A DNA stretch of 64,000 bases from Thiorhodospira sibirica ATCC 700588 (lineage in GTDB: Bacteria; Pseudomonadota; Gammaproteobacteria; Ectothiorhodospirales; Ectothiorhodospiraceae). This document shows positions 1 through 64,000 of this stretch, piece after piece. The position numbers and the translations under genes were made by a program. Each line of letters begins with the position of its first letter. Position 1 is the stretch's first letter. The notes beneath the pieces were generated by a model. The model made no database searches. It had not been told where the DNA came from and saw only the letters and a list, made by a program, of their open reading frames with translations. Location of the stretch: the NCBI RefSeq assembly GCF_000227725.2, contig NZ_MU255056.1:368088-432087 (forward strand), read 5' to 3'.

Positions 1-262
1 AGCGGGCGCGGATGGAATCAGATAGGCAGGGCTTCTGATAGCGCTACGCGTGATGCTGGATGTCCGATCATGCCCATGCCTGCTAAAATGCCCTGCAAAC
101 CATTTAGAACGCATATAGTGAGGATATTTGTGCGTCAAGCACTGGCCCGGTTTATCTCCAGGCCTATGCAGGACGTATCACCCGCCCCCATGCCGATCCG
201 CCCGGAATGTTTTCCAGCGGACGGTTTCTTGTTGATCAACGTGTGGAATGCGCGAGATGCCG
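1..262. other. Upstream region of hpnD, no gene recognised
   Basis: This stretch lies before the first recognisable gene. Open frames in it on both strands run into hpnD in the wrong frame and resemble no family I know. I see no convincing promoter, terminator or RNA gene. Confidence 0.4.
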
Positions 263-1138
263 ATGACCCCAGAGCGCTATTGTCAGGAAAAAGCAGCACG
301 CAGCGGTTCCAGTTTTTATTACAGCTTTTTGTTTTTGCCAGAGCCGCAGCGTTTGGCAATTACGGCCCTGTATGCCTTCTGCCGTGAAGTCGATGATGTG
401 GTGGATGAAGCCAGCGAGGCCGAGGTGGCCAAATTAAAACTGGCCTGGTGGCGCCATGAAATTGCCAGGGCCTTTTCCGGGGAGCCGTCGCATCCGGTGA
501 CGCGGGCCTTGCAGACGCCGATCCAGCGCTACCATTTGCCGCTGGAATATTTTCAGGAGATCATCGACGGGATGCAGATGGATCTGGATTATCAGGTCTA
601 TCCGAGTTTCAAGGAGTTATCTTTATATTGTTACCGGGTGGCCAGTGTGGTCGGCTTGTTGTCGGCAGAAATTTTTGGCTATCAGGACCGCAACACTCAA
701 GCCTATGCCCGCGATCTGGGCATGGCGATGCAGTTGACCAATATCTTGCGGGATGTGCGCGAGGATGCCCATCGTGGCCGTATCTATATTCCCCTGGATG
801 AGTTGCAGCGCTATCAACTGAGTATCAGCGACCTGCATCAGGGCAAAACCACCGATAATCTCAGGGCCTTGTTTACCGCACAGGCGGAGCGGGCGCGAGC
901 GTATTATGCGCAAGCTATGGCGCACCTGCCACGCCAGGACCGCTATGCCCAGCGGAGCGGCTTGATCATGGCCTCGGTGTATCAAAGCCTGCTGGCCGAG
1001 ATTGAAGCGGATGGCTATCGGGTTTTGGAGCAGCGCATCAAACTCACACCCTTGCGCAAATTGTGGATTGCCTGGCGGACCGCCCGTCAGGAATCGCGTC
1101 TCCATCGGCAATTACTCAAAACAGGTCAGCATACATGA
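263..1138 (+). CDS. hpnD: Presqualene diphosphate synthase HpnD
   Basis: This trans-isoprenyl diphosphate synthase condenses two farnesyl diphosphates to presqualene diphosphate, the first step of the HpnCDE route to squalene for hopanoids. The aspartate-rich motif CREVDDVVDE lies near residue 40, and the second, NILRDVREDA, in mid-protein. The N-terminus MTPERYCQEKAA with SGSSFYYS is typical of HpnD. I chose the ATG at 263 because family similarity begins there; in-frame ATGs at 248 and 257 would add only a few residues, and no good ribosome site decides between them. The stop overlaps the start of the next gene by 4 bases, so translation is probably coupled to HpnE. HpnC and squalene-hopene cyclase are not in the window. 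The phytoene synthase family is related, but the HpnE neighbour favours HpnD. Confidence 0.9.
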   Translation: MTPERYCQEKAARSGSSFYYSFLFLPEPQRLAITALYAFCREVDDVVDEASEAEVAKLKLAWWRHEIARAFSGEPSHPVTRALQTPIQRYHLPLEYFQEIIDGMQMDLDYQVYPSFKELSLYCYRVASVVGLLSAEIFGYQDRNTQAYARDLGMAMQLTNILRDVREDAHRGRIYIPLDELQRYQLSISDLHQGKTTDNLRALFTAQAERARAYYAQAMAHLPRQDRYAQRSGLIMASVYQSLLAEIEADGYRVLEQRIKLTPLRKLWIAWRTARQESRLHRQLLKTGQHT

Positions 1139-2463
1139 CACCATGCCACGACAGCCCCTCCTCGGTGCTGATTATCGGTGCTGGCTGGGCTGGCTTAAGT
1201 GCTGCGGTTACACTGGCCCAGCAAAAGATTCCGGTCACCGTGCTGGAGGCGGCGTTACACCCGGGCGGGCGGGCGCGCGGGCTGGAGATGAACGGTGTGC
1301 GGGTGGATAACGGCCAGCATCTGCTGATCGGGGCTTATGAGGCCACCCTGGCGATGCTGCACACCCTGGGCATGGATGAGCGTAAAGCGCTCTTGCGCAT
1401 GCCGCTGGATCTGACCATGCGCTCCCCGCGCCAGGAAGGGATCAATCTGGCCAGCCTGTACCTGCCAGCACCGCTCAATCTTGCCTTTGGTTTACTGCGC
1501 ACCTCGGGCATCCCGTGGCCGGAGCGTTTTGCCGCCTTGGTTGGCCTGGCGCGCCTGATGCGTTGGCACAGCCCCCAGGATTTACCGGTCACGACCTTAT
1601 TGCGGCATCACAAAATCCCCACGCGACTGATTGAGGGCATTTTCAATCCCTTATGTCTGGCCGCGCTGAACACCCACCCCGATATGGCCTCCGGGCAATT
1701 ATTTGCAACCGTTCTGCAGGCCAGTTTCAGCCAGCGGCGGCGCCATTCCGATCTGCTGATTCCACGGCTTGATTTAAGCGCGATGTTTGTAGATCCGGCA
1801 CGGCGCTTTATTGAGCAGCAGGGCGGCCGCTTGCTGACCCGCGCCCGCGTGCGCGCTCTGGATTATCAGGCGGAGCGCGGCTATAGAGTAGTGCTTGATG
1901 ACGGCGAATTTAGCGCCCCACAGGTGATTTTGGCAACGCCTGCGCATATTACCCAGAGCCTGTGTGCGGGCCTGCCTGCCCTGCAAACCTGGGCCACCAA
2001 ATTAAAACATTTAGACGATGAGCCGATTTGTACGGTGTATCTGCGCTATCCGGAAAAAACCCGCATGACACCGACGTTTATCGGCATGCTGGAAACCACC
2101 GGACAATGGCTGTTTGATCGGCGCCTGACCGGCACCCCTGGCGTGATGGCTGTCGTCATTTCAGCCTCTGGGGCGCACCTGCACCTGGACAATAGCGCCC
2201 TGATCAAGCAGATCAAGGCCGAGTTAAGCCTGTTTTATCCGGATTGGCCTGAGCCGCTGGATGCCTTTGTGATCCGCGAAAAGCGGGCCACCTTTCGCGC
2301 CAGCGTCGGCTGTGAACGCTTTCGCCCCAGCCACCAAATGCCCCTGCCCGGTCTGTGGCTGGCGGGTGATTACATCCAGACCGGTCTGCCGGGCACCCTG
2401 GAAGGCGCTGTTTTGAGTGGATTGCAATGCGCCAAGAGCATCGTTAACTCGAAAAATTCATAA
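1135..2463 (+). CDS. hpnE: Hydroxysqualene dehydroxylase HpnE
   Basis: This FAD-dependent amine-oxidase-like enzyme reduces hydroxysqualene to squalene, the last HpnCDE step. The N-terminal dinucleotide fold VLIIGAGWAGLSAA is followed by an acidic residue (LEAALHPGGRARG) expected to bind the FAD ribose. The C-terminus has the FAD motif LWLAGDYIQTGLPGTLEGAVLSG. The length (442 residues) fits the family. The frame is open upstream to 1063, but the ATG at 1135 overlaps the hpnD stop as ATGA, which sets the start. The hpnD-hpnE order is typical, and the pair forms one operon. The phytoene-desaturase superfamily is the nearest alternative. Confidence 0.9.
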   Translation: MTPCHDSPSSVLIIGAGWAGLSAAVTLAQQKIPVTVLEAALHPGGRARGLEMNGVRVDNGQHLLIGAYEATLAMLHTLGMDERKALLRMPLDLTMRSPRQEGINLASLYLPAPLNLAFGLLRTSGIPWPERFAALVGLARLMRWHSPQDLPVTTLLRHHKIPTRLIEGIFNPLCLAALNTHPDMASGQLFATVLQASFSQRRRHSDLLIPRLDLSAMFVDPARRFIEQQGGRLLTRARVRALDYQAERGYRVVLDDGEFSAPQVILATPAHITQSLCAGLPALQTWATKLKHLDDEPICTVYLRYPEKTRMTPTFIGMLETTGQWLFDRRLTGTPGVMAVVISASGAHLHLDNSALIKQIKAELSLFYPDWPEPLDAFVIREKRATFRASVGCERFRPSHQMPLPGLWLAGDYIQTGLPGTLEGAVLSGLQCAKSIVNSKNS

Positions 2464-2505
2464 TAAAATCATGACATTGGTAGACGTGCTGCAATAGGCA
2501 TTATC

Positions 2506-3102
2506 CTACAAGGCTTTAAGCCAGAAAAACATCTGTTTTGAAGATTCGCTGGGCTCATCCAGATCGCGCCAGCTGAAACGGGCAGACAGCTCAGCATGGC
2601 GCCGATAACCGCGTTTCTCCCAGAACTGATGCAACGGGACATAATCCTTGGGGCGGCGTGGATGATCGGCGGGGCGTTCAACCGCACAAAACGCGCTCCA
2701 GCTGAAACGCTGCAAAGCCCTGGCATGTGCTTCGCGTTCAGCGAAAAAACGCACTCCGATACCGCGCCCACGATAGGCATTCAGCAACACGGATTCGCCC
2801 AGATAAAAAATCGCGCCGGGATCATAGCCGTGTTCGATAAAAGGGGCGATGACATTTGCCGTTTCATGTGCCAGCGGCAGGGCGGTAGACGCCCCCACAA
2901 TCCGCTCACCATCACGGACAATCACCACAACACTATCCGGTGATTGTATGTAGGTCTGCAGATAACGCGCCTCATACTCCGTATCGCCATCATACAGATA
3001 GGGAAACTCGCGAAATACCTCAATGCGTAACGCGGCCAACTCAGAAATATAGGCCCTGATGCCGTCGTTGGTATAGCGTTGAATCGTCAGTGCAGTAGAC
3101 AT
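2506..3102 (-). CDS. GNAT-family N-acetyltransferase
   Basis: This protein of 198 residues has the GNAT acetyl-CoA site: a beta strand (AIFYLGESVLLNAYRGRGIGV) ending in the R/Q-x-x-G-x-G loop RGRGIG, where acetyl-CoA pyrophosphate binds. An aromatic and acidic stretch (FPYLYDGDTEYEARYL) near residue 40 occurs in a subgroup of uncharacterised environmental GNATs. The acceptor cannot be told from sequence. It faces the hpnDE operon tail to tail, and the next minus-strand gene, a transporter, starts 952 bases upstream, so it may be co-transcribed with that gene. The spacing between the two genes is only 31 bases. Confidence 0.75.
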   Translation of the reverse strand: MSTALTIQRYTNDGIRAYISELAALRIEVFREFPYLYDGDTEYEARYLQTYIQSPDSVVVIVRDGERIVGASTALPLAHETANVIAPFIEHGYDPGAIFYLGESVLLNAYRGRGIGVRFFAEREAHARALQRFSWSAFCAVERPADHPRRPKDYVPLHQFWEKRGYRRHAELSARFSWRDLDEPSESSKQMFFWLKAL

Positions 3103-3133
3103 TCTATATCTGCCTATGGATCAGCGCCCGGCC

Positions 3134-4054
3134 TTAAAACAGACTGGCCAGACGGTAGGTCAGTGGGAGGGTGACAAAGGCCAGCAGCGTAGTCAGGGTG
3201 ACGGCGGCGGCGTACAGCGCACTGTCCAGGCGATAACGATCACATAACACCAGTCCAAGCACCATCGCAGGCATGGCCGCTTCAAGCACCACCGCAATTA
3301 ATACCTCGCCCTCCAGTCCTAAAAAATGCGCCGCAAACCAGGCAAACAGCGGCTGAATTGCCAGCTGAATCAACACCACCGGCAACAAAAACCGCAGATA
3401 TTCCATCCGCCATGTGCGCCATACCAGCGCCAGGCCCAGAGAAAACAGCATCAAGGGAATGACGCCATTGCCCAGCATGGTCAGCCAGGACTCAAACCAC
3501 GGCAACAGCGGCACGCCGCTGAGATTGAGCGTCACGCCCAAGGCCGCCGCCCACAAAGACGGCACGCGCAGCAGGGTGGTCAGCGGATTGACCTGCGCCG
3601 CACCGTCGCCCATGCGGCTGGCCACCAAAATGCCCACCGTCAACAGAATCGGAGTACAGGCAAACAGATCATATTGAATGGCGACAAAACGCCCCAGATC
3701 GCCAAACAGGCTTTCCAGCAAGGGCAAACCGAGATACGTGGCATTGGGAAAAGCCGCCGCCAGAATCACCGTCCCGGTAACCCGACGCTGCGCCTTGCAA
3801 AATCGACAACTCCCCCACGCCAATAGCATCGCCAGCACCACCGACAAGCCCGCCACCACGGCAATGCGCCAGGATTGCCCATCGAGCGGCGCCTGCCACA
3901 ACACCACCAACACCAAGGCCGGCAGCAGCAGAAAATACACCAGCGTGGTTAATACCTGACGGGTGGTGTCAGCATCCAGACCACCGGGTTTGAGAGTACG
4001 CCAGATCCATCCGCACAGGATCAGCGCACCCATTTGACTGATAATGGAAAGCAT
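3134..4054 (-). CDS. AEC-family membrane transporter
   Basis: This is a hydrophobic protein of 306 residues with about ten predicted membrane segments in two five-helix halves, as in the auxin efflux carrier (AEC) family. The segments run from ISQMGALILCGWIW at the N-terminus to TLTTLLAFVTLPLTY near the end. The sequence ATYLGLPLLESLFGD in the first half matches the conserved N-x-x-x-x-G-x-P region of the family. Bacterial AEC proteins move malate, malonate and other organic acids, mostly inferred; no substrate can be assigned here. The minus-strand GNAT gene follows 31 bases downstream. A repeat-rich gap lies upstream. Confidence 0.8.
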   Translation of the reverse strand: MLSIISQMGALILCGWIWRTLKPGGLDADTTRQVLTTLVYFLLLPALVLVVLWQAPLDGQSWRIAVVAGLSVVLAMLLAWGSCRFCKAQRRVTGTVILAAAFPNATYLGLPLLESLFGDLGRFVAIQYDLFACTPILLTVGILVASRMGDGAAQVNPLTTLLRVPSLWAAALGVTLNLSGVPLLPWFESWLTMLGNGVIPLMLFSLGLALVWRTWRMEYLRFLLPVVLIQLAIQPLFAWFAAHFLGLEGEVLIAVVLEAAMPAMVLGLVLCDRYRLDSALYAAAVTLTTLLAFVTLPLTYRLASLF

Positions 4055-4186
4055 CGTATCGGAAGGGAAAGGGAAACGGGCTGCGAGTATAACAGCCCGT
4101 CAACAGGCTGACATCCTGGGAACGCCGAGGTATCACTCGGCAGCTTGGCTTGGAGCACCGCTCACCAGAGCGGCATTAAAGATGTG

Positions 4187-4239
4187 GCGGCATTTTCCAG
4201 ATGCCGCTTCAAAAAAAGCGACGGCTAGAAGCCGCCGCC
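4187..4239. repeat. Double-hairpin repeat, copy 1
   Basis: The first hairpin has a perfect 7-bp stem (GCGGCAT/ATGCCGC). It is followed by TTC and an A7 run, then a second hairpin near GCGACGGC/GCCGCCGC. It belongs to the dispersed family also seen at 14526, 31497, 36085, 40494, 42200, 42285, 45039 and, degenerately, 47760. Confidence 0.75.
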
Positions 4240-4277
4240 AATTCGTGCGTAGCTGGTGTGTGGCGCTCCATAATCAT

Positions 4278-4301
4278 GCGGAGCGGATGCTCCGCGCTCC
4301 C
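4278..4301 (-). repeat. 24-base GC-rich palindromic unit, copy A
   Basis: The reverse complement matches 13513-13536 at 23 of 24 bases by eye. The unit is itself palindromic (GCGGAGC...GCTCCGC). It may be a REP-like element or the end of a larger dispersed repeat. Confidence 0.6.
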
Positions 4302-4403
4302 AGGGGTGAATTTTTGCCGCTTTTATCAATAGAATGCTGTAGGTCTGCTACACTTTAGCCACGATTTGATCTTAAACGTAGCGAGCAGGGTTGGTGTATT
4401 GCG

Positions 4404-5321
4404 GTGACTGGTAAGCCATCATCTTCTAGTGTCGCACCCCGCCGAGGGCTGTGGTGGCGGTTGCGTCAATATGCCGTGTTGGTGCGTTTGCACCGACCGA
4501 TCGGCATTTTTTTATTGCTCTGGCCGACCTTGTGGGCCTTGTGGATTGCCGCCGAAGGGGTCCCTGATCTGCTGGTGCTGGGGGTCTTTGTGGCCGGGGT
4601 GGCGCTGATGCGCTCGGCGGGCTGTGCGATTAATGATTATGCCGACCGTGATATTGATCGGCATATCCGGCGCACCCAGCAGCGCCCGCTGGCCCAAGGT
4701 GAGCTGGCGCCCTGGGAGGCGGTGGCAGTGTTTGTGGGGTTGAGCCTGATCGCCTTTGGGCTGGTGTTGCTGATGAATCCGCTGACCATTGCCTTGTCGG
4801 TGGTCGCTGTTTTATTGGCGCTCAGTTATCCTTTCATGAAGCGTTACCATCATTTGCCGCAGGTGCATCTGGGGGCCGCCTTTGGCTGGGCGGTGCCGAT
4901 GGCCTTCAGCGCCCAGACCGGGGAGTTTCCGCCGCCGGTGGCATGGCTTTTGTTTGTGGCTACGCTGTTATGGGCGACGATTTATGACACTATGTATGCG
5001 ATGGCGGATCGCGATGATGATCTCAAGATCGGCGTGAAATCCACGGCGGTGCTGTTTGGCGAGGCGGATCGGGCTATTCTGGCGGTGTTGCAGGGATTGT
5101 TGCTGATGGCGCTGGTGTCGGTGGGTCAACAGGCGGGTCTGGGATGGCCTTATTATCTGGCGGTCAGTGTTGCCGGTATTTTGGCGCTATATCAGCAATA
5201 TCTGATTTATGATCGTCAGCCACAGCTTTGCCTGCGGGCGTTTTTAAATAACAATTGGTTGGGTGCGGTTGTTTTTGCCGGGCTGGTGTTTGATTATGCC
5301 TTGCCGCGCAGTGCTATCTGA
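4404..5321 (+). CDS. ubiA: 4-hydroxybenzoate octaprenyltransferase UbiA
   Basis: This inner-membrane prenyltransferase attaches the polyprenyl tail to 4-hydroxybenzoate in ubiquinone synthesis. Both metal-diphosphate motifs are visible: [12 protein letters not shown] with the NDxxDxxxD pattern near residue 77, and [13 protein letters not shown] near residue 195. About eight hydrophobic helices surround them, and [20 protein letters not shown] at the N-terminus is characteristic. The length (305) is slightly above the E. coli protein. The start is GTG; no ATG lies nearby in frame. UbiC, often adjacent, is absent here. The following CheY-like gene starts 36 bases later and may be co-transcribed. 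Confidence 0.93.
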
Positions 5322-5357
5322 TTTCTTAAACCTCTTTGCAACTCAAGGAGATTGGGC

Positions 5358-5729
5358 TTGAAAACCATTTTGTTGGTGGATGACTCCACAACTATCATTC
5401 TCAGTGTGAGTGAAATCATTACCAAGGCAGGCTATAAGGTTGCCAAGGCCTGTCATGGCGTTGATGCCCTGGGGCAGATCAAAAGCGGCGTCAAACCCGA
5501 TTTGATTATCACTGACCTGAATATGCCGCAGATGAATGGCATTGAATTTATCCGTGAGGTGCGCAAACTTCCGGGCTTTCGTTTCACGCCGATTTTGATG
5601 TTGACCACTGAATCACAGCAGGCCAAGCGCATGGAGGGCAAGGAGGCAGGAGCAACCGGCTGGCTGGTCAAGCCAATTTCCGGGCCGGATTTGCTCAAAA
5701 CCATCAAGCAGGTTTTGCCGGGTGCTTAG
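5358..5729 (+). CDS. CheY-like single-domain response regulator
   Basis: This free receiver domain of 123 residues has acidic residues VDDS (8-9), the phospho-acceptor Asp53 in ITDLNMPQMNG, a conserved Thr in MLTTES, and Lys in WLVKPIS. It has no output domain, so it should act by binding a partner, as CheY does. I chose TTG at 5358 because AAGGAG at 5345-5350 sits 7 bases before it; the other TTG at 5352 would be only 1 base away. The gene is followed 3 bases later by a chemoreceptor gene and then RsbR/S/T-like genes, so it is the likely phosphorelay partner of this island. No CheA is encoded nearby. Confidence 0.9.
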   Translation: MKTILLVDDSTTIILSVSEIITKAGYKVAKACHGVDALGQIKSGVKPDLIITDLNMPQMNGIEFIREVRKLPGFRFTPILMLTTESQQAKRMEGKEAGATGWLVKPISGPDLLKTIKQVLPGA

Positions 5730-5732
5730 GGC

Positions 5733-7028
5733 GTGTCTCCTCACTCAATGGACACAACGACAGCACGCACGTCGCCACCCGGCGATGAGTTTATTCATTC
5801 GGGCTATCGCCAGCTGTCCCTGGCGCGGCGTCATCTGATTTTGAGCACAGTGCTGGCGGCCTCGGTGATCTGGTTTTTGCAGTATTTTACCGCCGATTTT
5901 CTGGCCTGGCTGGCGCAGTATTTGGGGATCAGTGCGCGATTTGTCAGCGCCACGGTGATCTCCGCAAGCTTTGTGGTGGTGGCCTTTGCGATCAGTTATC
6001 TGTTTATGCGCTCAAGCCTGGGCGCTTTGGGGGAACTGGCCAGAAGTACCACCAGCACCTTGCATTATGTCGGCCAGCTGGAGGAAAAATGCAGCGTCGT
6101 CAGTGAATGCCTGGAAGACAGCGCCCAGCTTGATGAGGTGTTCAGCCGTAATTTGCAGCGGGTGATTGAGGAAACCGAACAGGCCTCGGTGGATATCGTC
6201 AAACGGGTGCAACAGCTGGATAGAATTGCCTCGGAACTGGTCGGTTATCTGAATCGCGCTGATCTGGACACCACCGATATGCAAGATGAGATCCAAAAAA
6301 GCACCGACATCATCGAGCGCATTGGCCAGTTTATGCAGCGTTTGCCGGAAAAAATCGAGGAAGACCGGCAGAGTATGCGCGCCATTGTCGATGAAATCAG
6401 TCAGATGGATGGCATGGCCGAGGTGATCAAATCCATCAGCGAGCAGACCAATTTACTGGCGCTCAACGCGGCGATTGAGGCCGCCCGCGCGGGTGAACAT
6501 GGGCGCGGTTTTGCGGTGGTAGCGGATGAGGTGCGTACCTTGGCGGTGCGTGCGACCCAGGCGGCAGAAACCATTCAGCATACGATCAAAAGCGCGCAGC
6601 AAACGGTGTATGTCAACTTTGAAAAAGGCACTGACCGCCATGCGCAGGAGGAATTGCGCGAGGCCTCCTCGGTGCTGGAGTCGATTCACCGCCTGCAGGA
6701 AAGCTATGAAGACATGAAGCAGTTTTATAAAACGCTGCTTACCGTCACACGCCAGCATAACAGTGATCTGGCAGAACAGATTGTCAATGCACTCGGGTCT
6801 TTGCAGTTTCAGGATATCGTGCGCCAACGCCTGGAGCGCATGCAATATGCACTGACGCAGCGCGATATCGCCTTGCGTCGTTTAGCCACTGAAGTCACCG
6901 AGCCGGGCTTATTAAACATGGATAATTTTGCCATTCTGGCACAACTGAATCAGGAATACGAAAGGGCGGAAAAAAGTCATGGCATGGACGATGCGCAAGA
7001 CGACGGCCCACCAATCCAGCTTTTTTGA
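5733..7028 (+). CDS. Methyl-accepting chemotaxis protein without sensor domain
   Basis: This chemoreceptor-like protein has two closely spaced membrane segments (about 34-52 and 71-93) and no room for a periplasmic sensor domain. A coiled coil follows, with the conserved hairpin tip (about 232-270) containing [20 protein letters not shown] and [15 protein letters not shown]. This tip normally binds CheA and CheW. No clear HAMP domain is visible. The last residues are PPIQLF, resembling the VELF ends of CheD and the second receptor in this window. The start is GTG 5733 or ATG 5748, and neither has a strong ribosome site. Its place between a CheY-like gene and a stressosome set suggests that it feeds signals into that set. 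Confidence 0.88.
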
Positions 7029-7049
7029 TCCTTAAAGTGATTTGAATCA

Positions 7050-7937
7050 ATGACTATGAAACCTGATGCCTTTCAACGTGTATTGGTGGAAATCTTGCAC
7101 AGTCAGCATGATCAGCTTGTGAATCGCTGGCTGTCTGAGGTGCATGCCGATGAGTCGCCGCCGGGCAATCTAAGCGGCAATGCCTATCGCGATCTCTTGC
7201 GCCAGCATGCTACCCGTATCCTGCAAGAATTAGCCCAAACCTTAAGCGACAATGCCCACGACTGGCGCCTGGAGTACTATCCGCATTTTTGCCAGGTACT
7301 GCGTGAAATCAGCGCCCAGCAGGCCAAGCAGGGCTTTTCCCCCACCAAGAGCACCCATTGGATCCTGGGGCTGAAAAAAGCCCTGCAGGTGGCGTTAAAC
7401 GAACAGCTCGTCGGACAGGGCGAGGCGCTGATGCTGGCCATTAAGAGCCTGGATCAGATTGTTGACAGCATGTTGGTGTTTGTCATCAATTCCTTTGTTG
7501 AAGCCCGCGAGAAGGTCATCTTGCAGCAAAGCATCGCCTTGATGGAGCAGTCCATCCCGGTGGTGCGGGTGTGGAACCGCATCTTGATGATGACCCTGAT
7601 CGGGGTGATCGACACCCAGCGGGCGCGCCAATTAACCGAACGCCTGCTGGAAAATGTCTCCAAAACGGAGGCTTTGGTGACGATCATTGATGTGACCGGG
7701 GTGCCGGTGCTGGATACCAGTGTGGCCGGGCACTTATTGAAAACCATTGCCGCTGCAAATATGCTGGGCACCCAGGTGATCATGACCGGTATCAATCCCG
7801 AAGGCGCCCAAACCCTGGTTAAACTGGGTATCAACTTTCCCGACATCACCACCCGCGCCACCTTGCGTTCCGGGCTGGCGGAGGCGCTGCGCATGATCGG
7901 TTATCAGGTGATTCCCCTGCAGCAAGGCACGCATTGA
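7050..7937 (+). CDS. rsbR: RsbR-like stressosome protein (RsbRD_N + STAS)
   Basis: The protein (295 residues) pairs a helical N-terminal RsbRD-type sensor region (about 1-150) with a C-terminal STAS domain. The STAS part keeps both threonines that RsbT phosphorylates in Bacillus RsbR: Thr189 in GVIDTQRA and Thr223 in PVLDTSVAG, spaced 34 residues as in B. subtilis (171/205). In stressosomes RsbR and RsbS form a large shell that holds the kinase RsbT until stress releases it. The stop shares one base with the start of the RsbS gene. The input of the N-terminal region is unknown; the adjacent receptor is a candidate. Confidence 0.88.
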   Translation: MTMKPDAFQRVLVEILHSQHDQLVNRWLSEVHADESPPGNLSGNAYRDLLRQHATRILQELAQTLSDNAHDWRLEYYPHFCQVLREISAQQAKQGFSPTKSTHWILGLKKALQVALNEQLVGQGEALMLAIKSLDQIVDSMLVFVINSFVEAREKVILQQSIALMEQSIPVVRVWNRILMMTLIGVIDTQRARQLTERLLENVSKTEALVTIIDVTGVPVLDTSVAGHLLKTIAAANMLGTQVIMTGINPEGAQTLVKLGINFPDITTRATLRSGLAEALRMIGYQVIPLQQGTH

Positions 7938-8353
7938 TGAGAATTCCCATCCTGAGACTGGGTAATATCCTGCTCACCTCCATTCAGGTCGATCTGACCG
8001 ATGAGGATGTGATGCTGTTTCAAAATGATGTGGTCAACGAGGTCTCGCGCACCGAGGCGATGGGCCTGGCCATTGATATCACCGCCCTGGAAATTGTCGA
8101 TTCCTTTATGGCGCGGGTGATCAATGATACGGCGAATATGGCGCGATTGCTGGGCGCTGAGGTAGTGGTGTGCGGGATTCAACCCACTGTGGCGATGACC
8201 TTGGTGGAAATGGGGCGGGGGCTTTTGGGGGCACAAAGCACCTTCAATCTGGAGCAGGGCCTAATTGTGCTGCGTCAGCGGATTGTACAACGCGCGGATT
8301 TATGGGCCTTCGACGACGATGAGCGAAGCCGTGACCGGCCATTCAATTTTTAG
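7937..8353 (+). CDS. rsbS: RsbS-like stressosome scaffold (STAS)
   Basis: This single STAS domain of 138 residues contains the RsbS signature ITALEIVDSFMARVI. Ser56 corresponds to the RsbT target Ser59 of B. subtilis. The function known from the family is to complete the stressosome core and sequester RsbT. The ATG at 7937 overlaps the rsbR stop (TGATG) and is preferred over the TTG at 7934. The 3' end overlaps the RsbT gene by 35 bases, indicating tight coupling. The order R-S-T matches known stressosome operons. Confidence 0.9.
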   Translation: MRIPILRLGNILLTSIQVDLTDEDVMLFQNDVVNEVSRTEAMGLAIDITALEIVDSFMARVINDTANMARLLGAEVVVCGIQPTVAMTLVEMGRGLLGAQSTFNLEQGLIVLRQRIVQRADLWAFDDDERSRDRPFNF

Positions 8354-8753
8354 TATTGAGATCACTGATCCCAGTGATGTCGTCAGTGCGCGCAGCAAAG
8401 CGCGTGAAATCGCTGCCGGGCTTGGCCTGGGTAGCGCAGATCAAACGCGGCTGGCCACCGCCATCTCCGAGATCACCCGTAACGTCATTCAATATGCCGG
8501 ACCAGGCGGCGGCGTGTGCCGTTTATTTGATGAATCGGATAATGAATGGATTCGTATTCGCATTGAGGTCGAGGACTGGGGCATTGGCATCACCGATGTC
8601 GTTGCTGCCCTGCGCGATGGCTATTCCACCGGCGGCGGTCTGGGGGCGGGGTTGCCCGGTGCCCGGCGCTTGATGGATCAGTTTGATATCCAGTCACATC
8701 CGGGCTGCACCAAGGTGGAGATGAGCATGATCCGCCGCCGACATCACGGCTAA
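8319..8753 (+). CDS. rsbT: RsbT-like serine/threonine kinase
   Basis: This GHKL-fold kinase of 144 residues phosphorylates RsbS and RsbR and, once released, acts on a downstream partner. Visible motifs are the N-box ISEITRNVIQYAG (about 50-61), the G1 box EDWGIGI (85-91) and the glycine-rich lid STGGGLGAGLPGARR (103-117). The ATG at 8319 is the first start consistent with the family; the frame stays open to 8265. No RsbU or RsbX phosphatase gene follows, so the output is not local. The neighbouring minus-strand gene is an HDOD protein. A REC-PP2C protein at 49.3 kb is one possible remote partner, but that is speculation. Confidence 0.9.
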   Translation: MSEAVTGHSIFSIEITDPSDVVSARSKAREIAAGLGLGSADQTRLATAISEITRNVIQYAGPGGGVCRLFDESDNEWIRIRIEVEDWGIGITDVVAALRDGYSTGGGLGAGLPGARRLMDQFDIQSHPGCTKVEMSMIRRRHHG

Positions 8754-8770
8754 GGCGCAGATGGCCACGC

Positions 8771-9637
8771 TTAGGTAAACAACTGGCTGACCTGTTGCAA
8801 TAAGGCCGCGTCTTCATCCCAGTGCAATTCCGGGTCGGCGGCGGTGCAGCCCAGGCGGCGCAGGGCGGGGATCTCGGCGCGGTTAAGCCGGGCCAGTGGG
8901 TGGTTTGCATGGGCGCGGTAGCTTTCGATGTTGGCGGCCTGCACAATATCCACATAATCAATCGGCGCATCAGGCCCCGGATCGCGTTGCAGGCGGTCAT
9001 GTTCAGCCGCGACACTCACCAGTACCGGGGCAAAACGCCAGGCATTCAAAATGGCCTTGCCCAGCGGCGCATGCACCGCGCCGATGATCGCCGCAAGACT
9101 GGCCTCATGCTGTAAAATCGCCTCGTGATCTTTGGCCCGGTCGAGAATGGGGATAATCCCGACATCATGCACCAGGCCCCCCAGTAGGGCTGTTTCCGGG
9201 TCAAGATGCGGATAGCGCAAGGCCAGCAACATGCTCAGCATCGCCACCTCCACGCTATGACTCCACAAGGTTTCCATGCGACGGAGAATCCCCTCATGAC
9301 CGGTGTCAAAAACCTCTTTCATGGCCAGCGCCAGTAAAAGGTGCTTGGTTTTTCCCAGCCCTAAGCGGGTGATGGCCGATTTGATCGTGCTACAGGGGCT
9401 CACCCCGCGAAACACCGGGCTGTTGGCATAGCGCACCACCCGCGCCGCCATTGAGGCATCACGCATCACCAACGCAGCCACATCGTCGATGGTGGTATCG
9501 TCACAATTGACGGTAAACAGGGCCTGCACCGAAATATCGGGTAAGGTCGGCAGGCGCAGGCGCTGGCTGCGCATATCCTCCCGCAAACTGGCCACAAACA
9601 GGTCTACCGTATGTTTCAGCGATTGCTCAGTATTCAT
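8771..9637 (-). CDS. HDOD-domain signalling protein
   Basis: The protein (288 residues) carries an HDOD domain, a degenerate HD fold found in bacterial signalling proteins. It spans most of the length from LPTLPDISVQALFTVNCDD to FAPVLVSVAAEHD. LGGLVHDVGIIPIL retains an HD pair, but the rest of the HD-GYP signature is absent, so hydrolase activity is doubtful. HDOD proteins often occur beside chemotaxis or c-di-GMP genes. It converges on the RsbT gene with only 17 bases between stops, and its start lies 26 bases from the divergent tadA start. Its role in the stressosome island is unproven. Confidence 0.85.
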   Translation of the reverse strand: MNTEQSLKHTVDLFVASLREDMRSQRLRLPTLPDISVQALFTVNCDDTTIDDVAALVMRDASMAARVVRYANSPVFRGVSPCSTIKSAITRLGLGKTKHLLLALAMKEVFDTGHEGILRRMETLWSHSVEVAMLSMLLALRYPHLDPETALLGGLVHDVGIIPILDRAKDHEAILQHEASLAAIIGAVHAPLGKAILNAWRFAPVLVSVAAEHDRLQRDPGPDAPIDYVDIVQAANIESYRAHANHPLARLNRAEIPALRRLGCTAADPELHWDEDAALLQQVSQLFT

Positions 9638-9663
9638 TTTTCAAGCGTAGCCTTAGCCGCCGT

Positions 9664-10158
9664 ATGAAGCAAGTAGCCATTATGCACTCAGATCATGATT
9701 GGATGACGCGGGCCTTGCGCCTGGCGCACACCGCCGCCGCCCACGGCGAGGTGCCCATTGGTGCGCTGCTGCTGGATTCCCAGGGGCAGCTGCTCGCCGA
9801 GGGTTTTAATCAGTCCATTGCCCGGCATGATCCCAGTGCCCATGCTGAAATCGTGGTGTTGCGGGCCGCCGGTGAGCAGCTGCAAAACTACCGGCTGCCG
9901 GGCTGCACCCTGTATGTCACGCTGGAGCCGTGCCTGATGTGTGTGGGGGCGATGATTCATGCCCGCATTGCGCGTCTGGTCTATGCGGCTTATGATCCAC
10001 GCACCGGTGCCGCCGGTACGGCCTTTGATGCACTGCGCTTACCCATCCATAACCACCGTCTGGAGGTATGCAGCGGTGTGATGGCGGCCCAAAGTCAGGC
10101 GCTGTTACAGGATTTTTTTCGCGCCCGGCGCCAGCGCAGCGCTCGCCCAAGCGCCTGA
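9664..10158 (+). CDS. tadA: tRNA-specific adenosine deaminase TadA
   Basis: TadA deaminates adenosine 34 of tRNA-Arg(ACG) to inosine. The zinc-site motifs are complete: HAEIVVL (His and catalytic Glu near 60) and PCLMCVGAM (two Cys near 91-94). EVPIGALLLD and DPRTGAAGT are also typical. The length (164) fits. The start is ATG 9664; ATG 9682 (MHSDHDWM) is equally consistent with family length and no ribosome site decides. lspA starts 65 bases downstream, so co-transcription is plausible. Confidence 0.93.
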   Translation: MKQVAIMHSDHDWMTRALRLAHTAAAHGEVPIGALLLDSQGQLLAEGFNQSIARHDPSAHAEIVVLRAAGEQLQNYRLPGCTLYVTLEPCLMCVGAMIHARIARLVYAAYDPRTGAAGTAFDALRLPIHNHRLEVCSGVMAAQSQALLQDFFRARRQRSARPSA

Positions 10159-10223
10159 ACACGCGGCACCCTGCGTATAGATGCATTCCTCTGTTCACCG
10201 CTTTTCCAAGGTATCCATTTTTC

Positions 10224-10721
10224 ATGCATAAATGGCTTTCGCTATCTGCCCTGATCATCATCCTGGATCAACTCACCAAATGGTTCGCCGAGCGCACCTT
10301 GCCCCTGTTTGAGCCGGTTGCCATCCTGCCGTTTTTGAATTTCACGCTGGTGTACAACACCGGCGCGGCCTTCAGTCTGCTCAGTCAGGCCGGTGGCTGG
10401 CAGCGCTGGTTTTTTGTGAGCCTGGCGCTGGTGGTCAGCGTGTTCATCATCGTCTGGCTCAAGCAGCTCAAACCCGAGGAACGCCTGACCGCCACCGGGC
10501 TGGCGCTGTTATTGGGCGGGGCCATCGGCAATCTGATTGATCGGCTCTGGCATGGCAAAGTCATTGATTTTATTGATATGCATGTGGCGGGTTATCACTG
10601 GCCTGCCTTTAATATCGCCGATGCTGCCATCAGCATGGGGGCGGTGTTGCTGATTATCTGCAGCCTGATCGGCATTCATCGCGAACGCCAGCAAGGAGAT
10701 GATACCGATGCACCACGCTGA
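10224..10721 (+). CDS. lspA: Prolipoprotein signal peptidase LspA
   Basis: This inner-membrane aspartyl protease removes signal peptides from diacylglyceryl-modified prolipoproteins such as the MlaA encoded in this window. It has four hydrophobic helices and the two conserved catalytic regions: GNLIDRLWHGKVIDFID and FNIADAAISMG. The signature VYNTGAAFSLL lies near residue 48. The frame stays open to 10068, but MHKWLSLSALIIILDQLTK at 10224 matches the family start. Its 3' end overlaps the polA start by 14 bases. The usual neighbours ileS and fkpB are absent. Confidence 0.95.
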   Translation: MHKWLSLSALIIILDQLTKWFAERTLPLFEPVAILPFLNFTLVYNTGAAFSLLSQAGGWQRWFFVSLALVVSVFIIVWLKQLKPEERLTATGLALLLGGAIGNLIDRLWHGKVIDFIDMHVAGYHWPAFNIADAAISMGAVLLIICSLIGIHRERQQGDDTDAPR

Positions 10722-13494
10722 TACCGCCCGCCGCCTGATCCTGGTCGATGGCTCCTCGTATCTGTACCGCGCCTTTCATGCCCTGCCGCCCTTGCGCACC
10801 CGTCAAGGCCAGCCCACCGGCGCCATCAAAGGGGTGATTGCGATGCTGCGCAGCCTGCGCGCCAGTGATCCTGCGGCCTTGATGGCGGTTATTTTTGACG
10901 CCAAGGGCAAAAATTTCCGCCACAGCCTGTATCCCGATTACAAGGCACAACGTCCGCCGATGCCCGATGAGCTGGTGGCACAGATTGCCCCCTTGCAGGA
11001 GGTCATTGATGCGATGGGGCTGTTGCGTCTGGCGGTGCCCGAGGTTGAGGCCGATGATGTGATTGCTACGCTCACCACGCAGGCTCTCCAGCGCGGACTG
11101 GAGGTACTCATCTCCACCGGCGACAAGGATCTGGCCCAGCTGGTCGGCCCCAGGATCAGTCTGCTCAATACCATGAGCGATGAACGTCTGGATGAGGCCG
11201 GGGTGTGGCAAAAATTCGGGGTCAGTCCGGCGCAAATCGTTGATTATCTCAGCCTGATTGGCGATAAAGCCGACAATATCCCTGGTGTGCCTAAGGTCGG
11301 CCCGAAAATGGCCAGCAAATGGCTGGCCGAGTATGGGAGCCTTGAGGGCATCATTGAGCACGCCGCCGACATCAGCGGCAAGGTGGGGGAGAATCTGCGC
11401 GCCACCCTGCCGCAATTGCCGCTGTACCAATCGCTGATCCGGGTCAAGACCGATCTGCCGCTCGACATTGACTGGACACGCCTGGAGCCCGGCGCAGCCG
11501 ATCAACCCCGCCTGCGGGAATTATTTACCGCGCTGGAATTCAAAGGCTGGCTGCAGGCCCTGCAGCAGGAAGATCATGCGGCGGATACCGCGCATAACGC
11601 CGCGCAGCCGGGACCGCGTAGTACCCGCGATGCACCGTCTGCAACAGCCGTACAAGACCTTTTCGGCGCGGAGCCTGGCGCTCCCCATGCGCACTATGTC
11701 ACCATTACCGACGCAGCCACTTTACAATCATGGCTGGACAAACTCGTCCAGGCCCCGCTGTGGGCACTGGATGTCGAAACCAGTGACCTTGACCCCATGC
11801 GCGCCGAGCTTGTCGGCCTGTCCTTTGCTGTCACCGCAGGCGAGGCCGCCTATCTGCCGCTGGCGCATCGCAGCCTGGAGGGCGTTACCCAGCTCCCCCG
11901 CGAGGCCACCCTGGAACGCCTGCGCCCCCTGCTGGAAGACCCCCAATACGCTAAATTGGGCCATCATCTGAAATACGACGCGCAGGTTTTGGCCAATCAT
12001 GGCATCACCCTGGCCGGGATCACCCATGACAGCCTGCTGCAGTCGTACCTGCTCGACAGTCAGGCCCATCGTCACAGCCTGGATGTCCTCAGCGAGCAGC
12101 ATCTCCAGTACCGCACCCTGCATTATGAGGAAGTCACCGGCAAAGGGGCCCGCCAGATCCCCTTTGCCGAGGTACCGCTGGAACAGGCCACCCGCTATGC
12201 GGCTGAAGATGCTGATATCTGCCTGCGCCTGCATCAGCACCTGTGGCCGCAGCTGTGTACACAAGCCGGTCCACGGCGGGTCTACGAACAGCTGGAAATC
12301 CCCCTGATTCCGGTACTGGCGCGCATGGAGCGCCACGGCGTGTATGTGGACAAGGCCCACCTGCAAACCCAGAGCCGCGCCCTGGCCAAACAACTCACCG
12401 CCCTGGAACAAGAGGCTTTTGCCCTGGCGGGTGAACCCTTTAACCTGGCCTCGCCCAAACAGATCCAGCAGATTCTGTTTGACAAGCACGGCCTGCCCGC
12501 AAAACACAAAACCCCCAAAGGCCAGCCATCCACCGCCGAGGAAGCCCTGGAAGCCCTGGCAGAAGACTACCCGCTGCCCGCAGTGCTGCTGGCGCATCGC
12601 CGCCTGGCCAAACTCAAATCCACCTACACCGACAAACTCCCCGGCTTTATCCACCCGCGCACCGGACGTATTCACGCCAGCTATCAACAGGCCGTGACCT
12701 CCACCGGACGCTTATCCTGCAGCGATCCCAACCTGCAAAACATCCCGATACGCACCCCACCGGGACGGCTGATCCGCCAGGCCTTTACCGCACCACCGGG
12801 ACGCCTGCTGCTGGCAGCGGATTATTCGCAGATCGAGCTGCGCATCATGGCCCATTTATCGCAGGATTCCGGCCTGCTGGCCGCCTTTGCCGCTGGCGAA
12901 GACATCCACCGCGCCACCGCCGCCGAAATCTTTAACCGCCCCTTGGAACAGGTCAGCGCCGAGGAACGCCGCGCCGCCAAAGCCATCAACTTCGGCCTGA
13001 TCTATGGTATGTCGGCCTTTGGGCTGGCCCGCGAGCTAAAACTAGAACAAAGCGCCGCGAAAGACTACATGGCGCGCTATTTTGCCCGTTATCCGGGGGT
13101 GCAGGCGTATATGCAGGCCAGTCGCGAACAGGCGCTCAGCCAAGGCTATGTAGAAACCCTCTTAGGGCGGCGGCTGTATCTGCCCGACATCCGCTCCCGC
13201 AACGCCCAGCGCCGCGCCCAGGCCGAACGCCTGGCGATTAACGCCCCCATGCAAGGCAGCGCCGCAGACATCATCAAAGCGGCCATGCTGAAGGTAGATA
13301 CCTGGCTGCAACACAGCGGCTTTCCGGCAATGATGATCATGCAGGTCCACGACGAACTGGTTTTTGAAGTCCAGGCCGAACAGGCCCAGGCCCTGGGAAC
13401 CGCCGTCAGCCGCCTGATGAGCGAGGCGCTGACATTACACGTCCCGTTGCTGGTTGATATCGGCATTGGGGAAAACTGGGACGCCGCCCATTAA
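10708..13494 (+). CDS. polA: DNA polymerase I
   Basis: PolA removes RNA primers and fills gaps in replication and repair. The order is a 5'-3' exonuclease (about 1-290; LVDGSSYLYRAFHAL and GDKADNIPGVPKVG), a 3'-5' exonuclease (about 325-510) and the polymerase domain. Proofreading residues look intact: DVETSDL, LKYDAQVLA and AAEDADI carry the expected Asp and Glu. The polymerase has ADYSQIELRIMAH, KAINFGLIYG and MQVHDELVFEV. I chose ATG 10708 because AAGGAG (10693-10698) lies 9 bases before it; ATG 10699 abuts that site. It overlaps lspA by 14 bases. The length (928) equals E. coli PolA. Confidence 0.96.
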   Translation: MHHADTARRLILVDGSSYLYRAFHALPPLRTRQGQPTGAIKGVIAMLRSLRASDPAALMAVIFDAKGKNFRHSLYPDYKAQRPPMPDELVAQIAPLQEVIDAMGLLRLAVPEVEADDVIATLTTQALQRGLEVLISTGDKDLAQLVGPRISLLNTMSDERLDEAGVWQKFGVSPAQIVDYLSLIGDKADNIPGVPKVGPKMASKWLAEYGSLEGIIEHAADISGKVGENLRATLPQLPLYQSLIRVKTDLPLDIDWTRLEPGAADQPRLRELFTALEFKGWLQALQQEDHAADTAHNAAQPGPRSTRDAPSATAVQDLFGAEPGAPHAHYVTITDAATLQSWLDKLVQAPLWALDVETSDLDPMRAELVGLSFAVTAGEAAYLPLAHRSLEGVTQLPREATLERLRPLLEDPQYAKLGHHLKYDAQVLANHGITLAGITHDSLLQSYLLDSQAHRHSLDVLSEQHLQYRTLHYEEVTGKGARQIPFAEVPLEQATRYAAEDADICLRLHQHLWPQLCTQAGPRRVYEQLEIPLIPVLARMERHGVYVDKAHLQTQSRALAKQLTALEQEAFALAGEPFNLASPKQIQQILFDKHGLPAKHKTPKGQPSTAEEALEALAEDYPLPAVLLAHRRLAKLKSTYTDKLPGFIHPRTGRIHASYQQAVTSTGRLSCSDPNLQNIPIRTPPGRLIRQAFTAPPGRLLLAADYSQIELRIMAHLSQDSGLLAAFAAGEDIHRATAAEIFNRPLEQVSAEERRAAKAINFGLIYGMSAFGLARELKLEQSAAKDYMARYFARYPGVQAYMQASREQALSQGYVETLLGRRLYLPDIRSRNAQRRAQAERLAINAPMQGSAADIIKAAMLKVDTWLQHSGFPAMMIMQVHDELVFEVQAEQAQALGTAVSRLMSEALTLHVPLLVDIGIGENWDAAH

Positions 13495-13512
13495 CGCCAC
13501 GGCATCGAGCGC

Positions 13513-13536
13513 GGGAGCGCGGAGCACCCGCTCCGC
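13513..13536 (+). repeat. 24-base GC-rich palindromic unit, copy B
   Basis: It differs by one base from the reverse complement of 4278-4301 and sits just after the polA stop. It is the only other clear full copy I found. A partial likeness occurs near 31535. Confidence 0.6.
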
Positions 13537-13547
13537 AGCAGTTAAAG

Positions 13548-13654
13548 AACTTCCCCCTGTTAAGGGGGAGTCCCGCGCAAGCGGGGAGGGGGTCAGGTGT
13601 AAAGATAACCACCCCGCCGCTTCGCGGCTCCCCTCCTTGAAAAGGAGGGGAGTT
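13548..13654. repeat. Large nested inverted repeat after polA, probably a two-way terminator
   Basis: The arms at 13548-13593 and 13607-13654 are imperfect reverse complements of about 46 bases. Each arm holds its own small hairpins: a CCCCCT/AGGGGG stem on the left and CTCCCCTCC/GGAGGGGAG on the right, the latter followed by a T6 run (13653-13658). It lies between the converging polA and diguanylate cyclase genes, so it probably ends transcription in both directions. The nested structure resembles a short mobile palindrome more than a simple terminator. Confidence 0.75.
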
Positions 13655-13692
13655 TTTTATGCCGGGCGGATGCCCGGCACTCCCACCTTGTG

Positions 13693-14460
13693 TTATCGGC
13701 CCAGCGCCTCGTCTTTGGGGTTGTAGCAGCGGATGGCGTTGCGGCCTTCGCTTTTGGCGCGGTACATGGCCATATCGGCGCTTTTGAGCAAGGTGGTAGG
13801 CGTGTCGCCGTCATGAGGATAGAAAGATACGCCCAGGGAGCCGCCGATTTTGACTTCTGCGGCGGCCAGGGCAAAAGGCGTGGCCAGTTCTTGCAATACG
13901 CGCTGGCTGATCCGCAAGGCCTCGGCTTTATCCGGTAGCGTACCGAGAATCAGGGCAAATTCATCGCCGCCCAGACGGGCTGCCAGGTCGTTGCTGCGAA
14001 TCGCGCCCTGCAGGCGCAAGGCGACCATTTGCAGGAGTTCATCGCCAGCATCGTGGCCGAGGGTGTCGTTGATGGGTTTGAATTTGTCCAGATCGACAAA
14101 CACCACGGCGAGGGTTTGTTGTTGGGCCTTGGCCTGCTGGCAGGCGGTTTCCAGGGATTGGTGAAAAATCGCCCGATTGGGCAAGCCGGTCAAGGCATCG
14201 TGCATGGCCTCTTCCAGTGCGGCCTGTTTTTCCAGCAGGTCTTCTAAAACCAGCTCCAGGCGATATTCGCGTGTTTCGATGCTGACGCTCAGATGGCCAA
14301 AGCAGTCTGCCAGTTCTCTGACCGCTTCTGGCAGATCGGGTTGGGCCATCATATCCATCAAACGGTCTACCGCGTCTTTGTCGCCTTTGACGATGTGTCG
14401 TGTTTCGGTCAGCAGCCGCGCTAAAGCGGCCTCCAGGGTGTTTTCAGTGGCATGGTTCAC
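13693..14460 (-). CDS. GGDEF-domain diguanylate cyclase
   Basis: The protein (255 residues) has a helical N-terminus (about 1-85) and a C-terminal GGDEF domain that should make c-di-GMP from GTP. The active-site loop is LGGDEFALIL. The upstream RSND, five residues before GGDEF, fits the RxxD inhibitory site, so feedback inhibition by c-di-GMP is likely. HDALTGLPNRAIF and FVDLDKFKPINDTLGHDAGD are canonical. The start is GTG 14460, with GGGAG 8 bases upstream on the minus strand; the longer open frame to 14766 runs back through a palindrome and purK and is not credible. No sensor or receiver domain is visible. Confidence 0.9.
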   Translation of the reverse strand: MNHATENTLEAALARLLTETRHIVKGDKDAVDRLMDMMAQPDLPEAVRELADCFGHLSVSIETREYRLELVLEDLLEKQAALEEAMHDALTGLPNRAIFHQSLETACQQAKAQQQTLAVVFVDLDKFKPINDTLGHDAGDELLQMVALRLQGAIRSNDLAARLGGDEFALILGTLPDKAEALRISQRVLQELATPFALAAAEVKIGGSLGVSFYPHDGDTPTTLLKSADMAMYRAKSEGRNAIRCYNPKDEALGR

Positions 14461-14525
14461 AGCACAAACTCCCAGCGAATGCGCGTTAAGTGGGTATAAC
14501 CGGATGCGAAGGCACACGGGCGGTA

Positions 14526-14579
14526 GCGGCACCTTCTCGGTGTCGCGGTGTGTTTGGTGCGGTACCTGGAAGGTGCCGC
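14526..14579. repeat. Double-hairpin repeat, copy 2
   Basis: Two hairpins lie side by side (14526-14546 and 14559-14579), both of the GCGRCACC...GGTGYCGC type, the second with the TGGA-like loop. It fills the gap between the purK end and the diguanylate cyclase start. Confidence 0.7.
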
Positions 14580-15709
14580 TACGAAGGGGCCAGTCTGGCG
14601 AAAATCTGCTCGGCACTGTGCAAGGCCTGTTCCAGGCAGGGGTCGAGGACACAAAAATGCCCCATTTTGCGGCCTGGGCGCGGTTGTTCTTTGCCATACA
14701 GATGCAGTTTGGCGCGGGGTTCTGCCAGCAGTGCGGCCCAGTTGGGGCTGTGCTGCTGCCATACATCGCCGAGGATGTTGACCATCACCACCGGCGAAAG
14801 TAACTGCGTATCCCCAAAGGGCAGGCCACACACGGCGCGCACCTGCTGCTCAAATTGCGAGGTGATACAGGCATCCAAGGTGTAATGGCCGCTGTTATGC
14901 GGACGCGGCGCAATCTCGTTGACCAGAAATTCGCCGCTGGCGGTGAGGAAAAATTCTACCGCCATCACCCCGCAATAATCCAGCGCATGGGCCAGCGTTT
15001 GCGCCATTTCCCGCGCCTGTTGCGCCAGGGTTTCAGGGATGCGCGCCGGGGCCAGACTCAGATGCAGGATGCCGTGATGGTGGATATTTTCCACCACCGG
15101 ATAACAGGCACATTCTCCGTCGGCACTGCGCGCCACAATCACCGAAACCTCACGCTCCAGCACCAGCTTTTGTTCCAGCACACAGGCCACCTCGCCCAGA
15201 TCGGCAAAGGCCTGAGCCAGTTCGCCGGGCTGGCGGATGCTGATCTGGCCTTTGCCATCGTAGCCCAGCGCGGCACGCTTGAGAATGGCCGGGGTGCCCA
15301 CCTGCGCTAAGGCGGGGGCAAAATCGTCGGGGTGCTGGATCGGATAAAACGGCGCGGTCGCCAGGCCGGTGGCGTGAATAAACTGTTTTTCCCGAATCCG
15401 GTCCTGGGTATGGCGCAGCGCCTGGGCACTGGGTCGCACCGGCAGATGCTGCGCCAGCGTTTCCAGGGTCTGGGCGGGAATGTTTTCAAATTCGGTGGTG
15501 ACCGCCGCACAGCGCTGGGCAATTTCTTGCAAGGCCCATTGATCGCCATAGGCAGCATGTAGATGTTGGTCGGCAATGCGCCCGGCAGGGCTGCCCGGAT
15601 CGGGGTCCAGAACCAACACCCGATAACCGAGGGTGCGCGCTGCGACGGTGAACATGCGCCCCAGCTGTCCGCCGCCGAGCATTCCCAAGGTTGCCCCTGG
15701 AAGGATCAT
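14579..15709 (-). CDS. purK: 5-(carboxyamino)imidazole ribonucleotide synthase PurK
   Basis: PurK is an ATP-grasp enzyme that carboxylates aminoimidazole ribonucleotide (AIR) to N5-CAIR in purine synthesis. The N-terminal MLGGGQLGRMFTVAARTLGY is typical. ATP-grasp features include PAILKRAALGYDGKGQ and the metal site MAVEFFLTASGEFLVNEIAPRPHNSGH. ATG 15709 fits the family start MILPGATLG; a GTG at 15721 overlapping the purE stop as GTGA is an alternative. It lies directly after purE in one operon. The 3' end touches a double-hairpin repeat, which may supply the last codons or end transcription. Confidence 0.94.
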   Translation of the reverse strand: MILPGATLGMLGGGQLGRMFTVAARTLGYRVLVLDPDPGSPAGRIADQHLHAAYGDQWALQEIAQRCAAVTTEFENIPAQTLETLAQHLPVRPSAQALRHTQDRIREKQFIHATGLATAPFYPIQHPDDFAPALAQVGTPAILKRAALGYDGKGQISIRQPGELAQAFADLGEVACVLEQKLVLEREVSVIVARSADGECACYPVVENIHHHGILHLSLAPARIPETLAQQAREMAQTLAHALDYCGVMAVEFFLTASGEFLVNEIAPRPHNSGHYTLDACITSQFEQQVRAVCGLPFGDTQLLSPVVMVNILGDVWQQHSPNWAALLAEPRAKLHLYGKEQPRPGRKMGHFCVLDPCLEQALHSAEQIFARLAPS

Positions 15710-15717
15710 CGCCGCAC

Positions 15718-16233
15718 TCACGAGGCAGGCTCCAGCGGTAATTCCATGGCCAGCACCTGGGCGCATTGTTGGGCGCGGAAATCATGCAAAGCCTGCTGCA
15801 AACGCGCATCCCCCTGACTGGCCAGCATGGCGACGGCAAACAATCCGGCATTGGCGGCCCCGGCCTCGCCGATGGCAAAGGTCGCCACGGGGATGCCTTT
15901 GGGCATCTGCACAATGGAGAGCAGCGAGTCCTGCCCCTGTAAATAACGCGAGGGCACCGGGACACCCAGCACCGGGAGTACGGTTTTGGCCGCCAGCATC
16001 CCCGGCAGATGCGCCGCGCCACCCGCCCCGGCAATAATGCAGCGCAAGCCACGTTGCTCGGCGCTGCTGGCATAGTCAAATAAAAGATCGGGGGTGCGGT
16101 GGGCGGAGACGACACGCGCCTCAAAGGGCACGGCGAATTGCTGTAATTGCGTGACTGCGTGCTGCATGACGGGCCAGTCGCTTTGACTGCCCATCACCAC
16201 GCCGATCAGCGGGGCTTGTGTTGTTAAATTCAT
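15718..16233 (-). CDS. purE: N5-CAIR mutase PurE
   Basis: PurE moves the carboxylate of N5-CAIR to give CAIR, the step after PurK. The class I signature is present: [17 protein letters not shown] at the start (phosphate-binding GSxSD region), [15 protein letters not shown] near 43-57, [16 protein letters not shown], and [29 protein letters not shown]. The length (171) is normal. It is the first gene of purE-purK. The phosphomannomutase gene ends 24 bases further upstream on the same strand, so the three may be transcribed together. Confidence 0.95.
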
Positions 16234-16257
16234 GATATTTAATGGTTAAAAGCTCTT

Positions 16258-17655
16258 TTAGTCGCTCTGATGAGCGTCGTTGCGTATCAGGGCGCGCAAT
16301 TCATCGGTTTTTTGTTGTAATAGCGCCGGGTCTTGGCGCGTTTCCACGTTGAGTCGCAATACCGGCTCGGTGTTGGAGCCGCGCAGATTAAAGCGCCACT
16401 GCGCAAATTCCAGGCTCAGGCCGTCGAGTTGTTCGCGGCGCGGCTGTTGCGGGGCGTAATGCGCCTCGATGCGCGCCAAGGTGGCGGCGATATCGCTGAC
16501 CTGAAAGTTGATTTCGCCGCTGCATGGGTAGGTCTGCTGGGCCTGCGCCACCATGGAGGCCAAGGTGCGGCCATGTTCGCTCATGGCCTGTATCAGCAGC
16601 AGCCAGGGAATCATCCCACTGTCACAATAGGCAAAATCCCGAAAATAATGATGTGCCGACATTTCGCCGCCATATACCGCATCTTCGGCGCGCATTCGCT
16701 CCTTGATGAAGGCATGGCCGGTTTTGCTCATGACGCACACCCCACCCGCCTGGCAGACCTTGTGCTGTGTGTTCCAGTACAGCCGGGGATCATGGACAAT
16801 CTTTGCCCCCGGCGCCTTGGCCAGGAGCTGCTCGGCCAGCAGGCCGACCAGATAATAGCCCTCAATGAACTGTCCGTGCGCATCGAAAAAAAAGCAGCGG
16901 TCAAAATCACCGTCCCAGGCAATACCCAGATCAGCACCGTGGGCCTGCACCGCCTGCGCGGTCAAGGCGCGATTTTCCGGCAACAGCGGATTGGGAATGC
17001 CTAAGGGAAACTGGCCGTTGGGTTCATGGGCAAGGCGCGTGACCGTGATCGGCAGATGGGCGGCAATGGCGTCAAAGGCCGGACCCGCCGCGCCATGACC
17101 GGCATTCACCACCAGATGCAGCGGTTTAAGCCGACTCGGCGCAATAAAGCTGAGCATCTTTTGCACATACGCAGGCATTACATCCAGGGCCTCAGTCACC
17201 GCTGTGGACGTGGCGTCGGCAAAGGCTGCGCTGCGACACAGCGCCTCGATGGCCTGCAAACCGCTGTCACCGCTGATCGGCACCGCCCCGGCCGCCACCA
17301 GTTTCATACCGTTATAATCCGCCGGGTTATGGCTGGCGGTTACCATAATACCGCCGCCCATCCCGGCCTGGGCGGCAGCGTGATATACCATCTCGGTTCC
17401 GCACAGCCCTAGGCGCTTGACCGGCACACCTTCCAGGTTTAAGCCTCGGGCAACCGCCGCCGCCAGCGCCGGGCTGTGTACGCGCACATCTTCGCCCACC
17501 GCGACCGGCCCGGTTGGTGCGATCACCCGGGCATAGGCCCGGGCAATCCGCTCGGCCAGTTCGGGATTGAGCTCATCAGGAATGCGCCCGCGAATATCAT
17601 AAGCCTTAAAACAGGCCAGCCGGTTTTGCATCATGGGTTTGTAACTGGTGGCCAT
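16258..17655 (-). CDS. manB: Phosphomannomutase, CpsG/ManB type
   Basis: This alpha-D-phosphohexomutase interconverts mannose-6- and mannose-1-phosphate for GDP-mannose and surface polysaccharides. The four family regions are visible: CFKAYDIRG at the start, catalytic serine loop TASHNPADYNGMK near 130, metal site DGDFDRCF, and sugar loop GGEMSAHHYF. The C-terminal RGSNTEPVLRLNVET is the phosphate site. The chosen ATG 17655 gives 465 residues; ATG 17634 or 17631 would be closer to the E. coli CpsG start. The frame stays open to 17820 only because it reads through the hairpin repeat at 17709-17781. Phosphoglucomutase activity cannot be excluded. Confidence 0.9.
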   Translation of the reverse strand: MATSYKPMMQNRLACFKAYDIRGRIPDELNPELAERIARAYARVIAPTGPVAVGEDVRVHSPALAAAVARGLNLEGVPVKRLGLCGTEMVYHAAAQAGMGGGIMVTASHNPADYNGMKLVAAGAVPISGDSGLQAIEALCRSAAFADATSTAVTEALDVMPAYVQKMLSFIAPSRLKPLHLVVNAGHGAAGPAFDAIAAHLPITVTRLAHEPNGQFPLGIPNPLLPENRALTAQAVQAHGADLGIAWDGDFDRCFFFDAHGQFIEGYYLVGLLAEQLLAKAPGAKIVHDPRLYWNTQHKVCQAGGVCVMSKTGHAFIKERMRAEDAVYGGEMSAHHYFRDFAYCDSGMIPWLLLIQAMSEHGRTLASMVAQAQQTYPCSGEINFQVSDIAATLARIEAHYAPQQPRREQLDGLSLEFAQWRFNLRGSNTEPVLRLNVETRQDPALLQQKTDELRALIRNDAHQSD

Positions 17656-17708
17656 AATATGCGTTTTTCTATGAAAACCTCTTATTTTCCTGCAGAACTG
17701 GAATATGG

Positions 17709-17781
17709 GTCCACGAAAAACACGAAAAGCACGAACGAAAACAACAAAGAAAATTTCGTGGATTTCGTGCCTTTCGTGGAC
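17709..17781. repeat. Long imperfect hairpin of CACGAA/TTCGTG units
   Basis: The arms 17709-17735 and 17755-17781 match in 23 of 27 positions as reverse complements, around a 19-base A-rich loop. Each arm holds three CACGAA-type repeats. Such sequence, translated as HERHEIHEI-like peptides, recurs in many bacterial genomes as a spurious extension. That is recollection, not a search result. It lies just upstream of manB. Confidence 0.75.
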
Positions 17782-17874
17782 AAAAAATCTTTTGACCTTA
17801 ACTACTCGATAACTTGACAACCTGCCGAGCGGTTATATAGAGTTTATCCAGCACGATAACCAAGTGCTGATCAT

Positions 17875-17958
17875 GGTCGCGACGCGCTCAGGCGAGACCT
17901 TAAATGCACGCAAGCGTCAGGTAAGACGGGTTCGCCCGCACTGGTGTTGACGGCGTGA
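17875..17958 (+). pseudogene. Solo tnpB 3' end remnant
   Basis: An 84-base segment encodes a 27-residue TnpB-like C-terminus ending in PALVLTA, followed by TGA. It matches 42952-43035 (reverse strand) almost base for base and the tail of the tnpB gene at 59649 (DALRPD, RTQ, VLTA, then TGA). Nothing else of the transposon remains here, and the bases beyond the stop diverge from the other two copies. It may be a decayed insertion or a retained guide-RNA scaffold. Confidence 0.7.
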
Positions 17959-18002
17959 ACATGCAAAAGATCATCATAGATCATCGTGATTTTCCTAAGC
18001 AT

Positions 18003-19010
18003 TTATGAGCGGTAAAAGGCCTTATACCAGTTGACGAAATGGCGCACCCCTTCTTCTACGCTCACCTGCGGGCGATAGCCCAGATCTTCTGCCAAGGCGC
18101 TGACATCGGCGAAGGTCTCCGCCACATCCCCGGCCTGCAAGGGTAAGAACTGCTTGCGGGCGGTGCGCCCCAGACACTGCTCCAGCACCTCAATATAGCG
18201 TAATAAATCGACCGGCTGACTGTTGCCGATATTATACAGCCGATATGGCGCAGCACTGCTGGCCGGGTCAGGCTGCGCCCCGCTCCAGTGGGGATTTGGC
18301 CGGGCTGGCTGATCCAGGGTACGCACCACCCCTTCGATAATATCGTCAATATAGGTGAAATCACGCTTATGCCGACCGTGGTTAAATACCTCAATCGGCT
18401 CACCGGCAAGGATTTTACGGGTAAACAGAAACAGCGCCATATCAGGCCGTCCCCACGGGCCATATACGGTAAAAAAGCGCAGCCCGGTGGTTGGTAGGCC
18501 ATACAGCGCGCTATACGAATGCGCCATTAACTCATTGGATTTTTTAGTCGCGGCATACAGGCTGAGCGGATGATCCACATTATCCTGCACCGCAAAGGGC
18601 ATACGCGTGTTAGCGCCATAGACAGAGCTGCTGGAGGCATATACCAGATGTTCTACCGCATGATGACGGCAGGCTTCCAGAATATTGATAAAACCCAACA
18701 GATTGCTGTGAACATAGGCATGTGGATTTTGCAGGGAATAGCGCACTCCGGCCTGGGCCGCGAGATTAACCACTCGCTGTGGGCGATGGCGCACAAACAC
18801 CGCCGTTAGTGCCGCCTGATCAGCAATATCGGCGCGAATATCCACAAAACCGCGCTGCGCCAACAGCCGCGCCAAACGTGCTCGCTTCAGGCGCAGATCA
18901 TAATAGGGATTGAGATTATCCACCCCAATCACCTCATCACCCCGCGCCAACAAACGCTCCGCCAAGGCCGCGCCGATAAAACCGGCACTGCCGGTGACCA
19001 GCACCTTCAC
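18003..19010 (-). CDS. NAD-dependent epimerase, UDP-glucuronate 4-epimerase type
   Basis: This is a short-chain dehydrogenase-type sugar-nucleotide epimerase of 335 residues. The NAD motif [16 protein letters not shown] is at the start. The catalytic Ser/Thr region [15 protein letters not shown] and the YxxxK motif [10 protein letters not shown] lie in the middle. [22 protein letters not shown] and [16 protein letters not shown] are features I associate with UDP-glucuronate epimerases that make UDP-galacturonate for capsule or LPS. The neighbouring phosphomannomutase fits a surface-polysaccharide role. UDP-glucose 4-epimerase is less likely. Confidence 0.88.
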
Positions 19011-19041
19011 CGCGCACTCCCCCAGCCGCTACCACCCACCA

Positions 19042-19488
19042 CTAGGACTTCTTCTCGCCGGGCTTAGCTTCGGCAGGCTTGTCCGTCAGGCGCAGCCGAT
19101 ATTCCTCATAGGGAAAGCGCACATGTCCGAAGCGGATCACCAGCACAGAGACGGCCAGCAGCAAAACGCCCAAGGTGACGCCCATAATCTGCCAAAAATC
19201 CATCGACTTCATATCCAAAATGAGATAACGCGCCAGCGCAACAATGGCAATATACAGCGGCAGCCGTACCGGCAACTGACCGGATTTCAGATAAATCGCC
19301 ACCATGTGCAACACTTCCAGATAGATAAACAGCAACAGCAGGTCCCCCAGACCCACTGTGCGGTTTTCCACCATAAACATCACTTCCTGAAAAATCGCGA
19401 TGCTGGTTGCCAGCGTGATAATCATCAGCACAATCGCCTCAAGAAACTTCAGCGAGTGCAAACCCGTATCATGAGCAGAAAAACGCAT
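19042..19488 (-). CDS. PsiE-family membrane protein
   Basis: This small membrane protein of 148 residues has four hydrophobic segments and the PsiE-type centre DLLLLFIYLEVLHMVAIYLKS. PsiE is known as phosphate-starvation inducible in E. coli; its activity is not known. The C-terminus is charged (DKPAEAKPGEKKS). The ATG at 19488 (MRFSAHDTG) is preferred to the frame's first start at 19542, which would add a non-conserved leader. It ends 31 bases before the epimerase start on the same strand. Confidence 0.8.
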   Translation of the reverse strand: MRFSAHDTGLHSLKFLEAIVLMIITLATSIAIFQEVMFMVENRTVGLGDLLLLFIYLEVLHMVAIYLKSGQLPVRLPLYIAIVALARYLILDMKSMDFWQIMGVTLGVLLLAVSVLVIRFGHVRFPYEEYRLRLTDKPAEAKPGEKKS

Positions 19489-19877
19489 GGAATTAAAAAT
19501 CCTAGTAAAGATAATGTTTGGGGTACATGAAACACCGCTCACCCGAGCGGCATAAAAAAGAGACGCCGAGACCGCGCAACATCTCCAGAAACTCCGTTGC
19601 GTGGCCGACTCACCGCGTAAATCCTAGCCCATCGCGACAAGCATACTGAATTTAATGGGCTACTATATTCTGCATCCTGCATACACACAAGACTCTCCGC
19701 TGGGGCCTCACCCGCGATCCCTTCTCAACATTCAGCACCTCTGCTTCACGCATCGACACACGCGCATTATCTCAAGTTTGCCGGATGGGCGTGACTGGCA
19801 TGATCCAATGGGATTAGGGCCTGGGGGCAAATGCCGCTAGAATAGACCGTACCTATGTTCACAGCGAGAAGATATTG
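19489..19877. other. Intergenic region between psiE-like and RNase genes
   Basis: No gene is supported here. A short palindrome (CGCTCACCCGAGCG, near 19538-19551) resembles the sequence beside double-hairpin copy 1. The region must carry the promoters of two divergent genes; none can be fixed by eye. Confidence 0.5.
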
Positions 19878-20306
19878 ATGAAAAGATGGATTGCCATTGC
19901 ACTGGCCTTATGCCTTGCGTTATTTGCCGGAATTGCGGGTTATTTTTATAGTCAAAGCGCGGATATGGCGCCCGACGGGCCGTGGATCAGCCAGGCAAAC
20001 CCTTTATTGGTTCAGGACGTGCGGGTGTATGACCTGGATGGGCGGCTGGCCTATCGCGGGACGGTGGATCTGGCCCCGGAGCTTGCGCGCATTGAGCGCG
20101 GGGAGCGCGATCCGCACCGCAATGATGGCAGTGTTTTTCAGAATCGTGAAGGTCGCCTGCCAACCAGGGAGCGCGGCTATTATCGTGAGTATGTGGTGCG
20201 CACGCCGACGATTCGGCACGCCGGGCCGCAGCGTTTGGTGATCGGACAAGGCGGCGAGGTGTATTATACCGCTGACCATTATCAAAGCTTTTTGCGGGTC
20301 CAATAG
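19878..20306 (+). CDS. Secreted guanyl-specific ribonuclease (N1/T1, barnase-like)
   Basis: A 142-residue protein with an N-terminal hydrophobic segment (about 5-24) acting as signal peptide or anchor, followed by a microbial RNase domain. Family features are VFQNREGRLP, the Glu in YYREYVVRTP, and the C-terminal VYYTADHYQSF with the catalytic His. These match the Glu-Arg-His set of barnase; the expected Arg is in GPQRLVIG. It should cut single-stranded RNA after G. ATG 19878 is used rather than TTG 19875. The next gene, 3 bases away, is a barstar-like inhibitor, so this is a toxin-immunity pair or a scavenging nuclease with self-protection. Confidence 0.88.
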   Translation: MKRWIAIALALCLALFAGIAGYFYSQSADMAPDGPWISQANPLLVQDVRVYDLDGRLAYRGTVDLAPELARIERGERDPHRNDGSVFQNREGRLPTRERGYYREYVVRTPTIRHAGPQRLVIGQGGEVYYTADHYQSFLRVQ

Positions 20307-20308
20307 CC

Positions 20309-20713
20309 ATGTCCATTGCGCCTATTCTAAGCGCCCTGAAAGACCCTGCGCAGGGGCCGATATTGCAGGTCGATTTTGCCGGCGATGTTAAAGACCTGTA
20401 CGCGGCGCTTGTGGCGGAGGGCTTTGCCGTCGCCATCGTTGATCAGGCGCCGGTGGTGGATAAAGACACCCTGCTGCATGCGCTCTATCAGGCCTGCCGT
20501 TTGCCCGCATATTTTGGCTTTAACTGGGACGCCCTGCAGGATGTCTTAAGTGATCGGGAAGACCCGGACAGCCCGGCGCTGGTATTGCTGTTTGCGCATT
20601 TTTCGGTATTCGCGCAGCGCAGCCCAGAGGCGGCCCAGATCTTTCTGGAGATTGTCGAAGAAACCAGCCACAGCCCATGCGCCCGCATTCATGCGCTCAT
20701 CGTATTGCGCTGA
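20309..20713 (+). CDS. Barstar-family ribonuclease inhibitor
   Basis: This cytoplasmic, acidic protein of 134 residues has the barstar signature ACRLPAYFGFNWDALQDVLSD near 55-75. The Asp and Trp in this motif contact the RNase active site in the barnase-barstar complex. The residues DFAGDVKDLYAAL at the N-terminus also fit. It begins 3 bases after the RNase gene and surely forms an operon with it, giving immunity to RNase not yet exported. I know of no other role for the family. Confidence 0.9.
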   Translation: MSIAPILSALKDPAQGPILQVDFAGDVKDLYAALVAEGFAVAIVDQAPVVDKDTLLHALYQACRLPAYFGFNWDALQDVLSDREDPDSPALVLLFAHFSVFAQRSPEAAQIFLEIVEETSHSPCARIHALIVLR

Positions 20714-20773
20714 TCACACCACACTTGGTTTTACGCCAAACGCATTCAGACCACACAGGATAGTCTTTGCCTT

Positions 20774-21409
20774 ATGTCACATGATTTTAAAAGCCACCCC
20801 TTTGGTGGGCTGGTTCGCGCCTTTATCACCGGGCTTGCGGCGATCCTGCCGATTGCCATTACCCTCTCCCTGTTCGTATGGCTGGGAAGCCTGGCCGATA
20901 GTGTGCTGGGAACCCTGTTACAGCAGGTGTTGCCGGATATGTTGTATTTTCCCGGTCTGGGGCTATTGACCGGCATCGTCCTGATTATCCTCCTGGGCTT
21001 CTTGCTGCGAGCCTATGTCGTGCAGGGTCTGTTTGCCTGGATGGAAGGGCTGGTGCAGCGCATTCCGGTGGTCAAGACCATCCACGGTACGGTACGCGAT
21101 GTGATGGACCTGCTCTCCGGTGGCGATATGCGCAACGGCTTTGGCCAGGCCGTATTGGTCACGCTGCCCGGCACCGATTTTCGTCTGGTGGGCTTTATCA
21201 CCCGCGAGGATTTTCGCGGTCTTCCGGAAAATCTGGGCAATCAAGATACCATCGCCGTGTATCTGCCGATGAGCTATCAGATCGGCGGCTACACCCTGAT
21301 GCTGCCCAAGGATCGGGTGGAACCGTTAAACCTGTCTTTGGAAGATGCCATGCGCTACACCCTGACGGCCGGTGTCTCTGCCCACAAAAGCGACAAGAGC
21401 TCTCATTAA
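20774..21409 (+). CDS. DUF502-family membrane protein
   Basis: A protein of 211 residues with two N-terminal membrane segments (about 14-36 and 52-75) followed by a soluble domain. The DUF502 marks are present: GLAAILPIAITLSLFVWL, the turn RIPVVKTIHGTVRDVMDLL, and FITREDF with the later VYLPMSYQIGGYTLMLPKDRV. The function is unknown. It is 60 bases after the barstar gene, on the same strand, with no visible terminator between. I see no link to the RNase pair. Confidence 0.85.
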   Translation: MSHDFKSHPFGGLVRAFITGLAAILPIAITLSLFVWLGSLADSVLGTLLQQVLPDMLYFPGLGLLTGIVLIILLGFLLRAYVVQGLFAWMEGLVQRIPVVKTIHGTVRDVMDLLSGGDMRNGFGQAVLVTLPGTDFRLVGFITREDFRGLPENLGNQDTIAVYLPMSYQIGGYTLMLPKDRVEPLNLSLEDAMRYTLTAGVSAHKSDKSSH

Positions 21410-21509
21410 GCTATCGCCTTATCTTCGCTTTGATAAGCACGGTTCTCAGCGCCCACGCATTTGGTGATAAGATTAAACAACGCGTAGCCGTGGCTGCGCC
21501 ATTCGGGGG

Positions 21510-22922
21510 GTGCTTGTGTTTGCTGCGCTGATGTTGTGTATCACCTTATGGGTGTCCCCGGTGCAGGCTGAATTCAGTTTGCCGGAGATGGGGGACCCGT
21601 CCGCCAGTCTGCTGTCTGTCACGCAGGAGCAACAACTGGGCCAGCAGTTGCTGCGTGAGGTGCGTGGGCGTTTGCCGCTGCATAAAGACCCCTTGCTGAA
21701 TAACTACCTGCAATCGCTGGGCTATCGGCTGGTATCCAGCACCCCCGACGCGCACCCGCATTTCAGCTTTGTGCTGGTCGATGATGCGCGCATCAATGCC
21801 TTTGCGATGCCTGGCGGTATTATTGGGGTGAATACCGGCTTGCTGCTGGCTACCCGCAATGAAAGCGAACTGGCGGCGGTCATTGCGCATGAAATTGCCC
21901 ATGTGACCCAGCGCCATATTGCACGCATGTATGCCGGCAGTGCCCGCATAGACTTTATCACCGGACTGGCGATTCTGGGGGCGATTCTCGCCAGTGCCTA
22001 TGATGCCCAGCTCGGTCAGGCGGCGATGGTCGGCGGCATGGCGGCCGGTGCCCAGGCCAAGCTCAACCATTCACGCGCCAGTGAACAGGAGGCGGATCGC
22101 TTGGGCATCAGCATCCTGGTTGCCGCCGGTTATAACCCGCAGGCGATGGCAGATTTTTTTGAACGGATGCAGCAACTGGCCGGGCCGGGGAGTGAGCAGG
22201 TGCCGGAATTTTTGCGCACCCACCCGGTTAGCGCCTCACGCATCAGCGATGCCCGTCAGCGGGCCGCGCAATATGCGGGCGATTATCGCAACGACAGCGC
22301 CGAATTTCAGCGCGCGCTGGCACGTCTGCAGGCGCTGGCTGAACCACTGCGCACCCTCCAGCATTTTGAACGCGAACACCGTCTTGCCCAAGCCGACGAA
22401 ACCACCCGCTATGGTTATGCCATTGCCCTGATCCAGCGCGGTCGAACGGATGAGGCGCTGCGCGTTTTGCAAACGCTGGAGGCCGCCTCCTCGTGGTATC
22501 TCTATCAAAGTCTGGGCAAGGCTGAGGCCTGGCTGGCGGCCGGTGCAAACCGCGAGGCCCTCGCGCAGCTGACGCTGTTACACGATCTGTATCCCGGTTT
22601 TCAACCGGTGGCACAGCTTTATGCCAGCGCCTTGTTAAATACTGGCGAGGCAAGCCGGGCGCTGAAAATCCTTGAGCCGCTGGTCGAGCAAGAACACCCC
22701 GACCCGGCGCTGTTGCGGATGCATGCCGACGCCCAGGCAAGGCTGGGACAGATGGCGCTGAGTCATGAAAGCATGGCGGAATATCATTTTTATCAGGGGC
22801 AATACCGTCAGGCCATGCAGCAGATCGAACAGGCTTTAAAAATTCCGGGATTAGGGCCACACCTTGAGGAGCGCATCCGCAGCAAGCAAAGCATCGTGGC
22901 GCGCTTTATCCGGGCATCCTGA
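21510..22922 (+). CDS. BepA-like M48 metalloprotease with TPR repeats
   Basis: A periplasmic zinc protease and chaperone family that controls outer-membrane protein assembly (BepA/YfgC in E. coli). There is a signal peptide (about 1-20, cut after PVQA), an M48 domain with zinc motif HEIAHVTQRH (127-136), a third ligand Glu in RASEQEADRLG, and a helical TPR region in the second half (about 260-470). The length (470) is close to BepA. The start is GTG 21510 or GTG 21516; GGGGG at 21505-21509 fits the second better. Proline-rich flanks are absent, and the gene is probably monocistronic. Confidence 0.88.
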   Translation: MLVFAALMLCITLWVSPVQAEFSLPEMGDPSASLLSVTQEQQLGQQLLREVRGRLPLHKDPLLNNYLQSLGYRLVSSTPDAHPHFSFVLVDDARINAFAMPGGIIGVNTGLLLATRNESELAAVIAHEIAHVTQRHIARMYAGSARIDFITGLAILGAILASAYDAQLGQAAMVGGMAAGAQAKLNHSRASEQEADRLGISILVAAGYNPQAMADFFERMQQLAGPGSEQVPEFLRTHPVSASRISDARQRAAQYAGDYRNDSAEFQRALARLQALAEPLRTLQHFEREHRLAQADETTRYGYAIALIQRGRTDEALRVLQTLEAASSWYLYQSLGKAEAWLAAGANREALAQLTLLHDLYPGFQPVAQLYASALLNTGEASRALKILEPLVEQEHPDPALLRMHADAQARLGQMALSHESMAEYHFYQGQYRQAMQQIEQALKIPGLGPHLEERIRSKQSIVARFIRAS

Positions 22923-23257
22923 ACGCTCAGAGGAGCCGGGTTTTATCGCACAAAATAAGTCGGTTATTCAGGCCACATTCAGGCAATTGCGCATAGAGTT
23001 GATGCGTATCCGCTTTTGTCCATGTTTGCCTTGCGACAAAGACGCCCCCGGCGCTACACTTTGACACGGGATTATTTTCCCTGGTTTCATTGTTTATGAG
23101 CACAAGCTGGCGGTGCCCAAAAATGGGGTAGGCATTCGCTGGATAAAACGTGGGAACAACCCAAAACAGCGCCTGCTGGCGCCGTACACCTTGGGGATGC
23201 GTGCAACAAACCCAGGGCTGTCCCGCACAATCTGTTAAAAAATGAGGAGAAAAGCGC
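22923..23257. other. Upstream region of the HiPIP gene
   Basis: Within 335 bases I find no credible gene. GAGGAG at 23243-23248 is the ribosome site of the HiPIP gene. No promoter pair could be placed with confidence. Confidence 0.5.
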
Positions 23258-23590
23258 ATGACTGATAGCAAAAAGAGTGTAACTCGGCGTCATTTCCTGA
23301 AGCTGGGCGTTGCCGGTTTAGTGGCTGTTCCAGTGGCCTCGCTGGTGATGCGGCCCGTTGCGGCAGCACAAAAACTGACGGAAAACGATCCCGTAGCCCA
23401 AGCCATGGCCTATAAACATGCTGCTGCCGATGCAGCGGGTCATCCCAAGTTCCAGGAAGGCAGAACCTGCGAAAATTGCCTGTTGTACAAGCCTGATGCT
23501 GGAACCGCTGGCTGGGGAAGCTGCTCGGTCTTCCCCGGCAAGCTGGTCGCCGCAGAAGGCTGGTGCAGCGCTTGGGTACCACAGCGCTAA
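23258..23590 (+). CDS. High-potential iron-sulfur protein with Tat signal
   Basis: A precursor of 110 residues. The twin-arginine leader (TRRHFLK, Arg10-Arg11, with hydrophobic core to about 35) sends the folded [4Fe-4S] protein to the periplasm. The four cluster cysteines are Cys71, Cys74, Cys89 and Cys103, in CENC, GSCSVFPGK and GWCSAW, the HiPIP spacing. HiPIPs carry electrons from cytochrome bc1 to oxidases or photosynthetic reaction centres, and in iron and sulfur oxidisers. GAGGAG lies 10 bases upstream. A strong terminator follows, so it is a single-gene unit. The partner is not in the window. Confidence 0.94.
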   Translation: MTDSKKSVTRRHFLKLGVAGLVAVPVASLVMRPVAAAQKLTENDPVAQAMAYKHAAADAAGHPKFQEGRTCENCLLYKPDAGTAGWGSCSVFPGKLVAAEGWCSAWVPQR

Positions 23591-23638
23591 GTTAATTGCG
23601 TCCTGTCCCCACAGGCCGTAATAAAGCTTAGTCGTCTG

Positions 23639-23689
23639 GGCGGTTTGCCTTGCCTGATTGATACAACGGGCAAGGTGACCGCCTTTTTT
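23639..23689 (+). terminator. Rho-independent terminator of the HiPIP gene
   Basis: A long imperfect stem (GGCGGTTTGCCTTGCC paired with GGGCAAGGTGACCGCC) closes a loop of about 12 bases and is followed by six T (23684-23689). It lies between the converging HiPIP and rimI genes. Confidence 0.85.
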
Positions 23690-23704
23690 GTGCATGAGAC
23701 ACCG

Positions 23705-24175
23705 CTAAGAGACCAAGGTTTTTTTCAGGATCAAGGCATCCTCGCGTCCCTGGGTGGCCGGATAATAGCGCTTGCGCACCGCGATTTCATGAAAGCCTTC
23801 TGACAGATACAATCTAAGTGCGGCGGTATTGGATGGCCGCACCTCCAGAAAGGCGGTTTTCGCCATCAGGCTTTTGCCAAGATCCAGTATGACGCGAAGC
23901 AGCTGACGTCCATAGCCTTGCCCTTGATGCGATGGTGCAATGCATAAATTCAGCAGATGACACTCCTCCACTGCCACCGAGATCACGCTGTAGCCCAGCA
24001 GGCTCGGCCCTTGCCATAACACCCAGCAGGGATAACCCGCCCGCAGACAATCTCTGAAAATCCCCTCCGTCCAGGGATATGGATAGGCCTGCTCCTCAAT
24101 GCACATCATCACGGGGACATCCTCGCGCTGCATCGGTCGCAGCGTCAGGCCATTGGCCAAGATCAATTTTTTCAT
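23705..24175 (-). CDS. rimI: Ribosomal-protein-alanine N-acetyltransferase RimI
   Basis: This GNAT enzyme of 156 residues acetylates the N-terminal Ala of ribosomal protein S18 in E. coli. The acetyl-CoA loop HQGQGYGRQLLRVIL (about 83-97) and the RimI-type start MKKLILANGLTLRPMQREDVP are present, with EEQAYPYPWTEGIFRDCL and FLEVRPSNTAALRLY. RimI often neighbours tsaB, which is absent here. Its promoter region holds transposon remnants (24182-24427), so expression may depend on what inserted there. Confidence 0.88.
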   Translation of the reverse strand: MKKLILANGLTLRPMQREDVPVMMCIEEQAYPYPWTEGIFRDCLRAGYPCWVLWQGPSLLGYSVISVAVEECHLLNLCIAPSHQGQGYGRQLLRVILDLGKSLMAKTAFLEVRPSNTAALRLYLSEGFHEIAVRKRYYPATQGREDALILKKTLVS

Positions 24176-24181
24176 CAGTTT

Positions 24182-24427
24182 GCGCGGGAAACCCCGGCCT
24201 TCAGGCCGGGGAGGGATAGCGCAGCACGCAAAGCGTGCTCCTGTTCCCGACGCCTCCTCTTTGGTAGCTTGCTCTCTTTATACATGGATGCTATCTTTAT
24301 TTTAACCGCCGGGCTGGCGGGGTTAGTCTGTGGAGAAACTGTAAGTCCGGTGTCTCTTTGAGGCATTTGGCAGGTCTCGGCGAAGCGGAAAGCTCTCAGC
24401 AGCAATGCTGGGAATCCCCGTCCTTTA
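24182..24427. mobile_element. IS200/IS605-like remnant with two end hairpins
   Basis: At one side is a CCCCGGCC/GGCCGGGG hairpin (24182-24220), whose reverse complement resembles 40324-40362. At the other, AATCCCCGTCCTTTAG (24413-24428) resembles the right ends of IS605-family elements. Between them an open + frame (AGGVSLWRN and further) looks like a decayed TnpB tail. The identification rests on remembered end sequences. The IS5-type element appears inserted immediately after it. Confidence 0.5.
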
Positions 24428-25316
24428 GAGGCTGTTTGGAAATTAATCGCGTAATGGCTTAACCTACGATTTTTTCTAGGAAGTGGCCCACATGCCCTAG
24501 AAATGCAGCAAGAAGATTCGCAAAAAAACGCTACCCGAGTCACCTCAGCGACGGCGCCTGGAAGGCGATCAAGCCGCTGTTGCCGAGCGCCCCGGTCGGG
24601 CGCCCTCGTAAGCTCAGCATGCGCCAAGTCATCAATGCGATCTTCTATGTCCTGCAGACGGGCTGCCAGTGGCGTCAGCTGCCGCGCGACTTTCCTGCCT
24701 GGTCGGCAGTGTACTATGACTTCAATCGCTGGCGGCGCGATGGAACCTGGCAGCGTCTTCATGACAGGCTACGCGCTCGGCTACGGCAACGCCACGGGCG
24801 TCACAAGCATCCAAGCGCCGGGTGTCTGGACAGCTAAAGCGTCAAGCCCACGGCGATCCCTGGTGAGCGCGGCTATGACGCCGGCAAGAAGATCAAGGGC
24901 CGCAAACGCCATCTTCTGGTCGATACCCTGGGGCTGGTGCTGGCCGTCGTTGTCACCGCCGCCAGCGTGCAAGACCGTGATGGGGCGCGCCAACTCCTGC
25001 GCCATCTCCCCGGTCATTGCAAAAAGCTGCGCAAGATCTGGGTTGACGGCGGCTACAGTGGACGCCTGGTTGACTGGGTTGCCCAGCGCTTTCGTTTCGT
25101 CTTGACGGGGGTCTTGCGTCCCAAGGAGCGCCGAGGGTTTGTTTTGTTGCCGCGACGCTGGGTTGTTGAGCGGACCTTTGGCTGGCTGAACCACTCACGC
25201 CGTCTGAGCAAGGACTACGAGCGCTTGATGTCGAGCAGCGAAGCCTGGATTTATCTCGCAATGAGTCGACTGATGGCTAACCGCTTGGTTTGAGGCGGTA
25301 GTTTCCAAACAGCTTC
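24428..25316 (+). mobile_element. IS5-family element (IS427/IS1031-like), defective
   Basis: Terminal inverted repeats are visible: GAGGCTGTTTGGAAA at 24428-24442 and, reversed, GAAGCTGTTTGGAAA ending at 25316, 14 of 15 bases equal. The flanks read TTA on the left and TGA on the right, compatible with a degraded TNA target duplication but not identical. The element is 889 bases, normal for the group. Its transposase is interrupted by a stop. Confidence 0.85.
24523..25293 (+). pseudogene. IS5-family transposase, nonsense-mutated
   Basis: A DDE transposase in one frame: RYPSHLSDGAWKAIKPLLPS and FYVLQTGCQWRQLPRDFP in the first part, [21 protein letters not shown] next, and [20 protein letters not shown] near the end. 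The frame is broken only by TAA at 24835-24837, where related proteins carry Gln (SQSVK), a single-base CAA to TAA change. No ATG, GTG or TTG in frame precedes RYPSHLS, so the start also seems lost. The part after the stop holds the catalytic Asp and Glu. It is probably inactive. Confidence 0.85.
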
Positions 25317-25389
25317 TGAGCGCATGGCTGACGCCACAGATTTCCCTTTGAGCGCTGCAAAGACGCCGATGGGTAGGCGCAAACGCGGT

Positions 25390-28300
25390 TTAGGCGGATG
25401 GTGCAGCAGGCGGTGTCTCGGTTTTGCTATGAAGATGATGTTGCGTAAGCAGTTCCAGGGCACGCTCGTACTGGATGGTTTCGATCAGTTCCTGTAAACG
25501 CGCCAGGGTGTTTTCATCAACTTTGCTTTGCCAGATATCCAGGGCGGCATCCAGCACCGGATCATCAATGAATTCATGGTGTTCCAGCGCTTTATACAGC
25601 TCATCCAGGAGATGCAGCCGTACATGTGGGTTGAGCGTGCGATCCGTGCGATGCGAGGGTTTGAGTACACGCAGCGCCTGGGTAGTCTGCTGCACGGCGG
25701 CAATGAGCTGTTGTTGCATGGCCTCGGGTACGGCCTGCGCATCGCGTAAACGCTGTTCAATATCAGCACACAGGTGTTGCAGCGTGGTTGCTCCCAAGGT
25801 ACCTGCCGCCCCTTTGAGTTTATGCGCGACGATCATGGCTTCGGCAGTATTGCCTTGCGCCAGCAGGCTTGGCAGACTGCTGTATTCCTCATGGAGCCGC
25901 GCCTTAAAAGCCAGCAGCATCTTGTGATACAGCCCCTGATCCTGATCCATAAATTGCAGACCCCTGACAAGATCAAAGCCGTCTAACTGCCGGGGCAGCT
26001 TACCCGGCGCTACGGCTAAGGCGCTTGCTGCACCGCCCGCTGTTGATGCCTGGCGATGCTCAGGACGTTGTTGCAGGTAGTGTGCAAGGGTTTGATACAG
26101 GCGTTCTGGTTCAATGGGTTTACCCAGATGCGCATCCATGCCCGCCGCTTTGACTTCCTGACGATCCTGATCAAGCACTGCCGCAGATAAGGCAATGATC
26201 GGGAGTCGTGGATGCAGGGCTTTAATCTGACGGGCGGCGGTAAAGCCATCCATCACCGGCATTTGCAGATCCATCAGAATCAGATCAAGGAGCTGGGTAT
26301 GGGCAATATTCACCGCCTCCAGGCCCTGATTGGCCACCAATACCTGGGCCCCGGTCTTTTTCAGCATGCTGACAGCCACCTGCTGATTGATCAGATTATC
26401 TTCCACCAGCAGCAGGGTGTATGCAGAAAAATCCGGGGCTGCTTTTGCAGGCGGCGGCGATGGTGTGGCAGGCTGGCTTTGCTTGCTTTGAATCATGGCC
26501 TTCCATAGCATGGGCAGGGTGACCGGCTTGTTGAGGAACACCTGATAGTCACGCTTGCCCGGCGTCATCGGGGCGGCCAGGGCGCTGATCATGATCACGC
26601 TGGTTTGTGGGATGCCGGTAGCCTGTGGCGCTTGTTGTCTGGAAATTTCGCGGGCCACCCCCATGCCATCGCGCTGCCCCGGCATATCCCAATCCAGCAG
26701 TACAAAATCAAAGGGCTGGTCATTTTCTCGGGCGCGGTGTATCGCTTTCAGGGTCGCATCGCTGTTTGTGGCCTCATGAACCTCAAACTGACAGTGTTCG
26801 AGCATTTCACGCAAAATGCACCGCGCCAGCGGATGATCATCGGCAACCAAGACACGGCGCATTCCCTGCAAAGCTTCCGGGCACTGCATATCCGGCGTGT
26901 TGGGCTCGGCAATGGGGAGGGTCAGCGAAAAACCAAAGCAGCTGCCCTTACCAGGTTCAGACTGCACCGTAAAGCGCCCGCCCATCTTATCGACCAACTG
27001 GCGACTGATGGCCAGCCCTAAACCACTGCCGCCGTATTCCCGGGTGGTTGAGCTGTCAGCCTGGCTGAATTCCTGAAAAAGTTTGGCCACCTGCGCGGCA
27101 CTCATGCCGATGCCGCTATCCTCCACCGCAATATCCAGATGCACCTGATGCGGCGGCAAGGGCGTGGGGCTAATACGCAAAGATACCGTGCCCTGATGGG
27201 TAAATTTAATGGCATTGCCCAAGAGATTGGTGAGAATCTGTCCCAGGCGCAGGCGATCACCGATCAGGCGATCCGGCACATCGGGATGAATCTGAAACAA
27301 TAACTCCAGATTTTTCTGGCTGGCGGCGGCGGCAAACAGGGTCCCCATCTGCTGGATCAGCTCATGCAGGCTAAACGGCTGTATCTCAAGCTCAAGCTTA
27401 CCGGCCTCAATCTTGGCATAATCCAGAATGTCGTTGATGATGGCCAGCAGAATGCGCGCAGAATCGTGAATCTTGTGCAGATAATCGAGCTGGCCTTCAT
27501 TGAGCGGCGTTTGCAACAGCAGATGACTTAGGCCAATCACCGCGTTGAGCGGGGTGCGGATCTCATGGCTCATATTGGCAAGAAACTGGCCTTTGAGCTG
27601 ATTGGCGCGCTCGGCCTCTTCTTTGGCCTGCTGCAAGGCGTGTTCGCTCTGCTTGATCTGGGTTAAATCGCTGTAAACGGCGACGATTTCGCCGGAATTG
27701 AGCTTAAAGACCTTGTTTTCCCGCCAGGCGAGGATGCGTTCATCGCGATACAGCGCTGCCGGATACAGCTCGCTGCGCCCGGTGTGATAGACGCGCTGAA
27801 ACACCGCCAGCAAGCCAAACTCAATGATGCCGGGGAACACCGCCGTGACCCGCCGCCCTAAAATGGCCTCACGCGCCAGCCCTTCCATTTTTTCCACAGC
27901 AGGATTGATGTCTACAAAGACAAAATCCTGCCCATTATCCACCGCCTGATACACCGCCACGCCGCTGTGGGTATGCTCAAAAATTCCGCGAAAGCGGTCT
28001 CGCTGGGTGAATAATTCCTGACGTAGTTGCTCCTGGGTGCTGACATCGCTGAAGGTCGTCACGGCGCCGCGCAAGCGTCCTTTGATCAGCAACGGACGAC
28101 TGAAGATCTGCACCCGCAGCAATTGCCCGCTTTTGGCGCGAAACAGGTCGATGCTATCAAAGCTTTGCTTGTCGGCGGTGCTCAGAAATAAAGGGCATTG
28201 CTGTAGCGGCAAAAAGCCGTTGGCGGTGTGGCGATGAAACAGGTCGTGGGCGATATAGCCGATTAACTCGTCTTCGGCATAGCCGAGCAGCGCGCAGGCG

Positions 28301-29472
28301 GTGGCATTGACATCAAGAATCACGCCCGCATCATCGGTGACATACAGCCCTTCGCCCATCGTGTCATAGACGGTTTGCAGATACTGTTTTTCCCGTCGCT
28401 GGCGCTGGTGACTTTGTAACAACAGCCACAGGACAAACAACATCGCCCCCACAGCCACCGCCCCCGCCAGCCAGAGTACATACCATTGATCACTGAGCGT
28501 ACTGAGCTGCGGGGCGCTGCGATAGGCAATCAGAAAACCGCCCACCTCGCCGCCCACATCCAGGGTTGGCACCAAGGTCACCACATAGGGCTGAGCGTAT
28601 TTTTTGAGCAGCACGCTGCCCGCCTGGCCCGTCTCCAGCAGCGCTTGTGCCCGCGCATGACGCGCCAGCAAGGTCGCCAGTTCCAGGCTTTGCTCAGACA
28701 ACTCCGGGCCAGCATTGGGCAGGGTGCGCTGCGGGTCTTCTCGCCAAAAGTGCTGTGAACCTTCCCAGGGTGCATACAGCGCAAATTGCGCGGTGAACAG
28801 GCGCGCTTGCAGCTGGCCGGCATTGATCACAAACTCAAAATCGCCACTGCCATGCAGCGCCAGCAAATTATGCCGAATACGCTCAAAGGGAACGCTCAAC
28901 TCCACACTGCCCAGATGTTGGCCATCCGGTGCGCTGATCGGAAACACATTACGAAAACCGGAGGCCACGCGACCGGCCTCAAAACCGCTGATGATGCGCT
29001 TTTCGGTATTCGCAATATAGACGCTGTGGCGAGCAGCAAAGAGGTTATCGCCATACTGCAGCGGGGCATGAAAGCGCAGCAGGCTATCGCCATTGGGCAA
29101 ATGGAAATGCAACTGGCGCACACCGTGCAAAAGCATCTGTCGATAGGCGGTATCCAGATGCGTCTTCAGTGCGGCCCTGGCGGCGTCCCGGGTGTCGGTG
29201 TCCTGCGCTAAAACGAGGATGTCCAGCGTCTGCGGGTCCAGCACATATAAGCGAAAATACGCCTCCATGCTTTCGTAATGGTGCTGCAATACCGCCCGCC
29301 AGGCCAATTCCTGCATCTGGGTTTGCTCGCGCAGATGGGCCTCAATGCCCTGCTGGGTGCGTTCGTGCAGATACCACCCCAGACTCGCCACGCAAGCCAT
29401 CCAGACAAACAGCAAGACCACAATCAAGGCTTTGGGGTTTTGTGGTAAGGCCAATTCAAGATAAGAGCGCAT
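25390..29472 (-). CDS. Hybrid sensor histidine kinase (sensor-PAS-PAS-HK-REC-REC-HPt)
   Basis: A membrane multi-step phosphorelay kinase of about 1360 residues. Order: membrane segment (about 15-35), periplasmic double-Cache-like domain (35-325; HSVYIANTEKRIISGFEAG), second membrane segment (330-352), two PAS domains (360-480, 490-605), HisKA with His636 in ANMSHEIRTPLN, HATPase (about 740-855; GNAIKF, EDSGIGMS, GGSGLGL), REC1 with Asp927, REC2 with Asp1068, and HPt with His1217 in AHKLKGAAGTLG. ATG 29472 has GGGAG 12 bases upstream; ATG 29496, overlapping the preceding gene, is possible. It follows a glycosyltransferase gene. No output regulator is adjacent; the distant REC-PP2C and HD-GYP proteins are possible targets. 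Confidence 0.9.
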   Translation of the reverse strand: MRSYLELALPQNPKALIVVLLFVWMACVASLGWYLHERTQQGIEAHLREQTQMQELAWRAVLQHHYESMEAYFRLYVLDPQTLDILVLAQDTDTRDAARAALKTHLDTAYRQMLLHGVRQLHFHLPNGDSLLRFHAPLQYGDNLFAARHSVYIANTEKRIISGFEAGRVASGFRNVFPISAPDGQHLGSVELSVPFERIRHNLLALHGSGDFEFVINAGQLQARLFTAQFALYAPWEGSQHFWREDPQRTLPNAGPELSEQSLELATLLARHARAQALLETGQAGSVLLKKYAQPYVVTLVPTLDVGGEVGGFLIAYRSAPQLSTLSDQWYVLWLAGAVAVGAMLFVLWLLLQSHQRQRREKQYLQTVYDTMGEGLYVTDDAGVILDVNATACALLGYAEDELIGYIAHDLFHRHTANGFLPLQQCPLFLSTADKQSFDSIDLFRAKSGQLLRVQIFSRPLLIKGRLRGAVTTFSDVSTQEQLRQELFTQRDRFRGIFEHTHSGVAVYQAVDNGQDFVFVDINPAVEKMEGLAREAILGRRVTAVFPGIIEFGLLAVFQRVYHTGRSELYPAALYRDERILAWRENKVFKLNSGEIVAVYSDLTQIKQSEHALQQAKEEAERANQLKGQFLANMSHEIRTPLNAVIGLSHLLLQTPLNEGQLDYLHKIHDSARILLAIINDILDYAKIEAGKLELEIQPFSLHELIQQMGTLFAAAASQKNLELLFQIHPDVPDRLIGDRLRLGQILTNLLGNAIKFTHQGTVSLRISPTPLPPHQVHLDIAVEDSGIGMSAAQVAKLFQEFSQADSSTTREYGGSGLGLAISRQLVDKMGGRFTVQSEPGKGSCFGFSLTLPIAEPNTPDMQCPEALQGMRRVLVADDHPLARCILREMLEHCQFEVHEATNSDATLKAIHRARENDQPFDFVLLDWDMPGQRDGMGVAREISRQQAPQATGIPQTSVIMISALAAPMTPGKRDYQVFLNKPVTLPMLWKAMIQSKQSQPATPSPPPAKAAPDFSAYTLLLVEDNLINQQVAVSMLKKTGAQVLVANQGLEAVNIAHTQLLDLILMDLQMPVMDGFTAARQIKALHPRLPIIALSAAVLDQDRQEVKAAGMDAHLGKPIEPERLYQTLAHYLQQRPEHRQASTAGGAASALAVAPGKLPRQLDGFDLVRGLQFMDQDQGLYHKMLLAFKARLHEEYSSLPSLLAQGNTAEAMIVAHKLKGAAGTLGATTLQHLCADIEQRLRDAQAVPEAMQQQLIAAVQQTTQALRVLKPSHRTDRTLNPHVRLHLLDELYKALEHHEFIDDPVLDAALDIWQSKVDENTLARLQELIETIQYERALELLTQHHLHSKTETPPAAPSA

Positions 29473-29488
29473 GACCGATATTTTCTCC

Positions 29489-30400
29489 CTAAACATCAAA
29501 GCGGCAGCTGTGTCGTCGTTGCAACGAGTCGAGTAACGGTAACATCAGACACAACAGCGCCAAGCGGAGCCACACCGCACACCATACCAGCCCATATAGC
29601 GCCACAGGATAACGATGTCGATAAAATTTGTGATAATAGCGCAACATCCCCCGGTGTTTATGCCATTCCACCCGCACCCGGCGGCGACTGCTCACGCCCT
29701 TGACATGCAACACCCGCAGCGAGGGCACAAACAGGACGGTATAGCCGTGCTGGCGAAAACGATGACACCAGTCCAGATCTTCGCAGTGCAAAAAATAACC
29801 CTCATCCATCAGGCCGACGCGCTCCATCGCCGCACGTCGCAGCAGCATGAAAGCCCCGGAAATGGCATCTACCGCAATCGGTGTATTTGGCAGGGCCTCG
29901 GTGTGACGGTTAAGGTCTTGGACATGCATGAAGGGAAGCCAGCGCGGCAGATGCAGAATCCTCGCAAGACTGCGCATGGGGGTAGGTTCATGGCGGCGAC
30001 ATCCCGCCTGTTCGCGCCCGTCGGGATTGAGCAGCACACAGCCCAGCATTCCGGCCTGGGGATATTGTGTGGCAATGCGCAACAGCTGAGACAGCGTGTC
30101 GGCTTCCAGCAAGCAATCCGGGTTCAGGGATAAAATCCAGGGGCTTTGGGTTGCCGCCAGTCCACGATTGAGCGCCGTGGCAAAGCCCAGATTGCGGGCA
30201 TTGCGCAGATAGCGCAGACGCGCATCCTGCCGCGCCAACGCCTGTAAGGCGGCGGGGGTATCATCCTTAGAGGCATTATCCACCACCACCACCTCGGCCA
30301 CCTGTGCTGCGCGCAGGGCGCGTTCAACACATTCCACCGCCAGTGGCCCGCTGTTAAAGGTGACGATGACCACCGCCACACGCTCTGCACACGGGGACAT
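29489..30400 (-). CDS. Glycosyltransferase family 2 protein
   Basis: A GT-A fold sugar transferase of about 303 residues. It begins VAVVIVTFNSGPLAVECV, has the nucleotide Asp in VVVDNASKDDT, the DxD-like acceptor region SLNPDCLLE, and GAFMLLRRAAMERVGLMDEGYFLHCEDLDWCHRFRQ. These are features of rhamnosyltransferase-like GT2 enzymes of LPS or capsule assembly. A hydrophobic C-terminal stretch may touch the membrane. The ATG at 30400 is used; a TTG at 30415 overlaps the gspC stop as TTGA. It lies between gspC and the hybrid kinase gene in one run of minus-strand genes. The sugar is unknown. Confidence 0.87.
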   Translation of the reverse strand: MSPCAERVAVVIVTFNSGPLAVECVERALRAAQVAEVVVVDNASKDDTPAALQALARQDARLRYLRNARNLGFATALNRGLAATQSPWILSLNPDCLLEADTLSQLLRIATQYPQAGMLGCVLLNPDGREQAGCRRHEPTPMRSLARILHLPRWLPFMHVQDLNRHTEALPNTPIAVDAISGAFMLLRRAAMERVGLMDEGYFLHCEDLDWCHRFRQHGYTVLFVPSLRVLHVKGVSSRRRVRVEWHKHRGMLRYYHKFYRHRYPVALYGLVWCAVWLRLALLCLMLPLLDSLQRRHSCRFDV

Positions 30401-30411
30401 AAGGGCAATGC

Positions 30412-31341
30412 TCAAGGATTCAGCGCAATAATGACGCTGTGCGGCTGACCATTGCGCTCGATGTCAAGGGTCAGCTGGCTTAGTTGGGCGAGTTGGTTTT
30501 GCAGTTGTGCCGGATTGGTGATACTGGCCACCGGCTGACCGTTGACCGCAATGACCACATCCCCAGGCCGCAGGCCGAGTTCACGAAACAGGCGCGCATC
30601 CCGGCGCGGCGATATGGCAAAGCCGCGTAACTGGCCCTGATCCATCATCGGCTGGATGCGCACCGCATCAAAGAAAGTGCCTGGATCATTGAGCCATTCA
30701 TCACGGCGTGCAGCCAGGGTATGACCCGCCTGCGCATCCGGCGGCATTGCATCGGGCAAGGCTGGGATCGGCGGTGGCGGTGTGGGTGCAACAGCGCCGC
30801 TGCCGGAAGTGCGCACCGGGGACGGATTGACATCGGGTAATTCACGCAGCAGCGGCAATTTCTCTTCCTTGCCCTGATTAAAGAGGATGACGTGATCAGG
30901 ATAGACCTGCTCAAGCCGCGCCCCGCCGGGTAACGACGCACCGATGGCATAATGCTGCTCATCCCCGCCATTGCCGGCAATGATGGCCGTTCCTGCACGC
31001 GGATCAGCCAAGGCCATCACCCCTTTAAGCTCCAGTCGCAGCCGCGTTTGTGGAATCTCTATCGGCGGCGGTGCGATGACCACCGCTGCCTCTGGCTGAT
31101 GGCGACCAAACAGATGCCGCTCGGCGACCTGTTCCAGATAACGCGGGTGCTGCTCGCTTTGGCCGATACGCTCAACCGCACTGCCCAGTGGCACAACATC
31201 ATGCGCGCCTGGCGCGAGCACAGTCCAGGTCAACTGCGCCAATGACCCGCTAAACAGCACAATCAGCGCCGCCGTGACCAGCGGGGCCAGGTTGGCCAGG
31301 CGCTCAGGCTGCTTGAGCTGGGAAAGGTATTGGATGGGCAT
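30412..31341 (-). CDS. gspC: GspC-like type II secretion protein
   Basis: A bitopic inner-membrane protein: a short cytoplasmic tail, one membrane segment (about 19-38), a periplasmic homology region (VAERHLFG and LELKGVMALADPRAGTAIIAG), a proline-rich linker (APTPPPPIPALPD) and a C-terminal PDZ-like domain (GLRPGDVVIAVNGQPVASI). This is the GspC layout; GspC links the inner-membrane platform to the secretin GspD. The frame opens to 31470, but MPIQYLSQLKQPERL at 31341 is the sensible start. No other gsp gene is in the window, so this is an orphan copy or its operon is split. Confidence 0.88.
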   Translation of the reverse strand: MPIQYLSQLKQPERLANLAPLVTAALIVLFSGSLAQLTWTVLAPGAHDVVPLGSAVERIGQSEQHPRYLEQVAERHLFGRHQPEAAVVIAPPPIEIPQTRLRLELKGVMALADPRAGTAIIAGNGGDEQHYAIGASLPGGARLEQVYPDHVILFNQGKEEKLPLLRELPDVNPSPVRTSGSGAVAPTPPPPIPALPDAMPPDAQAGHTLAARRDEWLNDPGTFFDAVRIQPMMDQGQLRGFAISPRRDARLFRELGLRPGDVVIAVNGQPVASITNPAQLQNQLAQLSQLTLDIERNGQPHSVIIALNP

Positions 31342-31496
31342 TTTAAGATTTGCAGAGAGCAACGCGTGGATTTCCAATAGATGCGTGGCGAATAAAACAA
31401 CGCAGGACCAAGCCCTGAGATGACCTTTGCATAAGGTGTGCATCATACCAGCACCGCGCAGGCATCTCATTACGAATCATGCGTGGCTATGATGTG

Positions 31497-31524
31497 GCGG
31501 CATCTTCCAGATGCCGCTTTTTTT
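31497..31524. repeat. Hairpin repeat, copy 3, with T-run
   Basis: A perfect 9-bp stem (GCGGCATCT/AGATGCCGC) with loop TCC is followed by T7 (31518-31524). It has the form of a + strand terminator, though the genes on both sides run on the minus strand. It belongs to the dispersed hairpin family. Confidence 0.75.
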
Positions 31525-31553
31525 GCCCAGGGTGCTGTGCGCTCCCGGTGGGA

Positions 31554-31751
31554 TTATTTCTGTTTACGCCAGTGCTCCAGTTCTGTATCCGACAACGGGC
31601 GGGCCTCTTCTTCGAGCATGACCGGGATGTCGTCGCGGATCGGATAGGCGAGCGCAGCAGCGCAGGAAATCAGCTCGTTGTTTTGCGCATCAAAAAGCAG
31701 TGGCCCTTTGGTGACGGGGCAGGCAAGGATATCAAGTAAGCGTTTGTCCAT
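31554..31751 (-). CDS. Trm112/YcaR-family protein
   Basis: A small protein of 65 residues that begins [18 protein letters not shown] and has the [16 protein letters not shown] block of the family. In eukaryotes Trm112 activates methyltransferases; in E. coli YcaR lies in the lpxK-ycaR-kdsB region. Only one Cys pair position is retained (ACP at the N-terminus, SCAAAL later), so zinc binding is uncertain. It starts just 10 bases after the lpxK stop on the same strand and is co-transcribed. kdsB is not next in line here. Confidence 0.88.
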
Positions 31752-31761
31752 TGCGGGCGCC

Positions 31762-32760
31762 TTAGTTAAAACGGTTTAGATGGATGACGGCCTGTAATCG
31801 TTGCGCAAAGGCGCTGACAAAACGGGCCTCGGGGTGGGCCTTGACCGGCACAAAATAATGCCGGTCGTCGGCGAAGGTTTTGCATTTTACGCTATCTTTT
31901 TCGGTCATGAGTACCGGGTAGTCGTCGTTAAAGCGAATATCGGCGGCACGAAAGCGGTGATGATCGGGGTAGGCGTGGGGGATGATTCGCAGACCTTTTT
32001 TGCGCAGTGAGGTAAAAAAGCGTTCAGGGTTGCCGATGCCCGCAACGGCATGGACCGGTTGTTGATTGAAACTGGCCAGTTTGCACAAGGGCGACTGCCC
32101 ATCCAGGGGGATGGCTAAATTACCCACCAGGTGCATGATGTGGCTTTGTGCATAGCGCAGCTCGGTGCTGACAACAAAATCAACGCGGTTTAGACGGCTG
32201 ACCGATTCGCGCAACGGCCCGGCGGGCAGGCACAGGCCATTACCAAAGCGGCGCTCGCCATCGACCATCACGATCTCTATATCTCGCGGCAGGGCATGAT
32301 GTTGCAGGCCATCATCGCTGATGAGGATGTCGCAGTCATGCAAGGCCCGCAGAGTATGCGCTGCCCGCAGGCGATCGACATCGACCACCACCGGGCAATG
32401 GGTGTGTCGGGCCAGCATCACCGGCTCATCGCCAACCTCGGCAGGGTCGCTGTGGGCAGTGACCTCGCGTGAAAATTTGACCACCTTCCCGCCATAGCCG
32501 CGACTGACGACGCCCGGTCGCAGATTCTGACGACGCAGAAAATCACACAGCCAGATCACCATCGGCGTTTTGCCGGTTCCGCCGACGGTCAGATTACCCA
32601 CCACAATAATGGCCTTGAAGGCGGGCCGCTGGCGCTGATACGGGTCTTGCTGGGCATACCACAGAGCGCGCCCTTTGGTGATGGCGCAATACACCAGCGA
32701 TAACGGAAACAGACCAAAGCCTAACAGGGTTTTGTCTTGCCACAGGTCTTCAATGCGCAT
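31762..32760 (-). CDS. lpxK: Tetraacyldisaccharide 4'-kinase LpxK
   Basis: LpxK phosphorylates the 4' position of the lipid A disaccharide at the inner membrane. The P-loop [19 protein letters not shown] lies near residue 55. VVSRGYGGK, the metal-binding [19 protein letters not shown] and GIGNPERFF complete the family signature. The length (332) is normal. The gene follows msbA by 12 bases, the usual gammaproteobacterial order msbA-lpxK, and is followed by the Trm112 gene. Essential for outer-membrane LPS, so the organism surely makes lipid A. Confidence 0.95.
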
Positions 32761-32772
32761 GACCGGTCTCGC

Positions 32773-34578
32773 TTATAGGCCAAGGCCGCTGGCAGGGGCC
32801 TCGGTGTTGAATTGCAGTCGATACAGGCGGGCATAGATGCCCTCTTGGTCCAGCAATTGCTGATGCGTACCCAGCTCGACAATGCGGCCTTGTTGCATGA
32901 CGGCAATGCGATCGGCGCTTTCAATGGTGGAGAGACGGTGCGCAATCACCAGGGTGGTACGGTTGCGCCTTAGATTCTCCATGGCCGCCTGAATGTAGCG
33001 CTCCGATTCGGTATCCAGGGCTGAAGTTGCCTCATCCAGGATCAGGATCGGGGCATCTTTGCAAAAGGCGCGTGCCAAGGCGATGCGCTGACGCTGCCCG
33101 CCGGAGAGCAGGATGCCATTTTCGCCCACACGCGTCTGCAGCCCGTGGGGCAGGGCATTGATAAATTCCATCGCATAGGCCGCCTCAGCCGCCGCCTGGA
33201 TGCGCGCCTCCCGCTCAGGACCGCGTTGCCCATAGGCGATATTATGCGCCAGGGTGTCGTCAAACAAGGTGACATGTTGGCCCACATAGGCGATCTGGGC
33301 GCGCAGATCATAGAGCCGATACTGTTCAATGGGGATACCGTCTAAGGTAATGCTGCCGTGCTGTGGACGGTAAAAGCGCGGCAACAGGCTGGCCAGGGTG
33401 GTTTTGCCGCTACCGGAGCGCCCGACCAGGGCCACGGTTTCGCCCGGTTGGAGGGTGAGGGTGATGTCGTGTAACACCGCGCCCTGTGCTGGCGTGTACG
33501 CAAACTCCACCTGGCGAAATTCAATGTGGCCCCGCGCCCGTTTCACGGACTGTTTACCGAGGTCGGTCTCGGTGGGCGAGGCCAGCAGGGCAAAGATGTT
33601 TTGCCCGGCGGCAATGCCTTTTTGCAGCAAGACATTGACATTGGTGAGGCGTCGCACCGGGGTCAGCAGTAGCAGCATGGCGGTAATAAACGACACAAAG
33701 GTGCCCACGCTAAGGCTTTCCAGCGTAGGTTGCAAGGTTGCCAGCCAGACAATCAGCGCCAGGGCGAGCGCGACAATGAATTGCACCAGCGGCATGTGTC
33801 CGGACTGGGCGGCGACCAGCTTCATGTGCAGGCGGCGGTTGCGTTCATTGATCTGATCAAAGCGCGCCTGTTCGTAGGCTTGCCCGTTGAAAATCTTGAC
33901 CTCCCGCTGCCCGTCAATGACCTCGTTGGCCACCTGGGTGACATCCCCCATGGACGACTGAATACGCCGACTGAGACGGCGAAAGCGGCGGGTGACACGA
34001 GACACCACAATGGCCACCAACGGCGCAATAATCAGCACCGCCAGGGTCAGCCGCCAGTTCAGATACAGCATCCAGCCCAGCAGGCCCAGCACGGTGAGCG
34101 TATCGCGCACTAAAATCGTGAGGCTATCCGTGGCCGCCCCGGCCACTTGTTCGACATGGTAAGTCAGGCGCGCCACCAGCAGGCCCGAGGGGGTGTTATC
34201 GTAAGCCCCCACCGGCATGTGCAACAGGTGCCAAAACAGCCGTTCACGCAAGGTTTTTACCACCTGCCGCCCGACATATTTCATGGTGTAATTGGAGACA
34301 AACTCCGCCACACCACGCACGATAAACAAGCCCAGAATGGCCAGCGGAATCCAGCGGATCAGATCCGGATCACGGGCCACAAAGCTGCCATCCATCAGCG
34401 GACGCATCAAGGCGGCAAAGCCGGTTTCCGTAGCCGCCGTTAGCACCATGGTCAGCAGCGATAGTGACAGAATCGGCCAATAGGCCAGGGAGTAGCCCAA
34501 CAGGTGTTGATAGACCTGCCAGCCAGACAGCTGGGCGCTATCTGGCGGTGCGAGGGAATCAGGTAATGAAGAAGAAAT
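32773..34578 (-). CDS. msbA: Lipid A export ABC transporter MsbA
   Basis: MsbA flips lipid A-core across the inner membrane. Six membrane helices (about 45-330) precede an ATPase domain with Walker A VGRSGSGKTTLASLL, signature LSGGQRQRIALARA, Walker B ILILDEATSALD and the switch His (IAHRLST). The first usual start codon is TTG 34500, but similarity to MsbA (SGWQVYQHLLGYSLAYW) continues upstream of it. The frame is open back to ATT 34578, which has AGGGG 6 bases before it, and no ATG, GTG or TTG lies between. I therefore propose an ATT start, giving 601 residues. The yggT stop is 15 bases upstream. Confidence 0.9.
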   Translation of the reverse strand: MSSSLPDSLAPPDSAQLSGWQVYQHLLGYSLAYWPILSLSLLTMVLTAATETGFAALMRPLMDGSFVARDPDLIRWIPLAILGLFIVRGVAEFVSNYTMKYVGRQVVKTLRERLFWHLLHMPVGAYDNTPSGLLVARLTYHVEQVAGAATDSLTILVRDTLTVLGLLGWMLYLNWRLTLAVLIIAPLVAIVVSRVTRRFRRLSRRIQSSMGDVTQVANEVIDGQREVKIFNGQAYEQARFDQINERNRRLHMKLVAAQSGHMPLVQFIVALALALIVWLATLQPTLESLSVGTFVSFITAMLLLLTPVRRLTNVNVLLQKGIAAGQNIFALLASPTETDLGKQSVKRARGHIEFRQVEFAYTPAQGAVLHDITLTLQPGETVALVGRSGSGKTTLASLLPRFYRPQHGSITLDGIPIEQYRLYDLRAQIAYVGQHVTLFDDTLAHNIAYGQRGPEREARIQAAAEAAYAMEFINALPHGLQTRVGENGILLSGGQRQRIALARAFCKDAPILILDEATSALDTESERYIQAAMENLRRNRTTLVIAHRLSTIESADRIAVMQQGRIVELGTHQQLLDQEGIYARLYRLQFNTEAPASGLGL

Positions 34579-34587
34579 AGCCTGCCC
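34576..34587 (-). promoter_or_regulatory. Ribosome site and putative ATT start of msbA
   Basis: On the minus strand AGGGG (34587 to about 34585 in the purine run) is followed by ATT at 34578-34576 in frame with msbA. ATT starts are rare; the classic case is infC, where they limit expression. CTG or TTG codons further in would lack the conserved N-terminus. Confidence 0.55.
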
Positions 34588-34593
34588 CTGCCG

Positions 34594-35148
34594 TTAAAAG
34601 GAGCTGATCAGAATCAGCAAGACATTCAGGCCAATGATGGCAACCAGGGGGGAGAGATCAATCATCCCGGTCTGTGGCAGGATGCGCCGCAAGGGGGTAA
34701 GCAGGGGGCGGTTAAGGCTATGCAGCAAAGAGGCCAGCGGATTATGACGCATCCCGCCCCCAGCCATAAACCAGCTCATGACCGCCTCAATGATCAGGCT
34801 AACCATGTAGATATAAATCACCAGACGCGCTAGCTGCACCAGACTCAAGACCATCAGCGCCAACAGCCCCACGCCAATCCCGCTTAACAGCGCAATCAGC
34901 CAAAGCTCCATCAGCTTTAAGGTAAAAATCAGAAAAAACGCGGCACTGTCGATGGGGCCAACCGAGGGCAACAGGCGGCGCAAGGGACGCAGCACCGGCT
35001 GCGTGGCACTGATTAAAAACTGCGAAATCGGGTTATAAACATCGGCCCGCGATACGGCGAGCAAAGTGCGCAGCATCAATATCAAAATATACAGGCTAAA
35101 CAGCGTCGAGACCAAAAACACCGCGACGTTTTGCAAAGGAGTCGGCAT
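34594..35148 (-). CDS. YggT-family membrane protein
   Basis: A hydrophobic protein of 184 residues made of two YGGT repeats, each with membrane segments and a P-[IL]-S...P-L-L/V-x-P-L-R-R-[IL]-L-P motif: YNPISQFLISATQPVLRPLRRLLP and NPLASLLHSLNRPLLTPLRRILP. The two copies face each other as an internal duplication. It stands after proC, the order of E. coli proC-yggT. Some members are linked to osmotic stress and cell division; the activity is unknown. The msbA reading frame begins 15 bases after its stop. Confidence 0.9.
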   Translation of the reverse strand: MPTPLQNVAVFLVSTLFSLYILILMLRTLLAVSRADVYNPISQFLISATQPVLRPLRRLLPSVGPIDSAAFFLIFTLKLMELWLIALLSGIGVGLLALMVLSLVQLARLVIYIYMVSLIIEAVMSWFMAGGGMRHNPLASLLHSLNRPLLTPLRRILPQTGMIDLSPLVAIIGLNVLLILISSF

Positions 35149-35216
35149 GGTTTACATGTCCTTGAAAATTAAATGACGCACACAGCGTCAATGGGTCGAA
35201 AAAACCTAAGACGTAT

Positions 35217-36065
35217 TTAGCGTAATGACGCAGTGGCACCATCCTGCCCCAACTGCTGCGCCAATTCCCGCGAGCGGTGGTGCGCCGCCTCCAGGGCCTG
35301 CTGGAATACATCACGCAGACGGCCTTGCTCTAACACCGCCAGCGCCTGTTCTGTAGTCCCCCCCCTGGAAGTCACCCGGGCGCGCAATGTGGCGGCATCC
35401 TCATCAGATTCCAGCGCCAGCTTGGCCGCACCAAAGGCGGTTTGCAGGGCCAGCAGACGGGCGGTATCCCGCTCCAGACCCAGCGAGACCCCGGCATCTT
35501 CCAGGGCCTCCATGATCAGGAAAAAATACGCCGGGCCACTGCCCGACAACGCCGTCACTGCATCCAGCTGACCTTCCTCTTCCAGCCAGACGGTCAGACC
35601 GACCGCGCGCAAAATGGACTCCGCCAGGGCGCGCTGTTCAGGGCTAACACGGGCATTGGCAAACAAGGCGGTTGCACCACAGCCGATCAGCGCCGGAGTA
35701 TTGGGCATACAGCGCACCAACGCGGCCTCGCCACCCAGCCAGTGTTCCAGATCCCCCAAGGTCACGCCCGCTGCAATCGAGATCAGCAGCGGCTTGCGCT
35801 GTGCCACCTGCGGAGCAATGGCGCGGGCCAGTTCCGCCAAAGACTGCGGCTTGACCGCTAGCACCACCACCTCCGCATGGGCCAAGGCCAAGGCATTGTC
35901 ATCGGTGGTATGTATGTGGGTAAAGCCCTCATTTAAGGCGTGCAGAGTCTGTGGGTTAATATCCGTGGCCCACAAGGCACTGGGGTTCCATCCATTCTGA
36001 ATCAGTCCACTGATCAGGCTGCGCGCCATATTCCCGGCGCCCAGAAAGGCTAGGGTTTCATTCAT
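35217..36065 (-). CDS. proC: Pyrroline-5-carboxylate reductase ProC
   Basis: ProC makes proline by NAD(P)H-dependent reduction of pyrroline-5-carboxylate. The Rossmann motif FLGAGNMARSLISGL is at the N-terminus. VLAVKPQSL, RCMPNTPALIGCGATALFAN and the C-terminal helix set with ALSGSGPAYFFLIMEALEDAGVSLGL and VTSRGGTTEQAL match the family. The frame opens to 36110, through a hairpin repeat; ATG 36065 (MNETLAFLGAG) is the start. The length is 282 residues. yggT follows after 68 bases. Confidence 0.94.
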   Translation of the reverse strand: MNETLAFLGAGNMARSLISGLIQNGWNPSALWATDINPQTLHALNEGFTHIHTTDDNALALAHAEVVVLAVKPQSLAELARAIAPQVAQRKPLLISIAAGVTLGDLEHWLGGEAALVRCMPNTPALIGCGATALFANARVSPEQRALAESILRAVGLTVWLEEEGQLDAVTALSGSGPAYFFLIMEALEDAGVSLGLERDTARLLALQTAFGAAKLALESDEDAATLRARVTSRGGTTEQALAVLEQGRLRDVFQQALEAAHHRSRELAQQLGQDGATASLR

Positions 36066-36084
36066 AAAATTTGCATTCCACGTG

Positions 36085-36135
36085 GCGACACCTTCCAGGT
36101 GTCGCTTCAAAAAAGCGAACGCAAGATGCGTCCGC
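36085..36135. repeat. Double-hairpin repeat, copy 4
   Basis: The first hairpin is a perfect 9-bp stem GCGACACCT/AGGTGTCGC with loop TCC. After TTC and an A6 run comes GCGAACGCA/TGCGTCCGC with loop AGA (8 of 9 pairs). It lies between proC and the PleD-like gene. This is the best-formed copy of the family. Confidence 0.8.
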
Positions 36136-36168
36136 CACCGCTCATAGGGCTTGGTTTAGCGCCCCCGT

Positions 36169-37482
36169 TTAGATACACACCACCTGATTACGCCCAAGCT
36201 CCTTGGCCCGATACACCGCCTTGTCGGCCCGCTGCAACATGGTATCCAAATCCTCTTCCAGCGACAGAGTCACGCCGATGCTGGCAGTGATCTGTACCGG
36301 ACTGTGATGGAGATTAAGCGCAATATCGGCAATCGCGGCGCGGATTTTTTCAAACACTGCCGCCGCTTGTTGCGGTTCCTGCAATACCGCCAGACAGACA
36401 AATTCCTCGCCGCCATAGCGGGCGATGATGTCCGCCTTGCGGGTATTGGCGTGTAGCGTCTGCACTATCCGCTTGAGCGCCGTATCCCCGGCCTGATGGC
36501 CGTATTGATCGTTAATCCGCTTGAAATGGTCAGCATCAATAATTGCCGCAGCCAGGTGGATATGCCCCCGGCGGGCATTGGCATACAAGGTTTCGCCAAG
36601 CTCAAACAGATGCCGCCGGTTATAGGCCCCGGTTAAAAAATCGCGGATGGCGGCCTCACGAATCTGGCGCACATAGCCGATCATATTGGTATTTTGGGTG
36701 ACGCGGCAGTAAAACTCTTCGACCTCAAAGGGCTTATTGAGAAAATCATTGGCCCCGGATTTTAACAGCATTGCCGACAGGCCGGTATGCGTGGCATCGG
36801 ACAGACCAATGATGGCCAGCTCCTCGCGCCGATAGTGTTTGCGCAACCGTTGGATCAACTCCTGCCCATTCATGCCCGGCATATAATAATCAGTAATGAC
36901 CAAGGCAATATCCGGGTGTTGCTGCAAGATCTCCAAAGCCGCTTCGCCATCGGCAGCACTCAGCGTGTAATAGCGATAATGTTTGAGCAACTGCTCAAGA
37001 TACCCGCGAACACTGTTGGCATCATCCACGACCAAGATCTTAACCGCCTGATTTTCATACAGCCGCCCGACCACATAGGCAACATGCTCAATCTCGTTGG
37101 GATTGCCTTTGATGACATAATCAATCACCTGCTTTTGCAGCATGGCCTCGCGCACCACGGGATTGACACTGCCGGTGAGCACAATGATGGGAATGCCATA
37201 TTGCCTGACATAATCAACCACCTCACCATCCGGGGCATCCGGCAGATTCAGATCCAGCACCGCACACATAAACTCCGCCCCATGACGCTCCAGCTGTTCG
37301 GTGACTTCGCGCAAATTACCAGCCTTAATCGGCTCAATGCCATGAATATCTGCCAGACAGGCACATAACAGATCACAAATGGATTTGCTGTCATCGGCAA
37401 CCAGAACCTTTGTAGACGGCACCTCTGGCCCCAAGCGAGGGTCTTTTAACCGGCTAAGCTGCATCGTTTGGTAGGATTGCAT
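36169..37482 (-). CDS. PleD-like diguanylate cyclase (REC-REC-GGDEF)
   Basis: A soluble response regulator of 437 residues with two receiver domains (about 24-145 and 150-270) and a C-terminal GGDEF domain (about 290-437). Receiver 1 has VADDSK and VLDLNLPD, and receiver 2 VVDDANS and ITDYYMPGMNG, so both keep a phospho-acceptor Asp. The active loop is RYGGEEFVCLA with an RxxD inhibitory site (RKAD) five residues before it. Phosphorylation should dimerise it to make c-di-GMP. The cognate kinase is not adjacent; the hybrid kinase at 25.4 kb is one possibility. The next upstream gene, on the other strand, is 600 bases away. Confidence 0.92.
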   Translation of the reverse strand: MQSYQTMQLSRLKDPRLGPEVPSTKVLVADDSKSICDLLCACLADIHGIEPIKAGNLREVTEQLERHGAEFMCAVLDLNLPDAPDGEVVDYVRQYGIPIIVLTGSVNPVVREAMLQKQVIDYVIKGNPNEIEHVAYVVGRLYENQAVKILVVDDANSVRGYLEQLLKHYRYYTLSAADGEAALEILQQHPDIALVITDYYMPGMNGQELIQRLRKHYRREELAIIGLSDATHTGLSAMLLKSGANDFLNKPFEVEEFYCRVTQNTNMIGYVRQIREAAIRDFLTGAYNRRHLFELGETLYANARRGHIHLAAAIIDADHFKRINDQYGHQAGDTALKRIVQTLHANTRKADIIARYGGEEFVCLAVLQEPQQAAAVFEKIRAAIADIALNLHHSPVQITASIGVTLSLEEDLDTMLQRADKAVYRAKELGRNQVVCI

Positions 37483-38080
37483 ATCGGGTATCGCCTAAAG
37501 GGAGCATAAAGCTGTTGAAATCGCCACTGCGTCCAAGCATCCGGGCCTGCGGCCGAAATGATATACCGCACACCCGCCCACGGCTAGTATATAGCCAGGC
37601 GCTTTTCTCCCTGTATCCACCACGCCCCACATGCGAATTCACACAAGGCTTTCCACCTGGCAGGCCGTTGAAAAGATCATTAAGCGGTTTCTGGGAGATG
37701 TGGCTACGTCTCTGGAATCCAACATCGGAGACCAAAGGCCGGGTCAGATTTGGAATTGCTGCGCGCTATCGGTCTGATTCGTTATACTGTGTGTTTTGCG
37801 TAAGCGGTTTGATTCCTGCGCAGGATGTGCGGGTCTTAGCGTTGCGGTACAGCCGCAACCGGCGGACAGACAGGCCGTCGCTGTCAGTGCCTGGCGTTTT
37901 TTGCGTGGGCGCTTTAGCGTGTAAGGGGCGGGTGTTTGAATCCGTCTGATCGTGCAGGGATTTCGGCGCCGCTGGGCGTCAAGGGGCTTGAGTTGGGCGA
38001 CGGTGTCGCATCAACCAGGTGCGGATAAATCTAGCCTGATCAACGTTGGTTAGGTTTTTTGGAAGGGCAGTAACGACAAT
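37483..38080. other. Long intergenic region with possible small RNA
   Basis: No protein gene is supported in 598 bases; the open frames here do not match any family I know. A TATACT box (37783-37788) is followed by a GTTGCGG/CCGCAAC hairpin (37841-37859), a GACAG/CTGTC hairpin (37869-37885) and T6 (37897-37902). This could be a small RNA unit of about 110 bases, but no good -35 box stands in front of it. Confidence 0.4.
37790..37902 (+). ncRNA. Candidate small RNA
   Basis: It has a TATACT box just upstream, two stem-loops, and a terminator-like hairpin CAGGC/GCCTG followed by GCG and T6. The family is not recognised. The weak -35 region and the absence of conservation data keep this tentative. 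Confidence 0.25.
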
Positions 38081-39013
38081 ATGGCAAAAAAAGACAAAAG
38101 TGAAACCTCCTATCCACCGCTGAGTCAGGCGGTATCGGGACAGCGCTGTGAAATTAGCCCAGAAACCACCGGGCGGCTGAGCTATTACAAAAATGCCCCG
38201 GAGAATGACACCCAGTCGCGTCCTTTGCTGTTGATTCATACCATCAATGCAGCGGGCTCGGCCTATGAGGTACGGCCTTTATATGAGCATTATGCCAAGC
38301 AGCGCCCGGTGTATGCCCCGGATCTGCCCGGCTTTGGGTTTTCAGATCGCAGTGCGCGGGAATACACCATCCGTCTGATGACCGATGCGATTCACGAGAT
38401 GGTCAAGGAGATCCAGAAAATCCACGGCGAGCAGCCCATTGATGCCATTGCGGTTTCGCTGGGCAGTGAGTTTCTCGCCCGCGCCGCCCAGGAAAAGCCG
38501 GAGTCTTTCCGCTCCATCGGCCTGATCAGTCCGACCGGCTTTAACCGCTCTACCCCCAAAACTGGCGCGCCGGAATCGCATCGCGGCAAGCATCTGCTCT
38601 ACCATACCTTCAATTTTCCGCTATGGGCCAAGGGCTTTTTCAACACCCTGACCTCGCGCTCCGGCATTCGCTTTTTCCTCAATAAGACCTGGGGCAGCAA
38701 GGACATTGATGAGGGTATGTTGAATTATGACTGCCTGACCACACGCCAACCGGGTGCGCATCATGCGCCGTTTTATTTTGTCTCGGGCTTTTTGTTCAGC
38801 CGCGACATTCGCGAGATTTATCAAAACCTGCAGCATCCGGTGTGGTTTATCCACGGTGTGCGCGGTGATTTCATTGATTTTGTACATAAAAATAGCGTAG
38901 AGGGCAAGCCCAACTGGAGCCATGAGGTGTTCTCTACCGGCGCTTTACCCCATTTTGAGATGCCAACAGAGGTCGCTGCCAGTTATGATGCCTTTTTGAC
39001 CAAACTGGCTTAG
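38081..39013 (+). CDS. Alpha/beta hydrolase
   Basis: A soluble hydrolase-fold protein of 310 residues. The oxyanion region is LLLIHTINAAGSAYEVRPL, followed by VYAPDLPGFGFSDRS. The nucleophile elbow is IAVSLGSEF near residue 128, with Ser as probable nucleophile. A late His (LPHFEMPTE) and an Asp in GVRGDFIDF would complete the triad. The catalytic motif A-V-S-L-G is a variation of G-x-S-x-G. The substrate is unknown. A strong terminator ends the gene, so it is not in an operon with metK. Confidence 0.82.
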   Translation: MAKKDKSETSYPPLSQAVSGQRCEISPETTGRLSYYKNAPENDTQSRPLLLIHTINAAGSAYEVRPLYEHYAKQRPVYAPDLPGFGFSDRSAREYTIRLMTDAIHEMVKEIQKIHGEQPIDAIAVSLGSEFLARAAQEKPESFRSIGLISPTGFNRSTPKTGAPESHRGKHLLYHTFNFPLWAKGFFNTLTSRSGIRFFLNKTWGSKDIDEGMLNYDCLTTRQPGAHHAPFYFVSGFLFSRDIREIYQNLQHPVWFIHGVRGDFIDFVHKNSVEGKPNWSHEVFSTGALPHFEMPTEVAASYDAFLTKLA

Positions 39014-39035
39014 CATAAGGCCCGCGGCATGTCGC

Positions 39036-39062
39036 AAAAAGGCCCGTAAGTGGGCCTTTTTA
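39036..39062 (+). terminator. Rho-independent terminator after the hydrolase gene
   Basis: The stem AAAAAGGCCC/GGGCCTTTTT with loop GTAAGT ends in a T5 run. It is symmetrical and could act in both directions. metK begins 80 bases later. Confidence 0.9.
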
Positions 39063-39141
39063 TCGCCACCCTGCAAAGCCTATGTGCGGTTTTGCAAAGA
39101 AAATGCACCCTTAAGGTGATTGTGAGGAGTTTTATTTTTCG

Positions 39142-40317
39142 ATGAACAAAAATTACCTGTTTACCTCCGAGTCCGTCTCTGAGGGGCATCCGGATAAGAT
39201 GGCGGATCAGATTTCGGATGCCATTGTCGATGCCATTCTTGCTCAGGACCCGCACGCCCGCGTGGCCTGTGAGACCCTGGTAAAAACCGGCATGGTGATT
39301 CTGGCCGGCGAGATCACCACCTCGGCCCAGATTGATTATGAACATCTGGTGCGTCAGGCGGTGGTGGATATCGGCTATGCCAGCTCCGAGGTCGGTTTTG
39401 ATGGGCACACCTGCGCGGTGATCAATGCATTGGGTAAACAGTCGCCCGATATTGCGCAAGGGGTGGATCGTGATGTCAGTCATCGGGAGAATCAGGGCGC
39501 GGGTGATCAGGGGTTGATGTTTGGCTATGCCAGCAATGAAACCGATGCGCTGATGCCCGCACCGATTCACTATGCACATCAACTGGTGCGCCGTCAGGCG
39601 CAAGTGCGCAAAAGCGGCGAGCTGGCATGGCTGCGCCCGGATGCCAAAAGCCAGATTACGTTTCGCTATGAAGACGGTGCCCCGGTGGGCATTGAGGCGG
39701 TGGTGTTGTCCACCCAGCATGACCCGGAGATCAGTCAGGCCGATCTGCGCGAGGCGGTGATTGAGAGCATCCTCAAGCCGGTATTGCCCAGCGCCTGGTT
39801 TGCCGGGTGCGCCAATGAACATATCCATATCAATCCGACCGGCAAGTTTGTCATCGGTGGGCCGGTGGGTGACTGTGGTCTGACCGGCCGCAAGATCATT
39901 GTAGACACCTACGGCGGCATGGCGCGCCATGGCGGCGGGGCATTTTCCGGCAAGGATCCTTCCAAGGTGGACCGTTCGGCAGCCTATGCCGGACGCTATG
40001 TGGCGAAAAACATTGTTGCCGCCGGGCTTGCGGATCGCTGCGAGATTCAGGTGTCGTATGCCATCGGGGTGGCGCGTCCGACCTCGATCAGCATTGAAAC
40101 CTTCGGCACCGGCAAAATCCCGGATGCGCGCATTGTCGAGCTGGTGGGCGCACATTTTGATCTGCGCCCGTGGGGGATTATCCAGATGCTGGATTTATTG
40201 CGCCCCTTGTATCAGCCCACCGCCAGCTATGGGCATTTCGGCCGCAACGATCTGGATTTACCCTGGGAGCGCACCGACAAGGCCGCACACTTGGCCCAGG
40301 CAGCAGGCATTAAATAA
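39142..40317 (+). CDS. metK: S-adenosylmethionine synthase MetK
   Basis: MetK joins methionine and ATP to S-adenosylmethionine, the methyl donor used by CheR and others. Conserved regions are [21 protein letters not shown] at the start, [33 protein letters not shown] and [19 protein letters not shown]. The length (391) is normal. GAGGAG stands 14 bases upstream of ATG 39142. No SAM riboswitch is seen in the 80-base leader. An IS-type hairpin follows, and then iorA. Confidence 0.97.
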
Positions 40318-40323
40318 GTCTTG

Positions 40324-40362
40324 GCTATCCTTCCCCGCCCTGAACGGCGGGGCTTGTCGCGC
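40324..40362 (+). repeat. IS-end-like hairpin, copy 2
   Basis: It reads GCTATCCTTCCCCGCC, CTGAAC, then GGCGGGGCTTGTCGCGC: a 7-bp CCCCGCC/GGCGGGG stem. It matches the reverse complement of 24182-24220 at most positions. It might end metK transcription, but lacks a T-run. Confidence 0.6.
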
Positions 40363-40493
40363 AACTGGTCAGCGGCTTAAAACCCGGTGGTCCCTGGTTG
40401 CCGATAACGCCAGGGGTTGCCGGGACAGCAGGCTTTGGCAAACCGCACAAGCACCAACACCGAGCGCTTTGTTTTAACTCTTCAACACCTGTG

Positions 40494-40545
40494 GCGAACG
40501 CCCCTTGCGTTCGCTGATTTTACAGCGACACCGAGAAGGTGTCGC
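40494..40545. repeat. Double-hairpin repeat, copy 5 (iorA-left)
   Basis: Hairpins GCGAACGC/GCGTTCGC and GCGACACC/GGTGTCGC are separated by TGATTTTACA. It is in the same orientation as copy 6 at 42200-42251 and close to it in sequence, so iorA is flanked by direct repeats. Confidence 0.8.
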
Positions 40546-40564
40546 GACGTGGAGCAGATGATTC

Positions 40565-42196
40565 ATGGCAACAACGCAGCAACGTCTTTTGCTAAGTGGT
40601 AACGAGGCGGTCGCCTTGGCCGCCTTACATGCGGGGGTGCATCTGGGGACAGGCTATCCGGGTACGCCTTCTACCGAAATTTTGGAATACCTGGATCATA
40701 TCGGCGGCAAGGCGCAATGGTCGCCCAATGAAAAAGTGGCCCTGGAGGTCGGCATCGGTGTGTCCTTTGCCGGTGGCCGCACCCTGATCACCATGAAGCA
40801 TGTGGGGGTCAATGTTGCCGCTGACCCCTTGTTTACGGCGGCCTATACCGACTTGATTGGCGGCTTGGTGCTGATTTCTGCAGATGATCCCGGCATGGCC
40901 TCAAGCCAGAACGAGCAGGATAATCGCCATTATTCCCGTGCCGCGATTGTGCCGATGCTGGAGCCATGTGACTCCCAGCAGGCTTATGACTTCACCCTCA
41001 AGGCCTTTGAACTGTCTGAGCGCCACAAGATTCCGGTGATTTTGCGCATGACCACGCGCATTTGCCATGCCAAAACGCCGGTGGTGCCGAACCAGGATGT
41101 CACTCCGGCGCCCACGCCTGAGTTTGTGCGCGATATTCCCGGCCGGGTGATGATTCCGGCCTACGCCAAACCGGCACATCACCGCATTCGTGCCAAGATG
41201 GCAGAACTGACCCGCTTTAACGAACACAGCGATTTTAACCGCATCTATCCGGGCAGTAGCGAGCTTGGCATCATCGCCTCGGGGATCTCGGTTATGCACG
41301 CCCGCGAGGCGGCGCCCCAAGCCAGTTTGCTGGCTTTGGGCATGACCTGGCCGCTGCCGATGGCGCTGATTGCGGATTTTGTACGCAGCGTCAAGCGCTG
41401 CATCGTCATCGAAGAAGGGGACCATCTGCTCTATGAGGCGCTGCGTGCTGAGGGCCTGATGGTGGAGGCCAAGCCGGAGATGTATCGCTTCAGTGAACTG
41501 ACCGTTCCCCGCGTGCGCCGGATTCTGGCCGGTGATCTTAGTCCTGAGCCGCAACCGCCCAAGGGTAAGCCGCCGGAGCTGTGTCAGGGCTGCTCACATC
41601 GGCCGGTGTTTGAGATTCTGGGGCATATGGACTGCATCGTCGCCGGGGATATTGGCTGCTATAGTCTGGGCGTTTTGCCGCCGTTTAACGCCATGGATAC
41701 CTGTGTGTGCATGGGCGCGGCGATTGGCGTGGGGCTGGGGATGCGTCATGTGCTGCCAGAGGCGCAGGCCCGCCGGGTGGTCAGTGTGATTGGGGATTCC
41801 ACCTTTGTGCATTCGGGGCTTACCGGTCTGGCCGAGATGGTCTATAACCCGCCGCCCACCGGGCATGTGGTGTTGATTCTGGATAACAGCACCACCGCCA
41901 TGACCGGACGGCAGGAACATCCGGGCACGGGACGCTCCCTGGGGCATGAACCCACCAACAAAATGGACTTTGCTGCCGTGGGCCGGGGCATGGGCATCAA
42001 GAACGTACACGTCACCGACCCGATGGAAGACCCGCAGGGCTTTGCAAGCCTGTTGCAGGAACTGCTGGCCAAAGACGAGCTGTCTTTGGTGATTGCTGAG
42101 CGCCCCTGTGTGCTGGCAGCGCCGATGATCCGTGTCTATGAACAGGCGGCGGAGGAGAAATTGCAGACCAGCTGTGCCGGGGCGGTGGGTCACTAG
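40565..42196 (+). CDS. iorA: Indolepyruvate:acceptor oxidoreductase, alpha subunit
   Basis: The large subunit of the thiamine-diphosphate enzyme that turns arylpyruvates into aryl-acetyl-CoA. The N-terminal pyrimidine-binding part shows GNEAVALAALHAGV and GYPGTPSTEILEYL. The C-terminal TPP part shows CQGCSHRPVFE, GDIGCYSLG and GDSTFVHSGLTGLAEMVYN with a later ILDNSTTAM. In the archaeal enzyme a ferredoxin-like domain with two [4Fe-4S] clusters follows; here the protein ends at 543 residues, just after LVIAERPCVL, with no Cys cluster. A separate ferredoxin may replace it. The gene is bracketed by direct hairpin repeats. The iorB gene follows after 127 bases. Confidence 0.9.
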   Translation: MATTQQRLLLSGNEAVALAALHAGVHLGTGYPGTPSTEILEYLDHIGGKAQWSPNEKVALEVGIGVSFAGGRTLITMKHVGVNVAADPLFTAAYTDLIGGLVLISADDPGMASSQNEQDNRHYSRAAIVPMLEPCDSQQAYDFTLKAFELSERHKIPVILRMTTRICHAKTPVVPNQDVTPAPTPEFVRDIPGRVMIPAYAKPAHHRIRAKMAELTRFNEHSDFNRIYPGSSELGIIASGISVMHAREAAPQASLLALGMTWPLPMALIADFVRSVKRCIVIEEGDHLLYEALRAEGLMVEAKPEMYRFSELTVPRVRRILAGDLSPEPQPPKGKPPELCQGCSHRPVFEILGHMDCIVAGDIGCYSLGVLPPFNAMDTCVCMGAAIGVGLGMRHVLPEAQARRVVSVIGDSTFVHSGLTGLAEMVYNPPPTGHVVLILDNSTTAMTGRQEHPGTGRSLGHEPTNKMDFAAVGRGMGIKNVHVTDPMEDPQGFASLLQELLAKDELSLVIAERPCVLAAPMIRVYEQAAEEKLQTSCAGAVGH

Positions 42197-42199
42197 GTT

Positions 42200-42251
42200 G
42201 CGAACGCCTCTTGCGTGCGCTGATTTTATAGCGACACCTGGAAGGTGTCGC
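42200..42251. repeat. Double-hairpin repeat, copy 6 (iorA-right)
   Basis: GCGAACGC...GCGTGCGC is followed by TGATTTTATA and GCGACACCT/AGGTGTCGC with loop GGA. It starts 4 bases after the iorA stop and may end or slow transcription. Confidence 0.8.
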
Positions 42252-42284
42252 CACCACCAGATCATTTGATGTCACTGAGAAAAT

Positions 42285-42305
42285 GCGGCACCGGGAAGGT
42301 GTCGC
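42285..42305. repeat. Hairpin repeat, copy 7 (single hairpin)
   Basis: GCGGCACC pairs with GGTGTCGC (7 of 8, one G-T), loop about 5 bases. It lies just before the iorB start, close to copy 6. Confidence 0.65.
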
Positions 42306-42323
42306 CAAGATAAAGGGCCAATC

Positions 42324-42818
42324 ATGTCAAATACCGTAACCAATGTTGTTTTTGCCGGACTGGGAGGACAGGGCATTATCAAGTCCTCGGATATCCTTGC
42401 TGCAGCCGCCTTTGCGGCAGGTCTGGATGTGAAGAAAAGTGAGCTGCACGGCATGAGCCAGCGCGGTGGCTCGGTCACCAGCGATGTGCGTTTTGGCAGC
42501 GAGGTGTTAAGTCCGATGGTGCCCGCCCAGGAGGCTGATTTTTTGCTGGTGCTAGAGCCCACCCAGGTGGAGATCAATCGCGGCCTGTTGCGTCCAGGGG
42601 GCGTGTTGCTAAGCCCCGATCTTATTCCTGACGGGGCTTTGCGTAACAAAAAAAGCCTCAATGTCGCCATGCTGGGTGTGTTATCTGTGCTATTGGCGCT
42701 GCAGCCCGAACATTGGGAGCAGGGTCTGAAGGAATGCCTGGCGGTACGTCTGCACAAGGTCAACGAACAGGCTTTTGCGCTGGGACGGCGGCAAGGCGAG
42801 GCCCGCTTTAAATCCTGA
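42324..42818 (+). CDS. iorB: Indolepyruvate:acceptor oxidoreductase, beta subunit
   Basis: A protein of 164 residues with the gamma-type 2-oxoacid oxidoreductase fold: NVVFAGLGGQGIIKSSDILAAAAF at the start and KKSELHGMSQRGGSVTSDVRFG, the conserved SEVHGMSQRGG block. It pairs with IorA to oxidise indole-, phenyl- or hydroxyphenylpyruvate. The end is a little shorter than typical (about 190). Start ATG 42324 directly follows AAAGGGCCAATC, with a weak ribosome site. The paaK gene comes 402 bases later. Confidence 0.9.
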   Translation: MSNTVTNVVFAGLGGQGIIKSSDILAAAAFAAGLDVKKSELHGMSQRGGSVTSDVRFGSEVLSPMVPAQEADFLLVLEPTQVEINRGLLRPGGVLLSPDLIPDGALRNKKSLNVAMLGVLSVLLALQPEHWEQGLKECLAVRLHKVNEQAFALGRRQGEARFKS

Positions 42819-43220
42819 GTGGGTGACGGCATTGTGCGCGATGGCAATGCCGTCCCTGGATCACTGAAAAACCGATAAGATGGAACAGACCATCACGCAT
42901 TCACCGCGCATAAAAACCTATCCACAATTGCACTAATCAGAATAAGTCTGTTCACGCCGTCAACGCCAGTGCGGGCGAACCCGTCTTATCTAACGCTTGC
43001 GTGCGTTTAAGGTCTCGCCTGAGCGCGTCGCGACCGCTGGCGCCGGGTTATCGCGTCGAAGCAAATGGTGCGATAAGCGGGCGGAACCGTCAAGGCGATA
43101 GGCACTCGCGGCGAATGGTCAATCTGCGAAAAATGTGAAAATATAAAAACATTTGAAAATTTTTTAGCGAACCGTTAAAGCCCCGCAAGGGGTTTGCCAG
43201 AAGGGGGGAGAAACACCAAG
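42819..43220. other. Intergenic region with solo tnpB tail
   Basis: There is no intact gene in 402 bases. It contains the tnpB 3' end remnant (42909-43035), an inverted TTATCG/CGATAA motif (43049-43077) and a CCCC/GGGG hairpin (43181-43193) just before the purine-rich ribosome site of paaK (43203-43211). Confidence 0.6.
42909..43035 (-). pseudogene. Solo tnpB 3' end plus right-end remnant
   Basis: The minus strand at 43035-42952 encodes a 27-residue TnpB-like tail ending ALALTA, then TGA. It continues to 42909 with a sequence that matches the region after the stop of the tnpB gene at 59649 (59606-59648), including AATAAGTCTGTTCACGCCGT exactly. Homology stops at CATAAAAACCTA in both, probably the element's right boundary. 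The sequence corresponds to the place where TnpB guide RNAs are encoded in intact elements. Confidence 0.75.
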
Positions 43221-44555
43221 ATGCTAGTTGAACGCTGGAACGATGCCGCCGGGGGCTTTCACCCGGCCAGTGCGGCCGATTATCTGCCCAAGGGCAAACT
43301 GCAGGAGGTGCAGTTACGCCGTCTGCGCGCCGTGGTTGAGCGGGCCTATGCCAATGTCGCCCTGGTGCGCGAGCGGATGCAGGCCGATGGGGTCCGACCA
43401 GATGACATCACGCAGCTCAGTGACATCGGGCGCCTGCCCTTTACCGTAAAAACCGATCTGCGCGATACCTACCCCTTCGGCCTGTTTGCCAGCCCGATGA
43501 GCGAGATTGTGCGCCTGCATGCCTCCTCAGGCACCACCGGCAAGCCCATTGTCGTGGCCTATACCCGTGAGGATCTGGGCGTGTGGGCGGAGGTCATGAC
43601 CCGCACCTTTGCCTGCTGTGGCCTGCATCGCGGCGATATCTTACAAAATGCCTTTGGCTATGGTTTATTTACCGGCGGTCTGGGCGCACATTATGGCGCC
43701 GAGGCCCTGGGCGCGACAGTGATTCCGGTGTCGGGCGGCAACACCGAGCGACAACTGATGGTGATGCAGGATTTCAACGTCACCGCAGTGTGTGCCACAC
43801 CCAGCTATTTCATTCATGTGATCGAACGCGCCACCGAAATGGGCATTGATCTGCGCACCTTGCCCTTGCACACCGGGATCTTCGGCGCCGAGCCCTGGAG
43901 TGATGTGATGCGCCAGCGCATCGAAGAAGGCGCCGGGATCAAGGCTTATGACATCTACGGCTTATCCGAGATCATCGGCCCCGGCGTGGCCAGTGAATGC
44001 GAGGCGCAGCACGGCCTGCATGTGTTTGAGGATCATTTTTATCCGGAAATCATCGACCCGGAAAGCGGCGAACCGCTGCCCGATGGCGCCGAAGGTGAGC
44101 TGGTTCTGACCACCTTAAGCAAGCAGGCGATGCCGGTGATCCGCTACCGTACCCGCGATATTACCCGCATCATTGCAGAACCCTGTCGCTGCGGGCGCAG
44201 CATTCGGCGGATTCAGCGCATTGGGCGACGTTCGGATGATATGTTCATCATTCGCGGCGTCAATGTCTTTCCTTCACAGGTCGAAGCGGCGCTGCTGGCG
44301 GTGGAAGGCACCCTTCCGCATTATCAGATCATCCTCACCCGGCAGGGCGGTCTGGATCAGATGACTGTCGAGGTCGAAGTGACCCCGGAGGTCTTCAGTG
44401 ATAAAGTACGTGCCCTGGAAGATGTACGCACCAAGATTGCCAAGGCGATTGAGCATATTCTGGGCATCCGTGTCACCTTGCGTCTGGTTGAACCGCGCAC
44501 CATTGCCCGCAGCGAAGGCAAAGCCCGCCGGGTCATTGATCAGCGTGAGATTTAA
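43221..44555 (+). CDS. paaK: Phenylacetate-CoA ligase
   Basis: An AMP-forming ligase of 444 residues making phenylacetyl-CoA from phenylacetate, ATP and CoA. The phosphate loop HASSGTTGKPIVVAYT is near residue 96. YDIYGLSEIIGPGVASECE and the C-terminal ATP/CoA site FIIRGVNVFPSQVEAALL are typical. I start at ATG 43221 because GGGGGG (43204-43209) stands about 11 bases before it; TTG 43194 would run through that site. Beside iorAB it could run either way: aryl-acetate salvage or, as proposed for archaea, coupling of the acyl-CoA to ATP. It is followed 21 bases later by an ACT protein gene. Confidence 0.93.
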   Translation: MLVERWNDAAGGFHPASAADYLPKGKLQEVQLRRLRAVVERAYANVALVRERMQADGVRPDDITQLSDIGRLPFTVKTDLRDTYPFGLFASPMSEIVRLHASSGTTGKPIVVAYTREDLGVWAEVMTRTFACCGLHRGDILQNAFGYGLFTGGLGAHYGAEALGATVIPVSGGNTERQLMVMQDFNVTAVCATPSYFIHVIERATEMGIDLRTLPLHTGIFGAEPWSDVMRQRIEEGAGIKAYDIYGLSEIIGPGVASECEAQHGLHVFEDHFYPEIIDPESGEPLPDGAEGELVLTTLSKQAMPVIRYRTRDITRIIAEPCRCGRSIRRIQRIGRRSDDMFIIRGVNVFPSQVEAALLAVEGTLPHYQIILTRQGGLDQMTVEVEVTPEVFSDKVRALEDVRTKIAKAIEHILGIRVTLRLVEPRTIARSEGKARRVIDQREI

Positions 44556-44576
44556 GAGAGTCACAGGAGAGCGTGC

Positions 44577-45017
44577 ATGAAGCTTCAACAACTGTCGGTA
44601 TTTTTGGAAAATCGTCCGGGACATCTGGCCGCGCCCTTGACCTTGCTGGCCCAGGAAGGCATCAATATCCTCAGCCTGTCGCTGGCGGATACCGCCCAAT
44701 TTGGCATCCTGCGCATGATTGTGCGTGACTGGGAACGTGCCCATGCCATCCTGAAAAACGCCGAGTGGGTGGTCAATCTCACCGAGGTCGTGGCGGTGGA
44801 TGTACAAGACCGCCCCGGCGGGCTGGCTGAGGTGTTGCAAAGTGCCGGTGATGTCGGGCTGAAAATCGAATATATGTATGCCTTTTCCATGCGGCGTGAT
44901 CAGCGCGCTGCGCTCATTTTCCGCTTTGAAGACCCGGATCGTGCCATTGCTCACCTCAAAGCGCAGGGGCATCATGTGATTGAGGCCGAGGAGCTGTTTG
45001 CGGCGGTGGAAGGATAG
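44577..45017 (+). CDS. Tandem ACT-domain protein
   Basis: A protein of 146 residues with two ACT domains (about 3-68 and 70-140): LSVFLENRPGHLAAPLTLLAQEGINI and VDVQDRPGGLAEVLQSAGDVGLKIEYMYAF. ACT domains bind amino acids; this stand-alone tandem form is often encoded beside phenylacetate-CoA ligase and IorAB. It probably senses an aromatic amino acid and controls that pathway. Start ATG 44577, after a GGAG at 44567-44570. A hairpin of the dispersed family separates it from cheR. Confidence 0.9.
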   Translation: MKLQQLSVFLENRPGHLAAPLTLLAQEGINILSLSLADTAQFGILRMIVRDWERAHAILKNAEWVVNLTEVVAVDVQDRPGGLAEVLQSAGDVGLKIEYMYAFSMRRDQRAALIFRFEDPDRAIAHLKAQGHHVIEAEELFAAVEG

Positions 45018-45038
45018 GCCCTCAGCCTACGCTGCGTC

Positions 45039-45059
45039 GCGACACCGTTGCGGTGTCGC
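45039..45059. repeat. Hairpin repeat, copy 8
   Basis: A perfect 8-bp stem GCGACACC/GGTGTCGC with loop GTTGC lies between the ACT gene and cheR. The second half of the double unit is missing. Confidence 0.75.
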
Positions 45060-45100
45060 GGTGCGTTGAGCAGGCAACTATTTCATTAAGGCACAAACGG

Positions 45101-45973
45101 ATGGCAGCAACCGCCCCTAACCCGATGTCTGAGCAAACCCCCTATGCCAGCACAAAAAATGAATTTGAGCTGACGGATAAAGACTTTGACTTTGTGGTGC
45201 GCTTTATTGCCGAACATGCGGGTATCTCGCTGACCCAGGCCAAGCGCCAGATGGTCTATGGGCGCTTGGTGCGCCGTCTGCGGGCCCTGGGGCTGCAACA
45301 GTTTTCCGATTATTGTGCCTTGCTGGAAGACCCCGACAGCGGTGAGGTGGAAAATTTCGTCAATGCCCTGACCACGAACCTGACGGCGTTTTTCCGTGAA
45401 CCGCATCATTTTGAGTTTCTCGCCCAGGAACTCTTGCCCCGGCTGGTCAATGAGCGCCCCCAGCGGCGCATCCGGGTGTGGTCGGCAGGCTGTTCAACCG
45501 GCGAGGAGCCGTATTCACTGGCGATGGTACTGGCAGAGAACCTGCCCGCCAGTTGGGATATCCGCATTCTGGCCACCGATCTGGACTCCAATGTAATCAG
45601 TACAGCCTCTGCCGGGGTTTATCCGCTGGAACGCCTGGGCAAGCTGGAAGCCGTGCGCATGAAGCGCTGGTTTTTGCAGGGCAAGGGGCGCAATACCGGC
45701 ATGGTGAAGGTGCGCCCGGCGCTGCGCAAGCTGATCACCTTTCGGCAGCTCAACCTTTTAGGGAGCTGGCCGATGCAGCAAGCCTTTGATGTGATTTTTT
45801 GCCGCAACGTGGTGATTTATTTTACCAAGGATACCCAGCGTGGCCTGTTCAACCGGTTTGCCGATCAGCTGCACCCGGAAGGACATCTGTTTGTCGGGCA
45901 TTCCGAATCGCTGTTTAAGGTGTGTGAGCGTTTCCGTCCGCTGGGCGGTACCATCTATCAAAGAATTCTCTGA
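45101..45973 (+). CDS. cheR: Chemotaxis methyltransferase CheR
   Basis: CheR methylates glutamates of chemoreceptors with S-adenosylmethionine. An N-terminal helical domain (about 20-90; GISLTQAKRQMVYGRLVRRLRALG) precedes the SAM-dependent domain with IRVWSAGCSTGEEPYSLAM, LATDLDSNVI and FDVIFCRNVVIYF. I use ATG 45101; ATG 45125 is possible, and the longer frame to 45053 reads through a hairpin. The stop overlaps the cheD start (TGATG). It is the first gene of the second signalling island. No chemoreceptor CheR-binding pentapeptide is seen on the nearby receptor. Confidence 0.94.
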   Translation: MAATAPNPMSEQTPYASTKNEFELTDKDFDFVVRFIAEHAGISLTQAKRQMVYGRLVRRLRALGLQQFSDYCALLEDPDSGEVENFVNALTTNLTAFFREPHHFEFLAQELLPRLVNERPQRRIRVWSAGCSTGEEPYSLAMVLAENLPASWDIRILATDLDSNVISTASAGVYPLERLGKLEAVRMKRWFLQGKGRNTGMVKVRPALRKLITFRQLNLLGSWPMQQAFDVIFCRNVVIYFTKDTQRGLFNRFADQLHPEGHLFVGHSESLFKVCERFRPLGGTIYQRIL

Positions 45974-46638
45974 TGAACCATCCGCCCAGCTTTGGCAGCC
46001 GCGTCAATCCCAATGAGCCGCTGCCGCCGGCACTCCCCGGTTATGAAAAAATCAACCGTTACTGGGATCGGCTGCATGAACATTATGCCGCAAAGATCCT
46101 TCCCGGCGAGTATTATGTCACCAAAAACGCCGAGCTGATCACCACCGTCTTAGGCTCGTGTGTCTCGGCCTGTATTCGTGACCGTAAACTGGGGATTGGC
46201 GGCATGAATCATTTCATGTTGCCTCACAGTGAACGGGTGAATATCCATGACTGGGGCAGTTGTACCTGGTCGTCGGCTACCCGCTATGGCAGCTTTGCGA
46301 TGGAGCGGCTGATCAACGATATTCTCAAGCATGGCGGGCGGCGTGAAAACCTGGAGGTCAAGCTGTTTGGCGGTGGCCGTATTCTGGCGCAGATGACCGA
46401 TATCGGTCGTCAGAATATCAGTTTTGTGCGCGAATATGTGCGCGTTGAAGGCTTGAGCGTACTGGGTGAGGATCTGGGTGGCTTTCATCCGCGCAAGGTC
46501 GTGTTTTTCCCGCAAACCGGGCGGGTGCGCGTCAAACGCCTGCGTACCCTGCATAACGACACGATTATCCTGCGTGAAGTCGATTATATGGAAAAACTTG
46601 ATGAAAAGCCGATTCAAGGCGAAGTTGAATTATTCTAA
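45973..46638 (+). CDS. cheD: Chemoreceptor glutamine deamidase CheD
   Basis: CheD deamidates receptor glutamines. The active-site set is clear: TTVLGSCVSACIRD with the catalytic Cys, then GGMNHFMLPH with the His; FGGGRIL and RKVVFFPQTG also fit. An N-terminal extension of about 45 residues is proline- and charge-rich. The protein ends in QGEVELF, the same terminal peptide as the next receptor (QGSVELF). In Bacillus, CheD also binds CheC; no CheC is seen. It overlaps cheR by one base and precedes cheB by 9 bases. Confidence 0.93.
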   Translation: MNHPPSFGSRVNPNEPLPPALPGYEKINRYWDRLHEHYAAKILPGEYYVTKNAELITTVLGSCVSACIRDRKLGIGGMNHFMLPHSERVNIHDWGSCTWSSATRYGSFAMERLINDILKHGGRRENLEVKLFGGGRILAQMTDIGRQNISFVREYVRVEGLSVLGEDLGGFHPRKVVFFPQTGRVRVKRLRTLHNDTIILREVDYMEKLDEKPIQGEVELF

Positions 46639-46647
46639 GAGGGCTAT

Positions 46648-47721
46648 GTGGTTGTGAGGACCCCGATCCGTGTACTGATTGTTGATGATTCTGCCCTGAT
46701 TCGTCGCCTGCTCACCGAGATTTTGAGCAAGGCGGCAGATATTGAGGTCGTGGGCACCGCCACCGATCCCTATGTGGCCAGGGATCGCATCAAGCAGCTC
46801 AATCCTGATGTGTTGACCCTGGATGTGGAAATGCCGCGCATGGACGGCCTGACTTTTTTGCGCAATCTGATGCGGCTGCGGCCCATGCCGGTGGTGATGG
46901 TGTCTTCGCTGACGGAACAAGGCGCTGAAGTCACCATGCAGGCGCTGGAATTGGGGGCCATTGATTTTGTCACCAAGCCCAAGGTCGATGTGGCCCATTC
47001 CATCAATGATTATGCCGATGAACTGATCGAAAAAATCCGCACCGCCGCACGCGCCTCGGTACGCGCCCTGACCGCCCCGCACAGCCCCGCACCGCGCTAT
47101 AGCGCCGATGCGGTCTTGCCCAAAGCCACCGCCAGCAAGCATTGGCGTACCACCGATCGCATTTTTGCCATCGGCGCTTCCACCGGCGGCACGGAGGCGA
47201 TTAAAGAGGTATTATTAGGCCTGCCGCCGGATGCCCCCGGCACCGTGATTGCACAGCATATCCCCGCTGGATTTAGCGCCGCCTTTGCCGATCGCATGAA
47301 CCGCCAGACCAATCTTACGGTCAAGGAGGCCGAAGATGGCGATGTGGTGCGTCCGGGTCATGTTTTCATCGCCCCCGGTGGGCGTCATCTGCTGCTGGCG
47401 CGTGATGGTGCCCGCTATATCTGCCGCCTCAATGATGGCGAACCGGTGAACCGCCACCGTCCCAGTGTCGATGTCTTGTTTCGCTCCGTGGCACAGGCGG
47501 CCGGGATCAATGCCTGTGCGGCAATTCTGACCGGCATGGGCAATGACGGCGCGCAGGGCCTGAAAGAGTTGCATGACCTCGGCGTTTACACCGTGGCCCA
47601 GGATGAGGCTTCCAGCGTGGTCTGGGGCATGCCGGGCGAGGCAGTAAAACTCGGTGCCGTCAATGAGGTATTGCCGCTGCAGCGCGTGGCCACCGCCCTG
47701 CTCAAGGCGGTCAAGGCTTAA
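46648..47721 (+). CDS. cheB: Protein-glutamate methylesterase CheB
   Basis: CheB removes receptor methyl groups when phosphorylated. A receiver domain (about 6-125; VDDSALIRR, Asp59 in [12 protein letters not shown]) is joined by a linker to a C-terminal methylesterase. The catalytic triad is Ser in [11 protein letters not shown], His in [10 protein letters not shown] and Asp in [12 protein letters not shown]. The length (357) is normal. Start GTG 46648; GTG 46654 is equally near a ribosome site (GAGGG 46639-46643). CheA, which would phosphorylate it, is not in the window. Confidence 0.95.
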
Positions 47722-47759
47722 CCGCGTCGCACCCACGGTATGCCCCCGCGCAATGACGG

Positions 47760-47780
47760 GTGACACCTTTCCGGTATCGC
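47760..47780. repeat. Degenerate hairpin repeat, copy 9
   Basis: GTGACACC is paired with GGTATCGC at 6 of 8 positions. It lies in the gap between cheB and the receptor gene, the usual placement of this family. Weak on its own. Confidence 0.4.
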
Positions 47781-47831
47781 GTTTATTCGGTAGCATGGCG
47801 AAACAGCCCAAAACAAAGGTCTTAGGTCTAC

Positions 47832-48998
47832 ATGGATAAAAGCAATACACAGTGCCTGTTATGGAGCTGGATCGCCTTGGTATTAGCGGCAAGTATCGGC
47901 GTAATGGCCCTATTGGCATTTAATTGGTTGCAAGTTGGTATTAGTCTATTACTTTTGGCGGCCTTAACCCTGGCCTTGCGCCGTCAGGCGGACCCCGAAT
48001 GTCACCATCAGAGCGCCCAGCAGGTGCACGAGGAACAGCAGGAACGCCGTTTGTGTATGGCCACACTCAACAGCCTTGATGCCGCGCTGGGGGAAGAAGT
48101 CAAGGAAATCGAGGCCGATATTGCCTCGGTACGCGGGATGCTCATCGATGCAGTGCGTGAATTATCCACCAGTTTTAATCGTCTGCACGAGCTGAGCAGT
48201 CGCCAGGCCAGCATTGTGATGGACGGCTTGCAGGCCGAAAACCACGAAGGCCACACGCATTCTAACTTCATGAGCGCCTTTGCCCAGGAATCCGCCGATG
48301 TCTTGCAGGATTTTGTCGATATGCTGGTACAGGTCAGTAAACTCAGCGTGCAAACTGCCCACCAGATGGATGATATGCTGACGCACATTAACGGCATCTT
48401 TCATTTGCTGGAGCAATCCCGCAACCTGGCCGAACAAACCAATCTGCTGGCGCTCAATGCCAGCATTGAGGCGGCGCGCGCTGGCGAGGCCGGGCGCGGT
48501 TTTGCCGTGGTTGCCGATGAGGTGCGCAAACTGTCTGCGCATTCCAATGCTTTTAATGAGAAAATCAAGGTGAGCGTGGATGAGGCGCGCCGCTCCGTGG
48601 CGGAAATGCAAAAATCGGTTCATGCCATTGCCTCGCAGGATATGAATTCTGTTTTGCGCGAAAAAGAACGCATCCAGAAAAGCTTTGATCTGGCCGAACA
48701 GATGACCCAACGGGTGGACAACAGCCTTAACGAGATTCAGGAAGTCGGCCATGAGCTCGACCAAGCTGTAGCCGATGCGGTGCGCGCCTTGCAGTTTGAA
48801 GATATGTCCACCCAATCGCTGGCCTGCGCCGCCCGCAGCATTGAGCGCATAAAATTACTGCGTACCGCCCTGGCCAATAGCGCCGATGATCACAGCCTGT
48901 CACAGCAGATCGAGGATTACCGTACACTGTGGAAAAATGAGCGCCACAAACCGGTGTCACAAAAAAACATGGATCAAGGTTCGGTAGAATTATTTTAG
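47832..48998 (+). CDS. Methyl-accepting chemotaxis protein without sensor domain
   Basis: A receptor-like protein of 388 residues with two nearly adjacent membrane helices (about 9-30 and 34-50) and no periplasmic domain. The cytoplasmic coiled coil contains the tip [21 protein letters not shown] and [18 protein letters not shown]. It ends QGSVELF, like CheD. No HAMP domain and no sensor domain are visible, so the stimulus must come from inside the cell, the membrane, or another protein. It sits after cheR-cheD-cheB and before partner-switching genes. It resembles the receptor at 5733 in layout. Confidence 0.9.
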
Positions 48999-49047
48999 GT
49001 AGCGTAGCATCCGCTTTTTTCAACACAGAACAGACGAGTATGAATAG

Positions 49048-49353
49048 ATGAGCATTGAACGTAGAGTGGAAGACAACGGCAAGCGTCTTGTCATCGTGAT
49101 TCAGGGGCGTTTTGATTTTTCCCAGCACAAGGCTTTTCGCGATGCCTACAAAGAACAAACGGGCAAAGTCCACGAGTATCTGATTGACCTAAGCGGTGCC
49201 AGCTATCTGGACAGCTCCGCCCTGGGAATGCTTTTGCTGCTGCGTGAGCGCGCCGGCGATGAAAATGCCAAGGTGTCCATCAAAGGGGCGACCTCCGAGG
49301 TGCGCCGGGTCCTGGATATCGCCAACTTTGGCCGTCTGTTTACGATTCTTTGA
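49048..49353 (+). CDS. STAS-domain anti-sigma factor antagonist
   Basis: A single STAS domain of 101 residues. The phosphorylatable serine site is YLDSSALGM, with Ser56 as the likely target, and DLSGASYLDSS matches SpoIIAA and HsbA. Such proteins bind an anti-sigma factor or a cyclase when unphosphorylated. Its stop overlaps the next gene's TTG start as TTGA, so it is translated with the kinase/phosphatase fusion that should modify it. The Pseudomonas HsbA-HsbR pair is the nearest known parallel. Confidence 0.9.
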   Translation: MSIERRVEDNGKRLVIVIQGRFDFSQHKAFRDAYKEQTGKVHEYLIDLSGASYLDSSALGMLLLLRERAGDENAKVSIKGATSEVRRVLDIANFGRLFTIL

Positions 49354-51107
49354 GCAAGCCTGTGCAGCCATCAACCACGCATCCCACTCCTGAAATGTCC
49401 GCAAAAGCGCCACGCGGCACGGCGATGATCGTTGACGATGAGGCTACCAATCGTCGTTTATTGGGCGCTGTGCTGGTGCGCGAGGGATTTCATTGTCTGC
49501 ATGCAGCCGATGGGGAAGAGGCCCTGGCAATTTTCACCCAGCAAACCCCAGACATTATCTTCATGGATGTGATGATGCCTGGCATCGACGGCTATGAAAC
49601 CACGCGGCGCATTCGTGAGGTGCTGTGCGGGCGGTTTATTCCGATCATCTTTCTCACCGCCTTAAGTGATGAGCAATCGCTGGTGCGCTGTATTGAGGCC
49701 GGCGGGGATGACTTTATCTCCAAACCCTTTAATCTGGCGATTCTCAAGGCGCGCATCGCTTCCATGGAGCGAGTGCGCGACCTCTACCGCCATCTGGAAT
49801 CGCAGCATGTTGAACTCAGTCAGCGCTATTCGCGTGAACAGCAGGAACAGGCCCTGGCGGAGCGGATTTTCAGCCATGTAGTGGGTACCCGTAATGTCGC
49901 CGTTGAATCACTGGGTTTTTTGCAGCGGGCGGCAGACACCTTTTGCGGGGACTTGATTTTAACCGCGCACTTGCCCGATGGCGGCTTGCGCATTCTGGTG
50001 GCCGATTTTACCGGGCACGGACTGGCGGCGGCGATTGGCGCCATGCCGGTGGCCGAGATCTTTCATGCGATGAGCGCCAAGGGGGTTGATGATCTGCTGC
50101 TGTTGGCCGAGCTTAATCGCAAACTCCACACCCTGCTCCCCGCAGACCGCTTTATGGCGGCTTGTCTGGTCTCCATCCCTGCTGATTTGCATGAATTACG
50201 CCTGTGGAATGGCGGTATGCCCCCTGCCCTGCTGGTCACTGCCCAGGGTTTGCAGGAATTTCACGCCAAGGCACTGCCGCTGGGCATTCTTGCGGAGCCC
50301 CCGGAAAAAGACAGCCTGATGCAGATTCCACTCAAAGGCGGAGAACGCCTGCTGCTGATGAGTGATGGCGTGCTGGAAGCGGTCGATGCGCAGGAACGGC
50401 TCTTTGTCGATACCACCTTCGATGGTCTTAAACAAGCGCTGGCCTCCAAGGAGGCGATGCTGCCTGCCTTGATTCATGCGCTGGATCAGCATTGCGGCCA
50501 TACCGTGCAAAGCGACGACATCACCGCCCTGGAAATCCCGATTGGCACCGACCTGATCAATCTCCCCGAAAAACACGAAAGGCATCACGCCCCCCCCCCC
50601 GGACAGGGAAGTTGGCATTGGTCTTTGGAGCTGTGTGACAGTTATCTGGGCGCGATGTCCTCGTTACAGGGCGCATTGGGTTCGCTCAAACTGCTCGACG
50701 GGCTGGAACCACATATCGGCGCGTTGGAAATCATCATCTCAGAGCTGTATACCAATGCGCTGGAACATGGCGTCCTGGGACTGGATTCGGCGATGAAATC
50801 CACCTCCAACGGCTTTGAACTGTACTATACCGAGCGCGCCAAACGCCTGCAGCAAGGCGTCAAGGGCTGTGTATTCATCGAACTGATTTATGAGCCGGTT
50901 GCTGCAGGGGGCTGCGTGAAGATTCGTCTGCGCGACTCAGGGCCTGGTTTTGCCGTCACGCAAGGGGGTTTCCCGGCACAAAACCTCAACCAGACCCCGG
51001 ATGCCAAGCGCCCGTGGGGGCGGGGTATCACCCTGGTGCGCAGTCTTTGTGAATCCATTCATTACAACCAGCAAGGCAACGAAGTGGAAGCGGTGTATCG
51101 CTGGTAA
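49350..51107 (+). CDS. Response regulator with PP2C phosphatase and ATPase (HsbR-like)
   Basis: A partner-switching regulator of 585 residues. Order: receiver (about 24-140; Asp73 in FMDVMMPGIDG), coiled linker (140-175), PP2C/SpoIIE phosphatase (about 190-400; metal Asp in FCGDL, VADFTGHG, LMSDG and SDDITAL), linker, and a C-terminal HATPase of the RsbW type (about 425-585; SELYTNALEHG, LRDSGPGF, WGRGITLV). It can both phosphorylate and dephosphorylate an STAS partner, here the gene just before. The linker HAPPPG is encoded by an 11-base C run. TTG start overlaps the STAS stop. Confidence 0.92.
   Translation: MSKPVQPSTTHPTPEMSAKAPRGTAMIVDDEATNRRLLGAVLVREGFHCLHAADGEEALAIFTQQTPDIIFMDVMMPGIDGYETTRRIREVLCGRFIPIIFLTALSDEQSLVRCIEAGGDDFISKPFNLAILKARIASMERVRDLYRHLESQHVELSQRYSREQQEQALAERIFSHVVGTRNVAVESLGFLQRAADTFCGDLILTAHLPDGGLRILVADFTGHGLAAAIGAMPVAEIFHAMSAKGVDDLLLLAELNRKLHTLLPADRFMAACLVSIPADLHELRLWNGGMPPALLVTAQGLQEFHAKALPLGILAEPPEKDSLMQIPLKGGERLLLMSDGVLEAVDAQERLFVDTTFDGLKQALASKEAMLPALIHALDQHCGHTVQSDDITALEIPIGTDLINLPEKHERHHAPPPGQGSWHWSLELCDSYLGAMSSLQGALGSLKLLDGLEPHIGALEIIISELYTNALEHGVLGLDSAMKSTSNGFELYYTERAKRLQQGVKGCVFIELIYEPVAAGGCVKIRLRDSGPGFAVTQGGFPAQNLNQTPDAKRPWGRGITLVRSLCESIHYNQQGNEVEAVYRW
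50590..50600 (+). repeat. Poly-C tract of 11 bases inside a gene
   Basis: Eleven consecutive C bases encode Ala-Pro-Pro-Pro in the linker between the phosphatase and ATPase domains. A loss or gain of one base would shift the frame and remove the ATPase domain. Tracts of this length slip readily in bacteria with phase variation. Confidence 0.95.
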
Positions 51108-51186
51108 GTGCCGCTTATAGGCCCGCGCCCATAACGGCCATGAGGTAGTAAATTCCATCATTTTTAAGACTTAAATTGAGACCCCT

Positions 51187-54100
51187 TTGACGACGCAGCA
51201 TCTTGAGGCTTTAGGGCTTGTTTCCCTGTTGGCAACCCCCGAGGAACTGGAAAAAATCCTCGGGGCGCATGTGCTGGTGAGTATCACCGATGCTGCAGGG
51301 ACGATAACCTATGTCAATCAGCGCTTTTGCGAGACTAGCGGCTATGCGGCTGCCGAGATACTGGGTCAGAATCATCGCTGCCTGCAATCCGGCCAACATG
51401 CCAAGGAATTTTACGCGCAGTTGTGGGCTGACATCAGCAGCGGCGTCATCTGGCAGGGCGAGCTGTGTAACCGGCACCGCGATGGTGCGCTGTTATGGCT
51501 ACAGACCACCATCGTACCGCGCCGGAATGCGCAGCAAAATATCACGCATTATATCGCCCTGAGCACCGATGTCTCACACATTCGCCGAAGCGAGGCCACC
51601 TTAAGCTGTCAACGCCGCGCCCTGAATGCCATCCCCGATAGCATTGCCATTGCCGATGCCAGCGACCCGGAGATGCCGCTGGTCTATATCAACCAAGCCT
51701 TTGAGCAACTCACCGGCTATCGTCGTGAAGAGATTCTGGGGAAAAACTGTCGTTTCCTGCAGGCCGACGATACCGAACAAACCGCCTTAGACGTCTTGCG
51801 CCAGGCGCTGCATGAAGGCAAACCCAGCAAAACGCTGCTGCGTAATTACCGCAAGGATGGCACGCCTTTCTGGAATCAGCTCAGCATCACCCCGGTGCGT
51901 AATGAAACCGGCACCATCACCCACTTTGTCGGCATCCAAAACGATGTCACCGAGCACTTAGAAACCCAGCAGGCCCTGGACGCCGAACGCCATTTTATTG
52001 AAGCCGCCATCAATGCCATTCCCGCCCTGTTTTTTGTCATTGACCGTGCCGGAAACCTGCTCAAAAGCAATGAACAGTTAAGTCGTGTCACCGGCTACAG
52101 TGCGGCTGAGCTGAGCCGTATGACACTACAGACCCTGTTTGCGCCCGCTGATGTCGCGTGTATTGAAAAATGCATTCAGCAAGGCTTTGAGAAAGGCTAT
52201 GCCTCCACCGAGGCCGATTTACTCACCCGGGAAGGCGAGGCCATCTCCTTTTATTTTCAGGGTGTGGTCTTTGAATCCAATGGCGAGCAATGCCTGATCA
52301 GCACCGGCACTGATCTGACGCCCTATCAACGCACCCTGCAGCGCCTGGAAGAAAGTGAAGAGCGCCTGCGCCGCAGTCAACGCTATGCCCATATCGCCAC
52401 CTGGGAATGGGATATTCTCCACGGCTCTTTTTACTGGTCGGAATTGATGCCGGCCTTGCTGGGCTTGCCGCTGGAAAGCCACAAGTCGTCCTTTGAGCGC
52501 TTTATCAGCGCCGTCCATGCCGAGGATCGTCCCCGCGTACTGGCGGCCATTGATGCTGCGGTTGAGCAAAAAGCCAAATACGATATTGAATACCGCTGCG
52601 TCTGGCCCGATGGCAGTATTCATTGGCTGTCATTGCGCGGTGCCGTGGAGCTGGATACGCAGGGCCGGGCGATTAAAATGGCGGGGATTGCGCAGGATTT
52701 CACCGCATTGCGCCAGGCACAAACCTCAGAAAAACAGGCCAACAAACTGGCGCAGTCCACCATAGATGCCTTGCGGGCGCATATCTGCGTCCTTGATGAG
52801 CGGGGGCGCATTATCACCGTCAACCGTTCCTGGCGCGAACACGCGATGATGACCGGCTTTAATGCCGGTCTGTGCTGGGACGGGGTGGATTATCTGGCCA
52901 TTTGTGAGGCCACCGAAGGCCCGCACCGCGACGATGCACTGCGCATTGCCCGAGGCATTCGGGCGGTGTTGAGCGGTGCCCTCAATAGCTATGAAACCGA
53001 ATACATCCTGCCCGATCCGCTGCAGGGCTATTATTTTCTGGTGCGCATCACCCCCCTGGATGACCAGCATTCCGGGCGCCGCTATGCGGTGCTGTCACAT
53101 CAAGACATCACCCAGCGCAAGCTCAGCGAAGTGGCAATGCAGGAGGCAAAAGAAGAGGCCGAGCGCGCCAATCAGGCTAAATCGGAATTTTTATCGCGCA
53201 TGAGCCATGAGCTGCGTACCCCGATGAATGCCATTTTAGGTTTTGCCCAGCTGCTGGAATATGACAACACCCTGGGCGAGGAACAGCAGGATAATCTGCA
53301 GGAAATCCTCAAGGCCGGACGGCATCTGCTGGAACTGATCAACGAGGTGCTGGATCTGGCCAAGGTCGAGGCCGGGCGCGTGGATCTGTCGCTGGAAGCG
53401 GTGCCGTGTCCGGATCTGGTGGATGAGTGCGTGATGCTGGTGCAGCCGCTGGCAGAACAGCAGGGCGTGCGTCTGGAGGTTGAGCCCTTTACCGAACGTA
53501 TGGTGCTGGCCGATCGGATGCGCCTTAAGCAGGTGGTGATCAACCTGCTGTCCAATGCCATCAAATACAATCGCAAACAGGGCTGGGTCTTGATTCGCCC
53601 GGTAAGCAGCGCCTCATCCAAACAGGTGGTTCGTCTGGAGGTCAGCGACAGTGGTGTCGGTATCCGGCCAGATCGGCAGGCCGAGATTTTTCAACCGTTT
53701 AACCGCCTGGGCGCGGAAATCAGTGGGGTGGAAGGCACTGGTATCGGGCTGGTCATCAGCAAGCGCCTGATTGAAATGATGGGCGGCGAAATCGGTTTTT
53801 CCAGTCTGCCCGGCAAAGGCTCCACCTTCTGGATTGAATTGCCCATCGCCCAGGCGCCGCCCAATGAAACGGCAGAGCTGGCGGTACCGGTTGAAGATAT
53901 GGAGTGGGAAAATGACCTTGATCCCGACTCCTTGCACATTGTTTTGCACATCGAAGACAATCCCTCGAATCTGAAGCTGATTGCCCATGTCCTCACCCTG
54001 CGCCCGCAAATCCGCTTGTTGCAGGCACCGACTCCAGGGCTGGGGCTGGAGCTGGCGACCATTCACCGCCCGGATCTCATCTTGCTGGACATCAACATGC

Positions 54101-54315
54101 CAGGTCTGGATGGCTATGGGGTTTTGGCAGAACTGCGCGCTGATTCAGTCACCGCCAAAATCCCGGTGGTGGCAGTGACGGCCAATGCCACCACCCGCGA
54201 TATTGAACGTGGCCAGGCGGCCGGGTTTGATGAATATCTGACCAAGCCGGTGAATGTCACCCGACTTTTGGATACGATTGACACCGTTCTGGCACGAAAA
54301 AACGCACCTAAGTGA
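51187..54315 (+). CDS. Hybrid histidine kinase with LOV blue-light domain
   Basis: A soluble hybrid kinase of 1042 residues. Order: PAS (about 18-135), LOV (about 140-258), PAS (265-385), PAS/PAC (390-510), PAS-like (515-645), HisKA with His674 in RMSHELRTPMN, HATPase (about 775-890; SNAIKYN, SDSGVGI, GTGIGL), and REC with Asp968 in LILLDINMPGLDG. The LOV core has GKNCRFLQ with the photo-active Cys188, then NYRKDGTPFWN and FVGIQNDVT, the flavin-contact regions. No membrane segment. The only start is TTG 51187. It follows the HsbR-like gene by 79 bases and precedes an HD-GYP regulator. Blue light should control its activity. Confidence 0.92.
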   Translation: MTTQHLEALGLVSLLATPEELEKILGAHVLVSITDAAGTITYVNQRFCETSGYAAAEILGQNHRCLQSGQHAKEFYAQLWADISSGVIWQGELCNRHRDGALLWLQTTIVPRRNAQQNITHYIALSTDVSHIRRSEATLSCQRRALNAIPDSIAIADASDPEMPLVYINQAFEQLTGYRREEILGKNCRFLQADDTEQTALDVLRQALHEGKPSKTLLRNYRKDGTPFWNQLSITPVRNETGTITHFVGIQNDVTEHLETQQALDAERHFIEAAINAIPALFFVIDRAGNLLKSNEQLSRVTGYSAAELSRMTLQTLFAPADVACIEKCIQQGFEKGYASTEADLLTREGEAISFYFQGVVFESNGEQCLISTGTDLTPYQRTLQRLEESEERLRRSQRYAHIATWEWDILHGSFYWSELMPALLGLPLESHKSSFERFISAVHAEDRPRVLAAIDAAVEQKAKYDIEYRCVWPDGSIHWLSLRGAVELDTQGRAIKMAGIAQDFTALRQAQTSEKQANKLAQSTIDALRAHICVLDERGRIITVNRSWREHAMMTGFNAGLCWDGVDYLAICEATEGPHRDDALRIARGIRAVLSGALNSYETEYILPDPLQGYYFLVRITPLDDQHSGRRYAVLSHQDITQRKLSEVAMQEAKEEAERANQAKSEFLSRMSHELRTPMNAILGFAQLLEYDNTLGEEQQDNLQEILKAGRHLLELINEVLDLAKVEAGRVDLSLEAVPCPDLVDECVMLVQPLAEQQGVRLEVEPFTERMVLADRMRLKQVVINLLSNAIKYNRKQGWVLIRPVSSASSKQVVRLEVSDSGVGIRPDRQAEIFQPFNRLGAEISGVEGTGIGLVISKRLIEMMGGEIGFSSLPGKGSTFWIELPIAQAPPNETAELAVPVEDMEWENDLDPDSLHIVLHIEDNPSNLKLIAHVLTLRPQIRLLQAPTPGLGLELATIHRPDLILLDINMPGLDGYGVLAELRADSVTAKIPVVAVTANATTRDIERGQAAGFDEYLTKPVNVTRLLDTIDTVLARKNAPK

Positions 54316-54413
54316 TCGCCCCGGCGCATTTCGTATGCCATGGATCAGACGCGCAGGCAGTTAAGCGCAGTGAATTGTTTTAATTTATCTTTAAATGACG
54401 AAGCGAGTGTGCC

Positions 54414-55496
54414 ATGACAGACTCTTACGTAGGTCTTTTATCTGCAACCATCATGGTGGTTGATGATGAACCCGCCAATCTCACGCTGATTGACCGCACC
54501 CTGCGCAGCGAAGGTTACCGTCATCTGGTGTTGATTCGGGACCCCCGCGAGGTCGAAGACATCTACGTCAGCCAGCGTTTTGATCTGATCATCCTGGATC
54601 TGAACATGCCCTATATTGACGGCTTCGGGGTGATGGAGAAACTGCTGGCGCGCAATGACCCCATCTTGCCCCCAATTCTCGTACTCACCGCACAATACGG
54701 GCGTGATTTTGTCTTGCGCGCCCTCACCGGCGGGGCGCGTGATTTCCTCAGTAAACCCTTTGACCGCATGGAATTGCTGGCGCGGGTGCGCAATCTGCTG
54801 GATGTGCAGCTCGGGCGCCGCCTGCTGCATGACCAAAAGCAGATGCTTGAACAACTGGTCCATGCGCGCACCCAGGAATTGCGCAATACCCGCCTGCAGG
54901 TGGTGCAACGCCTGGGGCGGGCGGCCGAATACCGCGACAACGAAACCGGCTTTCACATTCTGCGCATGAGTCACACCTGCGCCCTGTTGGCCAAATCACT
55001 GGGCTGGAATGAAGCGGACACTGAACGCATGTTACACGCCAGCCCCATGCACGACATCGGCAAGATTGGCATCCCGGATGGCATTTTGCTCAAACCGGGA
55101 AAATTGGACCCCGAGGAGTGGGAGATCATGAAAACCCACGCCACCATCGGTGCCCATATTCTGGATGGTGATGATTCAGACCTTTTGGTGATGGCCCGCG
55201 AAATCGCCCTGACCCATCATGAACGCTGGGATGGTGCCGGTTATCCGCGTGGCCTGGCTGGGGATCAGATTCCCCTGGTGGGGCGCATTGTGGCTATTGC
55301 TGATGTTTTCGACGCGCTGACCTCAGAGCGGCCCTATAAACGCGCCTGGACGGTTGAAGATGCGCTGAACTATATCCGCGAGAATAACGGACGTCATTTC
55401 GACCCGCAGATTGTGGCGCATTTTGAAGAGCGGCTGCCAGAAATTCTGGCCATCCGGGAGCGTTTCTCGGAACCGGAAAACCAGCAAACCCCGTGA
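54414..55496 (+). CDS. Response regulator with HD-GYP c-di-GMP phosphodiesterase
   Basis: An RpfG-like protein of 360 residues. The receiver (about 12-130; VVDDE, Asp62 in ILDLNMPYIDG) is followed by a coiled linker and an HD-GYP domain (about 160-350). The catalytic motifs are MHDIGKIGIPDG, then HATIGAHIL and HHERWDGAGYPRGL with the GYP residues, and ADVFDALTSERPYKRAW. It should hydrolyse c-di-GMP when phosphorylated. It lies 98 bases after the LOV kinase gene, which is the natural candidate for its kinase. It ends the signalling island. Confidence 0.94.
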   Translation: MTDSYVGLLSATIMVVDDEPANLTLIDRTLRSEGYRHLVLIRDPREVEDIYVSQRFDLIILDLNMPYIDGFGVMEKLLARNDPILPPILVLTAQYGRDFVLRALTGGARDFLSKPFDRMELLARVRNLLDVQLGRRLLHDQKQMLEQLVHARTQELRNTRLQVVQRLGRAAEYRDNETGFHILRMSHTCALLAKSLGWNEADTERMLHASPMHDIGKIGIPDGILLKPGKLDPEEWEIMKTHATIGAHILDGDDSDLLVMAREIALTHHERWDGAGYPRGLAGDQIPLVGRIVAIADVFDALTSERPYKRAWTVEDALNYIRENNGRHFDPQIVAHFEERLPEILAIRERFSEPENQQTP

Positions 55497-55570
55497 ACGG
55501 GGCAGAAAGCGTGTCCCTGTCTTGCCCATTTCTGGCACACTGAGCGGATTTTTTGATGGAGAACTGAGCT

Positions 55571-56527
55571 TTGAATCCTGATTTTCTTGATTTTGAACAA
55601 CCCATTGCCGAACTTGAGGCCAAGGTCGAAGAGTTGCGCTATGTAGGCAATGATGCCGAGATCAATATCCACGATGAGATCTCGCGCCTGCAGGCCAAAT
55701 GCAAAACCCTGACAGAATCCATCTTTGCCAAGCTCACCCCGTGGCAGATCTCCCAGATTGCCCGGCATCCCCGGCGTCCCTACACGCTGGACTATCTGCC
55801 TTTATTATTCAGAGATTTTCATGAGCTGCACGGGGATCGGGCCTTTGCCGATGACCCGGCGATTGTCGGCGGCATGGCGCGCTTTGCCGGTCAGCCAGTG
55901 ATGGTGATCGGGCATCAAAAAGGCCGCGATACCAAGGAAAAACTGCGCCGCAATTTTGGGATGCCGCGCCCGGAGGGCTATCGTAAAGCCTTGCGCCTGA
56001 TGCATCTGGCCGAGCGCTTTGCCCTGCCGGTGATCACCTTTATTGACACACCAGGGGCCTATCCCGGCGTGGGTGCCGAAGAACGCGGCCAGAGCGAGGC
56101 GATTGCCCGCAACCTGCTGGAAATGTCGCGGCTGCGCACCCCGATTATCTGCACGGTGGTGGGCGAGGGCGGCTCAGGCGGGGCGCTGGCCATCGGTGTG
56201 GGCGATCGGGTGATGATGCTGGAATACAGCACTTACTCGGTGATTTCGCCGGAGGGCTGTGCCTCCATTTTGTGGAAAAGCGCCGACCGGGCCGCCGATG
56301 CGGCCGAGGCACTGGGCATCACCTCCGCCCGCTTGAAAGAACTGGGGCTGATTGATCATATCATCCCCGAACCTTTGGGCGGTGCGCACCGCGATCTGGA
56401 ACTCATGGCCCATCATCTGGGCGAGGCTTTGGGTCAAGCCCTGGCCGAGATGCAAAGCATGGATCTGGATACACTATGCGCTCGGCGTTACCAGCGCATC
56501 ATGGACTATGGACAATTCAAGGACTAA
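55571..56527 (+). CDS. accA: Acetyl-CoA carboxylase carboxyltransferase alpha subunit
   Basis: AccA transfers carboxylate from biotin to acetyl-CoA in fatty-acid synthesis. It begins [19 protein letters not shown], with [12 protein letters not shown], then [19 protein letters not shown] and [65 protein letters not shown] is the conserved core. The length (318) is normal. TTG 55571 has GGAG at 55558-55561, 9 bases before. There is no accD in the window. It lies after the signalling island with 74 bases between. Confidence 0.96.
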
Positions 56528-56643
56528 GGCCAGACATCGGCGCCGGTGGCTGGTCTAGGCAGGCCTAAGTCCGGCGCAGCCGTTCGCCGACCGTGTGCCC
56601 GCCGGATGCGCGCTTGGCAAGGCATGGCGCAAGGTCTTTGAAC

Positions 56644-58875
56644 GTGTGGAAGATCGCCGCACTAAGCCGTAGCCGGGCACGCCATCTGGCCCGCATCCTC
56701 GGCGTGCTGGGGGTGTGCGGCGTAATCCTGCTGCCGAGCGGCGGGGGATCAGGGTTTGATGAGCTTTACCAGCGTCTGCAGCTAATGGCTTATGACCAGA
56801 CATTGCACGGCTTGCCTCCTCCCTCCTTGCGCGCCTCCGTCCCGCCGCTGGTGATTGTAGATATTGACGAGTTATCCCTGCAGCGCGAAGGCCACTGGCC
56901 CTGGCCGCGTGAGCGTCTGGCGACATTGCTGATGCATTTGCAGGCCGCCGAGGTGGCGCTGGTGGTCTTTGATATCCTCTTTGCCGAGGCACAGCACAAC
57001 CCGGTGGATCAAATTCGCGCGCACCTGAAGGATTCAAGCCTGCAACAGGCTCTGGATGGCCTGCGTCCACAGCTGGATCAGGAGCGTATCTTCAGTGAAG
57101 CCCTCGCCCGCCAGCCCACCGTATTGGGCTATGTCTTTCGCCCCCAGGATCAGATATCGCCCATCGGCCAGCTGCCATCCCCGCTACACACCGAGCCACC
57201 GCTTGAGGGTTTGCGTCTGTCCATTTCCCCCATGCAGAGCTATTCCGCACCTCTGCCGATCTTAATGCAGGCCGCCGGGAGCGCGGGGTTTTTCAGCCTG
57301 CATCCAGATCGTGATGGCGTCATCCGCCGCGTGCCCTTGCTGGCCCTGTATGAGGGACAGCTTTACCCCTCGCTGGCGGTGGAAACGGTGCGCCAATACC
57401 TGTTTTTAGAACAGCTACGCCTGTACACCGAAACCATCCAGGGATTTGATGCGCTGCGTTCGGTGCAACTGGATCTGGATGTCAACATCCCCACCGATGG
57501 CCAGGGGCAAATGCTGGTGCCCTATCGTGGGCCATTTGGCCACTTTCCCTATGTCTCCGCCGCCCACGTTCTGGCCGGTGAGGTTGACCCGCACATGCTG
57601 GCCGGGGCCATCGTGCTCGTGGGCACCACCGCGCCGGGTCTGTTTGATCTGCGCACCATCCCTCTGCAAGCGGCCTATCCGGGCGTAGAAATCCAGGCCA
57701 ACGTACTCACGGCCATTCTGGGCGAAGCCTATCTGGTGCAACCCAGTTGGGCGCCTGGCGCACAAAACGTGTATTTCCTGATGGCCGGGCTACTGCTGGC
57801 ACTGTTATTGCCATCACTGAGCGTCGTGTGGCAACTGGCGCTGGCTGTGTGTGTAGGGCTTGTAATCGTAGGGCTTAACACCGCGCTGTGGATCTGGCAC
57901 GGCTTGGTACTTGACAGCGCCGGGCCACTGCTATTGATGGCCGTCTTGCTGGTCTTCAACATGGGCTGGGGCTTTTTCTTTGAAACCCGTACCCGGCAAC
58001 GCCTTAAAAATATGTTCGGGCAATACGTGCCACCCGCGCTGGTCGAACACATGAGCGAGCGGCCGGGGCAATTTGGCTTTGCCGGACAGTCCCGCGAGCT
58101 GACGGTATTATTTGCCGATATTCGTGGTTTTACCCAGCTCTCCGAGCAACTGCGCGCCGATGCGCTCAAACAGTTTCTCAATCAGTACTTTACCCCGATG
58201 ACGCGGATCATCTTTGCCCAGCAGGGCACCATCGACAAATATGTCGGCGATATGATCATGGCCTTTTGGGGCGCGCCGGTAAACGACCCCGAACACGCAC
58301 ACCATGCCATCGAGGCCGCCCTGGAAATGCTCAACGAAACCCAACGGCTCAGCCAGAGCTTTATCCGCAAAGGCTGGCCACAGGTGCGCATCGGCGTTGG
58401 CATCAACACGGGCCTGATGAATGTTGGCGACATGGGCTCCCAATACCGCCGCGCCTATACCGTCCTGGGTGATGCCGTCAACCTCGCCTCGCGCCTGGAA
58501 AGCGCCAGCAAGCAATATGGTGTTGCACTGCTGGTTGGCGAACGTACGCACGCCCTCACCCAATCTCATTTCCTCTGGCAAGAAGTAGACTGGGTGCGCG
58601 TCAAAGGCAAACAACACGCCGTGCGCATCTACCAACCGCTGTGCTCCATCGCCAAGGCAACCCCGGCACAACACGCACAGGTCCAACAATTCCAGCAATT
58701 TTTACACGCCCTGCGCCAGCAACATTGGCAACAGGCCAGCACTCACCTAGACACCTTACAACAAACCCACCCGACAAACGCCCTCTACGCCCATTACCGC
58801 CAGCGCCTGCACACCCTGCAAACCCAGCCACCCGCCCCAGACTGGGACGGGTGCTGGGTCTTGAGCGAAAAATAA
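56644..58875 (+). CDS. CHASE2-domain adenylate cyclase
   Basis: A membrane cyclase of 743 residues. An N-terminal membrane segment (about 15-32) leads to a periplasmic CHASE2 sensor domain (about 40-370; VIVDIDELSLQREGHWPWPRE, VVFDILFAE, VLVGTTAPGLFDLR), three further membrane helices (about 380-455) and a class III cyclase domain (490-680). Active-site regions are LFADIRGFTQLSE, DKYVGDMIMAFWGAP and LGDAVNLASRLES. Lys and Asp positions favour ATP over GTP as substrate. GTG 56644 has AAGG 9 bases upstream; GTG 56593 is the alternative. The product cAMP is likely a signal in this organism. Confidence 0.9.
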   Translation: MWKIAALSRSRARHLARILGVLGVCGVILLPSGGGSGFDELYQRLQLMAYDQTLHGLPPPSLRASVPPLVIVDIDELSLQREGHWPWPRERLATLLMHLQAAEVALVVFDILFAEAQHNPVDQIRAHLKDSSLQQALDGLRPQLDQERIFSEALARQPTVLGYVFRPQDQISPIGQLPSPLHTEPPLEGLRLSISPMQSYSAPLPILMQAAGSAGFFSLHPDRDGVIRRVPLLALYEGQLYPSLAVETVRQYLFLEQLRLYTETIQGFDALRSVQLDLDVNIPTDGQGQMLVPYRGPFGHFPYVSAAHVLAGEVDPHMLAGAIVLVGTTAPGLFDLRTIPLQAAYPGVEIQANVLTAILGEAYLVQPSWAPGAQNVYFLMAGLLLALLLPSLSVVWQLALAVCVGLVIVGLNTALWIWHGLVLDSAGPLLLMAVLLVFNMGWGFFFETRTRQRLKNMFGQYVPPALVEHMSERPGQFGFAGQSRELTVLFADIRGFTQLSEQLRADALKQFLNQYFTPMTRIIFAQQGTIDKYVGDMIMAFWGAPVNDPEHAHHAIEAALEMLNETQRLSQSFIRKGWPQVRIGVGINTGLMNVGDMGSQYRRAYTVLGDAVNLASRLESASKQYGVALLVGERTHALTQSHFLWQEVDWVRVKGKQHAVRIYQPLCSIAKATPAQHAQVQQFQQFLHALRQQHWQQASTHLDTLQQTHPTNALYAHYRQRLHTLQTQPPAPDWDGCWVLSEK

Positions 58876-58909
58876 AACACTTCTTGGTAAGTCACAAAAC
58901 ATAGAAACA

Positions 58910-59572
58910 TCAAAACCAATACACAAACACCCACCACACGGCCAGGCCACAGATAGCGAGCAGGACAGCGGCCAAGGTCAGGCTGGCAAAGCGTATTTCA
59001 TCGCTTTCCTGGGGGCCATTGATCTGCTTGCGTCCGGTGATCATCGGGGACAACAGGTTTTCCCGACGCACCAGCCAGTACATGACAATGGCCAGGACAT
59101 GCAGGCTGATCAGTACCAGCAATCCATCAAACAGCCATTTGTGCAGGCCGGTCATTTCGCGCTGGGTGGCGTAGCTGACCTCGCTGGCAAGCGGGCCGCT
59201 CATGAAAATATCATCGTTGGCGAACAGGCCGGTGATGGCGGTGGTGGCGAGCATCACGAGCATGACCACGGTCATCCAGCCGCCGATGGGGTTATGGCCC
59301 AGATAGGCAGCCTGCGGACGAAGCCAATGGCGGACATAATGCCAGACGGTTTTTGGCCCATAAAGAAAATCACTAAAACGGGCGCTGCGGCTGCCGACGA
59401 TGCCCCAGAGCAGGCGAAAAACGATGAGGGCTATCAGGGCATAGCCCAGATAAAAATGCCACTCCAGCATCAGGCTGCCTTGTGTGCCGGTGTACCAAAG
59501 GCCGATGATGAGCACCGGCAAGAGCCAGTGAAAAAGGCGGGTGGGCAGATCCCAGACACGCAGTTTGCGCAT
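58910..59572 (-). CDS. Cytochrome b561 family protein
   Basis: A protein of 220 residues with four or five membrane helices. Conserved histidines for two b hemes stand in TRLFHWLLP and LEWHFYLGY, with MTGLHKWLFDGL and LISLHVLAIVMYWL in the second half. It is of the di-heme b-type cytochrome of the Ni/Fe-hydrogenase or c-type cytochrome partner type. Such proteins pass electrons between the quinone pool and a periplasmic partner. ATG 59572 is preferred because GAGGAAAA lies 8 bases upstream; the longer frame to 59608 reads into the IS607-like right end. Confidence 0.88.
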   Translation of the reverse strand: MRKLRVWDLPTRLFHWLLPVLIIGLWYTGTQGSLMLEWHFYLGYALIALIVFRLLWGIVGSRSARFSDFLYGPKTVWHYVRHWLRPQAAYLGHNPIGGWMTVVMLVMLATTAITGLFANDDIFMSGPLASEVSYATQREMTGLHKWLFDGLLVLISLHVLAIVMYWLVRRENLLSPMITGRKQINGPQESDEIRFASLTLAAVLLAICGLAVWWVFVYWF

Positions 59573-59648
59573 TGATTTTTCCTCATTAAATGGTGAGCAG
59601 CCACTCATAAAAACCTACCCAAACTTGCACGAAGCTGAATAAGTCTGT

Positions 59649-60500
59649 TCACGCCGTCAACACCCATGCTGCCGAAGCAGTCTGACTTGGCTCTTGCGTG
59701 CGTTTAACGTCCGGCCTGAGCGCGTCCAGACGATCCAGACCATAACGGTCTAAATTTTTTGCGGCATTGAGGTCACGATCCATTACATGCCCACAGTCAC
59801 ACGCCATTGTGCGCTGATTCAGTGGCATGTCATGGATTTTCCCGCAGGCGTGACAGGTCTTTGAAGACGGATAGAACCGATTCGCAAAGATCACAGTCAC
59901 GCCACGCCACGCCGCTTTGTATTCAATTTGTCGCCGCAATTCGCCAAAGCCAGCATCGGCAATAGCGCGGGCAAGACAATGGTTTTTGATCATCCCGGAG
60001 ACATTCAGGTCTTCCAGGGTAATGACCTGATAGGTGCGGGTCAGCTTATCGGAAAGCTCATGTAAAACGGCCTTACGTTGATGGCTGATCCGCTGGTGCA
60101 GTCGTGCAACGGAGCGCTTGGCTTTCGCGCTCCGACGACTACCCTTCACTTTGCGCGACAGGTTCCGTTGCCGCCGCTTTAAATATTTGAGGTGTTTCTT
60201 AAGGCGCTGATTGGCGGGGATGACTTCGCCGGTGCTTAATGTCGCTAAATCCTTGATACCCAGATCAACACCGACTGAAGCGTGTTCGGGGGCGTGTGGG
60301 TTGTATTCGTCAGTGTCTACCAGAATAGAAGCATAGAACCGGCCTGCCCGCTTGCTGATCGTGACCTGTTTGGTCTGCCCGGTAAAGCGTAAACCTTGGC
60401 GCATTTGGTTGTAACAGTGCCGACGCACGCCGCAAGCGCGGTTGAGATAATCGGCCTGCTCAGGTGTTGGGCGCAGTTCGATCTTGTGAGCAATCAGCAT
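59649..60500 (-). CDS. tnpB: TnpB nuclease with internal deletion
   Basis: A TnpB of 283 residues, about 100 short of the usual 370-400. It starts normally (MLIAHKIELRPTPEQADYLN, GVRRHCYN) but at about residue 33 jumps to RQGLRFTGQTKQVTISKRAGR, which usually lies far downstream. The missing part is the REC/wedge region that grips the guide duplex. The RuvC residues Asp79 (GVDLGIKDL), Glu163 (ITLEDLNVSGM) and Asp243 (DRDLNAAKN) and the zinc ligands (CHACG, CDCG) remain. It may be inactive as a nuclease. It overlaps tnpA by 41 bases. Confidence 0.85.
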   Translation of the reverse strand: MLIAHKIELRPTPEQADYLNRACGVRRHCYNQMRQGLRFTGQTKQVTISKRAGRFYASILVDTDEYNPHAPEHASVGVDLGIKDLATLSTGEVIPANQRLKKHLKYLKRRQRNLSRKVKGSRRSAKAKRSVARLHQRISHQRKAVLHELSDKLTRTYQVITLEDLNVSGMIKNHCLARAIADAGFGELRRQIEYKAAWRGVTVIFANRFYPSSKTCHACGKIHDMPLNQRTMACDCGHVMDRDLNAAKNLDRYGLDRLDALRPDVKRTQEPSQTASAAWVLTA

Positions 60501-61116
60501 GTGCCTCGACCGCCTGTTTCACGTCGTCCAGCAGTTTCTGGTTTTTGTGTGAGCAACTTCCGTAGAGCTGGGCCGAGAAGACGCTGATGATCTCCAGCAC
60601 ATCGTTGACCAGGTCGTCCTCAAAGGTCGTGTCCTCACCCTGGTTGAGGATGACGACTTCGACCTGCTTGGCTTCGCAGATCGCGAACACCAGTTCCGCG
60701 CCAAAGCGCAGTAGCCGATCCTTGTGGGTGATGACCAGCCGCCCAACGTGCCCTTCAATCACCTCGTCGAGCAGACGCTTGAGTCCCTTCTTGTGATAAT
60801 TCATCCCCGAGCCGAGGTCTGAGATTAACTCGAACCTCCAGCCCTGGCGAGCGCAATACAGTTCGAGCACCTGCTTCTGGCGTTCCAGGTCGGCTTTCTG
60901 GTCATGGCGGGAGACGCGGGCGTAGGCGAGGGTACGCCGGGCGGCATCGACCCCAGCGCGAAACAGATCCGGGCGCAGCTTGGTTAGATCATAACGACGA
61001 TGCCCGCCGGCCGTATGCTCGGCAACCAGTTTGCCTTTGGCCTCCCAGCGCCGCAGGGTCGTGATGGACACGCCCAGCACTTTGGCCGCTTCTCCTATGC
61101 TTACTAATCTCTTCAT
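60460..61116 (-). CDS. tnpA: IS607-type serine recombinase TnpA
   Basis: A protein of 218 residues with an N-terminal MerR-like helix-turn-helix (about 1-50; VSIGEAAKVLGVSITTLRRWE) and a serine resolvase catalytic domain (about 62-200). The catalytic Ser69 is in YARVSRHDQKADLERQ. GSGMNYHKKGLKRLLDEV and VITHKDRLLRFGAELV are typical IS607 residues, and the order (DNA-binding first) is reversed from usual resolvases. The frame is intact, so the element could still move if its ends are complete. Confidence 0.93.
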   Translation of the reverse strand: MKRLVSIGEAAKVLGVSITTLRRWEAKGKLVAEHTAGGHRRYDLTKLRPDLFRAGVDAARRTLAYARVSRHDQKADLERQKQVLELYCARQGWRFELISDLGSGMNYHKKGLKRLLDEVIEGHVGRLVITHKDRLLRFGAELVFAICEAKQVEVVILNQGEDTTFEDDLVNDVLEIISVFSAQLYGSCSHKNQKLLDDVKQAVEAHADCSQDRTAPNT

Positions 61117-61194
61117 TTTGGAAATATTAGCATAGATATGCGTAAATTCTAAGCGAGCAGTTCAAGCCCTCACTGCGGCGCAGAGCGGCATGAT

Positions 61195-61971
61195 TCACTC
61201 CTCCTCCCAATCCAGCGCCTCCAGGGCTTCCAGTTCTTCCAGCATCGTCTCGCTGCCGTGCGTGTCCACGGCGCCATCACGCACCAAAAAATCGCGCCGT
61301 TGCAGATAGGCATCCCGCAAGGCTGCATAACGATCCGTCACCATCGACTCCATCGCCCGCTCGGTGGGTAAAAATCCGGCACGCATATCCACCAGCTTAA
61401 CCACCGCCAGGGCATTGCGCGTGGCCGTTTCATCGTAGTGATACAGCGGGCTGCTCAGATTATCCACCACCCGTGCCGGGCCATCACGCAAGGTGCTTGG
61501 CCCCAGCAAGGGCAACACTAGATACGGCCCCGAAGACACCCCCCAGGTCCCCAGCGTCTGGCCGAAATCCTCATTGTTTTTCGCCAATCCCATCGGCGTT
61601 GCCACATCAAACAGCCCAAACACCCCCCACGTCGAGTTCATGATCAAACGGGTCAAATCAGAGGCGGCATCATGCGGCTTGGCCTGCAACAGATTATTCA
61701 ACAGCACGACCACATCATTTAAGTTAGAGAAAAAGTTACCCACACTATTGCGCACCGGCTGGGGCAGCGCCTGCTCATAGCCCTGCGCCACCGGCTTTAA
61801 TACCGCACGATCCACCGCATCATTGAACTGAAACATCGCCCGGTTATAGCCCTCCCACGGATCACGCGGATGCGCCGATTCCGCCGGAACACTCGCACAG
61901 CCCCCCAAAAACCACATCAACACCACCGCCAAACCAAGCGACCACACAGACCGTACACACAGGGTTTTCAT
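61195..61971 (-). CDS. mlaA: MlaA/VacJ outer-membrane lipoprotein
   Basis: MlaA takes mislocalised phospholipids out of the outer membrane's outer leaflet for return by the Mla system. A lipoprotein signal (about 1-26) ends at lipobox FLGGC. The mature part shows DPWEGYNRAMFQFNDAVDRAVLKPVAQGYEQALPQPVRNSVGNFFSNL and FGQTLGTWGVSSGPYLVLPLLGPSTLRDGPARVVD, the hallmark blocks. An acidic C-terminal tail (EELEALEALDWEEE) is present. ATG 61971 starts the signal peptide. LspA, encoded at 10.2 kb, would process it. MlaBCDEF are not in the window. Confidence 0.94.
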   Translation of the reverse strand: MKTLCVRSVWSLGLAVVLMWFLGGCASVPAESAHPRDPWEGYNRAMFQFNDAVDRAVLKPVAQGYEQALPQPVRNSVGNFFSNLNDVVVLLNNLLQAKPHDAASDLTRLIMNSTWGVFGLFDVATPMGLAKNNEDFGQTLGTWGVSSGPYLVLPLLGPSTLRDGPARVVDNLSSPLYHYDETATRNALAVVKLVDMRAGFLPTERAMESMVTDRYAALRDAYLQRRDFLVRDGAVDTHGSETMLEELEALEALDWEEE

Positions 61972-62369
61972 CAACGTAACGTATCCGGACGGAATAGCCT
62001 GCAAGCTTTCCTGTCCCGATCCTCCAAAGGCGTTAAAGGTTAAACAATGAAATCAAGGATAGGAGCGCCGAGTCCCCGCGTGGCATTATGGATCACCGCT
62101 CACCCGCGCACGCAAAGCCTACGGCGTTATGTCGCGCACAGGCGGATACCCGCCGCACCTGCACGCCATGATAAGCCGTTGCACACATGATTTCATAGGT
62201 TCTCTGGTGCTGGCGGTGGAAAGCCTCAGCATCCGGCGGGCTTTGATGATTTGGCGCTGCGGGGGTTAAATGGGGGGCGCTGTGTGCGTGAGGGTTATGC
62301 AACCGCATAAAATCAGCGAATATATGCCCTCTTTGATAAATGGGCACGAGAATTCAGGATTGACAACGT
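61972..62369. other. Intergenic region before hsdS
   Basis: In 398 bases I support no gene. A minus-strand open frame (62093-62347, 84 codons) lacks any recognisable motif and I do not call it. The promoter of hsdS should lie within the last 100 bases but is not clear. Confidence 0.5.
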
Positions 62370-63026
62370 ATGAGTGACAACACGATGAAAAAAAAGACGA
62401 GTGGATTGGTGCCGAGGTTGCGGTTTCCGGAGTTTCAGGATGCGGGGGAGTGGGAGGAAAAGCCGCTTGAAGAAATTGGTGAATTTACTGGCGGCGGTAC
62501 GCCAAGTAGAAGCAATGACTCTTTTTGGAAAGGAAATATTCCATGGGTTTCAAGCTCTGACATATCAGAAGACTCGATCCATGAAATTAAAATCAGCCGA
62601 TTCATCACTTCTGAAGCTCTGAAAAGATCAGCTACAAAGCTAGTGCCAAAGAACAGAATTCTTCTTGTGTCTCGTGTTGGGGTTGGAAAACTTGCGATAA
62701 TGAAATCTTCTGTTTGCACAAGTCAAGACTTTACCAATTTCACGCCATGTAATGATAATCTTGAATTTATTGGCTATTTGCTTGCGTCAAACAGGAGTGT
62801 ACTAGAAAAATTTAGCCAAGGCATGGCTATTAAAGGCTTTACAAAAGACGACATTTCAAAGCTCGCGGTCTACCTGCCAAAGCTAAAAGAACAACAAAAA
62901 ATCGCCGACTGCCTCTCCTCCCTCGACGCCCTGATCACCGCCCAAGCCGACAAACTCGACGCCCTTAAATTGCACAAAAAAGGGCTGATGCAACAACTCT
63001 TTCCCCGCCCTGAGGCGGAGACATGA
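62370..63026 (+). CDS. hsdS: Type I restriction specificity protein HsdS, half length
   Basis: A protein of 218 residues with one target-recognition domain (about 25-165) followed by the conserved coiled helix (KEQQKIADCLSSLDALITAQ and LKLHKKGLMQQLFP). Full HsdS proteins have two such halves and about 400-450 residues. The beginning VPRLRFPEFQDAGEWEEKPL is a usual HsdS block. The DNA of the recognition domain is clearly AT-richer than its flanks, a sign of transfer or domain exchange. No hsdM or hsdR is adjacent. It could act as a dimer or swap partner, or be a remnant. Confidence 0.85.
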   Translation: MSDNTMKKKTSGLVPRLRFPEFQDAGEWEEKPLEEIGEFTGGGTPSRSNDSFWKGNIPWVSSSDISEDSIHEIKISRFITSEALKRSATKLVPKNRILLVSRVGVGKLAIMKSSVCTSQDFTNFTPCNDNLEFIGYLLASNRSVLEKFSQGMAIKGFTKDDISKLAVYLPKLKEQQKIADCLSSLDALITAQADKLDALKLHKKGLMQQLFPRPEAET

Positions 63027-63103
63027 CCCAAAAACACGCGCGTTCGCATAAAGGTATCGGTTATCAGACGGCGTTGCGCGGGTGTTTGCGATGATGGCGA
63101 CCA

Positions 63104-63537
63104 TCAGCCAAGTTCCAGCCGGTCCTGGCCCTGTTCTTTTGCGCGGTAGAGTGCGGCGTCAGCGCGTTTGAGCAGGTCATCCAGGCGATCTGTGGTCTGG
63201 TGGGGGGTGACGCCCTGGCTCAGGGTAATCGGTTGACCGGGGCAATTTCGAGGGTGGCGATTTGCTGGCGCAGGCGTTCCGCGAAGTGGACGGCACCGCT
63301 GGCCGGGGTATCGGGCAAGAGGATGACGAACTGCTCAGGTCTTCAATGCGCGCCTGCGCTAGCGGATCAGGATACCAAGCGATCCAGCCCCCCCAGATCA
63401 ACCGAGGTCTGCTCGCCAGACAAGCTCAGCGGGGGAAATTGGGCCTGGGCATTGGCCATCATGCCCGTTGACAGCAACAGCAGCAGAACAGCCCGCATCC
63501 GCTGGACAAGGCATTTAAGGATGCGGTGAAAGTCCAT
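63104..63537 (-). pseudogene. Decayed diguanylate cyclase (signal peptide and GGDEF pieces)
   Basis: On the minus strand a start (MDFHRILKCLVQRMRA, with hydrophobic leader and ANAQA cut site) runs to a stop at 63367. Then, in another frame, come GGDEF end sequences FVILLPDTPASGAVHFAERLRQ and, after a further frame change, VTPHQTTDRLDDLLKRADAALYRAKEQGQDRLEL. The intervening sensor region and the GGDEF loop itself are gone. It is a degraded gene with at least two frame breaks and an internal deletion. Confidence 0.75.
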
Positions 63538-64000
63538 GCAGCCGATCCAGTCGCAGACGTTCCCGCTCATCAAAGAGCCGTCGGGAACCCAGCCACACGG
63601 CGAGCAGGGTGCCAAAGCCGGTGCCGCTGGCGATCAGGAACATGATCAAGATTTGATATTTGACCGCTTCCATCGGCGGGATACCCGCGAGGATTTGCCC
63701 GGTCATCATGCCGGGCAGGGTAATGACACCGGCGGCGGCCATGGCGTTGATAATGGGCACCAGGCCGACGCGAATGCTGTCTTGCACGATGGGCTCAATG
63801 GCCTTGGCAGCGGGTAGCCCGAGCATCAGGCGCGCTTCAATGATCTGGCGTTGCTGACGGGCGGAGGTGGTGAGTCGATCCAGTCCCAGGGCAATGCCGC
63901 TCATGGTGTTGCCCAGCACCATCCCCAGCAGGGGAATGGCGTATTGTGGCAGGAACCACGGCTCCGGTTGGATCAGGATCACCAGGGCCAGCAGCGTGAC
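63515..64000 (-). CDS. FetB-like ABC transporter permease (partial, 5' end outside)
   Basis: The C-terminal part of a UPF0014/FetB membrane protein, open to the window edge. It has the block PLLGMVLGNTMSGIALGLDRL, the ARLMLGLPAAKAIEPIVQDSIRVGLVPIINAMAAAGVITLPGMMTGQILAG core, and a hydrophobic segment IMFLIASGTGFGTLLAVWLG. FetAB exports iron in E. coli. The ATPase partner FetA is not visible. The final 23 bases overlap the start of the decayed cyclase. Confidence 0.88.
   Translation of the reverse strand, partial: VTLLALVILIQPEPWFLPQYAIPLLGMVLGNTMSGIALGLDRLTTSARQQRQIIEARLMLGLPAAKAIEPIVQDSIRVGLVPIINAMAAAGVITLPGMMTGQILAGIPPMEAVKYQILIMFLIASGTGFGTLLAVWLGSRRLFDERERLRLDRLHGLSPHP

Follow-up and report, generated by a model that had tools for sequence, protein, structure and literature searches.

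A five-gene chemoreceptor-Rsb string in Thiorhodospira sibirica as the probable junction of an F9 chemosensory cluster and a stressosome cassette

INTRODUCTION

The sigB operon of Bacillus encodes RsbR, RsbS, and RsbT with the same phosphosites as the proteins described here, and Bacillus RsbT binds the RsbU_N domain. In our locus, by contrast, no gene for RsbU, RsbV, RsbW, or sigma-B follows that for RsbT, and RsbU_N is found on a histidine kinase. The RSTX modules of Vibrio vulnificus and V. brasiliensis have in common with the present system the RsbR-RsbS-RsbT order, an RsbX-type phosphatase, and a two-component output; as here, RsbU_N is carried by some downstream proteins, and a CheY-like protein adjoins the V. 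brasiliensis stressosome genes (PMC9237108, PMC4976288). RsbU_N on proteins downstream of Gram-negative stressosomes has been taken to mark an RsbT target (PMC9237108), and the targets of these stressosomes are poorly known. Unlike the Vibrio modules, the system described here has an RsbR without an invariant His for haem, an additional RsbT2, and a complete F9 chemosensory cluster attached; in T. sibirica itself, RsbX is encoded at another locus rather than directly after RsbT.

F9 arrays are cytoplasmic and form under low oxygen, starvation, or stress (PMC7534058, PMC9321776). They are visible by cryo-tomography, yet no function, signal, or target has been assigned to them (PMC7534058, PMC9321776). 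Cluster I of V. cholerae, which is of the F9 class and also encodes the transmembrane receptor VC1394 (PMC7534058), resembles the che genes described below in its DosM-type double receptor, triple CheW, CheA, two CheYs, CheR, CheB, and transmembrane receptor (PMC7534058, PMC9321776, PMC11940527). In contrast to cluster I, the F9 genes considered here are directly followed by a stressosome cassette. Beyond the CheY-like neighbour in V. brasiliensis, we found no description of a link between F9 systems and stressosomes in the open-access literature, and an earlier mention in subscription reviews is possible.

RESULTS

The window, a stretch of 64,000 nucleotides (G000:C4:368088-432087), carries a string of five genes at positions 5358 to 8753, all on the forward strand. 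These encode a stand-alone CheY-like receiver (5358..5729; Pfam Response_reg, 93 bits; TTG start with AAGGAG upstream), a methyl-accepting protein without a sensor domain (MCP1, 5733..7028; MCPsignal, 105 bits; C-terminal tail PIQLF), RsbR (7050..7937; RsbRD_N, 52 bits, and STAS, 56 bits), the STAS scaffold RsbS (7937..8353), and the switch kinase RsbT (8319..8753; HATPase_c_2, 47 bits). A convergent gene for an HDOD protein on the reverse strand (8771..9637; HDOD, 139 bits) lies outside the string and forms its 3' boundary. The CheY-like and MCP genes are separated by 3 nt and the MCP and RsbR genes by 21 nt. The overlap of RsbR with RsbS is 4 nt for an RsbS start at TTG 7934 and 1 nt for one at ATG 7937; that of RsbS with RsbT is 35 nt, with the RsbT start taken at ATG 8319. 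A promoter scan gave no score above those of shuffled sequences, and no terminator-like site was found between the UbiA and CheY-like genes.

The three Rsb proteins consist of a sensory N-terminal domain with STAS, a STAS domain, and a GHKL kinase, in that order. The best PDB sequence matches of RsbR and RsbS are RsbR and RsbS chains from solved stressosomes (E values of 2e-30 and 1e-29, respectively). RsbR residues Thr189 and Thr223 and RsbS residue Ser56 (numbered from ATG 7937) align with known phosphosites and are invariant in all relatives that have residues at these positions (32 RsbR and 33 RsbS sequences), and the N, G1, and G2 boxes of RsbT are intact, as they are in 32 of 32 relatives. 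A preliminary description of this DNA had given the same limits for the string, the same order of a CheY-like regulator and sensor-less chemoreceptor ahead of a complete RsbR-RsbS-RsbT set, the overlaps among the three Rsb genes, the ATPase boxes, and these very phosphosites; our analysis agrees with it on each of these points. In domains, order, and phosphosites, the genes appear to be those of an RsbR-RsbS-RsbT stressosome, the assembly of a megadalton particle being a prediction.

The AF2 model of RsbR comprises a globin-like helical N-terminal domain and a STAS domain. The former superposes on the RsbR N-terminal domain 2bnl (Z 14.3, rmsd 2.5 over 129 positions) and resembles the globin domain of DosC (Z 13.7); the whole model matches Listeria RsbR 7b0u (Z 20.2, rmsd 8.0), a comparison in which domain orientation is free. 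Because no His is invariant among 27 RsbR sequences, we rejected haem sensing, and RsbR is likely a haem-free sensor.

We scanned 84,980 genomes with two peptide patterns derived from four close sequences, an approach that favours near relatives and makes all counts lower bounds, and found at least 33 RsbS loci. Sought in other genomes, as the preliminary description had proposed, the string is present in 20 of these 33 (in L058, RsbT lies beyond the contig end). Because the order recurs in 20 other loci, it is not a product of chance. CheA is encoded upstream in 19 of the 20, and the contig of the twentieth starts at the CheY-like gene. Where the flanks permit, the full order is CheW-CheB-HEAT-CheR-CheY-CheA-mini-STAS-CheYlike-MCP-RsbR-RsbS-RsbT-RsbT2-RsbX-HK-REC, often followed by ParA; one genome (G283) has the full supercluster with a DosM-like receptor in front. 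The possibility that the chemosensory and Rsb halves are not co-conserved is thus contradicted by the 20 loci, most of which lie in a full che cluster. String-bearing hosts include purple sulfur bacteria (Ectothiorhodospira and Chromatiaceae), Methylobacter, Competibacteraceae, and metagenome-assembled genomes, with an intact cluster in Methylobacter, Allochromatium, and Marichromatium. RsbR-RsbS-RsbT, RsbX, and HK genes without adjoining che genes occur in Desulfobacteraceae, Geobacteraceae, Magnetovibrio, Poribacteria, and others. Among 58 relatives, RsbS is present in the window's own genome and three Ectothiorhodospira genomes only, and in the latter further genes extend the string on both sides. 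We dropped the idea that the five genes form a self-contained operon, since in relatives they mark a seam within a more extensive cluster.

The che block of the window's genome (C4:2676950-2686613) encodes a receptor in which the signalling domain is present twice, as well as three CheW domains fused to one another. At locus L036, two MCP hairpins and two stretches matching MCPsignal mark a DosM-type receptor (9661-11613), and three CheW stretches a concatenated triple CheW (7790-9622). A DosM-like double receptor and a triple CheW are signature components of F9 systems (PMC9321776, PMC7534058), and it is by this composition that we assign the che half to the F9 class. HEAT, mini-STAS, and ParA-like genes recur in these clusters. 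The mini-STAS protein, which has 80 residues and is encoded between CheA and the CheY-like receiver, matched no Pfam or NCBIfam model; in its predicted structure (pLDDT 91) it adopts a short version of the STAS fold, for which STAS domains rank top (RsbV, Z 9.0; SpoIIAA, Z 8.3).

The CheY-like receiver retains the Asp pair, the phospho-acceptor Asp, and the Thr, all invariant in 23 sequences, and ends in QVLPG[AT] in 21 of the 23; it probably represents the second CheY of the F9 cluster itself. MCP1 has two predicted transmembrane segments (zero in its Competibacteraceae members) and one canonical signalling hairpin; neither a ligand-binding domain in Pfam nor a methylation-site consensus in a motif scan was found in it. 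It ends in [IF]ELF in 20 of 20 linked loci and in IQLF in the window. In other receptors, a C-terminal pentapeptide tethers CheR or CheB, and we would guess that the MCP1 tail resembles this element in place and spacing. The CheY-like and MCP genes appear to be the 3' end of the F9 cluster and, because that cluster also exists without a stressosome, would not be stressosome genes.

F9 clusters without the cassette are found in G013, G018, G092, G182, and G381. Within the genus Ectothiorhodospira, the ParA gene directly follows the MCP gene in two genomes (G013 and G018), and in three others seven genes, from RsbR to REC, lie between them. Elsewhere, a truncated RsbX, HK, and REC are the sole remains of the cassette (G234), or transposases occupy its place (G266). 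Mini-STAS and HEAT occur in the identical six of 58 relatives, and RsbS occurs in four of these six and none elsewhere (4 genomes with both RsbS and mini-STAS, 2 with mini-STAS only, and 52 with neither). Fisher tests gave values of 4e-5 for the 58 relatives and 1e-3 for 369 genomes of the class, to be read with the caution that related genomes are not independent samples. The link between F9 clusters and stressosomes is strong; the coupling is not obligatory, because F9 clusters without a cassette and cassettes without adjoining che genes both exist.

In the window's genome, the parts of the supercluster are spread over four places: the window block, the che block at C4:2.68 Mb, mini-STAS at 1.04 Mb, and RsbT2-RsbX-kinase at 0.58 Mb. 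Neither the REC nor the ParA of the cassette has an identified orthologue in this genome. Distances for RsbS and CheA correlate with an r of 0.92 over 19 taxa, a value to which shared species history contributes; CheR and CheB distances, in which other copies from the window had stood for this genome, were set aside. Trees of CheA (support 100) and of RsbR-RsbS-RsbT (support 53) both place the window's genome beside Competibacteraceae and not Ectothiorhodospira; we therefore argue that both halves stem from one supercluster. In the RsbT2-RsbX tree, this genome is a long branch the placement of which is not resolved, so the RsbR-RsbS-RsbT block may originally have had a different partner.

The preliminary description had also stated that no RsbU or RsbX follows RsbT. 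This holds at the locus, where the convergent HDOD gene comes next; the genome nevertheless encodes an RsbT2-RsbX pair and a kinase with RsbU_N approximately 206 kb away. The RsbX-like PP2C retains its metal-site Asps (C4:582393-582992); in relatives, RsbX is in place behind RsbT2. We have accordingly abandoned the view that the system lacks a phosphatase. The histidine kinase (C4:577627-578664) carries RsbU_N (52 bits; cut-off, 25.5), HisKA, and HATPase_c, and RsbU_N is present in 21 of 21 such kinases scanned. Because RsbU_N is the domain bound by RsbT in Bacillus, RsbU appears to be replaced here by the histidine kinase, which by this analogy is a likely target of RsbT and a better candidate than a chemotaxis component.

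Between RsbX and the kinase, on the same strand, lie genes for photoactive yellow protein (PYP; TIGR02373, 192 bits), a 4-coumarate-CoA-ligase-like protein (best match TIGR02372, at 316 bits just short of the 334.7 cut-off), and an aromatic ammonia lyase, so that PYP stands together with the genes for its chromophore. With a gap of 223 nt before the PYP gene and one of about 230 nt between the lyase and kinase genes, a single transcript is not certain. Flanking genes were read for seven PYP loci; RsbT2/RsbX-like neighbours were present at one, that of the window's own genome, and on this single case we rejected a general link between PYP and stressosomes. In a survey from 2025 that covered 113 pyp operons, the partners are kinases, GGDEF/EAL proteins, and MCPs, and the terms phosphatase, STAS, and Rsb are absent from the text (PMC12826048).

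DISCUSSION

We read the five genes as the junction of an F9 chemosensory system and a stressosome cassette that evolved as one supercluster and in which the stressosome gates the array, a reading to which we give a probability of about 0.6. The genes and their order, the preserved active sites, the RsbU_N domain of the kinase, and co-inheritance can be read directly from the sequences. Since related bacteria encode the F9 array and the stressosome in a single long cluster, the two probably work together. The association of the two proposed in the preliminary description is strongly upheld in that they belong together (20 of 33 loci; r of 0.92 for RsbS and CheA) and revised in that the CheY-like and MCP genes are assigned to the F9 cluster.

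In the mechanism that we propose, the globin-like, non-haem turret of RsbR would read an internal stress signal, and RsbT, held on the RsbR-RsbS core, would phosphorylate RsbR at Thr189 and Thr223 and RsbS at Ser56. By analogy with Bacillus biochemistry, RsbT would then be released, the free protein would bind the RsbU_N domain of the kinase and switch it on, and RsbX would reset the core. The kinase could phosphorylate free receivers, namely the cassette's REC and/or, more speculatively, the F9 CheY-like protein. The stressosome might thereby gate the output of the F9 array, the receptors of which, as encoded in the cluster, have no recognised sensor domain; this direction of signalling we offer as conjecture.

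Signals could conceivably run in reverse, with the F9 array as the sensor and MCP1 or the phosphorylated CheY-like protein acting on RsbR or RsbT to activate the RsbU_N kinase. MCP1 and the CheY-like protein are indeed encoded directly ahead of RsbR in all linked loci, and an RsbR with no invariant His able to hold haem leaves its own signal unclear. However, MCP1 has no sensor domain or methylation consensus, DosM homologues also occur without sensor domains (PMC9321776), and it is RsbR that has a globin-like sensory domain; we consider this direction unlikely. Slightly less doubtful, if still improbable, is co-expression only, in which both systems serve under the same stress (low oxygen or stationary phase) and array and stressosome make no molecular contact. 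The cassette comes with a kinase and receiver of its own, is absent from many F9 clusters, and in Ectothiorhodospira has been gained or lost at the boundary of MCP and ParA (L162 and L161 versus L060, L063, and L072), all of which would suit mere co-expression. That explanation does not predict, however, that the block surviving the break-up in the window's genome is exactly the seam CheYlike-MCP-RsbR-RsbS-RsbT, and the adjacency is conserved across several families. It is very unlikely that the window block is a decaying remnant of a broken supercluster that no longer works: five open frames, catalytic and phosphorylation residues, and gene overlaps are all maintained and the other blocks are retained, although 206 kb separate the block from RsbT2, RsbX, and the kinase, the kinase has no REC or ParA partner beside it, and decay has occurred elsewhere (the remnants in G234 and the transposases in G266).

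If the gated junction is correct, the supercluster links F9 arrays to stressosomes and names candidate contacts, RsbT with the RsbU_N kinase and the kinase with the CheY-like protein or REC. A broader and distinctly tentative extension, which we would not expect to hold in full, is that F9 arrays of these bacteria are stress-response devices whose missing signal is supplied or gated by the stressosome via a shared receiver, with blue-light input through PYP in the window's genome. Which partners pass on the PYP signal is an acknowledged gap, to which this genome offers a lead.

Che genes are likewise joined to partner-switching genes in a stage-1 F7 cluster with an anti-sigma antagonist and a serine phosphatase; that cluster has a STAS protein and a receiver-phosphatase but no RsbR-RsbS-RsbT core, and its che gene set is a different one (PMC7184735). 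Separately from the five-gene string, part of an F7-type cluster with partner-switching genes is present in the window at positions 45053-51107.

Outside the window, the same contig carries a one-strand block (G000:C4:577627-584871; retrieved as L034 and L046) that encodes an HDOD protein, RsbT2, RsbX, photoactive yellow protein (PYP), a coumarate-CoA-ligase-like protein, an aromatic ammonia lyase, and an RsbU_N histidine kinase; a HAMP-MCP is encoded farther upstream. The other products of this block are candidate signalling partners of PYP.

Within the window, the gene set CheR-CheD-CheB-short MCP-STAS-REC/PP2C/HATPase (45053-51107) corresponds to the latter half of an F7 stage-1 chemosensory cluster described in the literature (PMC7184735). 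The genes of that cluster's first half, STAS-CheY-CheA-CheW, seem to be located at C4:1359.8-1363.5 kb of this genome. The window's CheD (46638) and both of its short MCPs (48998 and 7028) terminate in [VI][EQ]LF, a tail also conserved in the F9-linked MCPs of relatives; it is possibly a docking peptide.

An unnamed family of 80-residue mini-STAS proteins, encoded between the F9 CheA and CheY-like genes (L006:9818-10057 and relatives), matched no model in Pfam or NCBIfam; the window's own genome has a copy at G000:C4:1043610-1043834.

In one retrieved locus, transposases stand in place of the stressosome cassette (L166:2100-7500), and another retains a leftover truncated RsbX, kinase, and receiver (L165:10188-11563). 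Two Geobacteraceae MAGs (L075 and L076) have two RsbR genes and no adjacent che genes; their RsbR-RsbS-RsbT and RsbT2-RsbX genes cluster with those of Methylobacter in trees, and the cassette may have been transferred laterally. Immediately 5′ of RsbR in Thiocystis violacea, where relatives have an MCP, lies a short ORF ending in RIDLF (L071:8724-9050), possibly an MCP remnant.
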